64,000 nucleotides of DNA from Parafilimonas sp. (lineage in GTDB: Bacteria > Bacteroidota > Bacteroidia > Chitinophagales > Chitinophagaceae), in assembly GCA_017856455.1 (NCBI GenBank), contig JAFMEZ010000004.1, positions 1 through 64,000 of the forward strand, read 5' to 3'. Shown piece after piece: positions 1 through 64,000 of the stretch. A model generated the notes under the pieces. It saw only the letters and a program-made list of their open reading frames with translations, had not been told where the DNA came from and searched no databases. Each line of letters opens with the position of its first letter. Positions within the stretch are counted from its first letter, which is position 1. The translations under genes and the position numbers were made by a program.

Positions 1-733
1 TTTTCGATAATAATCTTTTTTCTTTTGTAATAATATGATAAGGGACACCATATTCAATTGAAGTAAAAAAAAGATGTTGAACAGGTAAAAGACCTAGTTC
101 ATTTTTTATATTAAGCGCCTCTTCATGACTAAGATCAGGTGGACATTTTGTGACCACTATAATTTTAGCTTGCTGCGCACTTTTACGCTGATCCCTTAAA
201 TCACCAGTTGGGAGAAAGAAGTCTCTTGTATACAAATTTGAATAGTCTGTCAGTAAGATATCGAGTCCAGCCTTGATTTCTCGATGCTGAAATGCATCAT
301 CCAGAATAATCAATTTTGTATCTGGACGATCATAGAGCAATTGTGGAACCGCCTCAATTCTCTTCTCTCCTACTGCGACTGCTATTTCAGGGTGAGCAAG
401 ATGAAACTGCATAGGCTCATCTCCAATTTCCAAAGAAGTAGATGATTGATTTGCTAATACATATCCGGAAGTTCGTCTTCTATACCCCCTACTTAGTGTT
501 GCCAATTTATATCTGGCCTTTAGTATTCCAATAAGATAATCAACCATAGGAGATTTACCGGTTCCTCCAACAGATAAATTGCCAACACCAATAATCGGAA
601 GATTAAAATTTACAGTTCCAATAATTTTTTTGTCATAGAGATAATTTCTAAAGGAAATAATACATCCATATAAAAAAGCTAATGGAAATAAAAACAATCT
701 AAATGACCTAAGATATACGTTTTTAAAAAGCAT
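1..733 (-). CDS. lpxK: Tetraacyldisaccharide 4'-kinase, partial (3' end beyond window edge)
   Basis: Manual reverse-strand translation from ATG at 733: MLFKNVYLRSFRLFLFPLAFLYG...NLPIIGVGNLSVGGTGKSPMVDYLIGILKAR..., LpxK-type P-loop GGTGKSP; runs off the window edge so absent from ORF track. Confidence 0.88.
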   Translation of the reverse strand, partial: MLFKNVYLRSFRLFLFPLAFLYGCIISFRNYLYDKKIIGTVNFNLPIIGVGNLSVGGTGKSPMVDYLIGILKARYKLATLSRGYRRRTSGYVLANQSSTSLEIGDEPMQFHLAHPEIAVAVGEKRIEAVPQLLYDRPDTKLIILDDAFQHREIKAGLDILLTDYSNLYTRDFFLPTGDLRDQRKSAQQAKIIVVTKCPPDLSHEEALNIKNELGLLPVQHLFFTSIEYGVPYHIITKEKRLLSK

Positions 734-1292
734 ATACACATTCTGGTGTTATGCAAAAATCGAGCTTTTTATCGAAGAAATCGATATCATCAATAGATAA
801 AACAGGGGGAAAGAAAGATAATCCAATTGTTATAACATCATTACGACAACTAGCCAGGAAACGATCGTAATAACCTTTCCCGTAACCAACCCGGTTGCCT
901 TTTTTGTCGAAAGCTAGCAATGGAACAAATACAACATCGATCATGTCTGAAGTAACTTCAATGCCAGCAGTTGGCTCAGGAATACCATACTGATTGTCCT
1001 GAAAAACAGTTTGTTCGTCCACCAAAAAATGTTTCATGCTAAAATCAGACGCATTTATTCTTGGATAAGCAATCTTCATACCCAAATCCCTAAACTGCAT
1101 ATAATCAAGCAAGGGAGCTGGATCAGGCTCGTTGGAAGAAAACATTGGAACATAAGCGTGAGCAATTTGAACATATGGCAATAGCATTTCCTGAAATCGA
1201 ATCAATAGTAAATCCTGAAATGAATTGACATCTTTAACTGAAAGATTCAGTCGTTTTGATTTATATGCTTTTCTGATTTCGGCCTTGATCAT
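723..1292 (-). CDS. 5-formyltetrahydrofolate cyclo-ligase
   Basis: C-terminal motif VPLLAFDKKGNRVGYGKGYYDRFL characteristic of the family. Confidence 0.9.
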   Translation of the reverse strand: MIKAEIRKAYKSKRLNLSVKDVNSFQDLLLIRFQEMLLPYVQIAHAYVPMFSSNEPDPAPLLDYMQFRDLGMKIAYPRINASDFSMKHFLVDEQTVFQDNQYGIPEPTAGIEVTSDMIDVVFVPLLAFDKKGNRVGYGKGYYDRFLASCRNDVITIGLSFFPPVLSIDDIDFFDKKLDFCITPECVYAF

Positions 1293-1849
1293 GCTTCATC
1301 AGCATTATTAATTCGGTTAATAAAGATTGAAAATATTGTGGTTCCATATTTTCTTTCTGTTCTGTAAAAAGGAAAGTTTTTAAAGTCATTTCTTGGTGTA
1401 TGTTCTAAAACAAACCAGCCATTTTCATTTAAAAGATTTTGTTGAAAAATCAACTTTGGCAAATCCTCAATATTTCCCAGTGCGTATGGAGGTCCAGCAA
1501 AAATGAAATCATATTTCTCTGAACATGATTGGATGTATTTAAACACATCCGAAAAAACAATTTGAATAGTTGTAATGGTAAGCGCTGCAGATGTTTTTTT
1601 TATAAAAGCATGCATGGCTGGATCTTTCTCAACAATGGTTAAATCCTTCACACCTCTTGAATAAAGTTCATAACTGATACAACCGGTACCGCCAAACAAA
1701 TCCAACGATTTAAGATTTTCAAACTCAAGATTATTTTGTATGATATTAAAGAGACCCTCTTTTGCAATATCTGTTGTAGGCCTTGTATGCGGCATGTTTG
1801 CTGGAGGCGATATCCTCCTTCCGCCTAGCTCTCCACTGATTATACGCAT
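1289..1849 (-). CDS. rsmD: 16S rRNA (guanine(966)-N(2))-methyltransferase RsmD family
   Basis: N-terminus MRIISGELGGRRI...TRPTTDIAKEGLFNI and DLFGGTGCISYE SAM motif; motif IV reads AGPPY. Confidence 0.88.
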   Translation of the reverse strand: MRIISGELGGRRISPPANMPHTRPTTDIAKEGLFNIIQNNLEFENLKSLDLFGGTGCISYELYSRGVKDLTIVEKDPAMHAFIKKTSAALTITTIQIVFSDVFKYIQSCSEKYDFIFAGPPYALGNIEDLPKLIFQQNLLNENGWFVLEHTPRNDFKNFPFYRTERKYGTTIFSIFINRINNADEA

Positions 1850-2691
1850 TGAAGTATATGCAGATGTGGGGTGAAAAAATGTGATCCTACAATATGTTCA
1901 GATTCAAGCTCCGAGCTTGAAATGATTGAATTTTCGAGAGCAATATCTAAAATATATTTTCTCAACTCTTTCCATGTTGCTGAATCCTCATCAATATGTC
2001 CGCTTACCAATGCCTTTATATCTTTCAGATCCATCTTGTATTTATCAATCAAATTCAATAATTGATAAATAGCATCCTCTGTTGTTTCGTAATACAATGA
2101 TTGGGCAAACTGCAATTGAGCTCCTCTGACTAAAAATAAGGTAATATAATTTTGTGTAAAATATATTTTTAAAAACGAATCGAGATCTTCTAGGTTATTT
2201 TTAAACATCGAAACTAATCCAACACTAATAAAGTGAGTTACTTTTATGTCTTTAAAACGTTCGGCTAAAAATTCATATACTGACTTTTCCAAACCAAACA
2301 CATTATACAATTCCCATTGAGCAACATGCTCTGATTTTACATCAATGTATTGGAGATCGCCAAACATCGTTTTATAAATAGCATCAGAAAGATGATCTTT
2401 CGCAAATTGCTCAGGAACTAAAGATGACTCAGGTGTATTGACCACTACAAATACATCGATGAAATTTTTACCAGAATATTTTTCTGTTGATAAAATATAT
2501 TCAAGTGTATAGACATCTAATCCTTCTTTTAAAACATAGGTTTCAATAATTATTGGTTGTTTTTGTTGATCAAAAACCAATAAGGTTAGATAATGGTGCC
2601 CATATTCAACACACAAGTGCAGTGAATCGACTTCTTGGACTGAAGAATTCTTATAGTATCCAAAACTAGATTGAATAAGAGATTGCACCAT
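1840..2691 (-). CDS. DUF3822 family protein
   Basis: 283 aa, directly upstream of and overlapping rsmD; resembles the DUF3822 family found next to rsmD in Bacteroidota. Confidence 0.7.
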   Translation of the reverse strand: MVQSLIQSSFGYYKNSSVQEVDSLHLCVEYGHHYLTLLVFDQQKQPIIIETYVLKEGLDVYTLEYILSTEKYSGKNFIDVFVVVNTPESSLVPEQFAKDHLSDAIYKTMFGDLQYIDVKSEHVAQWELYNVFGLEKSVYEFLAERFKDIKVTHFISVGLVSMFKNNLEDLDSFLKIYFTQNYITLFLVRGAQLQFAQSLYYETTEDAIYQLLNLIDKYKMDLKDIKALVSGHIDEDSATWKELRKYILDIALENSIISSSELESEHIVGSHFFTPHLHILQCV

Positions 2692-2767
2692 ATGACAAAT
2701 TTAATGCTTTTGGGTATGAAACAGAAGCCAAGAATAACTTACTTTGCCGGCTAATCCAGCATTTACA

Positions 2768-4111
2768 ATGAGCGAAAATTTAAAACTTGAGGTTACGTAT
2801 AAGCAGATTCTGCAAATGTCCCTTCCCATCAGCTTTGCAATACTGGTACCCCAATTTAATTTTCTTATCAATAGCTTCTTTCTTTCAAAACTCGGACAAG
2901 GGTATATGGGTGCGTCTGGAGTAACAGGTGTCTACTATTTGATTTTTTCTGTCATTGGATTTGGGCTCAACAATGGATTACAAGCATTGATTTCAAGAAG
3001 AGCAGGACAAGACCGATTAAAAGAAATTGGAGAACTCTTTATGCAGAGTGTTTATATCAGTTTCTTTATTGCGTTTATTGGCATTCTGATCACTTATACT
3101 GCAGCACCAATTATTTTCAAAAACAACACTGATCCATCAATCTATCATCTCACCATAGAATTTTTAAAAATCAGGATATGGGGACTACCATTTCTGTATC
3201 TGTATCAAATGAGAAATGGACTACTGGTTGGAACAAATCAAAGTAAATTATTGGTATATGGAACATTGGCAGAGACCGTAACCAATGTTGTTTTGGATTA
3301 TGGGTTGATTTTCGGAAATCTCGGAATGCCAAAACTGGGTTTTAATGGTGCCGCATACGCAAGCATCATCGCAGAATTTATGGGAATGAGTGTAGTATTC
3401 TTGGTTATTGGGATCAATAAAATGACAAAACGGTTTGGACTATTTGAAAACATTTCTTTTCAGTGGAAAAGCACAAAGACAATTTTGGTACAGTCCTCCC
3501 CGCTGATTTTACAATATGCCATCAGCATTATCAGCTGGGAATTCTTTTTTATTCTTGTATCACATGATGGTAATCTTGCATTGGATGTTAGTCAGGTAAT
3601 GCGCTTAATGTTTGGATTTTTCGGAATTTTTATATGGGCCTTTGCTGCTGCATCCAGCACAATGGTTTCCAACATCATTGGTCAGGGTTTACACGAAAAA
3701 GTGTCAATGTTGGTAAAAAAAATCGTTACACTTAGTCTTGGCTCAACCATTTTAATATTTATCCCTTTACAAATATTTGCTCATCAGATACTTGGACTCT
3801 TCAATCAGGATGCTGCATTTCTTGCATTGGCCATTCCTGTTTTTAGAGTTGTTTGTGTAGCCATTCTCTTCATGTCTGTTTCAACAGTATGTCTTAATGC
3901 AGTTACTGGAACAGGAAATACCAAGATCAATCTTATGATTGAAGTCTTTACAATAATCCTTTATTGCATCTATGTATATACTGTAATGGAAGAATTAAAT
4001 CTTTCAATCGTATGGGGATGGGGATCAGAATGGGTATACTGGTTATCAATCTTAACACTATCCGCTGCATATCTTAAAAGCGGAAAATGGAAAAAAAGAA
4101 TGAATATCTGA
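2768..4111 (+). CDS. MATE family efflux transporter
   Basis: Multi-TM protein with MATE-like repeats (LPISFAILVPQ..., LGMPKLGFNGAAYAS); ORF track start at 2744 is TTG, the ATG at 2768 is more likely. Confidence 0.85.
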   Translation: MSENLKLEVTYKQILQMSLPISFAILVPQFNFLINSFFLSKLGQGYMGASGVTGVYYLIFSVIGFGLNNGLQALISRRAGQDRLKEIGELFMQSVYISFFIAFIGILITYTAAPIIFKNNTDPSIYHLTIEFLKIRIWGLPFLYLYQMRNGLLVGTNQSKLLVYGTLAETVTNVVLDYGLIFGNLGMPKLGFNGAAYASIIAEFMGMSVVFLVIGINKMTKRFGLFENISFQWKSTKTILVQSSPLILQYAISIISWEFFFILVSHDGNLALDVSQVMRLMFGFFGIFIWAFAAASSTMVSNIIGQGLHEKVSMLVKKIVTLSLGSTILIFIPLQIFAHQILGLFNQDAAFLALAIPVFRVVCVAILFMSVSTVCLNAVTGTGNTKINLMIEVFTIILYCIYVYTVMEELNLSIVWGWGSEWVYWLSILTLSAAYLKSGKWKKRMNI

Positions 4112-4116
4112 TTGCT

Positions 4117-4731
4117 CTATTGCTCTGGAGCTGCTGCTGATCCAGTTGCTTTTTTCTTCTGAGACTTAGGGGCTATAACCATCAGCATTCTCTTGCCTTC
4201 AAGTTTTGGCAAGCCTTCCACTTGTCCGATTTCTGCCAAACGCTCAGCAAATTTTAAAAGAACCAATTCACCTCTCTCTTTGAATTGTATCGCTCTTCCT
4301 TTGAATTGAACATAGGCTTTAACCTTATTACCTTCTTTTAGAAAGTTTTCAGCATGACGGGCTTTGAAATCAAAATCATGATCATCAGTACCTGGAGTAA
4401 AACGAATTTCTTTCAATTCGGCCGTTTTACTTTTGGCTTTCATCTCCTTTTCCTTTCTCTTCTTGTCGTATAAGAATTTATTGTAGTCAATTACTTTGCA
4501 TACTGGAGGATCTGCCTGAGGAGAAATTTCTACAAGGTCTAGCTGTTGTTGTTGTGCAATTTTCAATGCTTCCTGGGTAGAATAAACGCCCATTGTTACA
4601 TTGTCGCCAACCAGTCGAACTTGAGGAACCCTGATGAATTGATTGATTCTGTGTTCTGCCTCTTTTCTTGGAGCAAATTTACCTCTTGGTCCACCTGAAC
4701 CTTGGTAATTGGGTCTGTAGGGTAATGCCAT
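4117..4731 (-). CDS. infC: Translation initiation factor IF-3
   Basis: HRINQFIRVPQVRLVGDN...DLVEISPQADPPVCKVIDYNKFLYDKKRKEKE, canonical IF-3. Confidence 0.97.
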   Translation of the reverse strand: MALPYRPNYQGSGGPRGKFAPRKEAEHRINQFIRVPQVRLVGDNVTMGVYSTQEALKIAQQQQLDLVEISPQADPPVCKVIDYNKFLYDKKRKEKEMKAKSKTAELKEIRFTPGTDDHDFDFKARHAENFLKEGNKVKAYVQFKGRAIQFKERGELVLLKFAERLAEIGQVEGLPKLEGKRMLMVIAPKSQKKKATGSAAAPEQ

Positions 4732-4789
4732 AGTATGCTACAACTATCCTGTCGGCTTCAGGAGGAAGTTGATGTTATTTCTGTTTTAT

Positions 4790-6724
4790 TTAATTTGAAT
4801 GCCGACCTTGTATTTCGGATGTTAAGTTAGTTATTATTTCTGAAATAGAACACTGACCTGCATCACCCTTACCTTGTCTTCTAACGGCCACCATGCCTTC
4901 ATTCTGCTCTTTTTCTCCAATAACAAACATATAAGGGACTTTCATCAACTCAGTATCCCTGATCTTTTTCCCAATTTTTTCACCTCTGTCATCCAATTCT
5001 GCTCTGATGCCTGCGCTCAACAACTTTTGGGTAACATCAGATGCATATTGATTGAATTTATCACTGATCGGCAGCACTTTTACCTGAACTGGTGACAACC
5101 ATAATGGAAATTTACCAGCATAATGTTCAAGTAGGAAACCAATGAAGCGCTCGTGTGTTCCTAATGGAGCCCTATGAATTATAAGAGGAGTTTCAGATTG
5201 ATTTTCCCTATTGGTATACTGCAATCCAAATCTTCTTCCTTGAGCAAAATCGACTTGATTAGTTGCCAATGTAAATTCTCTACCAATCGCACTCCAAATT
5301 TGAACATCAATTTTTGGTCCGTAGAATGCCCCTTCATCTGGCACTTCTACATATGGGATATTGGAATCAATCAAAACTTTACGAACCATTTCCTCAGTTT
5401 CTTTCCAAAGTTCCGGCTCATTTATATATTTCTGCCCGAGTTTAGCAGGATCATGCAAACTCAAACGCATTACATATTTATCTATTCCAAAAATCTTGAA
5501 GTATTTAATGTACATATCATTCACTGCCCTGAACTCACTTGCAAAATCATCTTTTGAACAATAGATATGTGCATCATTCATATGCAAGCAACGCACGCGC
5601 ATCAAACCAAACAACTCACCACTTTGTTCATAGCGATAACATGTTCCATACTCAGCAAGCCTCAATGGTAAATCCTTGTATGATCTGCTTTCAGCTGAAA
5701 ATATTTTGTGGTGATGCGGGCAGTTCATGGCCTTGAGGTAATATTTTACTCCTTCAAGTTCCATGGGCGGGTACATACTGTCTTGATAATATGGAAGGTG
5801 CCCACTTGTTAAGTACATACTTTCTTTGGCAATATGTGGCGTAACAACACGCTTGTATCCAGCAGCCAATTCAGTTTCCTTGGCCAACTTTTCTAACTCT
5901 TCAATAATGATCGTTCCATTGGGCATCCAGAGTGGAAGACCAGGACCTACATCATCATCAAAGGTGAAAATACCAAGTTCTTTACCCAATTTTCTATGAT
6001 CTCTTTTCTTGGCCTCTTCAAGCATTTGAAGATGCTCATCCAATTCTTTTTGATTAGGAAAACTTACACCATAGATACGGGTAAGCTGTTTGTTTTTTTC
6101 ATCCCCCTTCCAATATGCTCCAGCAATCGATGTTAATTTAATTGCCTTGATGAGTCCGGTGTGTGGGATATGTGGACCGCGACAGAGATCGGTGAAATTT
6201 CCCTGCGTATAAAAAGTTATTTCACCATCATTTAAACCAGATAACAAGTCCAATTTATATTCATCCCCTTTTTCAGAAAAATATGCCACCGCATCATTTT
6301 TCGAAATTTCCTTTCTGATGAATTCGCTGTTCTTCTTTGCAAGCTCATCCATCTTTTTCTCAAGAGAAGCAAGTTCATCCTCAGAAATATGTCTACCTCC
6401 AAGGTCCATGTCATAATAAAAACCTCTGTCAATAGCAGGACCAACCCAAAACTTTACTCCAGGAAAAGTAGCTTCAACTGCTTCTGCCAAAAGATGGGCA
6501 GATGAATGCCAAAATGTTGATTTTCCATCAGTATCATCCCATGTCAATAGCTTTAGTTCACAGTCCTTGTTAAGCGGGGTTGAAGCATCTTTAACTGTTC
6601 CATCAATAGATGCTGCAATGACCTTTTTTGCAAGTCCCTCTGCTATACTTTTTGCGATTGCCATCGGAGTACTACCTTTTGCATAACTCCTAACAGCGCC
6701 ATCCGGAAACCTAATATTGATCAT
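4790..6724 (-). CDS. thrS: Threonine--tRNA ligase
   Basis: TGS, editing and class II domains; MNCPHHHKIF, RYEQSGELFGLMRVR. Confidence 0.98.
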   Translation of the reverse strand: MINIRFPDGAVRSYAKGSTPMAIAKSIAEGLAKKVIAASIDGTVKDASTPLNKDCELKLLTWDDTDGKSTFWHSSAHLLAEAVEATFPGVKFWVGPAIDRGFYYDMDLGGRHISEDELASLEKKMDELAKKNSEFIRKEISKNDAVAYFSEKGDEYKLDLLSGLNDGEITFYTQGNFTDLCRGPHIPHTGLIKAIKLTSIAGAYWKGDEKNKQLTRIYGVSFPNQKELDEHLQMLEEAKKRDHRKLGKELGIFTFDDDVGPGLPLWMPNGTIIIEELEKLAKETELAAGYKRVVTPHIAKESMYLTSGHLPYYQDSMYPPMELEGVKYYLKAMNCPHHHKIFSAESRSYKDLPLRLAEYGTCYRYEQSGELFGLMRVRCLHMNDAHIYCSKDDFASEFRAVNDMYIKYFKIFGIDKYVMRLSLHDPAKLGQKYINEPELWKETEEMVRKVLIDSNIPYVEVPDEGAFYGPKIDVQIWSAIGREFTLATNQVDFAQGRRFGLQYTNRENQSETPLIIHRAPLGTHERFIGFLLEHYAGKFPLWLSPVQVKVLPISDKFNQYASDVTQKLLSAGIRAELDDRGEKIGKKIRDTELMKVPYMFVIGEKEQNEGMVAVRRQGKGDAGQCSISEIITNLTSEIQGRHSN

Positions 6725-6833
6725 GGTTTGAGTAAAATTATTGCCAATTTTAAGACTGCAAATTTAACGAACTATTAGGTAAGGACAGCTTCAAATAAGG
6801 ATAATTTGCGTACTTACTTAAAAAATGTAGCTT

Positions 6834-7907
6834 TTGAATAGAATTCTACCCAAGTTTTTTGCGTTTTCAGCTATTCTCATCCTGGTTTTCACACAATGCG
6901 AAATCGCATTTGCTCAAAAGCTAAGTGGACAATGGATTGGTAGTTTCAATTCTAAAGAAGATCCATCCGATGCACAAACTGAATATGTGCTGGAGATTGA
7001 GATCAATGGTAATTCTCTGAGTGGATATTCATATACTTATTTCCCTATTGCGGGTAAGCGATACTTTGTGATTTGCAAACTAAAAGGAAGTTATGAATCT
7101 GGCAGTAAATCACTCGTGGTAACTGAAATTGAAAAAGTAAAGTCGAATACTCCACCTGATTTTCAAAATTGTCTTCAAACACATAAACTCACCTATTTCA
7201 AACAAGGAAACAAAGAGACCCTGGAAGGAAAATGGGAGCCTGCAGAGAAAGGAAGTACTTGCGGAACAGGCATATCTGTATTCGAAAGAAAAATGCTTGA
7301 AAAAATCAAACCAGTTGAAGTTGTAAAAAAACAAGTTCCAAAAACACCTGCTGTAGCTAAACAGTTGACCTCAAAAAATCCTCCTGTTGTTTCCAAACCT
7401 GTAGTTACCAAAAAAACTGAACAGAAAAAGATATTGCCAAAAAATCCAATTGAGCAGAAATCAGCTCCTTTGGCTACTGAAAATAAATCAGATGAAAGAA
7501 TCATCACCATTGATGAACCTAAAAAAATAAAAGAAAGTTTTGCACCGCCCAGAGAAAAAATCTCAAATAGAACTTATCAGATTTTGAAAACGATTGAAAT
7601 CGAAGATGATAAAATTGACATCAATATTTATGACAATGGGCAAATAGACGGAGATACTGTATCCATTTATGTCAATGATAAATTGATTGTATCCAAACGC
7701 ATGCTCACCGCAAAACCAATCAATATTCACTTGAATACGGACGATGATACTGATGTTTATGATATTGTGATGTATGCTGAAAATCTTGGATCCATCCCAC
7801 CAAACACTGCATTGATGATTGTACAAGCAAAGAACAAACGCTACGAAATCAATATCACTTCAACAGAGCAAACCAGTGGAGCAGTAAGATTTAAATTCAA
7901 GAAATAA
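6834..7907 (+). CDS. Secreted protein of unknown function, TTG start
   Basis: Signal peptide, lipocalin-like N-terminal region, Lys/Pro-rich linker, C-terminal beta-rich domain; in-frame stop at 6828-6830 and no ATG in the signal peptide. Confidence 0.75.
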   Translation: MNRILPKFFAFSAILILVFTQCEIAFAQKLSGQWIGSFNSKEDPSDAQTEYVLEIEINGNSLSGYSYTYFPIAGKRYFVICKLKGSYESGSKSLVVTEIEKVKSNTPPDFQNCLQTHKLTYFKQGNKETLEGKWEPAEKGSTCGTGISVFERKMLEKIKPVEVVKKQVPKTPAVAKQLTSKNPPVVSKPVVTKKTEQKKILPKNPIEQKSAPLATENKSDERIITIDEPKKIKESFAPPREKISNRTYQILKTIEIEDDKIDINIYDNGQIDGDTVSIYVNDKLIVSKRMLTAKPINIHLNTDDDTDVYDIVMYAENLGSIPPNTALMIVQAKNKRYEINITSTEQTSGAVRFKFKK

Positions 7908-10274
7908 TTAGAATTTAAAGTTATAGGTCACAGAAGGTATTAATGGGAAAAGAGAAACTTGTTTTGCCTGGACCTGCAATGTACCTGCAAAAGCACTTCC
8001 CGACTGACTATAATAATAGAAGTAAGGATTCTTTCTGCTGTATGCATTATAAATACTGAACACCCAACTGTTCTGCCATTTTCTCGTAACTTTAGGCACC
8101 GGCGTATAAGTTGCTGAAAAATCCAAACGATGGTACGGTGCTAAGCGATACTGATTGATTCGGCTAAATTGTTGCGTAAGCACCCCTTCAACCAGATAAA
8201 ATTTCTCTGGCAAAGAAGTAGCATTACCCGTTGCATAAACAAAGACAGATGAAAACTTCCAAAGGCGATTAAGTTCATAAATTCCAACAACGGAAAGATC
8301 ATGTCGTCGATCATACTTTGCAGGGTATTTATTCCCATTGTTGAGTTCAGGAAACTTTCTCCAAGTCCATGCTAAGGTATAACCAATCCAACCCGTAAAT
8401 TTTCCTTTTGTTTTATTGATAAACAATTCAGTTCCGTAACTCCATCCCTTTCCAAAAACAAATTCCTCCTCTGGATCTTTTATGGAAGGCGTAAATCCTT
8501 CCCTATATTCAATTTGATTTTGCATTGATTTATAGTATACCTCAATAGAAGTTTCAAAAGCATTATCATTAAAATTTTTAAACACCCCTGCTGAATATTG
8601 CCATGATAGTTGTGGCTTTACGCGTAATGTACTGGGCACCCATACATCTGTGGGAAGTGTGGTGCCAGCATTGCTCACCAGATGTAGATATTGTCTGTTT
8701 CTGGATACAGAACCTTTTATGGATGTTTCTTCATCGATTGAATAACGCATGGTGAGGCGTGGCTCTAATCCTCCATATGTTGTTACAATAGAATTTCTAT
8801 CATACTTAAAACTATCAAGTCTATTTCCATCAATATCAGTTGTATATTTTGTATACGGACCTAATTGCTGGAATGCACTCCATCTCAAACCGTAATTGAT
8901 TTTTAGATTATTCCCAACTTCCCAATCATCCTGGGCATACAATCCAAACTCATTTGCAAATTTAGTTTGTGCATTGTTGGGCAAGAATAATACCGAGTCT
9001 TGTCGTCCGGATGCAACAGAAGGACTGATCCTGTGATGAGTGAATAATGCTCCATACTTCAATTTATGTTCTGGAGTAAGATAGTGATCAAGATCTGTTT
9101 TAAGATTTAAGTCTCTTATCCCACTGTTCAAAACAAACTTGAAACTGTTCTGCAATGCACCTAATGAAAATTGATAATCATTGTAAACTGCAGTTGTATT
9201 CATAAATAGCTTTTTATGAAATACATGGTTCCATCTGGCAGAGAAGGTTGAATTTCCCCATGGAACTTCCACATCAAACTGTCGTTTATTGTTTACAAAA
9301 TCAAACCTGTCTCGTCCAAAATAACCGCTTACATAGAGACGATCTTTTGAAGAGAATCGGTAATTAAATTTTGCATTGAAGTCATAGAAATAATATCCAG
9401 AGCCGTAAAACTGACTTTCCTTTTTGATAAATGGTTTTGCCAAAGCATCGATGTAGGTTCTTCTTCCGGAAAGCATGAAAGAGGCTTTCTCTTTTTTAAT
9501 TGGACCCTGAACAGAAAATCTCGATGCAATACTTCCAATCCCCCCTTCAACCTGGTATTTATCCAAATTCCCTTCTTTCATTGAAACGTCTAAGACAGAT
9601 GAAATTCTTCCTCCATATTGGGCAGGCATACCCCCTTTTATCAGTGTAGTATTCTTGATGGCATCACCATTAAAAATGGAGAAAAATCCAAATAGATGTC
9701 CTGAATTGTATACAACCGCATCATCCAATAAGATCAAATTTTGATCAGGTCCGCCACCTCTAACATAGAGTCCACTGTTTCCCTCACCAGCATTTGAAAC
9801 GCCTGGATATAACTGTAAGATTTTCAGCGGATCCACTTCTCCAAAAATCACTGGTACAGATTTAGCACGTGTCATGCTCAAATCTATTTGACCCATTTGC
9901 GCATTCTTTACATTGGCATCCCTCTTCTTTGAGCTGACTACAATTTCTTGAGAGAGACTTGATTTGGATAATAATGGAAAATCAATCTGTACATCTGCGT
10001 CCAATTTGATTTTCTTCTCGACAGGAAAATATCCAACAAATGAAGCAATTAAGGTATACTCACCTTTTGGCAATGAAATGGCAAAATAACCGTATTGATT
10101 GCTACTTACCCCTTTGGTTTGCTCTTTGGCCTGAATGGTAGCACCAATGAGCGTTTCACGACTGAGAGAATCCCTCACATACCCTGCAATTGTAAATTTT
10201 TCTTGCGCATGGAGGAAGCTTGAGATAAGAAGAGCAAAAATGAAAAAAAATCGGATCACATACCTAAAACACAT
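7908..10274 (-). CDS. TonB-dependent receptor with carboxypeptidase-like regulatory domain
   Basis: IAGYVRDSLSRETLIGATI, plug motif GLYVRGGGPDQNLILLDDAVVYNSGHLFGFFSIFN, C-terminal beta-barrel ending in F. Confidence 0.92.
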   Translation of the reverse strand: MCFRYVIRFFFIFALLISSFLHAQEKFTIAGYVRDSLSRETLIGATIQAKEQTKGVSSNQYGYFAISLPKGEYTLIASFVGYFPVEKKIKLDADVQIDFPLLSKSSLSQEIVVSSKKRDANVKNAQMGQIDLSMTRAKSVPVIFGEVDPLKILQLYPGVSNAGEGNSGLYVRGGGPDQNLILLDDAVVYNSGHLFGFFSIFNGDAIKNTTLIKGGMPAQYGGRISSVLDVSMKEGNLDKYQVEGGIGSIASRFSVQGPIKKEKASFMLSGRRTYIDALAKPFIKKESQFYGSGYYFYDFNAKFNYRFSSKDRLYVSGYFGRDRFDFVNNKRQFDVEVPWGNSTFSARWNHVFHKKLFMNTTAVYNDYQFSLGALQNSFKFVLNSGIRDLNLKTDLDHYLTPEHKLKYGALFTHHRISPSVASGRQDSVLFLPNNAQTKFANEFGLYAQDDWEVGNNLKINYGLRWSAFQQLGPYTKYTTDIDGNRLDSFKYDRNSIVTTYGGLEPRLTMRYSIDEETSIKGSVSRNRQYLHLVSNAGTTLPTDVWVPSTLRVKPQLSWQYSAGVFKNFNDNAFETSIEVYYKSMQNQIEYREGFTPSIKDPEEEFVFGKGWSYGTELFINKTKGKFTGWIGYTLAWTWRKFPELNNGNKYPAKYDRRHDLSVVGIYELNRLWKFSSVFVYATGNATSLPEKFYLVEGVLTQQFSRINQYRLAPYHRLDFSATYTPVPKVTRKWQNSWVFSIYNAYSRKNPYFYYYSQSGSAFAGTLQVQAKQVSLFPLIPSVTYNFKF

Positions 10275-10337
10275 AAGAGTTCTTAAAGTTCAGCTGCAAA
10301 GATAGAATATGCTAACTTCGCGGCGCAAATTGGACAT

Positions 10338-12305
10338 ATGCTGGCAGGTTTTCAAGACATGACATTTGAGTTTGGTGCAAGAGCTATTGTAGAAGATACA
10401 ACATGGCATATTCATCCAGGAGAGCGTATAGGACTCATTGGTTATAATGGAACGGGAAAATCGACCTTGTTAAAATTATTATCAGGCGATTACCAACCCA
10501 GCAAAGGAACTGTTGAAAGAAGCAGAACCACAACGATTGGCTATTTACACCAAGACTTACTCAGTTTTGATACAGAAGACAGCATTTTAAAAGTTGCAAT
10601 GGGTGCGTTTGAACGCGTATTGCAAATTCAACAGGAAATTGAAATACTTGGGTTGGAATTAGAGAAAAATGAGGACGAAAAAAAACTAATCCTCTATACA
10701 GATCTTCTTGCTGAAATGGATGTTTTGGATGGGTATAATATAGAGCATAAGACTGAAGATGTATTACACGGACTTGGATTCAGTCAGCATGATTTAGGTC
10801 GCCCTTACAAAGAATTTAGCGGAGGATGGAGAATGAGGGTGCTGCTTGCCAAAATGATTTTGATGCAGCCTGATTTATTAATGCTGGACGAACCTACCAA
10901 CCACTTGGATTTACCATCCATTGAGTGGCTTGAAAAATATTTGATACACTATCAGGGAGCTGTTGTGATTGTGAGTCATGATAAATATTTTCTTGATAGG
11001 ATGGTCAACAAAATCGTTGAGTTGTATCAGCGAAAACTACATATCTATTCTGGAAATTATTCCTTTTATGAAAAGGAAAAACAAGTAAGACTTGAATTAC
11101 AGCAGAGGGCTTATGAAAATCAGCAAGATTTCATCAGGCAACAGGAACGCTTTATTGAAAGGTTTAAAGCAAAAGCATCCAAGGCCGCTCAAGCGCAGAG
11201 TGTGCAAAAGCGATTGGATAAAATTGATCGATTGGAAGAAGCATCCATTGAGCGTCCGAATATTCGCATCAACTTCAGTGTAGACAAAGTACCGGGAAAG
11301 ATAATATGCTCTTTGAAAAACATTTCTAAGAAATTTGGATCCAATCAAATTTTGGATGGTGCAGATGCTGAAATTGACAGAGGAGATAAAATTGCACTGA
11401 TTGGAGCAAACGGAAAAGGTAAATCTACGCTGCTCAGAATCATTGCTGACAGCGAAAAATTTGATGGCGAAAGAGTCTGGGGACACAATGTAGATGAGAG
11501 TTTTTATGCCCAGCATCAGTTGGAACATTTGAACCTCAATAATAATATTCTTGAGGAAATGCAAATGGCTGGAAGCAAGAAAACCGACATGGAATTAAGA
11601 ACTGTGTTGGGTTGTTTCTTGTTCAGCGGGGATGATGTTGATAAAAAGATTAAAGTGTTAAGTGGAGGTGAAAAAGCAAGAGTTGCTTTGGCTAAAACCA
11701 TCATCAGTAAAGCAAACTTTTTGATGTTGGATGAACCTACCAACCACTTGGATATGCACTCTGTTGATCTCCTTGCAGAGGCTTTGGATAAATATGAAGG
11801 CAGTTTGATCTTGGTCAGTCACGATCGTTATTTCATTTCCAAAACAGCCAATAAGATTTGGGAAATTGTAGATGGTAAGATTGTTGAATTCAAGGGAGGA
11901 TATACTGAGTGGGTGGAGTGGAAGGAACGGATGTTGAAAAAGGGACAAGAGATAAGGGAGGAGGGGCGAGAGAAACAACACTCATCTGTCAACCGTCAAC
12001 AGTCAACCGTCAACAGCCAACCGACAACCGACAAAAAGGGACAAGGGACAAGGGACGAGGGAAGAGAGAAAGAAAAAGAAAAAAAGAAACTCCAAAAAGA
12101 ATTTGATGATTTGGAGAAGAAGATTGCAATACTGAAACAAGAGAAGACAAAGGCAGAAACTGCGCTTGCGGATCCAGCTGTATACTCAGATAAAATAAAA
12201 TTTCAGGAGGCAGAAAAGAAATACAAAGAATTGACATCACAACTATCCCCTCTCGAAACTAAATATGAGGAACTGTTTGAGCAACTCATGAATTTTGATG
12301 CATAA
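10338..12305 (+). CDS. ABC-F family ATP-binding cassette protein
   Basis: Two NBDs (GYNGTGKSTLLK, GANGKGKSTLLR), two LDEPTNHLD motifs, no TM segments, C-terminal coiled coil; linker contains heptanucleotide-repeat insert. Confidence 0.95.
   Translation: MLAGFQDMTFEFGARAIVEDTTWHIHPGERIGLIGYNGTGKSTLLKLLSGDYQPSKGTVERSRTTTIGYLHQDLLSFDTEDSILKVAMGAFERVLQIQQEIEILGLELEKNEDEKKLILYTDLLAEMDVLDGYNIEHKTEDVLHGLGFSQHDLGRPYKEFSGGWRMRVLLAKMILMQPDLLMLDEPTNHLDLPSIEWLEKYLIHYQGAVVIVSHDKYFLDRMVNKIVELYQRKLHIYSGNYSFYEKEKQVRLELQQRAYENQQDFIRQQERFIERFKAKASKAAQAQSVQKRLDKIDRLEEASIERPNIRINFSVDKVPGKIICSLKNISKKFGSNQILDGADAEIDRGDKIALIGANGKGKSTLLRIIADSEKFDGERVWGHNVDESFYAQHQLEHLNLNNNILEEMQMAGSKKTDMELRTVLGCFLFSGDDVDKKIKVLSGGEKARVALAKTIISKANFLMLDEPTNHLDMHSVDLLAEALDKYEGSLILVSHDRYFISKTANKIWEIVDGKIVEFKGGYTEWVEWKERMLKKGQEIREEGREKQHSSVNRQQSTVNSQPTTDKKGQGTRDEGREKEKEKKKLQKEFDDLEKKIAILKQEKTKAETALADPAVYSDKIKFQEAEKKYKELTSQLSPLETKYEELFEQLMNFDA
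11937..12071 (+). repeat. Composite heptanucleotide repeat (A-B-A) inside the ABC-F coding region
   Basis: 39-nt direct repeats at 11937-11975 and 12033-12071 (GGGACAA-like heptads) flank seven GTCAACC-like heptads at 11988-12036. Confidence 0.85.
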
Positions 12306-12342
12306 GAAATAATTATTCAAGTTTTTAAACCGTTCACAAACA

Positions 12343-12372
12343 ATAAAGGCTGTCATTGCTGACAGCCTTTAT
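12343..12372. terminator. Intrinsic terminator-like hairpin between convergent ABC-F and susD genes
   Basis: ATAAAGGCTGTCA-TTGC-TGACAGCCTTTAT stem-loop. Confidence 0.8.
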
Positions 12373-12395
12373 CTATTTTATGAATTCAGGAAAGA

Positions 12396-14165
12396 TTAGT
12401 AACCAGGGTTCTGAGTAAGAACTGATTTACCATCTTTTTGAGAGTTCAAGATTTCATCCGCAGGAATTGGGAAGTAGTTGTTTTTTGCTGCAAAAGACTT
12501 TCCAGCCATATATGCTCTCTTATTGAAAGCTCTGCCATCCCAGCCTTTACCTGGAACAGATTCTTTCTGAGCATATGCATTCAATACTTTCTCAGCAACG
12601 CCCCAACGTACAAGATCAAAGAATCTATGGCCTTCCATTGCGAATTCTAAGCGCTCTTCCATATGGACAGCATTGATAGCAAAGTTTTTCCCTTTTGTCG
12701 CAAATGTTCCAGCAGGATATGGCTCAACCTTTGTGTTGATTGAAGCATCCTGAGGCTTAGAACCTTTTGCTCTTGCACGGATCAAATTAACATAAGTTTC
12801 AGCCTGAGCAAGATTTCCCAACTCAGCTTCACACTCAGCTAGCCAAAGGATAACCATAGAAAATCTGAGTAATCTATAATTATTATTGACAGATCGTTTA
12901 TCAGTTGCGTGAGTTGTAGAACCTTCTTCACCAACATAGTACATCCATTTTTTTCCAGTGAATGGTCCTGAATAGGTTTGATCACGAATCCAAGATCTAC
13001 CAGGCATTTTACCCCAATCAAGGAAGTTAACACCACGACGACCTACTGTCCAATCCAAGCGTGGATCAACAGCCTGAGAATTGTCATATGACCAAGTATC
13101 ACCGACGTTCAAACCTTGATCATTTGGAACGTCAACTGCATTATAAGTATCAAGGCTACCATCAACTACATCACCAATTAAAGGTAAACCGTCAGCGTCA
13201 ACTCTGAAAGCATTCACCAAATTATGTGAAGGAAGATAGAATCCGCAACATCCACGACCAGGAGAGGCTGCAGTGTAAGGCCAGTTCAAAGTTGAACCTT
13301 TATTACCATTTTGACCGCCTGTTCCATCATTAACAGAAAATTGTACTTCAAATAAAGATTCAATATTATTATTTGTGGCAGTACGGAAGTTGTCATGATA
13401 TTCACCCATCAACTTCTTTCCAGAACTAGTGTAAACTTGAAGAAGTGTTGCTTTTGCTTCAGTCCATTTTTTCTGGAAAAGTTGCGCTTTCCCTAAATAT
13501 GTAAGGGCAGCCCATTTTGTAGCACGACCTTTTTGAGATTGTGTTGCAGGCAAGTTATCTGCAGCAAATTTAAAGTCAGCCTCAATTTTTGGCCAGATAT
13601 CAGTGGTGTTAGAAACCAATACACCAGATGGATCATCTGTTTTATAAACTGACTCATCAATATATGGAACATTATTCCACATTTTTTTCGCCTCAAAATG
13701 ATAATGCGCACGCAAAAAACGTGCTTCTGCGACTACTTGAGTTTTCTCTGCATCGGTCATATCCTTAACATCAGCATCCTTTGCAAAAAGGATGGCCTCG
13801 TTACAACGTGCGACTCCATCATAAACAGCTTGCCATTTACCTCTGAAGTGCGTATTATCTGCAAGCCAGTTGTATTGTTCAATGAAAGACTGTTCTGGTT
13901 GGTCACCCGCATCCGTTCCTTTTACGGCATCATCAGATGCTACTCCACCGAATACCCAATTATTAGCTGATCCATGCCATTGTGTGGTACCAGCGCCCAC
14001 ACCATCCAATAACGAATATGCTCCGATCAACACAGCGTTAACACCAGCCTTGCTTTTCAACAAAGCAGGACTAGCAACACCCTGTGGTGCTACATCGAAG
14101 AATTTCGTACATCCAATGGTCATCACCATGACCAAAGGAAGAAGTAGAAATTTTACTTTTTTCAT
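12396..14165 (-). CDS. SusD/RagB family nutrient-binding outer membrane lipoprotein
   Basis: Lipoprotein signal MKKVKFLLLPLVMVMTIGCTKFFD, RFLRAHYHFEAKKMW, C-terminal NNYFPIPADEILNS; paired with SusC. Confidence 0.95.
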   Translation of the reverse strand: MKKVKFLLLPLVMVMTIGCTKFFDVAPQGVASPALLKSKAGVNAVLIGAYSLLDGVGAGTTQWHGSANNWVFGGVASDDAVKGTDAGDQPEQSFIEQYNWLADNTHFRGKWQAVYDGVARCNEAILFAKDADVKDMTDAEKTQVVAEARFLRAHYHFEAKKMWNNVPYIDESVYKTDDPSGVLVSNTTDIWPKIEADFKFAADNLPATQSQKGRATKWAALTYLGKAQLFQKKWTEAKATLLQVYTSSGKKLMGEYHDNFRTATNNNIESLFEVQFSVNDGTGGQNGNKGSTLNWPYTAASPGRGCCGFYLPSHNLVNAFRVDADGLPLIGDVVDGSLDTYNAVDVPNDQGLNVGDTWSYDNSQAVDPRLDWTVGRRGVNFLDWGKMPGRSWIRDQTYSGPFTGKKWMYYVGEEGSTTHATDKRSVNNNYRLLRFSMVILWLAECEAELGNLAQAETYVNLIRARAKGSKPQDASINTKVEPYPAGTFATKGKNFAINAVHMEERLEFAMEGHRFFDLVRWGVAEKVLNAYAQKESVPGKGWDGRAFNKRAYMAGKSFAAKNNYFPIPADEILNSQKDGKSVLTQNPGY

Positions 14166-14195
14166 AATAAACATTTTATTATTTTATGGTCATAT

Positions 14196-17100
14196 TTAGA
14201 ATTTAACTCTTACACCAAATAGATATTGTTTAGCAGCAGGATATGCTCCTTCGTCAATACCCATGTGAAAGTCTTGGTTGTCATTCTGAGAAGTTCGGAT
14301 ATTGATATCTGGATCATAACCTGAGTACTTAGTGACAGTCAAAATATTCTGACCTTGTACATACAATTGAGCTCCAGTCAATCCAATTTTCTTCATGATA
14401 TTATCAGGAATAGAATAGGTAAGCTGAACGTTACTTAATCTCAAATATGAACCATCTTCAAGGAAATAAGTTGAAACAACCGCACCACTGATACCATCAC
14501 TTGCGTTGATCTTTGGAAGCAAAGGCTTGTCTGTTTCACCATATGAATCATAAAGCATTCTCTTAGATCTGTTACCTTGGAATGTATTGAAATCAGTCCA
14601 GTATTTAACATAGTTGAAGATCTCGTTACCATATGTTCCCTTAGCAAAAATTGCAAGGTCCCAATTCTTGTAACCTGCTGTCAAGTTCAAACCATAGATA
14701 AAGTCTGGATGTGGGTTACCCAAAATAGTACGGTCAGCTGCAGTAACAACTCCATCACCATTAGTATCTCTGAAGAAGAATGATCCTTCTTTCGTATAGT
14801 TACCATATTTAGGAGCAGTGGCAGCTTTTTGAGCATCCAAAATTCCATCAACAAAGAATCCGTAGAAACTTGCGATAGGATAACCTTTTTTGGTAGCTGT
14901 GATTGAAGGAATCCTTGTTGTGAAACCAAACAATGTTGCATTAGGATCGTTGTTCAACTTGATTACTTCATTCTTATAATGTGTGAGGTTCAATCCGACA
15001 GAGTAACGAACATTACCACCAAATGCTTTGTCTTTCCAATCAATATTCAAGTCAACTCCTCTATTTCTCATTGTACCAATGTTGGTATATGGAATAGTAC
15101 CCTGACCTTGTGCTCTTGGAATAGCGATCTGAGCAAGCATATCAGATGTTGTACGTGTGTACCAGTCGAACACTACATCCAATTTGCTGTTGAACAAAGA
15201 CGCGTCAAAACCAACGTTCGCAGAGGTAGTTGTCTCCCATCTACCATTTGGATTACCAAACTGAGTAAGGTCGAAACCACCTGCAATAGATGAACCAGTT
15301 CCAGTAATATCATATCCATTGTTTGCAGGATCTGCAGAATACAATGTGTAAGAGTTGTATACGTTTGGAATCAACTGGTTACCAGTCTTACCCCAACCAG
15401 CACGAACTTTCAAATCATCCAACCAAGAAAGGTTTGATAAAGGTTTGAGTTCTGTAAGGCGAAGGCCAAGAGAACCTGCTGGGAAAACACCATAACGGTA
15501 AGCTGAAGAGAAACGAGAAGATCCATCACGACGGATTGTGAAGTCAGCCAACAAGAGGTTCTTGTATCCATAGTTCACTTTTGCAAATTGTGAGAAAAGT
15601 CTTGTTCTAACTGCACCACTACCTGAATTTGCCAAACCAGCAGCAGAACCAGCATTCAAATAGCGATAATCGATTTCATTAAAAGAGAAGTTACTTCTAG
15701 AAGCGTTGAAACCAAATGCATAAGTAGCAACAGCTTCGGTACCAGCCAATACATTGATATCATGATCATCCTTGATCGTGGTATTATAATTCAAGGTATT
15801 ATACCAAGTCCATGAATTATCAAATGAATTTGTTACAGTCAATGAGTTGGTATTTCTTGGTTCGGCTGCTTCTACCTGACGCATAAAATAAGATGAATTA
15901 TTGAAGTTATTATACTCAATACCCATGCTTGATCTTGCTTTCAAATTTTTAAGAATTGCATATTCAGCAAAAGTGTTACCAAACATATGTGTTCCATATG
16001 TGTAATTGTCTTTTGCGCGATACATTTCTGCCAATGGATTTGTAGCGTTACCCAAGTTTGGCCCTCTCGGTCCGCCAAAACCATCCCAGAGAGATGTATT
16101 GGTACCTCCCAGAGCTTTAGGACCGCCTGTGATATCAAATACAGGTATGATTGGTTGAATCCTTACAGCAAGGAGCAGTTGATTTTCCGTGTTATTGTTG
16201 ATACCGTTTCTTTTGTCGTATGAAAATGTTACATTCTCTCCAACAGTTAATTTACCGTAGGTAAACTCAGTATTTGCGCGAACAGAATATCTTCTATAAT
16301 TGGTATAACGAAGAATTCCATCCTGATTGAATGCGTTGGCGGAGAAAGAATATTTTGCATTCTTAGTACCACCTGATGCACCCACTTGGTAGTTAGAGAT
16401 TGAAGCAGGATCAAAAATCACATCCTGCCAATCAGTGCCAGCCTTGTTTGACATCATGATGTTGTACTTGGTTTTCAGGAACTCTGGATCAGAAATATCA
16501 TTAGTATAAGATATTGTTGAAGGCAATGTTGTTCCGAAAACTGCAGGATTGATATAATCTGCCATTGTTACATTACCGCTCTGATCAAATCTATATTGAG
16601 CAGAAGGTGAAGTAACCCAAGGAGTTCTACCTGCACCCACCTCTGATTTGAAGAGCCATTTCCCATACTCTTCAGCATTCAATAGATCTAACATTTTACC
16701 AGGCACCTGTGTACCTGTATAATAATCGAAATTAATCTTTGGATCACCAGATTTTCCTTTTTTGGTTGTGATGATCACAACGCCATTTGCAGCACGCGCA
16801 CCATAGATTGAAGCAGCAGAAGCATCTTTCAATACCTGCATACTTTCAATGTCATAAGGGTTGATTTGGTTCAAAGTACCTTGTGTTGGAACTCCATCAA
16901 TAACATACAACGGAGAGTTGTTGTTGATTGTACCGAAGCCACGGATACGCACCATTGTACCACCTCCAGGTGAGTTATCATTACCTACAATAACCCCAGA
17001 TGCTTTTCCCTGTAACATTTGTGTTACAGAAGCAGCTGGAGTAGCAGCGAGTTGTTTTGCATCAACTACTGCAACAGCACCAGTGATATCTTTTTTACGT

Positions 17101-17456
17101 TGAGAAGTGTAACCTGTTACTACAACAGACTGAAGTGCTCTTACATCAACTTCGAGAGCAACAGTCATGTTAGCAGTAGCGGCTACGTCTCTTGAAACAT
17201 AACCATTGAAACTGAAGGACAATACGCTTTCACCTGCCTTCAAATCAATTTTAAAATTTCCTTCTGCATCAGTAGCAGTACCATTGGTAGTACCTTTGAC
17301 AATGACTGATACACCACCTAACGGAGCTCGAGTCTCCGCATCGGTTACTTTTCCGCTCACGGTTCGCTGTGCGACAGCAAAACCGACAAGGCAAGTCAGA
17401 AAGATCGTTGTTAAAAACAATCTACCCAACCTCGGCAAATGCAATTGTTTTGTCAT
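14196..17456 (-). CDS. SusC/RagA family TonB-linked outer membrane protein
   Basis: Carboxypeptidase-like domain, VVVTGYTSQRKKDITGAV, PLYVIDGVP, LKDASAASIYGARAANGVVIITTKKGK. Confidence 0.96.
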   Translation of the reverse strand: MTKQLHLPRLGRLFLTTIFLTCLVGFAVAQRTVSGKVTDAETRAPLGGVSVIVKGTTNGTATDAEGNFKIDLKAGESVLSFSFNGYVSRDVAATANMTVALEVDVRALQSVVVTGYTSQRKKDITGAVAVVDAKQLAATPAASVTQMLQGKASGVIVGNDNSPGGGTMVRIRGFGTINNNSPLYVIDGVPTQGTLNQINPYDIESMQVLKDASAASIYGARAANGVVIITTKKGKSGDPKINFDYYTGTQVPGKMLDLLNAEEYGKWLFKSEVGAGRTPWVTSPSAQYRFDQSGNVTMADYINPAVFGTTLPSTISYTNDISDPEFLKTKYNIMMSNKAGTDWQDVIFDPASISNYQVGASGGTKNAKYSFSANAFNQDGILRYTNYRRYSVRANTEFTYGKLTVGENVTFSYDKRNGINNNTENQLLLAVRIQPIIPVFDITGGPKALGGTNTSLWDGFGGPRGPNLGNATNPLAEMYRAKDNYTYGTHMFGNTFAEYAILKNLKARSSMGIEYNNFNNSSYFMRQVEAAEPRNTNSLTVTNSFDNSWTWYNTLNYNTTIKDDHDINVLAGTEAVATYAFGFNASRSNFSFNEIDYRYLNAGSAAGLANSGSGAVRTRLFSQFAKVNYGYKNLLLADFTIRRDGSSRFSSAYRYGVFPAGSLGLRLTELKPLSNLSWLDDLKVRAGWGKTGNQLIPNVYNSYTLYSADPANNGYDITGTGSSIAGGFDLTQFGNPNGRWETTTSANVGFDASLFNSKLDVVFDWYTRTTSDMLAQIAIPRAQGQGTIPYTNIGTMRNRGVDLNIDWKDKAFGGNVRYSVGLNLTHYKNEVIKLNNDPNATLFGFTTRIPSITATKKGYPIASFYGFFVDGILDAQKAATAPKYGNYTKEGSFFFRDTNGDGVVTAADRTILGNPHPDFIYGLNLTAGYKNWDLAIFAKGTYGNEIFNYVKYWTDFNTFQGNRSKRMLYDSYGETDKPLLPKINASDGISGAVVSTYFLEDGSYLRLSNVQLTYSIPDNIMKKIGLTGAQLYVQGQNILTVTKYSGYDPDINIRTSQNDNQDFHMGIDEGAYPAAKQYLFGVRVKF

Positions 17457-17570
17457 AAACATTTGTTTTGTTTAATTAAAAATGGGTTAAAATCAGTAGT
17501 TAAAATAGTGTTAAAGGGAACAATAAAAAAATTTATTTCATGCAGCGCTTAATAAACTGTTCATTTTGCA

Positions 17571-17586
17571 ACGAAATCGTTTTCGT
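17571..17586. promoter_or_regulatory. LacI/GalR-type operator-like palindrome upstream of susC
   Basis: ACGAAA-TCGT-TTTCGT, 16-bp imperfect palindrome with central CG, about 110 nt upstream of susC start. Confidence 0.4.
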
Positions 17587-17642
17587 AATGACTAAATTTT
17601 GACTTAAACTGGGGTATAAAGTGCAACAAATTGATGTGGAAG

Positions 17643-17716
17643 TGATCCCGATTGGATTCGAACCAATGACCTACAGCTTAGAAGGCTGCCGCTCTATCCA
17701 GCTGAGCTACGGGACC
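17643..17716 (-). tRNA. tRNA-Arg (anticodon TCT)
   Basis: Reverse complement GGTCCCGTAGCTCAGCTGGATAGAGCGGCAGCCTTCTAAGCTGTAGGTCATTGGTTCGAATCCAATCGGGATCA; acceptor stem pairs, loop CTTCTAA. Confidence 0.97.
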
Positions 17717-17779
17717 AGTGGATCAATGAGGGTGCAAAGATAATTTTTTTTAGTTTGCAGACAAAGTCAATGTTGAACA

Positions 17780-18469
17780 ATGAATGTAGAGATCGCAAAG
17801 GGGTGGAAAAAAGAATTAAAAGAAGAATTTAATAAAGAGTACTTCAATAGAATCGTTCAACAACTAAAAGTTGAAAAGCAAAGCCAGGTAAGCATCTTTC
17901 CACCGGGTTCTTTAATATTCAACGCCTTTAATACAACTGATTTCAATGATGTGAAAGTTGTCATTATTGGTCAAGATCCTTACCACGGAGAAGGCCAGGC
18001 ACATGGACTAAGCTTTTCTGTGCAAAAAGGAATTAAACCACCACCCTCTCTCATTAACATTTTTAAAGAAATTGAAAACGATCTAGGAATTAAAATGCCA
18101 AGGGATTATGGCGACCTGACTGCTTGGGCAGTTCAAGGGGTATTGATGCTGAATGCAACTTTAACAGTGCGATCCAATCAACCCAATTCACATGCTGGAT
18201 TGGGCTGGAGCCTGTTTACCGATGCTGTAATTCAACACCTGAACGACAAAAAAGAAAACCTGGTTTTTTTGTTGTGGGGAAACTTTGCAAAAGAAAAAGG
18301 AATTCATATTGATGAAAAAAAACATCTTGTGTTGAAAGCAGCACACCCCTCTCCTTTTGCCGCTGATAAAGGTTTTTTTGGTACAAAACATTTTTCTAAA
18401 ACAAATCAATATTTGGTTAATCATGGTAAAGACCCGATTGATTGGCTGATAAAGAAAACAGATGATTAA
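17780..18469 (+). CDS. ung: Uracil-DNA glycosylase
   Basis: VVIIGQDPYHGEGQAHGLSFSV and AAHPSPFAADKGFFGTKHFSKTN. Confidence 0.97.
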   Translation: MNVEIAKGWKKELKEEFNKEYFNRIVQQLKVEKQSQVSIFPPGSLIFNAFNTTDFNDVKVVIIGQDPYHGEGQAHGLSFSVQKGIKPPPSLINIFKEIENDLGIKMPRDYGDLTAWAVQGVLMLNATLTVRSNQPNSHAGLGWSLFTDAVIQHLNDKKENLVFLLWGNFAKEKGIHIDEKKHLVLKAAHPSPFAADKGFFGTKHFSKTNQYLVNHGKDPIDWLIKKTDD

Positions 18470-19190
18470 AAATATACTTGCAAGAATTTTAGCTATTTGG
18501 ACAGCCCTAGCATTTGTTGGATCGATGCTGATTTTTATCCTGCCAATTTGGGCTGCTGGTTTTTTTGGAGAACCAATAAGTACAGCATGGATGGTAAGGT
18601 TTAGTCGAATGTGGATGGCATTGTACTTTCCACTTAGTTTCATTAAAGTGAAGATTTCTGGTAAAGAATTTTTTCAAAAAAATGAAAACTACATTGTTGT
18701 TTGCAATCATAATTCATTCATGGATGTACCGCTTTCGAGTCCGGGTATACCTGGAGCAAACAAAACAATCGCAAAAGTTGAAATGTCACGCATCCCTCTT
18801 TTTGGCATTATTTACAAACGCGGTTCAGTTTTGATTGATAGAAAAGATGAAAACAGCAGAAAGGAAAGCTATCAGAAAATGAAAGATGTATTGAACATGG
18901 GAATGCACATGTGCATATACCCAGAGGGGACAAGAAACAAAACAGACGAACCGCTGAAATCCTTTCACGACGGTGCTTTCAGACTTTCGATGGAGACAGG
19001 AAAAAAAATTATTCCAGCCATTATCAGGGGAACAAAAGAAATGCTCCCTACACATAAAACATTTTACTTCTGGCCAGGAAAAATCTCTATGCAATTTCTT
19101 GAACCCATTGATCCAAATCAATTCAATGATATATTAGCGTTAAAAGAACATGTGTATCAAACCATGTTAAAAGAACTTACTCGCTATTGA
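18462..19190 (+). CDS. 1-acyl-sn-glycerol-3-phosphate acyltransferase family protein
   Basis: CNHNSFMDV (NHxxxxD) and YPEGTRNK motifs. Confidence 0.92.
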   Translation: MIKNILARILAIWTALAFVGSMLIFILPIWAAGFFGEPISTAWMVRFSRMWMALYFPLSFIKVKISGKEFFQKNENYIVVCNHNSFMDVPLSSPGIPGANKTIAKVEMSRIPLFGIIYKRGSVLIDRKDENSRKESYQKMKDVLNMGMHMCIYPEGTRNKTDEPLKSFHDGAFRLSMETGKKIIPAIIRGTKEMLPTHKTFYFWPGKISMQFLEPIDPNQFNDILALKEHVYQTMLKELTRY

Positions 19191-21871
19191 GTATAAAAAT
19201 ATCTTGTACGATTGATCTTTAAATCACGTAAAATACCTGACTTCGGACTTATACTAATATTGAAAAATTTGTACACCCCAACTGGTGTGATATTAATAGA
19301 CAATTGCCAACAATGTAAATCCCTTGTGATAAATGTTGTCAATGACTGAATCTTCATTGTATTCAAATCATAATATCCATTCGCACCAACTTTCCATTTT
19401 TTAGTAAGACTAAAATCACCATTGAAATTAATGCTTGATGCAAGCTCATTTTTATAGGTATAATCCCTTTGCAATAATTTTGTAAAACTTAAAGAATAAC
19501 TCAGACTGAGTGTCCAAGGAATAGTAAAATCAGTAAACTCTGCAGGATTCCTTCTTACATAATCCAATTGCTGCTGAATTTGATCATTGGTCAGGTTCTC
19601 ATCTTGACTGATTTCTGAAACCAATGATTTTTTATCGTCTTTCTTTTTGCTTTGTAAACTTGTTGAAATATTAACGTTGCCATTCACAATTCTGCCAAGA
19701 TTGAATTTCCCATCAGACCATGCCAATTGGTTGATTCGATATCCGGTAAGTGGATTGGTTTTATATGGATCTAACGTGGCATTTGCAGTAATATTTATTT
19801 TATCAAACAAACTGCTCCGTGCATAAATGCTCATGGTTGATAAATTAAAAGAATCAGCCAAAAGATTATATCCTCCTGAGATTCCAAATCCATCCAATAG
19901 CTTTACTTTCTTGATCTCTGCTTCGCCTGTATCAGACTTCACCCTGGATTTCATTTCCAGATTATTGTCGATGCCGAATCCAACACCTCCATACTGCTCT
20001 GCGCTAAATGGACCAAAAATACTTCCATCAAAAACCGACATCATCATCTTATCCCCTCGCTGATTCACCTGTTGCTGATAATAGAAAGGCTTCATCAGAT
20101 CAGGTTTATAATTCATTGATAAAGTTGGACGCATCACATGTCGTATTGCTTGAATTTTTGCAGTAGGTTTCTTGGATTGAAAAGAACCAAACAATGCAGT
20201 ACTCACGGAAAACCCCATTGAAATCTCTCTGGCAGTATAAAAACCTTTTTCAATGGTTGTATCCAATTTATTGGTCGTGTTATTCCATGTGCGATAAAAT
20301 TTTTGCGCAAACCATTTTTCCCTAAACGAAAAATTAGGTGCTGCCTGAAAAGGTCCTAATGAAGGCAATGATAAAATGATGGGAACATTGTGTTGTGCCC
20401 CCCATTGAAACGTATCAATCAATTGCCTGAACTTAAATGCTGTGTCATAAAAAGTTATTTGTCCTCTGTAATTACCCGTATACCCTACACCCAATTTCTC
20501 ATACCATTTTGATTGACCTACTGCATCTTTAGGCTGAAATGGATAAATCGTATTCATTACAAAAGTGATATCAGGCAAATTCAAGTTTACTACTTTGGTA
20601 GAAGTATTTTGGTTATGACTCAAGTTCATTGCAAAGTTGAATGGCGTTCCATTCCACATTTTTTGATAAGATATCGTTGAATTAAGTTGGTTGGTGAAAT
20701 TCATTGGCTGCATGTAATTTCCTGCACCAGCGATATTTCCTGTGAATCCTGGATTCACCAATGCGCCATTGGGCACCAATCTTAAATACTTACTACTACC
20801 TGCATTCACACTAGCATTAAAAGACACACCCGGACGAGCTTTACTGTCCATCGAATGCGTCCAGGTAACAAAAAAACTTTTGCTGTTGCTATAATCTGGA
20901 TCATTCTTGAATGCAAACTTTGTATTCTGAATACTCAAATTAAAAGTACCATTGTAACGGTACCTCATTCTGTAGGTTGGAGAAAAATTTGCACGCCAAG
21001 TACCGTAAGAATAGATATCAAACCAAACTTTTGCATCAACATAATCATTGATTGCTCTGTAATAACCTATTCCTTCTAATCCTAATCCAAAATTTTCATT
21101 GACCGTAAATTGTGGTGGAAGTATCCCTGATTGCCTGCCTTTTTGCATTGGAAATATTCCGAATGGCAGATAAATGGGTATAGGAACATCTTCAAACTCC
21201 GGATGTACAGGTCCGGTTACCACTAATTTTTTACTGATAAACTTCGCTTTGCTGAATCGAAAGGCAAAATGTGGCGTATCCAAATTACACGTTGTGAACC
21301 TCCCCTTTGAGGCAAAAAATGTTTCAGCATCATATTTTTTTACCTTTTCAGCAAAATTGAAAAAATCTGATTGCTGAAAAAAGGAAGCATAGGTCATCCC
21401 TTTTTGAGATTTAAAATTAAATCGAATACTATCGCTCACAGTAGTAGACTCTGCCTGCTTTAATTTTGCCATCCCTGCAACTTGTCCGGCTGAATCTCTA
21501 GCCATTTTTGCATAGACAAATTGAGTTTCCTGATCAAATTCAATCAATGGTGCATTCAACACAACATCCTCATATTTTATTTGTGTTTTACCAAACAAAA
21601 AGATCTTTTTTGCATCAACATCCAAAACCATTGAATCCTGTGCCTCGTAATCAATTTGAGCAGGGATTGAATCTTTAGAAATCTTAAGTTTTAATGTATC
21701 AGTTTTGTTTACCAGTTTACTTGTGTCAACTTTTGTTGACTTCCCAATTGAATCAGATTTTGGAATAATATTTTGCGCATGTGTTGCAATTGTTAAAATG
21801 GGGATTACCCCTGAGCATAAAATCAAGAAAAAAAGATATTTTAAGCTAAATTTGCTTACGACCTGCAGCAT
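19184..21871 (-). CDS. LptD-like LPS assembly outer membrane protein
   Basis: OstA-like N-terminal region, PIYLPFGIFPMQKGRQSGILPPQF, large beta-barrel C-terminus. Confidence 0.85.
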   Translation of the reverse strand: MLQVVSKFSLKYLFFLILCSGVIPILTIATHAQNIIPKSDSIGKSTKVDTSKLVNKTDTLKLKISKDSIPAQIDYEAQDSMVLDVDAKKIFLFGKTQIKYEDVVLNAPLIEFDQETQFVYAKMARDSAGQVAGMAKLKQAESTTVSDSIRFNFKSQKGMTYASFFQQSDFFNFAEKVKKYDAETFFASKGRFTTCNLDTPHFAFRFSKAKFISKKLVVTGPVHPEFEDVPIPIYLPFGIFPMQKGRQSGILPPQFTVNENFGLGLEGIGYYRAINDYVDAKVWFDIYSYGTWRANFSPTYRMRYRYNGTFNLSIQNTKFAFKNDPDYSNSKSFFVTWTHSMDSKARPGVSFNASVNAGSSKYLRLVPNGALVNPGFTGNIAGAGNYMQPMNFTNQLNSTISYQKMWNGTPFNFAMNLSHNQNTSTKVVNLNLPDITFVMNTIYPFQPKDAVGQSKWYEKLGVGYTGNYRGQITFYDTAFKFRQLIDTFQWGAQHNVPIILSLPSLGPFQAAPNFSFREKWFAQKFYRTWNNTTNKLDTTIEKGFYTAREISMGFSVSTALFGSFQSKKPTAKIQAIRHVMRPTLSMNYKPDLMKPFYYQQQVNQRGDKMMMSVFDGSIFGPFSAEQYGGVGFGIDNNLEMKSRVKSDTGEAEIKKVKLLDGFGISGGYNLLADSFNLSTMSIYARSSLFDKINITANATLDPYKTNPLTGYRINQLAWSDGKFNLGRIVNGNVNISTSLQSKKKDDKKSLVSEISQDENLTNDQIQQQLDYVRRNPAEFTDFTIPWTLSLSYSLSFTKLLQRDYTYKNELASSINFNGDFSLTKKWKVGANGYYDLNTMKIQSLTTFITRDLHCWQLSINITPVGVYKFFNISISPKSGILRDLKINRTRYFYTQ

Positions 21872-21954
21872 AGTGTTGGCAGGCAAAATTAACTAAATAA
21901 TGTGGTAAGGTTTTGTGAAGATTCTAAAGGGACTTCATACCAATTTGCCTGAAT

Positions 21955-22851
21955 ATGAATAGACATAATTTAACCAAAGTCCTTATAGTCATTTCACTTG
22001 TACTCGTTGGTAAAATGACCATGGGACAACAAGCCCCTACCAAGGGTCCAAAAATCAAAACAATCATTATTGATGCTGGGCATGGTGGAACTGATCAAGG
22101 TGCTAAAGGAGCATATTCAACTGAAGCACAACTGACATTACAAATGGCAATGCGACTTGATACGCTTTTGAGAAGCGAAATGCCTGATACTAGATTTGTA
22201 ATGACCAGAACAACTGACATTTACCACAATCCAAAAGAAAAAGCAAATATTGCAAACAAGGAAAATGGAGATCTCTTTTTGTGCATTCACGTAAATGCTG
22301 CTCCCCCTAAAAAAACAATCATTGGTTACAAAAGCGTGCCAACCTATAAAAAAATCAAAGGCAAAAAGAAAAAAGTATATAAAAAAGTCCCCATCTATAA
22401 ATCCACTCCAAATCCAGTTTACGGCACATCAACATATGTTTGGGCAGCTGACAGATCTGATGAAAAAACAAAAGGAATCATTGAAGACGAACGATATGAA
22501 TCATCTGCCGAGGTAATGGATATTCCAGATGTGACCAGTCCGGAAGCCATGATCAAAGCAAGACTCTGGTCACAGAAATTTTTTAAAAATTCTGTAAGAC
22601 TTGCTTCAATGATTGAAGATGAGTTTGTTGGAAACGGCAGAAAAAGCTGGGGAGTACTGCAAAGAAACCACATGGGAATATGGGTATTACAAGCAACAAA
22701 CATGCCTGCCGTATTGGTTGAAACCGGATTTATTACAAATAAAGAAGAGGAAGACTACTTGAATAGTGAAAACGGACAAAAAGAAATTGTGAGATCAATT
22801 GCAAATGCAGTGATTAAATACAAACAAATAATTGATGGGAAACCACAATAA
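21955..22851 (+). CDS. N-acetylmuramoyl-L-alanine amidase (Amidase_3)
   Basis: IIIDAGHGGTDQGAKG, CIHVNA, VLVETGFITNKEEEDYL. Confidence 0.95.
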   Translation: MNRHNLTKVLIVISLVLVGKMTMGQQAPTKGPKIKTIIIDAGHGGTDQGAKGAYSTEAQLTLQMAMRLDTLLRSEMPDTRFVMTRTTDIYHNPKEKANIANKENGDLFLCIHVNAAPPKKTIIGYKSVPTYKKIKGKKKKVYKKVPIYKSTPNPVYGTSTYVWAADRSDEKTKGIIEDERYESSAEVMDIPDVTSPEAMIKARLWSQKFFKNSVRLASMIEDEFVGNGRKSWGVLQRNHMGIWVLQATNMPAVLVETGFITNKEEEDYLNSENGQKEIVRSIANAVIKYKQIIDGKPQ

Positions 22852-22859
22852 AGACTAAC

Positions 22860-23840
22860 ATGAAAATATCCAACGAAACAAAAGTCGGCACACTTACTGC
22901 AATTGCAATCACACTGCTTATCCTTGGTTTCAATTTTTTGAAAGGCAAAAATCTGTTTCAGAAAAAAGCAACCATGTATGTCACCTTCAAAAAAGTAGAA
23001 GGGCTGAATATTTCTGATGCTGTAAAAATAAATGGACTACGAGTAGGATCTGTTGAAGGCATGCAGGAAGGAGACAAAAATTTAAATAATGTAGTCGTTG
23101 GATACCAACTGACAAGGGATATCAATATCCCCATTGATTCGTATGGCAAAATTGAAGCTGCTCCACTAGGGGCTGCTTATATCGTCATAACCATGGGAAC
23201 ATCTAACGAATTCTTAAAAGATGGTGACACAATAAAAGGATTAGAATCCCCCGGACTCGTTCAGGATTTAAAATCATACCTGGTGCCTACAATTGATAAT
23301 GCAAATCAAACATTATTGACGATTGACTCTGCGGTTAAAAAAATTGGATCTGTTTTTGATCAGGAGAATAAAAAAAATCTGGGTCAGCTGCTTGCACATC
23401 TGAATCAAACCCTTGAATTGTTAAACAATGAATTGATGCCAGCTACAGGTGGATTGGCCAATTCTATTGACAATATCAATGCTTTCACACGAAACCTCAA
23501 AAAGAACAATGACTCAGTAACTGCTATACTTAATAATACAGCAAAACTAACGAGAGAGCTATCAAGCGGACAGATCGGCAATACGCTTAACGCCCTTGAG
23601 AAATCAATTACTCAATTGAATGGCATGATTACTGATATTAAAAATGGTAAGGGAACAATCGGAAAACTAGCAGCAGATGAGCAATTGTATAAGAATCTAA
23701 CCAGCACTACAAACAGTTTAAATATCTTATTGCAAGACCTAAGACTTCATCCTAAAAGATATGTTCAAGTATCCGTTTTTGGTAAAAAAGATAAAACTGC
23801 GCCATTAATGGAAGCACTTCCAGATTCTGTAAAACAATAA
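22860..23840 (+). CDS. MlaD/MCE family protein
   Basis: VGTLTAIAITLLILGFNFLKG...VTFKKVEGLNISDAVKINGLRVGSVEGM. Confidence 0.93.
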   Translation: MKISNETKVGTLTAIAITLLILGFNFLKGKNLFQKKATMYVTFKKVEGLNISDAVKINGLRVGSVEGMQEGDKNLNNVVVGYQLTRDINIPIDSYGKIEAAPLGAAYIVITMGTSNEFLKDGDTIKGLESPGLVQDLKSYLVPTIDNANQTLLTIDSAVKKIGSVFDQENKKNLGQLLAHLNQTLELLNNELMPATGGLANSIDNINAFTRNLKKNNDSVTAILNNTAKLTRELSSGQIGNTLNALEKSITQLNGMITDIKNGKGTIGKLAADEQLYKNLTSTTNSLNILLQDLRLHPKRYVQVSVFGKKDKTAPLMEALPDSVKQ

Positions 23841-23843
23841 TCG

Positions 23844-25424
23844 ATGAGACTTCATGTAGTCTTTTCATTCATCATCTTGATTGTATTGTTTTGTAATAAA
23901 GCAACAGGACAAGTATATGTGTATGCCGACAGCACAAAATCTGATTCAACAAAGTTTATAAAAATCATTGCAGCTGATAAATTCAGAAGAGTTAAACAGG
24001 ATTCAGCAGGTGATTTGAACCTATTGATTGGACACGTACAACTCAAACAAGAAAATACCTTATTTAGCTGTGACAGTGCAGTTCAAAATATATTGACCAA
24101 TACCATAGAAGCTTTTGGAAACATTCATATTAATGATGGTGATACGGTCCATACCTACTCACAATACCTAAAATATCTTGGCAATACTAAAATTGCAGAT
24201 TTAACAGGTAAAGTAAAGCTAACCGACGGGAAAGCAACTTTGACCTCTGAGGCCTTACAATATGATGTGAATGCTAAAATTGGCACATATGTAAACAATG
24301 GTAAACTGGTCAATAAACAAACCGTATTAACCAGTAAAGAAGGATTTTATTACGCAGACACCAAAGAAGTATACTTCCAAAAAAACGTAAAAGTAGTTGA
24401 CCCAGAATTCACCATGTTAACCGATACGTTGCTTTATAATATCAATAGTGAAATTGCGAGTTTCATCTCTCCCACACTTATTTATGATGAAAAATCAAAC
24501 ATCAAAACAAGATCTGGTTTCTATGATATGAAAAAAGAAGTTGGAAGCTTTTCTAAAAGACCTATAATAAAAGACAGCACTCAACTTATCATTGCAGATA
24601 AAATTGATTTTGACAAAAAAACTGGTGAAGGAATAGCAATTGGGAATATTCTATTTCAGGATAGCTCAAACGGCGTCAGTGTACTATCAGGACAAGCAAA
24701 ATTCAATAAAGACAAAAAAACTGTAAAAGCTTATCAGTTTCCTTTAATGATCATACACGAGGACAATGATACTTTATATGTTTCATCAGATACCCTCTAC
24801 TCTGGTGTGATTGCAAAAGACACTACAAAGAATAATAAAAATGATTCATTAAGATTTTTTTCAGCATATGCCCATGTAAAGATTTTTGGTGATTCACTTC
24901 AAGGAAGGAGTGATAGTCTTTACTATTCCGCCGAAGACTCTGTTTTTAGATTCTACAAAGAGCCGGCCATTTGGGCAAATGAAAGTCAGATTACAGGTGA
25001 TACAATATTTTTAACTACAAAAAACAGGAAAGCCGATACAGTACTGATTCTTGAAAATGCTTTTTCAGTCAATAAAACAAAAGAAGGTCTTTTCAATCAA
25101 TTAAGAGGTAATAACATGATCGGTTCATTTGTTGATGGTGAGATTGACTTTCTTAGGGCAAAAGGAAATAGCGAAAGCCTTTATTACCTGCAAGACGACA
25201 AAGACAGCGCATACATAGGACTCAATTATGCAATGGCTGATGCAATTGGCATGAAATTCAAAAGCAAGGAATTAAAAAGAATTTCATGGGTGAATGCGGT
25301 TAAAGGAATTACATACCCCATGGATAAAATTCCTGCTGATAAAAAAACATTGAAGAATTTTAAATGGCTTGAAGCTGAACGACCCAAAAACTTAACAACA
25401 CTCATCTCATTAACAAAGAATTAA
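23844..25424 (+). CDS. OstA-like (LptA-like) protein
   Basis: Signal peptide and OstA-like repeats LLIGHVQLKQENTLFSCDSAV...FGNIHINDGDTVHTYSQYLKY. Confidence 0.85.
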   Translation: MRLHVVFSFIILIVLFCNKATGQVYVYADSTKSDSTKFIKIIAADKFRRVKQDSAGDLNLLIGHVQLKQENTLFSCDSAVQNILTNTIEAFGNIHINDGDTVHTYSQYLKYLGNTKIADLTGKVKLTDGKATLTSEALQYDVNAKIGTYVNNGKLVNKQTVLTSKEGFYYADTKEVYFQKNVKVVDPEFTMLTDTLLYNINSEIASFISPTLIYDEKSNIKTRSGFYDMKKEVGSFSKRPIIKDSTQLIIADKIDFDKKTGEGIAIGNILFQDSSNGVSVLSGQAKFNKDKKTVKAYQFPLMIIHEDNDTLYVSSDTLYSGVIAKDTTKNNKNDSLRFFSAYAHVKIFGDSLQGRSDSLYYSAEDSVFRFYKEPAIWANESQITGDTIFLTTKNRKADTVLILENAFSVNKTKEGLFNQLRGNNMIGSFVDGEIDFLRAKGNSESLYYLQDDKDSAYIGLNYAMADAIGMKFKSKELKRISWVNAVKGITYPMDKIPADKKTLKNFKWLEAERPKNLTTLISLTKN

Positions 25425-25425
25425 A

Positions 25426-26676
25426 ATGCTTTTATCAATTTTCATCATTGGTTATATATTCATCGCGTTAGAAGAATTTATAAAAATAAGCAAATCAGCC
25501 ATTGCACTTGTTACAGGCGTTGCATGCTGGACTGTTTTATACATAAGCACATCAGGACATGGGCTAGAGCACGAACTGATTAATCATTTAGGAGAAATTT
25601 CGGGAATTTTATTTTTTCTATTGGGCGCGATGACGATTGTTGAACTGATAGACGCACATGATGGTTTTGACATCATCATTAAAGCATTTAAAACAAAAAG
25701 TAAAAAGGTTTTATCTTTTATCATCTTACTGCTATCGTTTTTTCTATCTGCAATACTCGACAATCTTACTACAACCATTGTATTGATAAGTATTGTTGCA
25801 AAAATCATAAAAGACCCTAAGGAAAAAATACTTTTTGCATCTTTAATTGTTATAGCTGCAAATGCAGGAGGAGTATCGAGTCCAATTGGCGATGTTACAA
25901 CAACCATGCTTTGGATGGGAAATCAAATTACCACTGCAGCAATCATTGAAAAAACATTTCTGGCAAGTTTGGTTTCTGTAGTCATCCCATTCTTTGCACT
26001 TTCATTTCAATTAAAAGGAAATTTTGATTTGCACTATGATGCATCAACCGGTCAAAAATCAAATCACTCAACATTGTTTTTCATATCGGGAATTTCTGCA
26101 CTTTTGTTTGTCCCGATTTTTAAAACGCTTACAGGATTACCCCCATTCATGGGCATGCTTTTGGCAATGGGTATCGTTTGGCTTCTTTCTGAATTCATCG
26201 ACAGAAGAAAAGATGAAGATGAAAAACAGCATACTTCTATCAATCATTTATTAAAAAAAATAGACACCCCAAGTATTTTATTTTTTCTTGGGATATTATT
26301 AGCAGTTAGTGCCCTATCCACTGCAGGTATGCTTACCAATTTTTCAACAATGCTTTCCAGCATAACGGGGAGTATATATAATCTAACCATGTTATTAGGA
26401 ATATCATCAGCAATAGTAGATAACGTTCCACTCATGGCAGCAGCACAGAATATGTATGAATTGACAGCTTACCCTACCGATCATCCATTCTGGTTGATGT
26501 TGGCCTATACAACTGGCACAGGCGGAAGTCTTTTGATCATTGGGTCTGCAGCGGGTGTAGCCGCAATGGGACTCACCAAGATCAACTTTGTTTGGTATTT
26601 AAAAAATATAACGCTTTGGGCGTTATTGGGATATGTTTCTGGCTGGCTATTGCTATCAATGACCCTGAGCAGCTAA
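25426..26676 (+). CDS. nhaD: NhaD-type Na+/H+ antiporter
   Basis: Ion transporter fold; LDNLTTTIVLI, ANAGGVSSPIGDVTTTMLWMGNQ, DNVPLMAAA. Confidence 0.88.
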   Translation: MLLSIFIIGYIFIALEEFIKISKSAIALVTGVACWTVLYISTSGHGLEHELINHLGEISGILFFLLGAMTIVELIDAHDGFDIIIKAFKTKSKKVLSFIILLLSFFLSAILDNLTTTIVLISIVAKIIKDPKEKILFASLIVIAANAGGVSSPIGDVTTTMLWMGNQITTAAIIEKTFLASLVSVVIPFFALSFQLKGNFDLHYDASTGQKSNHSTLFFISGISALLFVPIFKTLTGLPPFMGMLLAMGIVWLLSEFIDRRKDEDEKQHTSINHLLKKIDTPSILFFLGILLAVSALSTAGMLTNFSTMLSSITGSIYNLTMLLGISSAIVDNVPLMAAAQNMYELTAYPTDHPFWLMLAYTTGTGGSLLIIGSAAGVAAMGLTKINFVWYLKNITLWALLGYVSGWLLLSMTLSS

Positions 26677-27594
26677 GAAACGTTCAGCGTCAATTGCAGC
26701 CATGCACCCACTACCAGCAGCAGTGATGGCCTGTCGATAATTTTTATCTTGAACATCACCACATGCAAAAACACCAGGTACATTTGTTTTTGATGAACCA
26801 GGAATTGTTTTGATGTAACCTGCTTCATCCATATCGATGAACCCTTTGAAAATATCCGAGTTGGGTTGATGACCTATGGCAACAAAGAAACCAGCAATTG
26901 GAATTTCTTGCTTTTCGCCAGTTTTATTGTTTTTGATTCGTACTGCTTCTACTTTCTGTTGACCTAGAATTTCATCGGTATCTGTATTCCAATATATTTT
27001 AATATTGGGCGTATTCTTCACCCTGTCTTGCATAATTTTTGAAGCACGCATTTCCTCTCTTCGAATAAACATATGAACTGTTGAACATAATTTACTCAGG
27101 TAATGTGCTTCTTCCGCTGCAGTGTCACCAGCACCAACAATAGCTACTTCTTTACCTTTAAAGAAGAATCCATCACAAACAGCGCATGCACTCACACCAA
27201 ATCCATTTAATCGTTGTTCACTTTCCAATCCTAACCACTTTGCTGATGCACCCGTTGCAATAATTACAGTATCCGCATGTATTTCCTTTTCCTCATCAAT
27301 CCATACTTTATGCAATCCGCCTGAAAAATCAACCTTTGTTGCTAATCCATATCTTATATCTGCACCCATTCGCTTTGCCTGCTTTTCAAAATCGACCATC
27401 ATCTCTGGACCTTGAACTCCATCAGGGTAACCAGGATAATTTTCAACTTCGGTTGTGATGGTAAGTTGACCTCCAGGTTGAATACCTTGATATAATACAG
27501 GTTGAAGATTAGCTCTCGAAGCATAAATTGCAGCAGTATATCCAGCTGGACCTGAACCTATAATTAGACAACTCACTTTTTCAATTGCAGACAT
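26656..27594 (-). CDS. trxB: Thioredoxin-disulfide reductase
   Basis: GSGPAGYTAAIYASRA, CAVCDG redox motif, GVFACGDVQDKNYRQAITAAGSGCMAA. Confidence 0.97.
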   Translation of the reverse strand: MSAIEKVSCLIIGSGPAGYTAAIYASRANLQPVLYQGIQPGGQLTITTEVENYPGYPDGVQGPEMMVDFEKQAKRMGADIRYGLATKVDFSGGLHKVWIDEEKEIHADTVIIATGASAKWLGLESEQRLNGFGVSACAVCDGFFFKGKEVAIVGAGDTAAEEAHYLSKLCSTVHMFIRREEMRASKIMQDRVKNTPNIKIYWNTDTDEILGQQKVEAVRIKNNKTGEKQEIPIAGFFVAIGHQPNSDIFKGFIDMDEAGYIKTIPGSSKTNVPGVFACGDVQDKNYRQAITAAGSGCMAAIDAERFLAAQGH

Positions 27595-27634
27595 TTTTCA
27601 TGATTTTATTGTCTGCAAAAATAAGCATTTCAAA

Positions 27635-28507
27635 TTAGAGTTTTGGGATGATCAGGGTACGATACTGCGCTGCATATCCCCCAAAATATCCCAGCGCATT
27701 GTTGGAGATATTTGATTTGATTTTAATGGGACTTGAAAATGGATTACCGACACTTTGAAAGGAGAATTCATATGTGCGCCAGAATTCATATGTGCTTTTA
27801 TCGATCTGTGCCAATTTGAGTGTTACCGTATCACCGCGCTTGAAATATGCAAGGCTGTCAACAAATTCTTCATTTTTATCAAATCCTTTATCCAATGGGA
27901 TGGTATAAGATTTTCCATCAATGATATCATCATCATATACACTGGTGAATCCGGGAAGAAATGGACCACTATTTACTTTGGTATAATACCTAATATAGTC
28001 ACCTAATCCAGGCTTATCAGTTGCAGTAAGCATGATGCGCGATGCTTTAGGGTCTTCTGAGAACGGCAATTTTTCCCACCACATAGAATCTACTCTTCGC
28101 GTAATTTCAGGAATGGTTGTAGCAGAAGTATAGGTTTCTGCTCCCACCTGAATTTTTAATTGATAGGAAGTTTTTAGTTTGCCAATAAACATACTACCCG
28201 GAGCAGTGGTGTAGTAAAACAATTTGTTTCCGTTGGTATCTGTAAGCGTGTCCTCAACAAGTTTAACCTCTTGTATTCCATCATTGATTGACACTACTGC
28301 ATTTCTCACAAAAGAAGCAGCAAGAAGTTCGGGAGTAATTTTGCTGAAATAGTCAATACTCTTCGACAGAAAAACAATGGGAGGTCTGCCGTTTTCAATG
28401 GATGCATCAACGACCAATCTGTTTTCACTAGGATCCAATTTCAGATCAATATCTTTTTCACAGGAGAAAAGAAAAAAAGAAAACAATATCAGTACAGATA
28501 TTCTCAT
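27635..28507 (-). CDS. DUF4249 domain-containing lipoprotein
   Basis: Lipobox FLFSCEKDIDL, LVVDASIENGRPPIVFLSKSIDYFS. Confidence 0.85.
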   Translation of the reverse strand: MRISVLILFSFFLFSCEKDIDLKLDPSENRLVVDASIENGRPPIVFLSKSIDYFSKITPELLAASFVRNAVVSINDGIQEVKLVEDTLTDTNGNKLFYYTTAPGSMFIGKLKTSYQLKIQVGAETYTSATTIPEITRRVDSMWWEKLPFSEDPKASRIMLTATDKPGLGDYIRYYTKVNSGPFLPGFTSVYDDDIIDGKSYTIPLDKGFDKNEEFVDSLAYFKRGDTVTLKLAQIDKSTYEFWRTYEFSFQSVGNPFSSPIKIKSNISNNALGYFGGYAAQYRTLIIPKL

Positions 28508-28545
28508 CGATTTATAACAAATAAAAAAGCAGGGAGTTTAAAAAA

Positions 28546-28567
28546 GGCCCCGCAATTTTGCGGGGCC
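28546..28567 (-). terminator. Intrinsic terminator of the sigma factor gene
   Basis: GGCCCCGCAAAATTGCGGGGCC followed on the minus strand by TTTTTTAAA. Confidence 0.92.
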
Positions 28568-28578
28568 GATATGTCTTA

Positions 28579-29436
28579 TTAACCTAAGTATGCTTTCAGC
28601 GCATTACTGTATCGCGCTTTTTGAAGTCTCTTGATGGCTCTTTCTTTGATTTGACGGATACGCTCCTTAGTCAAATCATATTTTTGTCCGATTTGCTCTA
28701 TGGTTACACCATTCTCACCATCCAATCCAAAATATGCATTTACGATTTCAGCTTCACGTGGACTCAAAGATTTAAGCACGCGACGGATTTCAGCACGAAG
28801 AGAATCCTTCATCACATCATCGTCTGTATCATCACTTCCCTCCAATAAATCTCCCATAGCAACATCTTCAGCCTCATGCACTGGAGCATCCAATGATGTA
28901 TGACGTGTATTACTTTGGAAAATATTATTGATTTCAGTTTCGCTCATTTCAAGAATCTCTGCCAACTCTTCAGTTGATGGTTCACGCTCATGCTCCTGTT
29001 CGAAAGCCATATAAGCTTTATTGGCTTTGTTGTATGTACCAATCTTATTTTGAGGGAGACGAACCAATCTACCTTGTTCAGCCAATGCTTGTAATATTGA
29101 TTGTCTGATCCACCACACAGCATAAGAAATGAATTTGAAACCTTTTGTTTCATCAAAACGCTGAGCTGCCTTGATCAAACCAAGATTTCCTTCATTGATC
29201 AAATCACTCAAAGACAATCCCTGATGTTGGTATTGTTTTGCAACAGAAACAACAAAACGTAAGTTAGCCTGCACCAATTTATCTAATGAACGCTGATCAT
29301 TCATTTTGATTCTTTGCGCAAGAATTGTTTCTTCCTCTGGTGTGATCATTGAGATTTTAGAAATCTCTTGAAGATATTTTTCAACTGCTTGTGAATCGCG
29401 GTTGGTAATCTGTGTAGCTATCTTTAATTGCCTCAT
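28579..29436 (-). CDS. rpoD: RNA polymerase primary sigma factor (Bacteroidota short RpoD/SigA type)
   Basis: LVQANLRFVVSVAKQYQHQGLSLSDLINEGNLGLIKAAQRFDETKGFKFISYAVWWIRQSI; regions 2-4 present, no large N-terminal region 1.1. Confidence 0.95.
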   Translation of the reverse strand: MRQLKIATQITNRDSQAVEKYLQEISKISMITPEEETILAQRIKMNDQRSLDKLVQANLRFVVSVAKQYQHQGLSLSDLINEGNLGLIKAAQRFDETKGFKFISYAVWWIRQSILQALAEQGRLVRLPQNKIGTYNKANKAYMAFEQEHEREPSTEELAEILEMSETEINNIFQSNTRHTSLDAPVHEAEDVAMGDLLEGSDDTDDDVMKDSLRAEIRRVLKSLSPREAEIVNAYFGLDGENGVTIEQIGQKYDLTKERIRQIKERAIKRLQKARYSNALKAYLG

Positions 29437-29595
29437 AGTCGAATTTAGGGGATACCTGCAAAATTAAAATTCCTTTTCCACATAAAAGGGCAGTTTTAGA
29501 AAAAACAACCAAAAATTATGAAAATCAAACAAATATGTGAATCAAAAGTGCAAAAAACGGGGGGAATTCAGGCAGCCATGGGCTAATTTCGCGGT

Positions 29596-30618
29596 ATGAT
29601 CATTGACCTTAGATCGGATACAGTCACCCAACCCACCCCCGGAATGCTGGAAGCTATGCACAGAGCACCTGTGGGCGACGATGTTTTTGGGGAAGATCCA
29701 ACCATTAATCGGCTAGAAGAAATGGCTGCAGCTATGTTTGGCATGGAAAACGCCATATTTTGTCCCAGTGGCACCATGACCAACCAAATTGCCATTAAAT
29801 GTCATACCCAACCTGGAGATGAGGTGATTTGCGACGAACTCTCGCATGTTTATCAGTATGAAGGAGGAGGTATCGCTTTTAACGCGGGTGCATCCGTTCG
29901 ACTCTTACAAGGTGATCGAGGAAGAATCAATAAAGACCTCATTGCCTCATCAGTAAATAATCCAGATGATGTCCATAAACCCATCTCCAGATTGGTCGTA
30001 GTAGAAAATACTGCGAATCGAGGAGGTGGCAGCTGTTACGAATGGAATGACCTAGAAGAAATGAGCAGCACTTCAAAAGCATTAAGACTCTCCTACCACC
30101 TGGATGGTGCGAGATTGTTTAATGCAATAGTTGCAACTGGACAAAAAGCACAAGAATACGGAAGGATTTTTGATAGCATTTCTATTTGCCTGAGCAAAGG
30201 ACTGGGCGCTCCTGTTGGAAGTTTATTGCTTGGCAAAAAAGACTTCATCAAAAAAGCAAGACGTGTTAGAAAAGCATTTGGTGGCGGAATGAGACAAGCT
30301 GGAAGTCTTGCTGCTGCAGGGATATATGCATTAGAGCATCATGTAGATCGACTTAAAACCGATCATCAGAACGCCAAATCAATTGAAGAAATTTTAAAAG
30401 GCCAATCATTTATCAATGGTATTTCTCCCGTTCAAACAAATATTGTGATTGCTGAATGTGATCCAGCATTTGATATGAAAGGATTCATCGAAAAAATGAA
30501 AAACCATGGTGTGAAATTCCTTGCAATCTCTAGCAACAAATTCAGAATGGTCACACACTTGAATATTGACGCCGATATGATGAATATCCTCAATGAAAAA
30601 ATAAAACAATCATTATAA
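29596..30618 (+). CDS. Low-specificity L-threonine aldolase / beta-eliminating lyase family
   Basis: [38 protein letters not shown] site [10 protein letters not shown]. Confidence 0.94.
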
Positions 30619-32264
30619 TGTCTTTCCCCAAAATTGATCCCACTGGTACAGCCGCATGGAAAAAATTATCTGCACATGCAGAAAAAATGAAACAATCCCA
30701 TCTAAAGGATTTGTTCAAAAATGACAAACATAGATTTGAAAAATACCATGTTGATCAAGATGGACTCTTATTTGACTATTCCAAGAATATTATAGTCCAG
30801 GAAACAATGGACTTGTTATTTGAACTTGCGGAAGAATGCAAATTGAAAGATGCCATCAACGCGATGTTTGATGGAGAAAAAATCAACCAAACTGAGGGAA
30901 GAGCAGTTTTGCATACAGCACTCCGAAATTTCTCTGGCAAACCTGTAATCACTGACGGTGAAGATGTAATGCCAAAAGTTAAGGCAGTCCTTAAGCAAAT
31001 GCAACATATTTGCCATCAAGTGCATTCCGGTGCATGGAAAGGCTACACAGGGAAAAAAATTAAGCATATCGTAAATATCGGTATTGGAGGAAGTGATCTT
31101 GGTCCGGTGATGGTGACAGAAGCATTGAAACCTTATTGGGTTGATGGCATTCAGGTTCATTTTGTTTCAAATGTTGATGGCACACATATTGCTGAATGTC
31201 TGAAAGTTATAGAGGCTGACTCAACTTTATTTTTAGTTGCTTCCAAGACATTTACCACCCAAGAAACCATGACAAATGCGCATACTGCAAGGAAATGGTT
31301 TTTAGAACATGCAGGCGATGAGCAACATATCGCCAAGCACTTTGTGGCATTATCGACCAATGAAAAAGCTGTAACAGCATTTGGAATAGCAAAAGAGAAT
31401 ATGTTTGAATTCTGGGACTGGGTTGGAGGAAGATATAGTCTCTGGAGCGCGATTGGATTATCCATTGCACTGACCATTGGCTTTGAAAACTTTGAATCTC
31501 TTCTCAAAGGAGCGCATGAAATGGACAAACACTTCCAACAGAAGTCTTATAATGAAAATATACCCGTTATCATGGCTTTACTAGGTGTTTGGTATGTAAA
31601 TTTCTTTGGTGCTCAATCTGAAGCCATCCTTCCCTATGATCAATATCTGCATCGTTTTGCAGCATATTTCCAACAGGGTAATATGGAGAGTAATGGTAAA
31701 AGTGTCGACAGAAATGGCAATAAACTTAGCTATTCAAGCGGACCTGTGATTTGGGGTGAGCCTGGCACAAATGGCCAACACGCATTTTACCAATTGATCC
31801 ATCAGGGAACGATTTTGATACCATGTGATTTTATCGCTCCTGCCAAATCGCATAATCCTTTAGGCGACCACCATCAGAAACTGCTTTCAAATTTCTTTGC
31901 ACAAACTGAAGCTTTGATGAATGGGAAAACATCTGCTGAAGCCAGCGAAGAGCTATCAAAATTATCAGCTGAAGAGAAAAACAGTCTAGTTCCTTTTAAA
32001 GTTTTTGAAGGAAATAAACCAACCAATTCTATTTTGGTAAAAATCATTGATCCATTCACGCTTGGAATGCTCATTGCAGCATATGAACATAAAATATTCA
32101 CCCAAGGTGTCTTATGGAATGTTTTCAGTTTTGATCAGTGGGGCGTAGAACTTGGGAAACAATTGGCAAATAAAATACTGCCAGAATTAAATTCAGCTTC
32201 ATTGGTTGAAACTCACGATAGTTCAACCAATGGATTGATCAATCAGTATAAAAGCTGGAGATAA
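30618..32264 (+). CDS. pgi: Glucose-6-phosphate isomerase
   Basis: [14 protein letters not shown], GQLxxQQ-type region [24 protein letters not shown]. Confidence 0.98.
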
Positions 32265-32268
32265 TTAA

Positions 32269-32703
32269 TTACCACTTATCTACTTGCTCACCTGCGCCAT
32301 TGTCCCCTTCAGAGACATCGCCACGTTCTTGTGCTGGTGCAGGAGCTGCAGATTCAGATGAAGTATTTGCCGATGGAGCATACGATGATCCTCCTTCGCC
32401 GTTTTCTTCATCATATTCGTGGTTGAAAGCATCGAAATCAAAATCAGGCATCAATTCAGTTTTAACGTGATCAACTGCCTCGTTCAATGCTTTGAGGAAT
32501 TTATTGAAATCCTCTTTATAAAGGAATATCTTATGTCTGTCATAACCATCGTCATTGAAACGCTTTCTGCTTTCTGTGATGGTTAGATAATAATCGTTAC
32601 CTCTTGTTGTTCTTACATCAAAAAAATAAGTTCTTCTTTTTCCAGCCCTGATTCTTTTGCTGTACACACTGTCCATTTTCTTTTCGTTGTTGTCGTACGC
32701 CAC
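32269..32703 (-). CDS. DUF3276 family (PUR-alpha-like) protein
   Basis: RTYFFDVRTTRGNDYYLTITESRKR...HKIFLYKEDFNKFLKAL with acidic low-complexity tail. Confidence 0.9.
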   Translation of the reverse strand: MAYDNNEKKMDSVYSKRIRAGKRRTYFFDVRTTRGNDYYLTITESRKRFNDDGYDRHKIFLYKEDFNKFLKALNEAVDHVKTELMPDFDFDAFNHEYDEENGEGGSSYAPSANTSSESAAPAPAQERGDVSEGDNGAGEQVDKW

Positions 32704-32821
32704 AATCTTAAGTTTTGGTTTTGGTTAATTTGCTTTAAAAATAAAGATAAATTTATTTTTTATCTGACAAAAATTAGTGGATTTTTCTGAAAAAAACCAC
32801 AATTAGGGGACTTTTTTACGA

Positions 32822-34642
32822 TCAATGTCGCGACTGGCTGAATTGCTGATGCAGAAAAAGCTCTTTATAATACCCTTCTGCTGATAGCAATTCCTCATGT
32901 GTTCCCTGTTGAACAATGGAACCTTGATCCATAATAACTATTTTATCAAATGCAATGGATTGAATGATCCTATGGGTTATAAAGAATGCAGTTTTACCCT
33001 CTAAAAGTTGAGCAAGATTATTGGATATGTTCTGTTCAGTATTTGTATCAACTGCACTAAGACAATCATCAAAAATGAGCAAGTCGGCCGATTTTGAAAT
33101 AGCCCTTGCAATTGAAATTCGCTGTTTTTGTCCACCTGATAGTGTCACCCCTCTTTCCCCAATACTAGTTTGATAGCCTTGTGATAATTTTTCAATTTCT
33201 CCATCCACCATTGCAGCCCTTGCTGCATCCTGAACAATATTTGGACTTGCCAGTTGAGCTCCAAATGATATATTATTCTCCACTGTATCACTGAACAAAA
33301 AGACATCTTGCGGTACATAACTGATCAAGCCTCTTAACTGAGATACATCAAATGATTTAATATCAATGTCATTAAACGCTAATGTTCCAGAAGTAGCATC
33401 GAACATTCTCAGCATCAATTGTGCTAAACTTGTTTTGCCAGAACCCGTTTTACCAATAATTGCGATTTTTTCTCCTGCTTTGACATGAAGTGTAAAATCT
33501 TTTACGGCATGTATACCTGTATGACTATACACCAAATCAACCTTATTGAAATTTAAGGTGTTGATTGCAGCAATTTTTATTGGATGATCAATATTTTGAA
33601 TATTGGGTTTCACCTCTAAAAATTCATTGAGTCTCTTTTGAGAAGCTGCTGCGCGTTGAATATTTGAAACCACCCACCCTATTGCTGAAACAGGGAAAGT
33701 CAACATATTGATATAAACCACAAACTCTGCAATCGTTCCTGAACTGATTTTATGTTCCACCTGATAAACACTTCCAATATAGATGGTCAGCAAAGTGCTT
33801 AATCCAATCAGTAAGCCAATTGCAGGAAAATAAATTGCTTCTACAGTTGACAGAGCGAGTCCACTTTTTCTATACTCCTCAGTTTTATGATTAAAATGCG
33901 TCCAGGTATTCTTCTCCTGAAAAAATGATTTGATTACTCGAATTCCTGAATAAGACTCTTGAGCAATTGTAGTCAGTTCACTCAATTGCGATTGAATAGA
34001 TTCACTTCTTTTGATAATGTAAATATTCACGAAATACATTGCAATAGCCAGTAAAGGAAGCGGCGCTAAAACATAAGCTGAAAGCAAAGGATCTTTGTTA
34101 AACATATAAAAAAGACTGAACCCAATGAGCACAACGAGATTCACCAAATACATTAAAGCCGGCCCTGTATACATCCTAACCCTGGAAACATCTTCCGACA
34201 TCCTACTCATTAAGTCGCCTGTAGAATGAACTTTATAAAATAGTGCATCAAGTTTTTGATAGTGATTATAAACCTCATTTTTCTGATCATACTCAATATG
34301 TCGACTCATCACAATAATGGTCTGACGCATCAAAAACATAAAAAAACCTCTTAGCAGCGCAAAAGTGAGCAGTAATAATCCACAAAATAAAATGAGGATG
34401 CCAAATTCAAAATGTTGATTTCCCATCCATTCAATAGCCAATAGAACCAGTGGATCAAAAAATGTTTTCGACTCATTGATGAAATCTGGGCGAATGGCTT
34501 TTTGCACTTCATCAACTACGAATCCTGTTAATTGAGGTGCGAGAATTCCAAAATAATTGGAAATCATTACAAAGAAGATTCCAAGAAAAAATCTCCATCT
34601 GTATTTCCAGAAATACCTATTTAAGTGCTTTAGATGTTTCAT
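32822..34642 (-). CDS. ABC transporter, fused permease/ATPase (MsbA-like)
   Basis: Six-TM domain plus NBD GKTGSGKTSLAQ, LSGGQKQRISIARA, LLIFDDCLSAVD. Confidence 0.95.
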   Translation of the reverse strand: MKHLKHLNRYFWKYRWRFFLGIFFVMISNYFGILAPQLTGFVVDEVQKAIRPDFINESKTFFDPLVLLAIEWMGNQHFEFGILILFCGLLLLTFALLRGFFMFLMRQTIIVMSRHIEYDQKNEVYNHYQKLDALFYKVHSTGDLMSRMSEDVSRVRMYTGPALMYLVNLVVLIGFSLFYMFNKDPLLSAYVLAPLPLLAIAMYFVNIYIIKRSESIQSQLSELTTIAQESYSGIRVIKSFFQEKNTWTHFNHKTEEYRKSGLALSTVEAIYFPAIGLLIGLSTLLTIYIGSVYQVEHKISSGTIAEFVVYINMLTFPVSAIGWVVSNIQRAAASQKRLNEFLEVKPNIQNIDHPIKIAAINTLNFNKVDLVYSHTGIHAVKDFTLHVKAGEKIAIIGKTGSGKTSLAQLMLRMFDATSGTLAFNDIDIKSFDVSQLRGLISYVPQDVFLFSDTVENNISFGAQLASPNIVQDAARAAMVDGEIEKLSQGYQTSIGERGVTLSGGQKQRISIARAISKSADLLIFDDCLSAVDTNTEQNISNNLAQLLEGKTAFFITHRIIQSIAFDKIVIMDQGSIVQQGTHEELLSAEGYYKELFLHQQFSQSRH

Positions 34643-34649
34643 AAATCAA

Positions 34650-34670
34650 AAACCCCGCAATGCGGGGTTT
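34650..34670 (-). terminator. Intrinsic terminator downstream of tRNA-Ser
   Basis: AAACCCCGCATTGCGGGGTTT hairpin followed by T run on minus strand. Confidence 0.88.
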
Positions 34671-34677
34671 TCTCGAG

Positions 34678-34762
34678 CGGAGAGAGAGGGATTCGAACCC
34701 CCGGACCTGTGACAGTCAACGGTTTTCAAGACCGCCGCATTCGACCGCTCTGCCATCTCTCC
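34678..34762 (-). tRNA. tRNA-Ser (anticodon TGA)
   Basis: GGAGAGATGGCAGAGCGGTCGAATGCGGCGGTCTTGAAAACCGTTGACTGTCACAGGTCCGGGGGTTCGAATCCCTCTCTCTCCG; long variable arm, 7-bp acceptor stem. Confidence 0.97.
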
Positions 34763-34785
34763 GCCGCAAATGTAGTTCAAAATTT

Positions 34786-36138
34786 TTAATTTTTTGCACT
34801 GCCCTCGATCTTAAATACCCAGGCATGTTCACAAGGCAATTGTTTAGGCCAGTTCAATGTTAGGGTACCTGCTTTTTCATCATGTTCATGATGAATTGCT
34901 TTTTTTACACCAAGCATTTTTACTTTAGTTCCAGGTGCAGCTGAAATATTTTTTAACACTACCGGTCCATCTGCCTTTTTGGTAACAATGGCATAAATAT
35001 ATTTGCCATCACCGCTCACAGTATATTTTACATGATCACCCTCTTTGAATTTCTTTAAACTCTTTGTGGCATAAATTGCTTCTCCATTTATTTTCAACCA
35101 GTTCCCCATATCTTTTAATCTGTCAACTGAGGGAGCAGGAATCAGCCCTTCAGCAGTGGGGCCTACATTCAATAGATAATTTCCCCCCTTTGCTGCTATG
35201 TCAACCAAATTATGAATCAATGTTTCACTTGATTTCCAGTTGTTATCATTCTTTTTGAATCCCCATGTATCATTCATCGTCATGCAACTCTCCCAATCTG
35301 TATCAGAAGTTCCCTCCAAAATTTCCTGTTCTGGTGTACCAAAATCACCTGCAGCATCTTGATATTTATTCATGCCTTGCATTCCAGCTCTACCCTTCCC
35401 GACCCTGTTATTAATGATCAAATCAGGCTTTAAATTTCTCAGATAATTATAAAGGTCCTTCCCCTGATCTTCTGTCCATTCCGGTATCCATTCTCCATCG
35501 AACCATAGTACAGCAGGATCATATTTCTCAATCAATTCTTTTAATTGTGGTTTCAAATACTCTTCACGATATTTTGCAAAATTTGGATTTGCTGAATGCT
35601 GATGTGTGTAATCCTTTTTGCTCTCTGCATCTGGATGATGCCAGTCCATAATAGAGTGATAGAAACACATTTTTATATTCGCCTCTTTACAAGCATCAGA
35701 AAGTTCCTTAAGAATATCTCTTTTGAAAGGTGATGCATCCATGATATCATAATTAGTCACCTTGCTATCCCATATACAAAAACCATCATGATGCTTGGAA
35801 GTGATAACGATATATTTGATGCCTGCTTTTTTTGCTACAGCAACCCACTCCTTCGCATTGAATTGAGTTGGGTTAAACTGTTGAACAAACTTTTCATATT
35901 CTGGGATGGGAATATTTGCAGAATGCATGATCCATTCTCCTATACGACCATACTCTTTTCCATTGTATGAACCAGCTGGAACGGCATAAGCTCCCCAATG
36001 AATAAACATGCCAAACGTTGCATCTCTCCACCACTCCATCCGGGTGTCACGATCTTGTTTGGTTTCAGTTAGATAATTTTTTTGTGCATTGACAGAAATA
36101 AGCATCAAGACGCACAAGAATGAAAATAGAAATTTCAT
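34786..36138 (-). CDS. Alpha-L-fucosidase, GH29 family
   Basis: Signal peptide; DATFGMFIHWGAYAVPAG, KYIVITSKHHDGFCIWDSK, VLWFDGEW nucleophile motif. Confidence 0.94.
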   Translation of the reverse strand: MKFLFSFLCVLMLISVNAQKNYLTETKQDRDTRMEWWRDATFGMFIHWGAYAVPAGSYNGKEYGRIGEWIMHSANIPIPEYEKFVQQFNPTQFNAKEWVAVAKKAGIKYIVITSKHHDGFCIWDSKVTNYDIMDASPFKRDILKELSDACKEANIKMCFYHSIMDWHHPDAESKKDYTHQHSANPNFAKYREEYLKPQLKELIEKYDPAVLWFDGEWIPEWTEDQGKDLYNYLRNLKPDLIINNRVGKGRAGMQGMNKYQDAAGDFGTPEQEILEGTSDTDWESCMTMNDTWGFKKNDNNWKSSETLIHNLVDIAAKGGNYLLNVGPTAEGLIPAPSVDRLKDMGNWLKINGEAIYATKSLKKFKEGDHVKYTVSGDGKYIYAIVTKKADGPVVLKNISAAPGTKVKMLGVKKAIHHEHDEKAGTLTLNWPKQLPCEHAWVFKIEGSAKN

Positions 36139-36156
36139 GATGACAAGTTTATATGA

Positions 36157-37623
36157 TTAAAATTCAGATTTTTTATAAAACCCAATTTCACTAAAAGTTA
36201 CACAAACTGGAGATGACACTATATTAATTTTTACTTTTTTTGATTTCACAGGACTATCCAAAAGTATTATTCTGGCAGCACCAATAGAAGTTGCAGTTGC
36301 TATTTTTTTCCATGCACCATTCTCAAATGATGCTATTTCTACTGACTCAATTCTTTGTCCAAGTGGTATAAACTCTCTCAATCTGATGAGATCAAATTCA
36401 ACTTCTTCTTTCCAATCAAATACTATTTCCGGGAGATGATCATCATCTTTTGAAGCCCAGTAAGACTTGGTATTGTCATCGACTAAATTTTTTGTCGAAA
36501 AAGCCTTCCCCCTTGTTTGCTTGGAAGTTATTGTTGCGAGCTCGGCCATATTTTTTTTGAATGATGCATTTAATATTTTCCCAAATCCTTCAAGCGACCT
36601 AACATCTTCCTCTGCCAGTAGCCCTCTTGTATCAGGTGCAATACCCAAGTCTAATGCACCACCTCTTCCTACACTTTTCAAATACAAATCAAATAATTGA
36701 GCAGGTGATTTTACTTTGTCTTTTTCTTCTGGATGATAAAACCATCCTTTACGCAAAGGCACATCACATTCTGCCGGCACCCAATTATTACCGTTGCGTG
36801 TGCCAAATGGATTTTGTTTATCGTCTAACTGTCCGGGTACTGTTTTGCTCTCTCCTTCTGCAGGAACAGGCGTAAATGTTGCCCATGATGTTTCTGCTGC
36901 GAAGCCTCTCTCATTGCCAACCCATCGTACATCCCATCCGATATCGCTAAAGATATTTGCATTGGGTTGCATTTTTCTTGTGATGGCCCATGTTGTATCC
37001 CATCCATAGTAAGTAGCTCGATCTATTTTTTTGGTTGTTCTTGCACCACCATAATATCCATCTCCTCCATTTGCTCCATCATGCCACGACATGAATAATT
37101 CACCATAGTTTGTGTAGAGTTCTTTTAATTGTGTCCTGTATGCATCAACATAAGCAGGTGTTCCATAAACAGGATTATTTCGATCCCATGGTGAACAATA
37201 CACCCCAAATTTTAGTCCATATTTTCTGCATGCCTGTTCAACCTCTTTTACCAAATCACCTTTACCATTACGAAATGGCGATGCAGTGATATTGTAATTC
37301 GTAGTTTGTGTTGGCCATAAGGCAAACCCGTCGTGATGTTTCGCAACAAGAATAACCCCTTTCAATCCACCTGCCTTCAAAGCTGTTACAATTTTCTCTG
37401 CATCAAATTGAGTAGGATTAAAAATTTTAGGATCTGCGTCACCATAACCCCATTCTTTATTTTCGAATGTTGTTGGCGTAAAATGAATCAAACCATAAAC
37501 CTCTGTTTCATGCCATTTTAGTTGTCGATCTGATGGCAAAGCACCAAATGGTTTTGGTGCAGGTTGAGCAACGGAAGTCATTGAAAACAAAAGCGTGGAA
37601 ATGATAGCGAATAGAATCTTCAT
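36157..37623 (-). CDS. Alpha-L-fucosidase, GH29 family (subfamily B-like)
   Basis: Signal peptide; LKGVILVAKHHDGFALWPT, LFMSWHDGANGGDGYYGG, C-terminal discoidin-like region. Confidence 0.92.
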   Translation of the reverse strand: MKILFAIISTLLFSMTSVAQPAPKPFGALPSDRQLKWHETEVYGLIHFTPTTFENKEWGYGDADPKIFNPTQFDAEKIVTALKAGGLKGVILVAKHHDGFALWPTQTTNYNITASPFRNGKGDLVKEVEQACRKYGLKFGVYCSPWDRNNPVYGTPAYVDAYRTQLKELYTNYGELFMSWHDGANGGDGYYGGARTTKKIDRATYYGWDTTWAITRKMQPNANIFSDIGWDVRWVGNERGFAAETSWATFTPVPAEGESKTVPGQLDDKQNPFGTRNGNNWVPAECDVPLRKGWFYHPEEKDKVKSPAQLFDLYLKSVGRGGALDLGIAPDTRGLLAEEDVRSLEGFGKILNASFKKNMAELATITSKQTRGKAFSTKNLVDDNTKSYWASKDDDHLPEIVFDWKEEVEFDLIRLREFIPLGQRIESVEIASFENGAWKKIATATSIGAARIILLDSPVKSKKVKINIVSSPVCVTFSEIGFYKKSEF

Positions 37624-38459
37624 TGCTTATTTTTTTTCACTGTATTAATTAAGGTACCAATACCATCAATTGAAATTTCAACCCGATCATTTACCTGCAA
37701 GGTAAATTCATCCGGAGGAACAATGCCGGTACCTGTCATCAGCATCACGCCCATAGGAAAACTAGTTTCCAAGAAAAGGAATGAAGCCAATTCATTTAAA
37801 TTTCTTTTCATTTTTGAAAGAGCTGTCACTCCATCAAAAACAAGTTGATCCGCTCTATATATTTTTAATTGTATACTGGATGCAAGATCAATGGGATTTT
37901 CAGGAACAAAAAGACATGGACCTAATGCAGCGCTCCGATCATATACTTTGGCTTGCGCAAGATAAAGTGGATTTTCTCCTTCAATGCTTCTTGAACTCAT
38001 GTCGTTCCCAACTGTATACCCTTCAATTGTTCCTTCACTTGATATAAACAAAGTCAATTCAGGCTCTGGCACATCCCAGGAAGAATCATTACGAATATGA
38101 ACAGCATGTTGATGACCGGCTATTCTTGAAGGCAATGCCTTAAAAAAAAGTTCAGGTCTCTGTGCATCATAAACTTTATCATAAAAGCTTCCCCCACCAC
38201 TATGAGCAGATTCTTTTTCTCGAGCTTCTTTGCTACGTAAGTAAGTTACACCTGCAGCCCATAATTCTTGTGAACCAACTGGTGCATCAAGTTCATTCGC
38301 AAGATCAACCTGCGTTGTTTTTGAATATTGAGGCAGCTGCCCAATTAAATAATGAAACAAATTTTTATGATTTATTAATGCATCCCAAGGATGATCAGTT
38401 GCATAAAAATTTCCCTCATGCTCTATTAAAACTTTTTCCCCTTTTTTATAAAGTTTCAT
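37620..38459 (-). CDS. FAH-superfamily protein, 2-keto-3-deoxy-sugar-acid dehydratase-like
   Basis: VPEPELTLFISSEGTIEGYTVGNDMSSRSIEGENPLYLAQAKVYDRSAALGPC; resembles FAH-type 2-keto-3-deoxy-D-arabinonate dehydratases. Confidence 0.8.
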   Translation of the reverse strand: MKLYKKGEKVLIEHEGNFYATDHPWDALINHKNLFHYLIGQLPQYSKTTQVDLANELDAPVGSQELWAAGVTYLRSKEAREKESAHSGGGSFYDKVYDAQRPELFFKALPSRIAGHQHAVHIRNDSSWDVPEPELTLFISSEGTIEGYTVGNDMSSRSIEGENPLYLAQAKVYDRSAALGPCLFVPENPIDLASSIQLKIYRADQLVFDGVTALSKMKRNLNELASFLFLETSFPMGVMLMTGTGIVPPDEFTLQVNDRVEISIDGIGTLINTVKKNKQ

Positions 38460-38541
38460 GCTTAAATATATTTAATTAATATATCTTTTCACTAGTAAAT
38501 TTTTATGCTTTAACTTAATTGATAAAACTATTCTTGAGCAT

Positions 38542-39324
38542 ATGGCAGCTGGAAATTTTGAATTGGTGAGTCCTTATGTTATCATCACAGGTGGATCAAG
38601 CGGCATTGGTCTTGCTATGGTAAAAATATTTCATGATCAGGGCGCGATTGTCGATGTGCTTGATGTACAAAAACCATCAGAAGACACGCTAAAGAAATTA
38701 TCCATCAATGATGAAACTGTTGTCTTCCATGAAACAGATATTACCAATAATGCGGCTGTCAAGGAAGTCATTTCATTAATCTCCATCAAAAGAGGAATTG
38801 GCATCTTGATCAATAATGCCGGTATCGCACATATCGGAAATGTGTTGAACACATCTGATGAAGATTTTCAGAAAATTTTTAATGTGAATGTAAAAGGTGC
38901 ATTCAATTGCATTCAGGCGATTATTCCTTTTATGATAGAAATGGGAGAAGGCCTAATTATAAATATGGCTTCTATTGCTGCTACAGTAGGCATCCCTGAC
39001 CGCTTTGCTTACAGCATGAGCAAAGGCGCTATTGTTTCAATGACATTGAGTGTTGCAAAAGATTTTATTAAAAAAGGAATCCGGTGCAACTGCATTTCTC
39101 CGGCAAGGGTGCATACACCTTTTGTTGATGGCTTTCTTGATAAACATTATCCTGGGAAACAAGAAGAAATGTTTGAAAAACTTTCTGCTAGTCAGCCTAT
39201 AGGTAGAATGGCAGAGCCAGAGGAAATTGCACAACTTGCTTTTTACCTTTGCAGCAAGCAGGCATCTTTTATTACCGGTACAGATATACCCATTGACGGA
39301 GGATTTACCAGATTAAACAATTGA
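38542..39324 (+). CDS. SDR oxidoreductase, candidate 2-keto-3-deoxy-L-fuconate dehydrogenase
   Basis: TGGSSGIG cofactor motif, INNAG, YSMSK catalytic motif; placement in fucose locus. Confidence 0.8.
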   Translation: MAAGNFELVSPYVIITGGSSGIGLAMVKIFHDQGAIVDVLDVQKPSEDTLKKLSINDETVVFHETDITNNAAVKEVISLISIKRGIGILINNAGIAHIGNVLNTSDEDFQKIFNVNVKGAFNCIQAIIPFMIEMGEGLIINMASIAATVGIPDRFAYSMSKGAIVSMTLSVAKDFIKKGIRCNCISPARVHTPFVDGFLDKHYPGKQEEMFEKLSASQPIGRMAEPEEIAQLAFYLCSKQASFITGTDIPIDGGFTRLNN

Positions 39325-39327
39325 TAC

Positions 39328-40188
39328 ATGAAAATTTTCAGATTTGATAAATCGGGCAGTGTTGGATTAGGCATGCTTGATGCGAAAGGAAAAAAAATAG
39401 ATATTTCAGGATATTATAATGATTTCAATCGAAGTTTTTTTGAAATGGGTGGAACAACACATTTGTCGGAGTGGCTATTGCTACATGCCAATGAATGTGA
39501 TGAAATAAAAGATGAAGTCACTTTCTTGCCATGCATTGCTGATCCTTCAAAGATCATTTGCGTCGGACTCAATTATGCGAAGCATGCCAAGGAAAGTAAT
39601 ATGGAAGTACCAAAAGAGCCTGTATTGTTTTTCAAGAGTACTTCAGCAATATGTGGACCAAATGATCCAGTTATCATACCTAAAAATTCATTTAAAACAG
39701 ATTGGGAAGTAGAACTAGCAGTAATCATTGGAAAAAAAACAAGCTATGTTGCAGAAGAAAATGCTATGCAACATGTTGCAGGCTATTGTCTGCATAATGA
39801 TTATAGTGAAAGAGCTTTTCAATTGGAGAGAGGCGGACAATGGGTGAAGGGGAAGAGCTGTGATCACTTTGCCCCACTTGGTCCGTATTTTGTTTCAAAA
39901 GACGAAATCCAAGATCCACATGCATTGCACTTATGGCTGGATGTGAATGGAAAGCGCATGCAAGATTCACATACCTCTGACTTAATCTACAAAATTCCTT
40001 TCCTGGTTCATTATATCTCTCAATTCATGACGTTATTACCAGGAGATATTATCAGTACAGGTACACCAGAAGGTGTAGGCATGGGACAAAAACCTGATCC
40101 GATATATTTGAAAGCAGGTGATAAAATTCATTTAGGTATTGAGGGATTAGGGGAACAATTCCAAACAGCCATTGCTCATGCGGATTGA
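39328..40188 (+). CDS. FAH-family hydrolase, candidate 2,4-diketo-3-deoxy-L-fuconate hydrolase
   Basis: KIICVGLNYAKHAKESNMEVPKEPVLFFKST, DWEVELAVIIGK, GDIISTGTPEGVGMG. Confidence 0.85.
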   Translation: MKIFRFDKSGSVGLGMLDAKGKKIDISGYYNDFNRSFFEMGGTTHLSEWLLLHANECDEIKDEVTFLPCIADPSKIICVGLNYAKHAKESNMEVPKEPVLFFKSTSAICGPNDPVIIPKNSFKTDWEVELAVIIGKKTSYVAEENAMQHVAGYCLHNDYSERAFQLERGGQWVKGKSCDHFAPLGPYFVSKDEIQDPHALHLWLDVNGKRMQDSHTSDLIYKIPFLVHYISQFMTLLPGDIISTGTPEGVGMGQKPDPIYLKAGDKIHLGIEGLGEQFQTAIAHAD

Positions 40189-41005
40189 TGCTCATCAACA
40201 TTTTTGGATGTATCATCCAGAAAAACACGGTTGGATCAATGATGAGATGAAACTGATACGTAAGAACTTCACTCCATCTGATCTAAAACCCATATTGGAT
40301 AAACACCTCATCGATGGATCTATTGCAGTGCAGGCCGACGAAACTTTGGAAGAAACTGATTTCCTTTTATCGCTAACTGCAAATAATGATTTTATCAAAG
40401 GAGTCGTAGGATGGATCGATTTGAAAAATCCATCCATTGAAGATCAACTAACAAAGTATAAAGAATATAAAAAACTTCTAGGATTCAGGTGCATCATGCA
40501 AGGACAACCAGATGAATTATACCTAAACAATGAAATATTCATCAATAATGTTGCATCACTATCCATTTATAAGTATACATATGACCTGCTGATTTATCAT
40601 CACCAACTACCAAGTTTGCTTAAATTCACAGAGAAACTTCCAGACAATCGATTCATTCTTGATCACATTGGCAAGCCAAACATAAAAGAGAAGAACATTA
40701 AAGCATGGAAGGAAAATATCATCCAATTGGCAAAACATCCAGGAATCTATTGTAAATTAAGTGGGATGATTACCGAAGCAGACTATAACAATTGGAGTTA
40801 TGAGAATATTGTTCCCTACATGGATGTTGTTGCTGAAGCGTTTGGGCCAAGTAGATTATGCTTTGGATCAGACTGGCCAGTTTGCTTGGTTGCAGGTAAT
40901 TATGATCGGATGATTGAAGTAGTAAAAAAATGGACAATGCAATTCACAAAAGAAGAATACAACCAGATTTTTGGCTTAAATGCATGCAAATTTTACAACA
41001 TTTAA
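40178..41005 (+). CDS. Amidohydrolase family protein, candidate L-fuconolactonase
   Basis: MRIDAHQHFWMY metal-binding N-terminus, RFILDHIGKPNIK, CFGSDWPVC; ATG at 40178 preferred. Confidence 0.85.
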   Translation: MRIDAHQHFWMYHPEKHGWINDEMKLIRKNFTPSDLKPILDKHLIDGSIAVQADETLEETDFLLSLTANNDFIKGVVGWIDLKNPSIEDQLTKYKEYKKLLGFRCIMQGQPDELYLNNEIFINNVASLSIYKYTYDLLIYHHQLPSLLKFTEKLPDNRFILDHIGKPNIKEKNIKAWKENIIQLAKHPGIYCKLSGMITEADYNNWSYENIVPYMDVVAEAFGPSRLCFGSDWPVCLVAGNYDRMIEVVKKWTMQFTKEEYNQIFGLNACKFYNI

Positions 41006-41006
41006 T

Positions 41007-41780
41007 ATGGATCTAGCATTAACAGATAAAATAATTATCGTTACAGGTGGTGCAAAAGGTATTGGTGAAGGCATTACCAGATTACTTGCAAAAGAAGGTG
41101 CCTTCCCAATTATAATCGGCAGAAACCAGGATGATAATATTGCGCTCTTGAAAGAAATTGGCACTGGCTATCAAGTTACAGCAGAGCTTGGAAATCCCAC
41201 TGCCTGTAAAACAGCTGTAGAAGAAATCATTAAAAAATTCAATCGCATTGATGGCGTAATAAATAATGCAGGAATCAATGATGGCGTTTCGCTTGAGAAA
41301 GGAACATACGAGGGTTTCATTCAATCTTTGCATAACAATGTAGTACATTATTACTTGATTGTACAGGCAGCACTACCCTCTCTCATTCAATCCAAGGGAT
41401 CTATTGTTAACATCAGCTCCAAAGTTGCGGAAACAGGACAAGGCGGAACTTCAGGATATGCTGCAGCAAATGGAGCAAGAAACGCATTAACGAGAGAATG
41501 GGCAGTGGAACTTTTAAAATATGGTATTCGTGTAAACGCAGTCATTGTTTCCGAATGCTATACTCCGCTGTATGATAAATGGATAAAAACACTTGAGCAT
41601 CCGGAAGAAACACTTCAAAAGATTACTGCAAGAATTCCTCTTGAAAAAAGAATGACAACATCTGAAGAGATTGCCAACACCGCTGTGTTTCTTCTCTCTA
41701 ATAAATCTTCTCATACTACCGGACAACTGATACATGTTGACGGAGGATATGTACATCTGGATAGAGCCGCACTATCATAA
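41007..41780 (+). CDS. SDR oxidoreductase, candidate L-fucose dehydrogenase (YAAAN in place of YxxxK)
   Basis: MDLALTDKIIIVTGGAKGIG, INNAGINDG, NISSKVAETGQGGTSGYAAANGARNALTREWAVEL, HTTGQLIHVDGGYVHLDRA. Confidence 0.83.
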   Translation: MDLALTDKIIIVTGGAKGIGEGITRLLAKEGAFPIIIGRNQDDNIALLKEIGTGYQVTAELGNPTACKTAVEEIIKKFNRIDGVINNAGINDGVSLEKGTYEGFIQSLHNNVVHYYLIVQAALPSLIQSKGSIVNISSKVAETGQGGTSGYAAANGARNALTREWAVELLKYGIRVNAVIVSECYTPLYDKWIKTLEHPEETLQKITARIPLEKRMTTSEEIANTAVFLLSNKSSHTTGQLIHVDGGYVHLDRAALS

Positions 41781-41790
41781 ATCAAAGAAA

Positions 41791-43044
41791 ATGACCAAAA
41801 CTAACGCCAATTACAAACTGCCTTTTATTTTGGTTTCAACCCTGTTTTTTCTTTGGGGTATTGCCAATAATTTAAATGGAATTTTAATCCCTCATTTGAG
41901 AAAAGCATTGCAGTTAACCAATATGCAATCAACATTTGTAGACACTGCAGTATATGTTGCTTATTTTCTTTCTGCAATTCCAGCTGGACTCATTTTAAAA
42001 AAATTCGGATACAAGAAAGGAATCATTACCGGACTGATAGTATTCAGCATTGGTGCATTCATGTTTATACCAGCTGCAAACCTCAGGGCTTACAATATTT
42101 TTCTTTTTGGCTTATTCGTTATCGGATGCGGACTCACCATTTTGGAGACAGCCGCAAATCCATATGCTTCCAAATTGGGCGACCCAGATACAGCAACAGC
42201 GAGATTAACACTGGCCCAGTCTTTCAATGGATTGGCAGTTTTTATTGCACCAGTAATTGGCACAATTTTTATTCTATCGGGCAAAGAATATTCACCAGAT
42301 GAACTTGCAGCCATGAGTGAGATTGATAAACTTGCTTATTTGAATAGCGAAGCAGCATCTGTTAAGACGCCTTATCTGCTGCTTGGCATATTTCTTCTTG
42401 CAATTGCAATATTATTTCTGGTAAATAAGTTTCCAGAGTTGAAAGAGGAGGAAGGAGCTGCAGAAGAAGGAAGCTTATCTAGTGCCATTAAAAATAAACA
42501 TTTAGTATGGGCAGTTATTGCTCAATTCTTCTATGTTGGCGCACAGGTATGCGTTACGAGCTTCTTCATCAGAGCAGCAATTACAGGTGGAGGTGTTGAT
42601 GAAAAAACTGCAGGTTATTACCTAAGTGTTTATGGCATTCTTTTCATGACCGGTAGATTTGCAGGGTCAGCAATCATGCGTTTTATTGCACCTCAAAAAT
42701 TACTTTCGCTATACGCAGTGATTTGTATCTTTCTCAGTTTTATTGCCATCAAAACTGATGGACAATATGTTGTAATTGCATTAGGTGGACTCGGATTTTT
42801 CATGTCTATCATGTTCCCTACAATTTTTGCACTTGGCATAGCTGGATTAAAATCGAATACAAAGCCTGCCTCTTCTTTGCTTGTTATGTCTATTATAGGA
42901 GGCGCAATTTTCCCGGTAATCATGGGAAATATCATTGATCAGTTTGGGGATGATATTCAAATAGGATACATTGTTCCAATGATATGTTATGTATTTGTAT
43001 TGTATTTTGGAATCAAAGGATATAAACCGTCTACTCAACCATGA
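41791..43044 (+). CDS. fucP: L-fucose:H+ symporter FucP family permease
   Basis: TLFFLWGIANNLNGILIPHLRKAL, GCGLTILETAANPYASKLGDP; ATG at 41791 preferred over ORF-track start. Confidence 0.92.
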   Translation: MTKTNANYKLPFILVSTLFFLWGIANNLNGILIPHLRKALQLTNMQSTFVDTAVYVAYFLSAIPAGLILKKFGYKKGIITGLIVFSIGAFMFIPAANLRAYNIFLFGLFVIGCGLTILETAANPYASKLGDPDTATARLTLAQSFNGLAVFIAPVIGTIFILSGKEYSPDELAAMSEIDKLAYLNSEAASVKTPYLLLGIFLLAIAILFLVNKFPELKEEEGAAEEGSLSSAIKNKHLVWAVIAQFFYVGAQVCVTSFFIRAAITGGGVDEKTAGYYLSVYGILFMTGRFAGSAIMRFIAPQKLLSLYAVICIFLSFIAIKTDGQYVVIALGGLGFFMSIMFPTIFALGIAGLKSNTKPASSLLVMSIIGGAIFPVIMGNIIDQFGDDIQIGYIVPMICYVFVLYFGIKGYKPSTQP

Positions 43045-43373
43045 AAACATTTTGCCTAGCATTAGATCTTAAAAACGACCCTGCATTGATTGATGCATAC
43101 GAAGCACATCACAGAGAAGTTTGGCCTGAAATTATTGCTTCAATTAAAGACAGTGGAATAGATAATATGAAAATTTATCGCACAGGTAATCGCCTTTTCA
43201 TGATTATTCATGCAAATGACCACTTCAGCTTTGAAACAAAAAGTCAAATGGACAGTGAAAACCCTATTGTTGAAAAATGGGAAACACTAATGGATCAGTA
43301 TCAGCAAAGATTACCATGGGCTGCACCAGGTGTAAAATGGGTGCTCATGGATGAAATTTTTTCACTTGATTAA
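43041..43373 (+). CDS. L-rhamnose/L-fucose mutarotase family protein (RhaM-like)
   Basis: CLALDLKNDPALIDAYEAHHREVWPEIIASIKDSGIDNMKIYRTGNRLFMI. Confidence 0.9.
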   Translation: MKTFCLALDLKNDPALIDAYEAHHREVWPEIIASIKDSGIDNMKIYRTGNRLFMIIHANDHFSFETKSQMDSENPIVEKWETLMDQYQQRLPWAAPGVKWVLMDEIFSLD

Positions 43374-44701
43374 TTGAATCCACCATGACCAGCATACAAT
43401 TTAACTGGTCCTTCTAATTTCAGTTCCAGTACTGTCATATATGGATCAACCTGGCCTACAGGTACATCAATAAAAACCAAACCTGGAACAGGACTCCAAG
43501 AAATTTTGCCAACAACCTTATGGTTTAGATTAACCTCTTTGCCTACAACTTTAATCTCTTTGATTTTATTTACCAATCCTTTTATCATGATTGGTCCACT
43601 TGTTTGTGCCTGCAAAAACAAGTACAATGAACTTGAGTCTTTTGACAATGTGGTTGGTCCATAGAAATGTCCTTTAGGAATACCAGCTATCGTTCCAAAG
43701 ATTGCTCTGTTGTGCTTTTTATTCCACTTTCCCAGTTCATTCAAAACATTTTTCTGTTCCTCAGGAATAGTTCCATCTTCTTTTGGTCCAATATCCAATA
43801 ATAAGTTCCCACCATTGCCAACAACATCTGCAAATAATGTTATTATTTCATTCGGCTTTTTCCAGTTGGTATCTCTGAATTGAAATCCCCAGTTGTTGTT
43901 GATGGTCATGCAAAGTTCCCACCAATTGTACGCGGGCTTTGAAACAGGAATATTTTGTTCTGGGGTTACATAATCTCCATAACCGGCAAGTCGTCCATTG
44001 ATGATAGCATTTGGATTTTTAGCCAGAATATTGCTTCGAACCTTAATGCTCTCCCATTCATCAGCATTATGCTCCCAGTCGCCATCAAACCAAAAAAGAT
44101 CTGGATTATATAGTTCTGAAATTTCATTGATCTGAGACTGGAAAAACTTTTTAAAATGATCCCAACGCGCAGGCTGATCTTTTAATTTATACCTGACAGA
44201 ATCTTTTCTGAACTGATCATAATCATTTCGACTCCAATCTATCAGGGAAAAATATGTGCCCACCTTCAGTTGACGTTTTCTCAATTCATCAAAGAAAGGT
44301 TTAAGCAAATCCTTTTTGGCTGGTGTATTTCTAACAACATTATAATGATCCTCTTTGGTATTCCATAATGCAACGCCATCATGATGTTTGGTTGTCATCA
44401 CTGCATATTTTGCACCTGACTGTTGCACCAAATCCGCCCATTCTGCAGGATTGTACTTACTTGCAGTAAATCCGTTCAATTGACTCATGTATTCTTTATA
44501 GGGAATTAGATTATTATAAAAACTCCAACTTTCATCAACACCTTTCACAGCATAAATTCCCCAATGAATAAAAATTCCAAGTTTAGCTTCCTGAAACCAT
44601 TGCATTTTGGCTTGAATGCTTTCAGGTGAAATTTTTTCCTGTGCGTTAGATTGATTTACAAAAAGAATACTGGCGACGATAATTGAAATGAATATTCTCA
44701 T
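43370..44701 (-). CDS. Alpha-L-fucosidase, GH29 family
   Basis: Signal peptide; AKLGIFIHWGIYAVKG, KYAVMTTKHHDGVALWN, LFWFDGDWEHNADEW. Confidence 0.93.
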   Translation of the reverse strand: MRIFISIIVASILFVNQSNAQEKISPESIQAKMQWFQEAKLGIFIHWGIYAVKGVDESWSFYNNLIPYKEYMSQLNGFTASKYNPAEWADLVQQSGAKYAVMTTKHHDGVALWNTKEDHYNVVRNTPAKKDLLKPFFDELRKRQLKVGTYFSLIDWSRNDYDQFRKDSVRYKLKDQPARWDHFKKFFQSQINEISELYNPDLFWFDGDWEHNADEWESIKVRSNILAKNPNAIINGRLAGYGDYVTPEQNIPVSKPAYNWWELCMTINNNWGFQFRDTNWKKPNEIITLFADVVGNGGNLLLDIGPKEDGTIPEEQKNVLNELGKWNKKHNRAIFGTIAGIPKGHFYGPTTLSKDSSSLYLFLQAQTSGPIMIKGLVNKIKEIKVVGKEVNLNHKVVGKISWSPVPGLVFIDVPVGQVDPYMTVLELKLEGPVKLYAGHGGFN

Positions 44702-44725
44702 ACAGCTATAAATGTTAGGATAAAT

Positions 44726-46861
44726 CTATGAAGATTTAGAGGTTTCTTGAACCTGTTCAGGCTTTTTCTTTACTGCAACCAAATCATCATAATTCACCTG
44801 AAGTGGTATAGCCCCTAGTGTAACAAAAGCTTTTTTACCCCTGATTTCTGACAACACACCAATTTTATTGTTTTGCCTCATCATCACATGATCACCGACA
44901 ACAGGCTTTTTAGCAAGCAAAATGTAATTGCTGTCAATTTTCTTTTTAGCTTTTTCCTTTACTTGCTTGTCCTTTTGATTAAAAAGCAGCGCCTGAAGAT
45001 TTTTGATCAATTGTTTTTTATCATCTTCTGCATCCATTCTCTTCCAGTCAAAAACAATTTGCTTTAACTTTCTTTCCATATCTTTCAAATAGACAAGCTT
45101 ATCCTCAGAAATTTTATTCTGCTCTTTTAGCATCTCTACCTGCTGCCTATGTTTTTCCTTATTCAGCTCTTCACTCAATCTTTTTCTTTGTAGCTCATTT
45201 TCCTTTACTAATTTCTGCAGTTCTTTTTCTTTTGACTCTAATTTTCTAAGTTCTTGTTCTGTTTTGTTGAGCAATTTATCAAGCGTAAAATGATGTTCAT
45301 CTACAAGTGATTTTGCCCGATCAATCAACTGCGATGAAAGTCCAATTCTTTCCGCAATTGAAAACGTATAGGAACTTCCTGGTTTACCAATATTAAGCTT
45401 GTACTCGGGCAAGAGATTTTTTTCATCGAAAGCCATTGCGCCATTTACAATACCTGGTGTTTTACTTGCCATTACTTTTAAATTCAAGTAATGTGTAGTA
45501 ACAATGCCAAACGCATGTTTTCTTAAAAGTTGTTCTAGGAAGACTTCAGCAAATGCCCCTCCTAAACTCGGATCACTGCCGCTTCCCAGTTCATCAATAA
45601 AAAATAGTGTTCGCCCGTTTGCTTCCTCCATGAAATATTTCATGTTCTTTAAATGAGCACTATATGTACTCAATTCAAATTCGATGCTTTGGGTATCGCC
45701 AATATGAATCATGAGTTGCTTAAAAATCCCAAATACCGACTCCGGATGAGCAGGAACCAATAATCCTGACTGTACCATTAATTGTAATAGTCCGGTTGTT
45801 TTTAAACAAACCGTTTTACCCCCAGCATTGGGACCGGATATTACCAAAATTCTTTGCTTATCATTTAGGGTTAAATCCAGTGGGACAACTTTCTTTCCAG
45901 ACTTTTTATTGTACAACAAAAGCAGTGGATGTGTTGCCTTGATCAATTTCACTTCCGCATTTTCAGTAACACTAGGCAAATGAGCATCCATCATTTGAGC
46001 CAATTTTGCCTTAGCCCTTACAAAATCATATTCACCTAAAATTTCAATGTATTGCTTTAACAATGGAGCATGCATGGAGAGTGATGCAGTGAGCTGTTTC
46101 AATATTCTGTATTCCTCATCACGTTCATCATTTTCAAGAGAATAAATATCATTGTTGATATCAATAGTTTCTTCAGGCTCAATGAAAGAAGTACGCCTGC
46201 TGTCACTTTCTCCATGTAAAATTCCTTTCACAATTCTTTTATGCTCTGCATAAATTGCCAAAACTCTTCTTCCGTTAAGAAACGATTCTTCAATATCAGC
46301 GATATATCCAGCTTTTTGAAGTTTACTGAGAATTCTTTCGAAACTGCGACGCTGTTCATTTCGTTTTTTAAAGAGTTGCATTCGAATTCTTGCCAAATCA
46401 TCAGACGCATTATCCAACACTCTGGCATCATCCCCTATCACCTTTTCAATTGATTTGGGAATAGTCTTTTCTACATGGGTAGCAGATAGAATTTGAAAAA
46501 GTGAGGAATACCTGTCGATTCGTTCATCATCAAACCACCTGAAAATACTTTCAATATTTTCAGCTAAATTTTTGAACTGCAAGAAAACTTCTCCAGTTAA
46601 AACCGCACCAGAGATTGAGAGTAATTTTATTTCTTTTTGCAAATTGAATGCAGTGCCATGTTGAAAGGTTTGTCCGGTTGCGAGCAATTGCAAATATTGA
46701 TACGACTGCCTGAGCTCAGTTTCAATAAAATCCTTTTTCGTATGGATCCTGAGCAGTTCTGCTTTTTCTTTTCCAATAACAGTTTGAGTTTGCTCAACCA
46801 GCAAAGCCTTCACTTTATCAAATTCCAACTGTATGGGGGCAGACTCAGGGTAAAACCTCAT
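44726..46861 (-). CDS. MutS2-like ATPase lacking a Smr domain
   Basis: MutS-type Walker A ISGPNAGGKTVCLKT, FFIDELGSGSDP, TTHYLNLK; ends at 711 aa without a Smr-like tail. Confidence 0.93.
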   Translation of the reverse strand: MRFYPESAPIQLEFDKVKALLVEQTQTVIGKEKAELLRIHTKKDFIETELRQSYQYLQLLATGQTFQHGTAFNLQKEIKLLSISGAVLTGEVFLQFKNLAENIESIFRWFDDERIDRYSSLFQILSATHVEKTIPKSIEKVIGDDARVLDNASDDLARIRMQLFKKRNEQRRSFERILSKLQKAGYIADIEESFLNGRRVLAIYAEHKRIVKGILHGESDSRRTSFIEPEETIDINNDIYSLENDERDEEYRILKQLTASLSMHAPLLKQYIEILGEYDFVRAKAKLAQMMDAHLPSVTENAEVKLIKATHPLLLLYNKKSGKKVVPLDLTLNDKQRILVISGPNAGGKTVCLKTTGLLQLMVQSGLLVPAHPESVFGIFKQLMIHIGDTQSIEFELSTYSAHLKNMKYFMEEANGRTLFFIDELGSGSDPSLGGAFAEVFLEQLLRKHAFGIVTTHYLNLKVMASKTPGIVNGAMAFDEKNLLPEYKLNIGKPGSSYTFSIAERIGLSSQLIDRAKSLVDEHHFTLDKLLNKTEQELRKLESKEKELQKLVKENELQRKRLSEELNKEKHRQQVEMLKEQNKISEDKLVYLKDMERKLKQIVFDWKRMDAEDDKKQLIKNLQALLFNQKDKQVKEKAKKKIDSNYILLAKKPVVGDHVMMRQNNKIGVLSEIRGKKAFVTLGAIPLQVNYDDLVAVKKKPEQVQETSKSS

Positions 46862-46956
46862 GTTAAATGAAATCTAATTTCTTCGCAAAAGTACGCCATA
46901 TTTAACAGGTAATCTTTTTAGAATTAACTTCGTAAATCACAACTTTTAAATGTTTT

Positions 46957-47607
46957 ATGAAAACACTGGGAATTGCATTTACATGTTTGGCATTTTTCTT
47001 GAGTGCTTGCGCACAAGTAGAAAAGAAGAAAGTTGATTACGCTGATAAAAAACTCAACACAAAATCTATGAATACTGAAAAAATCACATTGGGCTCGGGT
47101 TGTTTTTGGTGTACTGAAGCTGTTTATGAACAAGTAAAGGGAGTTATAAAGGTTACAAGTGGATATTGTAATGGCCACGTTGATAATCCAACATATGAAC
47201 AAGTATGTGATAAAACAACCGGACATACTGAGGCTTGTGAAATTGAATTTGATCCAAAACAGGTTACTGTAGATGAATTGTTAGAGATTTTCTGGCAAGT
47301 GCACGATCCAACCACTCTGAACCGCCAGGGCAACGATGTTGGTCCGCAATACAGAAGTGCAGTCTTCTTTCATAATGAGCATCAAAAAGAAAGAGCAGAA
47401 TATTACAAAAAGAAACTTGACGAAAGTGGTGCCTACCCATCTCCAATTGTGACTGTAATTGAGCCCATTAAAAAATTTTATGCTGCAGAAAACTATCACC
47501 AGGATTATTACAAAGACAACAGCAATCAACCCTACTGTTACTTTGTCATCAGACCGAAACTAGAAAAATTTGAAAAGGTTTTCAAGGATAAACTAAAGTC
47601 CAAATAA
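46957..47607 (+). CDS. msrA: Peptide-methionine (S)-S-oxide reductase, lipoprotein form
   Basis: Lipobox FLSACAQ, catalytic GSGCFWCTEAVYEQ, NYHQDYYKDN. Confidence 0.97.
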   Translation: MKTLGIAFTCLAFFLSACAQVEKKKVDYADKKLNTKSMNTEKITLGSGCFWCTEAVYEQVKGVIKVTSGYCNGHVDNPTYEQVCDKTTGHTEACEIEFDPKQVTVDELLEIFWQVHDPTTLNRQGNDVGPQYRSAVFFHNEHQKERAEYYKKKLDESGAYPSPIVTVIEPIKKFYAAENYHQDYYKDNSNQPYCYFVIRPKLEKFEKVFKDKLKSK

Positions 47608-47614
47608 GCAAAAT

Positions 47615-49270
47615 ATGTTCTCCATCAAGACGAAGCTATCTCTGCTATTCTTTTTCATAAGCAGCTTGCAGTTAGCTGGACAATCATTGAACCTAGAGAA
47701 AATATTCACGCATGCAGATACATTAAGAGGCACCCTCAGTAAAGCGAGAACATGGTGGGATGTTCAACAATATAAAATTCTGATCGAACCAGATTTTAAC
47801 AATAAAACTATTTCCGGAAAAGTTGACATCAAATTCAAGGCAACAGGCATTTATGATACCATGCAAATTGATTTGCAAGCTCCCATGGAAATCAATAAAG
47901 TATACCTGGGCGAAGAATCACTCCGCTATGTACGTGATGAGAATGCTTACTTTATCATCTTATCCAAACCTCTACAAATTGGTTCAGAAAATACCCTGGC
48001 ACTTTCATTTAGTGGAAAAGTGACAGAAGCCATTCGTCCACCCTGGGATGGAGGATGGATTTTTTCGAGAGATAAAAACGGAAACCCATGGATGAGTGTG
48101 GCATGTCAGGGATTGGGTGCAAGTGTTTGGTATCCTTGCAAAGATCATCAGAGTGATGAACCAGACAAAGGTGCATTGCTTCGGATCTCAACACCAGATA
48201 GTTTGATGGGTGTAGGCAATGGCAGATTGATTGGGAAACATCAATACAAGCCTGGATGGACTGTTTATGATTGGGAAGTTAAAAATCCTATCAATAACTA
48301 CAATATCGTGCCATACATCGGCAAATACGTTCGCTTTGGTGAAACATACAAAGGGGAAAAAGGGAATCTTGATTGTGAGTACTGGGTACTCGATTATGAA
48401 CTTGAAAAAGCAAAACTGCAATTCAAACAGGTACCATTGATGTTAAAGGCATTTGAACATTGGTTTGGTCCATATCCTTTTTATGAAGATGGTTTTAAAC
48501 TTGTGCAATCTCCTCATCTTGGCATGGAGCATCAAAGTGCAGTTGCATATGGAAATGGATTTCAAAATGGATACAGAGGAAGAGATCTTTCCGGGTCAGG
48601 CTGGGGATTAAAATGGGATTTTATCATTGTGCATGAAAGTGGGCACGAATGGTATGGGAATAATATTACTTCAAAAGATTTGGCAGACATGTGGCTTCAT
48701 GAAGGATTCACCAATTACAGTGAGACCTTGTTTACTGATTATTATTATGGAAAAGAGGCTGGTAATGCTTATGTGCAAGGCACAAGAAAGTTAATCAGAA
48801 ATGATGCCCCGATCATTGCAAAATACAATGTAAATGACCAGGGATCAGGAGACATGTATTACAAAGGCGGAAATCTTGTACACTTTGTAAGACAATTATT
48901 TGATAATGATGAAAAATTCAGAGACGCCATCAGAGAAATGAATAAAAAATTTTATCATCAAACAGTTACCTCAGGTGAAATTGAACATTTCCTTAGCGTG
49001 AAAGTCAACCGAAATTTAAGACCATTGTTTGATCAATACTTAAGAAACACCTCCATCCCAACTTTGGAAATTCAGAAATCAAAAAAAGAAATTCAATACA
49101 GATGGACTGATTGTCTTGCTTCTTTTGATGCTCCTGTTAGAGTTATTATAGGGAAAGAATTAAAATGGATTTATCCAACCACAAACTGGAAAACATTAAA
49201 AGGAAATACCAACATCAATTCAATTTCGGTTGACAAAAATTTTTATGTTGGATATAAAGAAATAGAATAA
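47615..49270 (+). CDS. M1 family metallopeptidase
   Basis: HESGHEWYGNNI with downstream HEGFTNYSE zinc ligand; signal peptide. Confidence 0.95.
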   Translation: MFSIKTKLSLLFFFISSLQLAGQSLNLEKIFTHADTLRGTLSKARTWWDVQQYKILIEPDFNNKTISGKVDIKFKATGIYDTMQIDLQAPMEINKVYLGEESLRYVRDENAYFIILSKPLQIGSENTLALSFSGKVTEAIRPPWDGGWIFSRDKNGNPWMSVACQGLGASVWYPCKDHQSDEPDKGALLRISTPDSLMGVGNGRLIGKHQYKPGWTVYDWEVKNPINNYNIVPYIGKYVRFGETYKGEKGNLDCEYWVLDYELEKAKLQFKQVPLMLKAFEHWFGPYPFYEDGFKLVQSPHLGMEHQSAVAYGNGFQNGYRGRDLSGSGWGLKWDFIIVHESGHEWYGNNITSKDLADMWLHEGFTNYSETLFTDYYYGKEAGNAYVQGTRKLIRNDAPIIAKYNVNDQGSGDMYYKGGNLVHFVRQLFDNDEKFRDAIREMNKKFYHQTVTSGEIEHFLSVKVNRNLRPLFDQYLRNTSIPTLEIQKSKKEIQYRWTDCLASFDAPVRVIIGKELKWIYPTTNWKTLKGNTNINSISVDKNFYVGYKEIE

Positions 49271-49272
49271 TT

Positions 49273-49965
49273 CTACTCAGTCAACTTCATCCTTCCCGCC
49301 CTAACAAAACGTCTCTGCCAATATGGTTCATCGAGGTCGCTGATGATCACACCATTTGATGTAGACGCATGAATAAACTTATTATTGTTGATATAGAGTC
49401 CCACATGTGAAATACCACCTGTTGTATTAAAAAATACCAGATCGCCTTCTCTCAATTCACTTCTTTCAATTTCCGAACAGAAAGCTGCTTGCTCTCTTGA
49501 TGTTCGAGGCAATTGAATTGAAAATGCATCTTCAGCAATTCCCTTTACAAAGGCAGAGCAATCAATACCTTCCTTTGATGTACCTCCAATACGGTAAGGA
49601 ACAGCATACCATTGATGAATGTAATCAACCAATTTTTTATTGGTCAGTTTTTCAACTTCTAAGTCGAGCAAAACCGAGTAGCGAAAAAAATAATTGGGGA
49701 TATATTCTATACCTTGTAAATCATTTAAATAATTGGTTGGAGGTGCATCTTCAATAAATTTAATAGATGCTTCGGCCAAATATTGACTTTTTTGACCTGG
49801 ATTTAAAACAAGGGAAATATTATCAAAATAAGGTGATTCTTTTAATTGTTTCTTGGAAACAGGAATAGGTTTAAACAATACACATGAAGACATGGAGATG
49901 ACGGTTAGGAAGACCCCCACTCCATACCTTAAAAATGAAACTTCAGTAGTTTTTTTCTTATTCAA
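49273..49965 (-). CDS. C40 (NlpC/P60) family cell-wall peptidase, lipoprotein
   Basis: GIDCSAFVKGIAEDAF, GDLVFFNTTGGISHVGLYI. Confidence 0.93.
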   Translation of the reverse strand: MNKKKTTEVSFLRYGVGVFLTVISMSSCVLFKPIPVSKKQLKESPYFDNISLVLNPGQKSQYLAEASIKFIEDAPPTNYLNDLQGIEYIPNYFFRYSVLLDLEVEKLTNKKLVDYIHQWYAVPYRIGGTSKEGIDCSAFVKGIAEDAFSIQLPRTSREQAAFCSEIERSELREGDLVFFNTTGGISHVGLYINNNKFIHASTSNGVIISDLDEPYWQRRFVRAGRMKLTE

Positions 49966-50023
49966 AATGTGGAAAATACTCCTTCCTTTTTAATGGTTTA
50001 TTTGCGAAATTTGAATTTCGCAT

Positions 50024-53000
50024 ATGTCACAATTCTCTCACCTCCACGTACACACCCAATATTCTTTGTTAGATGGTGCTGCCAGTATTGGCGCCCTGTA
50101 CAAAAAAGCAATGGATGATGGAATGCCCGGACTAGCGATTTCTGACCATGGCAACATGTTTGGGGTTTTCCAATTTGTTGCCGAGGCCTACAAGCACAGG
50201 GTGAATCCAGATGACAAAAATAGCCCTTTGAAGGTAAAACCCATTGTAGGATGTGAATTTTATATCACAGAGAATAGGCATCGAAAGACATTTTCCAAAG
50301 AGGAAAAAGATCCTCGTCATCATCAAATATTATTGGCAAAAAACGAACAGGGTTATAGAAACCTGGTCAAGTTAACCTCCCTAGGTTATATCGAAGGGTT
50401 GTACAGCAAATACCCCAGGATTGATAAGGAGCTTATCCATAAATACCACGAGGGATTGATTGCCACAACATGTTGTCTTGGTGCACTGGTTCCCCAAACA
50501 ATTATGAGAAAAGGTGAAGAAGAAGGTGAAAATGAGTTCAAGTGGTGGCTGAATATTTTTCAGGAAGATTATTATGTAGAGTTACAGCGACATGGAATGG
50601 ATGAACAAGAGAAAGTGAATAAAACATTGCTCAAGTTCGCCAAGAAGTATAATGTAAAAGTGATTGCATCTAATGATTCGCATTATGTGAATCAATCAGA
50701 TTTTAATGCGCATGATATTTTGCTATGCATCAATACTGGTGAAAAAGTATCTACTCCAGCCGCAAGAGAATTTACAGATGATGATGCAAGCTTCAGAAAC
50801 AAAAGATTTGCATTTCCAAATGACCAGTTTTATTTTAAAACAACTGAGGAAATGACAAAAGTATTTGGCGATTTGGAGGAAGCGATTGATAATACGAATG
50901 AGATTGTTGAAAAAGTGGATGTATTGGACCTTAAAAGAGATATCCTACTACCCCACTTTATTGTTCCAAATAAATTCAAATCACAAGATGCATATCTGGA
51001 ACATATTACACGGGAAGGTGCAAATAAAAGATACGAAACACTTACGCCCGAGATTGAGGAAAGAATTGCATTTGAATTGTTCACTATTAAAACAATGGGA
51101 TTTGCAGGATACTTTTTAATTGTATCTGATTTCATCAAAGCAGGAAGAGACCTTGGTGTATTCATTGGTCCGGGTAGAGGATCTGCAGCAGGAAGTGTAG
51201 TTGCCTATTGCATTGGAATCACCAATATTGATCCCATTAAATACAATTTACTTTTTGAGCGTTTCTTGAATCCTGATCGAAAATCAATGCCAGATATTGA
51301 TACTGATTTTGATGATGAGGGTAGACAGAAAGTAATTGATTATGTGGTTGACAAATACGGGAAGAATCAGGTAGCGCAAATCATTACTTATGGCACCATG
51401 GCAGCCAAAATGAGTATCAAAGATGTTGCAAGAACACTTGATTTGCCTTTGCCCGAAAGCAATGCTCTCGCAAAGCTTGTACCAGAAAAACCCGGTATTT
51501 CATTAAAGCGTTTGCTACATGCTCCATTGACTGGCGAAAAAAGTTTGACTGAGAAAGAAGGACTGAATCCAGATGAACTGGAAAATTCGAAGAAACTTCG
51601 AGAGATATATGATGATGAAGATATCAGAGGAAAGGTTTTACATGAGGCTGAAATTCTAGAAGGATCTGTCAGAAACACTGGTATACATGCCGCAGGTATC
51701 ATCATCGCTCCAAAAGACCTTACTGAATTATTGCCCGTTTGTACTGCGAAGGATTCAAATATGTGGGTAACACAGATTGAAGGAAGTGTGATCGAAGAAG
51801 CAGGTGTAATCAAGATGGACTTTTTAGGATTAAAAACCCTTAACATCATTAAGACAGCATTGCAACTGATCAAGATGAATCATGGTGTTGAGATTGACAT
51901 CGATAAAATTCCGCTTGATGATGAAAAAACATTCAAGCTATACCAGAAAGGTGAAACCATCGGAACTTTCCAGTTTGAGAGTCCGGGTATGCAAAAATAC
52001 CTGCGCGATTTGAAGCCTGATAAATTTGAGGACCTCATCGCCATGAACGCATTGTATCGTCCAGGTCCACTCGAATACATCCCCAACTTCATCAACAGAA
52101 AACATGGAAGAGAAGCCATCGCTTATGACCTTCCTGCAATGGAGGAATACCTTGAGGAAACCTACGGAATCACTGTGTACCAAGAGCAGGTAATGTTATT
52201 GGCCCAAAAGCTTGCTGGATTCAGTAAGGGAGATGCCGATGTGTTAAGAAAGGCAATGGGTAAAAAACAAAAACCTGTTTTGGATAAGATGAAACCCCAA
52301 TTTATTGGGAAAGCTGCTGAGAAAGGATTTCCAGAGGATAAGCTTCAAAAAATATGGACAGACTGGGAAGCATTTGCGCAATATGCTTTCAATAAATCAC
52401 ACAGTACTTGCTACGCCTATATTGCCTATCAGACTGCTTATTTAAAAGCGCATTATGCATCTGAATACATGGCTGCGGTATTGAATCATGCAGGATCCAT
52501 TGAGAAGATTACATTTTTTATGGAGGAATGCAAGCGCATGGGATTGAGCGTTCTTGGTCCGGACATCAATGAATCCCTCCAAAGTTTTGCAGTCAATAAA
52601 AAAGGTGAAATCCGAATTGGTTTAGGCGGATTAAAAGGTGTTGGTGAAGCAGCCGTTGAATCGATAATTGCCGAAAGAACAAAAAATGGAACCTATTCAT
52701 CCATTTTTGATCTTGTGAAAAGAGTAAACCAAAGGACTGTCAACAAAAAATCACTGGAAAGTCTTGCCATGTCTGGAGCTTTTGATTGTTTTCCCGTAAT
52801 GCATCGTGCACAATATTTCTTTCAGCCTGAAGGTGATACTTCAAATGGTTTAGAAAAAATTATACGCTTTGGAAATATCTGGCAAAGTCAATCGACTTCT
52901 AACCAAAATACATTGTTTGGTGATCTTTCAATGGTACAAGAAATACCATCTCCAAAAATTCCTGATTGTCCACCTTGGTCACTTACAGAATTGTTAGACA

Positions 53001-53647
53001 AAGAGAAGGAAGTAACAGGAATGTTTTTAAGTGGTCACCCTTTAGATCATTATAAATTTGAGCTCAAACATTATGGTATTTGTCCGATCACCGATTTCAA
53101 TGAATTCAAGGAGGGAATTGAAATGCAGAAGAGTCCTACGCAAACCATAAAACTAGCAGGACTCGTTACAAGTTCTCAACATAAAATTTCAAGAGCAGGA
53201 AAAAAATACGGCAGTTTAACCATTGAGGACTTTTCAGGTAAGGTTGAGTTAACGCTGTTTGGTGATCAATATGTAAAGTTCTCCAACTACTTTAATGCAG
53301 GAACCTGTATTCATGTAAAAGGGAATTTTGAAAAATGGGAAAGCAGAAACGAATGGAATTTCAGGGTGACTGAAATTTGTTTATTAGAGACCATTAAAAA
53401 AGTGTTCACAAAACAAATTCAGATTACGATTCAGGCAGGATCAGTCAGTGAGGGGCATATTGAATTTTTCAAGAAAAATCTTAAAAAGAATCCCGGCAGG
53501 TCCAGATTGAAGCTTGTAATGGTAGATCAGGTGGAAAAGTTAATGGTTCAGATGAGAACTACAGAAAAAGGCTTTGAAATGAATGACGAAATGGCCGATT
53601 TTCTAGAAAACAACCCGCTTATTGAGGTACAAGTTGACGCAGTTTGA
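50024..53647 (+). CDS. dnaE: DNA polymerase III subunit alpha
   Basis: PHP domain FSHLHVHTQYSLLDGA, GPGRGSAAGS, PDIDTDFDDEGRQKVIDYV, OB-fold C-terminus. Confidence 0.98.
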   Translation: MSQFSHLHVHTQYSLLDGAASIGALYKKAMDDGMPGLAISDHGNMFGVFQFVAEAYKHRVNPDDKNSPLKVKPIVGCEFYITENRHRKTFSKEEKDPRHHQILLAKNEQGYRNLVKLTSLGYIEGLYSKYPRIDKELIHKYHEGLIATTCCLGALVPQTIMRKGEEEGENEFKWWLNIFQEDYYVELQRHGMDEQEKVNKTLLKFAKKYNVKVIASNDSHYVNQSDFNAHDILLCINTGEKVSTPAAREFTDDDASFRNKRFAFPNDQFYFKTTEEMTKVFGDLEEAIDNTNEIVEKVDVLDLKRDILLPHFIVPNKFKSQDAYLEHITREGANKRYETLTPEIEERIAFELFTIKTMGFAGYFLIVSDFIKAGRDLGVFIGPGRGSAAGSVVAYCIGITNIDPIKYNLLFERFLNPDRKSMPDIDTDFDDEGRQKVIDYVVDKYGKNQVAQIITYGTMAAKMSIKDVARTLDLPLPESNALAKLVPEKPGISLKRLLHAPLTGEKSLTEKEGLNPDELENSKKLREIYDDEDIRGKVLHEAEILEGSVRNTGIHAAGIIIAPKDLTELLPVCTAKDSNMWVTQIEGSVIEEAGVIKMDFLGLKTLNIIKTALQLIKMNHGVEIDIDKIPLDDEKTFKLYQKGETIGTFQFESPGMQKYLRDLKPDKFEDLIAMNALYRPGPLEYIPNFINRKHGREAIAYDLPAMEEYLEETYGITVYQEQVMLLAQKLAGFSKGDADVLRKAMGKKQKPVLDKMKPQFIGKAAEKGFPEDKLQKIWTDWEAFAQYAFNKSHSTCYAYIAYQTAYLKAHYASEYMAAVLNHAGSIEKITFFMEECKRMGLSVLGPDINESLQSFAVNKKGEIRIGLGGLKGVGEAAVESIIAERTKNGTYSSIFDLVKRVNQRTVNKKSLESLAMSGAFDCFPVMHRAQYFFQPEGDTSNGLEKIIRFGNIWQSQSTSNQNTLFGDLSMVQEIPSPKIPDCPPWSLTELLDKEKEVTGMFLSGHPLDHYKFELKHYGICPITDFNEFKEGIEMQKSPTQTIKLAGLVTSSQHKISRAGKKYGSLTIEDFSGKVELTLFGDQYVKFSNYFNAGTCIHVKGNFEKWESRNEWNFRVTEICLLETIKKVFTKQIQITIQAGSVSEGHIEFFKKNLKKNPGRSRLKLVMVDQVEKLMVQMRTTEKGFEMNDEMADFLENNPLIEVQVDAV

Positions 53648-53686
53648 TGTGGAATAAGACATTTATGAAAATTTAAAAAATGGAAT

Positions 53687-53694
53687 TAATTTTG
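53687..53694 (+). promoter_or_regulatory. Bacteroidota -7 element (TAnnTTTG) for trxA
   Basis: TAATTTTG with TTTA 21 bp upstream (53662-53665). Confidence 0.5.
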
Positions 53695-53731
53695 CACTTC
53701 TCTATTTATTCATCACATACAATACAAATAC

Positions 53732-54049
53732 ATGGCAAAGGAATTCACAGACAGTAATTTTCAAGCTGAAGTTTTAGATTCAGAAAAGCTTACAATGATT
53801 GATTTTTGGGCAGAATGGTGTGGACCCTGCCGTGCTATTGGTCCGGTTATCGAAGAACTTTCTAAAGAGTGGGAAGGAAAGGTGAATGTTGGAAAAGTAA
53901 ATGTTGATCACAATCCGCAGCTTTCAATGAATTATGGCATTACTTCAATCCCTGCTATTTTATTCATTAAAAACGGACAGGTAGTAGACAAACTTGTTGG
54001 TGCTCAACCTAAGGGTAATTTTGTAAGAAAGATTGAAGCCCATCTATAA
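53732..54049 (+). CDS. trxA: Thioredoxin
   Basis: IDFWAEWCGPCRAIGPVIEEL. Confidence 0.97.
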   Translation: MAKEFTDSNFQAEVLDSEKLTMIDFWAEWCGPCRAIGPVIEELSKEWEGKVNVGKVNVDHNPQLSMNYGITSIPAILFIKNGQVVDKLVGAQPKGNFVRKIEAHL

Positions 54050-54070
54050 GCGCTAATTTTATTACTTTTG

Positions 54071-54092
54071 AAACCGCCTACCAAGGCGGTTT
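54071..54092 (+). terminator. Intrinsic terminator downstream of trxA
   Basis: AAACCGCC-TACCAA-GGCGGTTT followed by T tract. Confidence 0.88.
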
Positions 54093-54101
54093 TTTATTTT
54101 T

Positions 54102-55589
54102 ATGGCAACCATCAGAAAACAAAGCATTTACTCATCCGTATATATTTATGCAGGTTTTGTTTTTGGGGCCGTTAATGTCCTTTTCTTCTTTCCAAAATAC
54201 TTTACGCCTGAGCAATTCGGACTTACGAGAATTTTAATGGACATCGCCTTGATATTTTCTACGCTGTGTACCGCTGGAATGATCCCCATTGCTTTTAAAT
54301 TCAGCCCTTTTTATCGGCACCATCTGGATAGATCCAAAAACGATCTTTTCACCTTTACTTTTTTAATCGTCATTGCAGCCTGTATATTATTTTATTTTGC
54401 ACTACCCTATTTACATCCAATAATTATCAAAAAATTTGGATACAGATCACCGCTGCTGGTAGATTATTTTGAGTGGATTTATCCCATGGCGATTGGTGTT
54501 GTGATATTTTCATTGCTTGAAGCATATGCATGGGTTGTTTCAAAAAATGTTGCCTCAAATTTTTTGAGGGAATTTTTTTACAGGGTTCTAGTTACGTTAC
54601 TTATTTTATTCTGGACATTCAAGGTAATTGACAGCTTTGATGTATTTATTGGCGCATATTCTTTGCTTTACTTTTTGCTCATTTTGATAATGGGGTGGAT
54701 CATCTACAGATCAAAATATTTTAGCATCACATTTAAACGAAGTGTGATAACAAAAAAATATGCTCCCATGATGATCAAGTTTGGGAGTGCTTATTTTTTA
54801 AGTGCCCTTTTGAATATTCTGGCAAAGACCAATGATACATTGATCATTGCTTCACAATCTTCAGGTGGATTAAAAGATGCAGCCATTTTTACGATCGCCA
54901 CTTATCTCATCACATTAATGGATGTTCCACAGAGAAGCATGGTTTCTTCTGCAACTGTTCAAATCTCAGAAGCATGGAGAAGAAAGGATCTTGCAAAACT
55001 GGATCGGCTATATAAAAAAACAGCATTGACTTTACTGATAACAGCTCTTGCAATCATGGGCATTATATTGATCAATGCTCAACTTGCGGTCAAATATCTT
55101 GGTGAAATTTATTCGGGACTGCCCTTGCTAATGATAATACTTGGAACTGGAAAATTAATTGAACTGGGAACAGGAATGAATGCGCAAATTCTTCAATTGT
55201 CTAAGCATTGGAGAGTGGACCTTTTTACAAATATGTTATTTGTATTGATTTCAATCGTGTTCAATTATTTTCTTACAAAGCAACTAGGGATAATTGGAAC
55301 AGCAATTGGAAGTGTTCTCGCAATAATACTCTTCAACTTGATTCGATTTATTTATATCAAAAGATTACTAAAACTTCAGCCATTTACAAAGCAAAATGCA
55401 TTTGCCCTTCTCATTGCGTTGACTTGGGGAACAATTAGCTACTTCTTTGATATTGGGGACAACATCATTATTTCTCATTTACTTAAAACTATCATATTTG
55501 TTTTAGGTTTCTCAATCACAATCATCAAAATGAATATTTCAGAAGATATAACCGATTTATTTCTCCAACTAAAAGGGAAAATTTTTTAA
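54102..55589 (+). CDS. Polysaccharide flippase / oligosaccharide translocase (Wzx-like)
   Basis: Multi-TM, YSSVYIYAGFVFGAVNVLFFFPKYFTPEQFGLTRILMD, typical of this flippase superfamily. Confidence 0.8.
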   Translation: MATIRKQSIYSSVYIYAGFVFGAVNVLFFFPKYFTPEQFGLTRILMDIALIFSTLCTAGMIPIAFKFSPFYRHHLDRSKNDLFTFTFLIVIAACILFYFALPYLHPIIIKKFGYRSPLLVDYFEWIYPMAIGVVIFSLLEAYAWVVSKNVASNFLREFFYRVLVTLLILFWTFKVIDSFDVFIGAYSLLYFLLILIMGWIIYRSKYFSITFKRSVITKKYAPMMIKFGSAYFLSALLNILAKTNDTLIIASQSSGGLKDAAIFTIATYLITLMDVPQRSMVSSATVQISEAWRRKDLAKLDRLYKKTALTLLITALAIMGIILINAQLAVKYLGEIYSGLPLLMIILGTGKLIELGTGMNAQILQLSKHWRVDLFTNMLFVLISIVFNYFLTKQLGIIGTAIGSVLAIILFNLIRFIYIKRLLKLQPFTKQNAFALLIALTWGTISYFFDIGDNIIISHLLKTIIFVLGFSITIIKMNISEDITDLFLQLKGKIF

Positions 55590-55653
55590 CAGGCATTAGA
55601 ATTGGTATGATGGTTAACGTAAATCTAGTATCTTACCACCCAAAATTATTTAG

Positions 55654-56958
55654 ATGAACTTTCAGTGGGAAAATTTAAGTAGGGGCCTCTTGGGTATGCT
55701 CATTCTTATTGGCATATGTTACCTACTCAGCAATAATAGAAAGGCCATCAATTGGAAGCTCGTTTCAATGGGCATCATTGCCCAACTAGCATTTGCGATC
55801 GGCGTGTTATCGCAAGGAAAGTATAATTTTTTCAGGATTTTAATTCAATGGCTCTCAGATCAGTTTGTACAGGTCATCAACCTAGCACACAAGGGAATTG
55901 AATTTATGTTTGGGAATTTAGCGGATGCCAGTGGAAGTTGGGGATATACATTTGCTATACAGGCTTTGCCGAATATCATCTTTTTCGCTGCACTTTCAGC
56001 ATTATTCTATTACTTGGGTTTACTTCAAAAAATAGTTTACTTTTTTGCTTTGTTATTGAGCAAATTAAAAGTTTCTGGAGCAGAGAGTGTTTCAACTGCA
56101 GCGAATATCTTTCTTGGTCAGACTGAAGCACCATTGATGGTGAGACCTTTTTTAGAAAAAATGAACAGAAGTGAAATTCTATGTATCATGGTTGGTGGAA
56201 TGGCTAATACTGCAGGATCTGTGCTTGCTGCTTATGTTGGCTTCCTTGGCGGTAATGACATTGCACAACAACATTATTTCGCTTTGCATTTGCTTAGTCA
56301 ATCGATCATGAGTGCCCCTGCAGCAATTGTTTGCTCGAAAATACTTTTCCCCCAAACAGAAAAAATTGATGAGCGAATCATTTTGACAAAAGAAAAATTT
56401 GGCGAAAATGCATTAGACGCAATTTCATTGGGAACAACAGATGGTTTGAAATTAGCTGTTAATGTTGGTGCAATCTTAATTGTATTCACAGCATTGATGT
56501 ATGTATTGAACTGGGTACTTGGATCAGTTGGATATTACCTTGGCTTGAACAATTGGATTAAAGACATTTCAAGTGGCCGATATGATTCTTTATCTTTTCA
56601 AATGATTTTAGGCTACCTGTTCTCTCCTATTGCTTGGCTGATTGGAGTTCATCAGTCGGATATGATTTCAGTTGGACAACTCTTAGGTGAAAAGACCATC
56701 ATCAATGAATTTCAGGCTTATATCACATTTGGAAGAATGAAAGCTGAGGGAATCATATCTGATCCACGTTCTATTCTGATTACGACTTATGCGCTATGTG
56801 GATTCGCCAATATAGCCTCAATTGGTATTCAAATTGGAGGAATCAGTCAGCTTGCTCCTAACCAAAGGAAAAATCTAACTGAATTAGGATTCAAAGCATT
56901 GATTGGTGGTACAATTGCTTGTTTGATGTGCGCTTGTATAGCAGGTGCATTAGGCTAA
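55654..56958 (+). CDS. Concentrative nucleoside transporter (CNT/NupC family)
   Basis: FLGQTEAPLMVRPFL, MVGGMANTAGSVLAAYVG, CGFANIASIGIQIGG. Confidence 0.95.
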   Translation: MNFQWENLSRGLLGMLILIGICYLLSNNRKAINWKLVSMGIIAQLAFAIGVLSQGKYNFFRILIQWLSDQFVQVINLAHKGIEFMFGNLADASGSWGYTFAIQALPNIIFFAALSALFYYLGLLQKIVYFFALLLSKLKVSGAESVSTAANIFLGQTEAPLMVRPFLEKMNRSEILCIMVGGMANTAGSVLAAYVGFLGGNDIAQQHYFALHLLSQSIMSAPAAIVCSKILFPQTEKIDERIILTKEKFGENALDAISLGTTDGLKLAVNVGAILIVFTALMYVLNWVLGSVGYYLGLNNWIKDISSGRYDSLSFQMILGYLFSPIAWLIGVHQSDMISVGQLLGEKTIINEFQAYITFGRMKAEGIISDPRSILITTYALCGFANIASIGIQIGGISQLAPNQRKNLTELGFKALIGGTIACLMCACIAGALG

Positions 56959-56989
56959 ACATGGTTTAGGCTGGTCGAGAATTCGGTTG

Positions 56990-56997
56990 TAATTTTG
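56990..56997 (+). promoter_or_regulatory. Bacteroidota -7 element (TAnnTTTG) for mqnE
   Basis: TAATTTTG with TTTA 21 bp upstream (56965-56968). Confidence 0.5.
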
Positions 56998-57013
56998 CAA
57001 AAAATTCAAGGCC

Positions 57014-58132
57014 ATGGCTGGTGATTTGAGCATACTTTCAACAACATCCCCTCACTTATCAGAGATTATTCATAAGATTCAAAACGAACAAAGAGTTACC
57101 CCTGAAGAAGGACTATTCCTTTTTGAAAAAGCATCGCTTGCTGAGCTGGGTGCTATGGCAAATTATATCAGAGAAAAAAAACACGGCAACAGAACTTATT
57201 TTAACCGCAACTTTCATATAGAGCCAACCAATGTTTGTGTATTCTCTTGTAAGTTTTGTTCATACTCGAAGTTATATGCACATAGAGAAGAAGGATGGGA
57301 GCTTTCAATTGATGAAATGTTGGAGAAAGTGAAGGCTTATGATGGCGAACCCATCACTGAAGTACACATTGTTGGAGGCGTACACCCCAAGATGGATATT
57401 TACTTTTTTGTTGAGTTAATTAAAAAAATAAAAGCACATCGTCCTGATTTACATGTTAAAGGCTTTACAGCAGTTGAGCTTGACTACATGTTTAGAAAAG
57501 CCAAATTGAACAGGCAGGAAGGAATGGAGCTATTGCACAACGCAGGGCTTGATTCCCTACCAGGAGGAGGCGCAGAAATTTTTGATCCAGGTATAAGAAA
57601 TCAAATTTGTGCTGATAAGGTTGATGCTGATGGATGGTTGGATATACATGCCACTGCCCATAAGATGGGCATACATTCAAATGCAACCATGTTATACGGA
57701 CATTTGGAAAACTATACACACAGAATTGATCATATGAATCGATTGAGAAATCTTCAAGATGAAACCAAGGGATTCAACACTTTTATTCCATTGAAGTTTC
57801 GCAATCATGATAATGAATTAAGTCACTTACCTGAAATAAGTTCAATTGAAGACATGAAAACATATGCAGTTGCAAGGATTTTCATGGATAACTTCCCACA
57901 CATAAAAGCCTATTGGCCTATGCTTGGAAGGGAGCAAGCTCAGTTAACGTTGTCATTTGGTGTTAATGATCTAGATGGAACCATTGATGATTCTACGAAA
58001 ATTTACTCAATGGCCGGTAGTGAAGAGCAAAACCCAAGTATGAGTACGGAAGAACTCATCACATTGATTAAACAGGTTGGTAGAACTCCAATTGAAAGAG
58101 ACACCCTTTATAATGTGGTAAAGGAATATTAA
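57014..58132 (+). CDS. mqnE: Aminofutalosine synthase, radical SAM (menaquinone futalosine pathway)
   Basis: CVFSCKFCSY cluster motif, EVHIVGGVHPKMD, LPGGGAEIFDPGIRNQI. Confidence 0.93.
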   Translation: MAGDLSILSTTSPHLSEIIHKIQNEQRVTPEEGLFLFEKASLAELGAMANYIREKKHGNRTYFNRNFHIEPTNVCVFSCKFCSYSKLYAHREEGWELSIDEMLEKVKAYDGEPITEVHIVGGVHPKMDIYFFVELIKKIKAHRPDLHVKGFTAVELDYMFRKAKLNRQEGMELLHNAGLDSLPGGGAEIFDPGIRNQICADKVDADGWLDIHATAHKMGIHSNATMLYGHLENYTHRIDHMNRLRNLQDETKGFNTFIPLKFRNHDNELSHLPEISSIEDMKTYAVARIFMDNFPHIKAYWPMLGREQAQLTLSFGVNDLDGTIDDSTKIYSMAGSEEQNPSMSTEELITLIKQVGRTPIERDTLYNVVKEY

Positions 58133-58137
58133 GCGAT

Positions 58138-58608
58138 TTATGAAACACCAACCAAAGTGATTTCAAAAATTAAAGCTGCATTTCCAGGGATACTTCCAGC
58201 GCCATAAGCTCCATATCCTAAAGAAGGAGGAAGATATAGTTTGATTTTTCCGCCAGGCTTGATCAGTGGCAAACCTAATTGCCATCCTGGAATCAATTGG
58301 TTCAGATTAAATGTAACAGGATTACCTGATTCATAATTAGCTGCAGTACCAGTTTGATCAAATACTGTCCCGTTGGTTAAATAACCCTTATAATATATAG
58401 TCACTTTTGAAGTTAATGTTGGGGCTGTACCAGAACCAGCTTGTTCAATTTTATAATAAAAACCTTTACTGTCTTGTTGAATAGAATTTGATAAAGCATT
58501 TGCGATAATATAATCTTCTATGCTCATTAACTGCTCCCCTTTTTTACATCCTATAAATAAAAAAGATAAAAATAAAACCGCTACAACTTGCTTCATGTGA
58601 ATATTCAA
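58138..58608 (-). CDS. FKBP-type peptidyl-prolyl cis-trans isomerase lipoprotein
   Basis: Lipobox FIGCKKG, VTIYYKGYLTNGTVFDQT, PPSLGYGAYGAGSIPGNAALIFEITLV. Confidence 0.94.
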   Translation of the reverse strand: MNIHMKQVVAVLFLSFLFIGCKKGEQLMSIEDYIIANALSNSIQQDSKGFYYKIEQAGSGTAPTLTSKVTIYYKGYLTNGTVFDQTGTAANYESGNPVTFNLNQLIPGWQLGLPLIKPGGKIKLYLPPSLGYGAYGAGSIPGNAALIFEITLVGVS

Positions 58609-58626
58609 TTATTTGATGGGGCAAAT

Positions 58627-58953
58627 TTAGTGATTTCTATCCTTAGACTTTGCCAAAAGTCGCTGATACTCATGTTCAAATTTTTCCCACTTAAAACGTC
58701 TGTTTAAAATCGCAACAAAAACAGCAATCAATATTACGGCGACGATCAGAATGGTTGGGTTAAACTGACTCAATCCAACTGCATCCGCACGTTTGTACCA
58801 AAATCTACCCAAAAGAAAGTTCACTAAAATGGGAATTGCAAAGATTACACCGATTGGAAGACCATATGTAAGCTGCGTTAAGAACCGCTTTTGCTTAAGG
58901 CGATTTTGCTCCCAATAGGCCATAAATTTTATTTCCTCTTCAGAATATGACAT
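58627..58953 (-). CDS. Small membrane protein of unknown function
   Basis: 108 aa with two predicted hydrophobic helices and charged ends; fits gene order. Confidence 0.7.
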   Translation of the reverse strand: MSYSEEEIKFMAYWEQNRLKQKRFLTQLTYGLPIGVIFAIPILVNFLLGRFWYKRADAVGLSQFNPTILIVAVILIAVFVAILNRRFKWEKFEHEYQRLLAKSKDRNH

Positions 58954-58974
58954 AAAATATCTCTAAATTACGTC

Positions 58975-59646
58975 ATGCATCAAAAACAACGATTGTTTTT
59001 CTTCCTTTTTTCAATCATCTCCTTGATTGAAATTTCGCTTGTTGCGTATAACAAAGAGGATCTAAGGTTTGCAACGAAACCACTTATAGTACCTTTACTG
59101 GGACTGACCTACTATTTCTCATTGAACAATAAAGGCGGATTGCTCAAGGACGCAATTATTTGGGCATTGTTTTTTTCATGGTTGGGAGATATACTACTCC
59201 AAAAAGAAAACTTATTTGTGCCTGGACTGATTTGTTTTTTAACTGCACATATATTTTATATCTTCTTTTTTGCGCGCACGAGTTCTGAGAAAACTTCTTT
59301 TTTCAAATTAAGACCAGTAATGCTCATTGCAGTATTGGCATACTTAATTGAATTCATGCACCTTTTGTGGCCATCGCTTGGAGCCATGAAAATTCCAGTT
59401 TTGATTTATGGAATCACCATCAGCACAATGCTATCTGCAGCAATATGGCAATATCAAAAACTGAATGACAGAACAGCATTGTATTTGATCATTGGTGCAA
59501 CAATGTTTGTTACCTCAGATTCAATATTGGCCATCAATAAGTTTAGCTATCCGTTCAGTTCTGCAGGTATTTTTATCATGTCAACTTATATACTGGCACA
59601 ACTCTTTATTGTGCTTGGTGCAATTCGATATCGAAATAACAGTTAA
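58975..59646 (+). CDS. Lysoplasmalogenase (YhhN) family membrane protein
   Basis: WALFFSWLGDILLQKENLFVPGLICFLTAHIFYI, TMFVTSDSILAINKF. Confidence 0.88.
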   Translation: MHQKQRLFFFLFSIISLIEISLVAYNKEDLRFATKPLIVPLLGLTYYFSLNNKGGLLKDAIIWALFFSWLGDILLQKENLFVPGLICFLTAHIFYIFFFARTSSEKTSFFKLRPVMLIAVLAYLIEFMHLLWPSLGAMKIPVLIYGITISTMLSAAIWQYQKLNDRTALYLIIGATMFVTSDSILAINKFSYPFSSAGIFIMSTYILAQLFIVLGAIRYRNNS

Positions 59647-59647
59647 T

Positions 59648-59677
59648 AAAAAAGCTCCGATTACTCGGAGCTTTTTT
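59648..59677. terminator. Bidirectional intrinsic terminator between YhhN family gene and groEL
   Basis: AAAAAAGCTCCGA-TTAC-TCGGAGCTTTTTT. Confidence 0.92.
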
Positions 59678-59701
59678 ATTTTATCGGCATACTGAATTTG
59701 A

Positions 59702-61646
<1,945 letters not shown>

Positions 61647-61754
61647 AGCGTTTTGTTTTGTGTTTTAAAAAAATTTTAAACAAGATATACTTGCACAACC
61701 AAATAATCGAATTCTATACCATAGGCATAAAATTGAAAATATGTCAGAAAGTCA

Positions 61755-61841
61755 CCAATTTAGGCTGCAAAAATGGGGAAATTGGCATAAAATTTAGTGG
61801 GCAAATATGCCAATTTAACACAAGAAATGACGAAAAATTGG
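61755..61841. repeat. Four alternating CCAATTT/AAATTGG boxes between groES and nusB
   Basis: CCAATTT 61755-61761, AAATTGG 61779-61785, CCAATTT 61810-61816, AAATTGG 61835-61841; inner pair extends to AAATTGGCAT-N18-ATGCCAATTT. Confidence 0.75.
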
Positions 61842-61868
61842 ACATGGGGAGGATATGGACTATCTTTG
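61837..61868 (+). promoter_or_regulatory. Bacteroidota-type promoter for nusB
   Basis: ATTG (61837-61840) - N20 - TATCTTTG (61861-61868), matches -33 TTTG / -7 TAnnTTTG layout. Confidence 0.6.
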
Positions 61869-61891
61869 CGCTTCCCAAAAAAGCTCTTTAG

Positions 61892-62821
61892 ATGATCAGT
61901 CGCAGGAATATCAGGATTAAAGTGATGCAGTGCCTTTACGCAGCAGAAACAGAGTCGACTACTCAATCAGAACCACAATCTCAGAAACTTTTAAAGTCTT
62001 ATCTCGATGATACGGCTGAACTTTTTGCCTTTTGTGTTTATTTCATGACTGAAATTGCAAGATACCCAGAAGTAGATGCAAAACTTCGTGCATCAAAGCA
62101 TTTACCGTCTTACGAAGACCTTCATGTGAAAATAAAACTTGCAGGCAACTCATTGTTATGGAAGATCATTGAAACATCATCCTTTCAATCTATTATAAAG
62201 CAAAAACATTTCTCAGATAAACTAAATACAGAACTCGTTAGAAAGATATATCTATCAATGGTAGATACTGAAATCTACAAGTCATACATCCATGAAGAAT
62301 CTAGAGATAAAAAATCCGAGAAAGAAATCATGGCATTTATTTTTACTGATCTCATGATGGCAAATGATGAAGTAATTGATTATTTAGAGGAACATTTCTT
62401 ACAATGGGATGATGATGCTGAAATGATTTATCAAATGGTGCTCAATTATTTAAGCAAACCAGCTTCATTCGAATTCAATGATATTATTGGTCCTGAGAAA
62501 ACGAATTATGCAAAATCATTACTCAAGACTACCATTGAGAAGAAAGATTTCACTCTTGAAATGATTAAACCCAAATTAAAAAACTGGGACCCTGATAGAA
62601 TTGCAGCACTTGATATGATACTTTTGAGAATGGGAATTTGCGAATTTCTTTACTTTGAAACCATTCCTACCAAAGTAACCATCAACGAATATATTGATCT
62701 GGCGAAGAGTTATAGCACTCAGCAAAGTGGGCAATTCGTAAATGGTATTTTAGATGGTATTCATAAAGATTTACAAGCGGCCGGATCCATCAAAAAAGTT
62801 GAGTTCAAAAAACAATCCTAA
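61892..62821 (+). CDS. nusB: Transcription antitermination factor NusB
   Basis: C-terminal NusB domain IAALDMILLRMGICEFLYFETIPTKVTINEYIDLAKSYSTQQSGQFVNGILDGI. Confidence 0.95.
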   Translation: MISRRNIRIKVMQCLYAAETESTTQSEPQSQKLLKSYLDDTAELFAFCVYFMTEIARYPEVDAKLRASKHLPSYEDLHVKIKLAGNSLLWKIIETSSFQSIIKQKHFSDKLNTELVRKIYLSMVDTEIYKSYIHEESRDKKSEKEIMAFIFTDLMMANDEVIDYLEEHFLQWDDDAEMIYQMVLNYLSKPASFEFNDIIGPEKTNYAKSLLKTTIEKKDFTLEMIKPKLKNWDPDRIAALDMILLRMGICEFLYFETIPTKVTINEYIDLAKSYSTQQSGQFVNGILDGIHKDLQAAGSIKKVEFKKQS

Positions 62822-62857
62822 TTATTTACATTTGTAAAAGTTTTTCAAACAAAAAAT

Positions 62858-63181
62858 ATGATGAATACAATTTTATTACAAGCCTCCCCAAATGCTGGCA
62901 TTATGCAACTTGTGTTATTGGGTGGAATGATCGTGGTATTTTATTTTTTTATGATCCGTCCTCAGGCTCAAAAAGCTAAAAAAGCAAAGAAATTTCAAGA
63001 AGAACTTCAGAAGGGCGACAAAATTGTTACCATTGCTGGTATCCATGGAATCGTTAATAAGGTCAACGATGACTCAACTATTCAAATTGAAGTGAGTCCA
63101 GGATCTTTCATGAAAATCGAAAAATCTGCCATCAGTCTTGAATGGAGTGAACAACTCAACAAAACTGCAGCAGCAAAATAA
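62858..63181 (+). CDS. yajC: Preprotein translocase subunit YajC
   Basis: VVFYFFMIRPQAQKAKKAKKFQEELQKGDKIVTIAGIHGIV. Confidence 0.96.
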   Translation: MMNTILLQASPNAGIMQLVLLGGMIVVFYFFMIRPQAQKAKKAKKFQEELQKGDKIVTIAGIHGIVNKVNDDSTIQIEVSPGSFMKIEKSAISLEWSEQLNKTAAAK

Positions 63182-63202
63182 TCAAGCAAGTTAAGTTTGA
63201 AT

Positions 63203-63229
63203 AGCCTGGACATTGTTCCAGGCTTTTTT
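63203..63229 (+). terminator. Intrinsic terminator downstream of yajC
   Basis: AGCCTGGA-CATTGT-TCCAGGCT followed by TTTTT. Confidence 0.9.
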
Positions 63230-63243
63230 ATTTACTTTTGAAT

Positions 63244-63840
63244 ATGCTTAAAATTGGACTAACAGGAGGAATTGGAACGGGTAAAACTACTGTTGCCAAA
63301 ATATTTGAAGCAATAGGTATTCCAGTATACTATGCAGACATTGAAGCAAAAAGATTAATGGAACGTCATCCGATATTGATTGAAGAAATCAAATCAATTT
63401 TCGGCGCTGATGCCTATGTAAACGAAAAACTCAATAGAAGCCTGATAGCTCAAGCTGCTTTTAACAATAAAGATCTATTGCAAAGACTAAATGCATGTGT
63501 TCATCCATATACAATTGAAGATGGGAAAAATTGGATGCTAAAGCAAACATCCCCCTATGCCATTAAAGAAGCAGCACTCATTTTTGAATCAGGTATACAT
63601 AGTGAATTTGATAAAGTTATTGGAGTATATGCCCCTCATGCCATGAGAATTCAACGCGTAATGAAAAGAGATGGAATTACACAAGATCAGGTTTACGAAA
63701 GAATGCAACACCAAATTGAAGATGAAATCAAATACAAGCTTTGTGACGAAATCATTGTAAATGATGAACAAAAAATGCTAATACCACAGGTATTAGCATT
63801 ACACGAAAAATTTATTTCACTCACGAAAGACCTAGTATAA
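63244..63840 (+). CDS. coaE: Dephospho-CoA kinase
   Basis: IGLTGGIGTGKTTVAKIFEAIGIPVYYAD; ATG at 63244 preferred to TTG at 63238. Confidence 0.95.
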   Translation: MLKIGLTGGIGTGKTTVAKIFEAIGIPVYYADIEAKRLMERHPILIEEIKSIFGADAYVNEKLNRSLIAQAAFNNKDLLQRLNACVHPYTIEDGKNWMLKQTSPYAIKEAALIFESGIHSEFDKVIGVYAPHAMRIQRVMKRDGITQDQVYERMQHQIEDEIKYKLCDEIIVNDEQKMLIPQVLALHEKFISLTKDLV

Positions 63841-64000
63841 CTCCTCACAACCTATCGGTGCGCCTGGAGGAGCATCGGCATAAACAGCAGGACTGGCCTT
63901 TTCAGGCTCTTTAGATCTATTGAGCAAATGCTCAACGTGAGAAACATATTGTTGATCTGCAGAAATTTTCTTCTGTCCTTCTAAGTATTTTTTGAGTGAT
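63832..64000 (-). CDS. Unidentified protein, C-terminal fragment (start beyond window)
   Basis: Open reverse frame ...SLKKYLEGQKKISADQQYVSHVEHLLNRSKEPEKASPAVYADAPPGAPIGCEELY*, overlapping the coaE end by 9 nt. Confidence 0.45.
   Translation of the reverse strand, partial: SLKKYLEGQKKISADQQYVSHVEHLLNRSKEPEKASPAVYADAPPGAPIGCEELY

Follow-up and report, generated by a model that had tools for sequence, protein, structure and literature searches.

A predicted L-fucose dehydrogenase of Bacteroidota with a probable YxxxN-xx-R centre in place of YxxxK

The fucose locus and its predicted dehydrogenase with Asn at the Lys site

The window, a stretch of 64,000 nucleotides from Parafilimonas sp. (contig JAFMEZ010000004.1), contains at 41007..41780 on the forward strand a gene predicted to encode an L-fucose 1-dehydrogenase (FucDH) of 257 amino acid residues. 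The listed open reading frame spans 40980-41780, and the start was set to the ATG at 41007 by alignment to Burkholderia multivorans FucDH (4gkb), with whose N-terminal MDLNLQDK the MDLALTDK of the window protein is collinear. A previous sequence-only reading had predicted an L-fucose dehydrogenase here, and the protein indeed scored above the cut-off of the NCBIfam family NF052481 (FucosDh; 396.6 bits over residues 1-254, against 300). Its nearest PDB sequences, B. multivorans FucDH (4gkb) and Campylobacter jejuni FucX (6drr), both have YxxxK. The AlphaFold2 model, obtained with an alignment of 37 sequences comprising the window protein and its relatives, had a pLDDT of 91.1 and placed helix F at residues 149-168, and the top Foldseek matches were 4gkb, 6drr, 4glo, and 6ds1 (an NADP+ complex). 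The fold is thus predicted to be intact.

With the start at 41007, the Tyr and Asn of the motif are residues 151 and 155. The codons TAT GCT GCA GCA AAT at 41457..41471 (forward strand) encode Y151-A-A-A-N155, in which Asn replaces the active-site Lys, exactly as the sequence-only reading had given it in bases and translation. That reading had also described the Gly-rich motif, NNAG, Ser, and Tyr as retained, and among the classical SDR motifs TGGAKGIG, NNAG (86-89), Asn111, Ser138, and Tyr151 are all intact. Family members with Asn or Lys at position 155 are hereafter called Asn-types and Lys-types. The 14 SDR-family loci detected in the genome of the window have Lys at this position in 12 cases, Arg in one, and Asn solely at the window gene. 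No second FucDH-like SDR was found in this genome, where the runner-up had 35% identity. By alignment, two of the other SDR loci deviate in their own ways, with Val at the Tyr site in L201 (G000:C84:7884-8381) and Ser and Arg at the Tyr and Lys sites, respectively, in L203 (G000:C58:10139-10861).

The gene lies among fucose genes on the same strand. Upstream are an SDR with YSMSK, probably a 2-keto-3-deoxy-L-fuconate 4-dehydrogenase (38542..39324; assigned from SDR families and an operon position as in Pantoea), an FAH-family hydrolase, probably a 2,4-diketo-3-deoxy-L-fuconate hydrolase (39328..40188; PF01557, and NF053535 with 341.6 bits, under the cut-off of 500), and an L-fucono-1,5-lactonase-like amidohydrolase (40181..41005; PF04909, and NF052480 with 270 bits, under the cut-off of 400). 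Downstream are the L-fucose:H+ symporter FucP (41782..43044; TIGR00885 with 355.9 bits, cut-off 280.4) and an L-fucose/L-rhamnose mutarotase of the RhaM family (43041..43373; PF05336). A GH29-like alpha-L-fucosidase on the reverse strand (36157..37623), named from sequence reading without a profile match, is kept beside the operon in relatives, and two further fucosidase-like open reading frames are located at 34786-36138 and 43370-44701. An FAH-family-like protein at 37620-38459 (reverse strand), divergent from the fucose operon, showed weak GguC/AraD1 similarity and is kept in some relatives.

The sequence-only reading had placed the gene within an intact operon, which is borne out by these neighbours: the operon with FucP, mutarotase, lactonase, 2-keto-3-deoxy-L-fuconate dehydrogenase, and FAH hydrolase is conserved through the genus. 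Its gene order agrees with that of Pantoea and Duffyella, and its gene set fits the non-phosphorylating L-fucose route of PMC11199699. The operon has no enolase-type fuconate dehydratase, and most genomes of the genus likewise lack this enzyme. Several Asn-type operons encode a UxaA-like protein of about 545 residues (L046:4838-6472), similar to the galactarate dehydratase of NCBIfam under the cut-off, and such a protein was also seen in the fucose operons at L042:1392-3092 and L149:2768-4393. A match to it, in most cases strong, was found in 21 of the 23 searched genomes of the genus; that in the window genome (G000:C97:24749-26083) covered residues 1-428 of 545 and was 70% identical. According to a title cited in PMC11199699, the altronate dehydratase family (UxaA) has been reported for L-fuconate, and the UxaA-like protein probably serves as L-fuconate dehydratase instead of the enolase-type enzyme. 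The idea that the Asn-type SDR itself is the missing dehydratase was dropped because the UxaA-like protein accounts for the gap. A Zn-dependent dehydrogenase (L159:3797-4813), which reached no NCBIfam cut-off, recurs in both Asn- and Lys-type fucose operons of Bacteroidota. Rfam and promoter scans yielded nothing bearing on the Asn-type question.

Distribution of the Asn-type and its co-varying residues

Among 164 aligned distinct family members, position 155 was Asn in 128 and Lys in 36, the latter count including the human outgroup. The first alignment had comprised 131 Asn and 8 Lys sequences, and the addition of loci gave the 128 distinct Asn-types and 36 Lys-types used here. The Asn-types belong to Chitinophagales, Cytophagales, Sphingobacteriales, and Flavobacteriales and are essentially all from Bacteroidota. 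The Lys-types include those of Burkholderia, Pantoea, Rahnella, Paracoccus, Sphingomonas, Granulicella, Campylobacter (FucX), and some Bacteroidota, with Proteobacteria sampled through plasmid and megaplasmid records. In the closest relatives of the window gene, the codon at the same site is AAT or AAC. The sequence-only reading had asked whether Asn is fixed in a clade or whether almost all homologues carry Lys; Asn proved to be fixed in a broad Bacteroidota group. Sequencing error and recent decay are ruled out by the 128 distinct homologues with Asn and by dN/dS values of 0.03-0.06, and the earlier judgement that decay is unlikely, which had rested on the intact operon, is strengthened accordingly. 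One Asn-type (L108, CAJCIQ010000112.1) has Bacteroidota-like neighbours and a contig title of Beijerinckiaceae, which may reflect horizontal transfer or a mislabelled assembly.

In trees constructed without columns 155 and 158, the Asn-types grouped with one Lys subclade (L141, L143, L144, L153, and L155), which was placed beside or inside them. The free trees require two changes at Lys/Asn, and a single origin of Asn was not rejected (AU p = 0.358).

Asn155 is strictly accompanied by other residues, all encoded on the forward strand of the window. Arg158 (codon AGA, 41478..41480), three residues past Asn155 on the same helix face, was found in 128 of 128 Asn-types and in none of the Lys-types, which have Gln, Val, Ile, or Met there. 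Val181 (41547..41549), which stands in place of Pro in the motif that follows strand F, close to the nicotinamide, was likewise present in all 128 Asn-types, and the Lys-types have Pro (27), Ile (7), or Val (1). Position 142 (Glu in the window protein, 41430..41432), four residues past the catalytic Ser138, is Glu or Asp in 126 of the 128 Asn-types and mostly Leu, Val, or Ile in Lys-types. In the stretch from His109 to Asn111 (41331..41339), His109 is specific to Asn-types (125/128) and Asn111 is the retained tetrad Asn. Asn-types are also set apart from Lys-types at N159 and C/S/A184, and more weakly at L241, H243, N44, and Y101. With a helix turning 100 degrees at each residue, positions 151, 155, 158, and 162 fall on one face.

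Neither Asn without Arg158 nor Lys with Arg158 occurred among the aligned sequences. Searches of 325 genomes of the class with degenerate DNA patterns detected Asn with Arg in 19, and neither Lys with Arg nor Asn with another residue at 158 in any; these patterns require a GQGxTS context and most of the matching genomes were already represented among the aligned sequences, so that the search should be taken as a check rather than as independent sampling. Judged from the aligned sequences, the change from Lys to Asn involves a whole package of residues that vary together and not a single substitution. Parts of this package may predate the change, because N159 is already present in the Lys-types L138, L145, and L149, the last two of which also have D/E142. 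The co-variation represents one or two evolutionary events and is therefore not statistically independent proof of compensation. Lys139, encoded with Ser138 at 41418..41423, is invariant across the bacterial FucDH family, Lys-types included, and was therefore ruled out as a compensating gain; it may be permissive for the loss of Lys155.

Maintenance of the gene and a candidate active site

The dN/dS values between close Asn-types were 0.03-0.06, indicating purifying selection; dS was near saturation for pairs with the window gene, and pairs at a dS of about 0.5-0.6 gave dN/dS of 0.03-0.04. The FucDH family was present in 55 of 396 Bacteroidota genomes and fuconolactonase in 56 of them; 54 had both (Fisher p about 5e-63). 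The lactonase was present in 25 of the 26 genomes whose read copies are Asn-type only; this count leaves aside the window's own genome and a further eight genomes with FucDH in the phylum sample, in which the motif was not read. Separately, one Asn-type copy (L154, G241:C13:271959-272732) has an in-frame TAA, and G241 has a second, intact family copy beside the lactonase. G229 (L122/L141) and G085 (L126/L142) have both types; the lactonase adjoins the Lys-type, and in the loci read the Asn-type has only an AraC-like regulator. Because of this position of the lactonase, the two types may be specialised in these genomes, with the Asn-type there doing something else.

The FucDH-family invariants N91, D92, K139, Q145, E183, Y189, and W192 are kept in both Asn- and Lys-types. 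Six of these invariants (N91, D92, K139, E183, Y189, and W192) are not shared by human HSD17B14, which points to a sugar site unchanged between the types. Lys17 and Arg39, an NADP-type signature, were found in 124 and 125 of the 128 Asn-types, respectively, and the cofactor is therefore probably NADP+.

We infer that the Asn-type is likely an active, probably NADP-dependent L-fucose dehydrogenase in which the YxxxK centre has been rebuilt as YxxxN-xx-R. Against this reading, classical SDRs are usually crippled when the Lys is lost, and open-access papers yielded no biochemical test of an Asn-type enzyme. The textbook Lys lowers the pKa of Tyr, holds the nicotinamide ribose, and joins the proton relay (PMC5039031), and its role is likewise described for a sugar 1-dehydrogenase (PMC12133307). 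As a possible arrangement, which we put forward tentatively, Asn-Ser-Tyr-Asn with Arg158 as electrostatic partner would replace the Lys, in an enzyme that would be the standard L-fucose dehydrogenase across much of Bacteroidota. Tyr151 would still act as the base, deprotonating the C1 hydroxyl of L-fucose as hydride passes to NADP+, and Ser138 would position the sugar hydroxyl. Asn155 could preserve the ribose contact of the Lys, not its charge, and might hold the nicotinamide ribose and/or, together with Asn111, a relay water. The positive charge formerly supplied by Lys155 would come from Arg158, one turn below on the same helix face, which would lower the Tyr pKa and whose guanidinium is perhaps held by Glu142. 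Arg158 is the candidate because it is the sole new invariant basic residue on that face. The sequence-only reading had allowed for an altered mechanism or for another residue taking over; for the latter, co-variation provides a strong candidate.

A credible though somewhat doubtful alternative is that the enzyme is an active L-fucose dehydrogenase in which Arg158 is a structural or interface residue and Asn155 alone, through ribose contacts and an ordered water, suffices. Oxidation of the hemiacetal C1 would then be easy and need less activation of Tyr, and Asn can hydrogen-bond the ribose hydroxyls. The Lys-to-Ala variant of HSD17B14 (6h0m) was solved with NAD bound, so that, in this superfamily neighbourhood, a protein without the Lys can still fold and bind its cofactor. 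Helices 101-129 and 149-168 of the model carry the co-varying H109, N159, and R158, and the matching helices form a dimer interface in SDR tetramers. However, Arg158 in 128 of 128 Asn-types and no Lys-type is a stronger link than an unrelated interface change predicts, and position 158 shares its helix face with 151 and 155.

It is unlikely that the Asn-type no longer catalyses the dehydrogenase reaction and instead serves another L-fucose step, such as dehydration, or as a sensor, with the zinc-type dehydrogenase (L159:3797-4813 family) oxidising the sugar. Genes for the latter adjoin many Asn-type genes, and most genomes of the genus lack the enolase-type dehydratase, but the UxaA-like protein can fill that gap, and the pocket residues and NADP signature are retained. 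The zinc-type enzyme was itself disfavoured as the true fucose oxidase, since it also adjoins Lys-type FucDH (L141-L143) and had no match in some genomes with an Asn-type (G001, G007, and G010). An inactive pseudo-enzyme or a decaying gene kept by the operon, as the lost catalytic residue and the in-frame stop in G241 might suggest, is highly improbable in view of the low dN/dS, the conservation over many Bacteroidota families and orders, and the position of the Asn-type as sole FucDH candidate where the rest of the pathway is complete.

Because Asn and the new Arg are fixed in a large Bacteroidota group among L-fucose genes, the swap probably represents a functional redesign of a classic active site rather than an error or decay. 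The motif YxxxK, whose Lys is taught to be indispensable, serves to define and annotate one of the largest superfamilies of enzymes. More than 100 natural homologues that lack the Lys, keep the rest, and always have the same Arg offer a ready experiment on the role of the Lys, as the package could be swapped between homologues that are about 55% identical and have the same predicted reaction. They also warn that SDRs should not be dismissed as inactive for a missing Lys, and the Asn-type is likely the enzyme with which many soil and freshwater Bacteroidota oxidise L-fucose.

Comparison with known dehydrogenases

B. multivorans FucDH (4gkb, 4glo, and 4gvx), which binds NADP (PMC11293516), is of the same family, length, and fold as the window protein, with about 51% identity, and both have S138-Y151, N111, and the pocket invariants. 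The former has YCASK, Q158, P181, V142, and E109, whereas the latter has YAAAN, R158, V181, E142, and H109. C. jejuni FucX (Cj0485; 6drr and 6ds1), of the same family and pathway role, with an NADP+-bound structure and 45% identity in the fold match, differs in its YASAK, Q158, M159, and P181. Human HSD17B14, the mammalian L-fucose dehydrogenase (PMC11293516), shares the SDR fold, 33% identity, and the reaction predicted for the window protein, but has a Ser141-Tyr154-Lys158 triad, is NAD+-dependent, and does not have Lys139 and other residues that are invariant in bacterial FucDH.

By its full-length NF052481 match and its genomic link to L-fucose genes, the window protein belongs to the FucDH family. 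Of the features of classical SDRs, it has TGxxxGxG, NNAG, a length of about 250 residues, the Rossmann fold, Ser, Tyr, and the tetrad Asn; in place of YxxxK it has YAAAN, and its 128 homologues YxxxN. It shares YxxxN with complex SDRs, the ketoreductase domains of polyketide and fatty acid synthases, in which the motif is often literally YAAAN and the catalytic Lys is shifted to the Asn111 site. Unlike those megasynthase domains, the window protein is a single domain of 257 residues and not part of a multidomain synthase, and the Asn-type FucDH keeps Asn111 and gains Arg158. Position 111 is Asn in 123 and Ser in 5 of the 128 Asn-types, and an exchange of Lys and Asn positions as in polyketide ketoreductases is ruled out, as 111 remains Asn. 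No description of Asn-type SDRs of the FucDH kind was found in open-access papers. YxxxN as such is not new, being, beside YxxxK and YxxMxxxK, one of the three canonical SDR motifs, that of the complex SDRs (PMC3144213). What appears to be new is YxxxN in a free-standing SDR of an otherwise classical family, with Asn111 kept and Arg158 obligatory.
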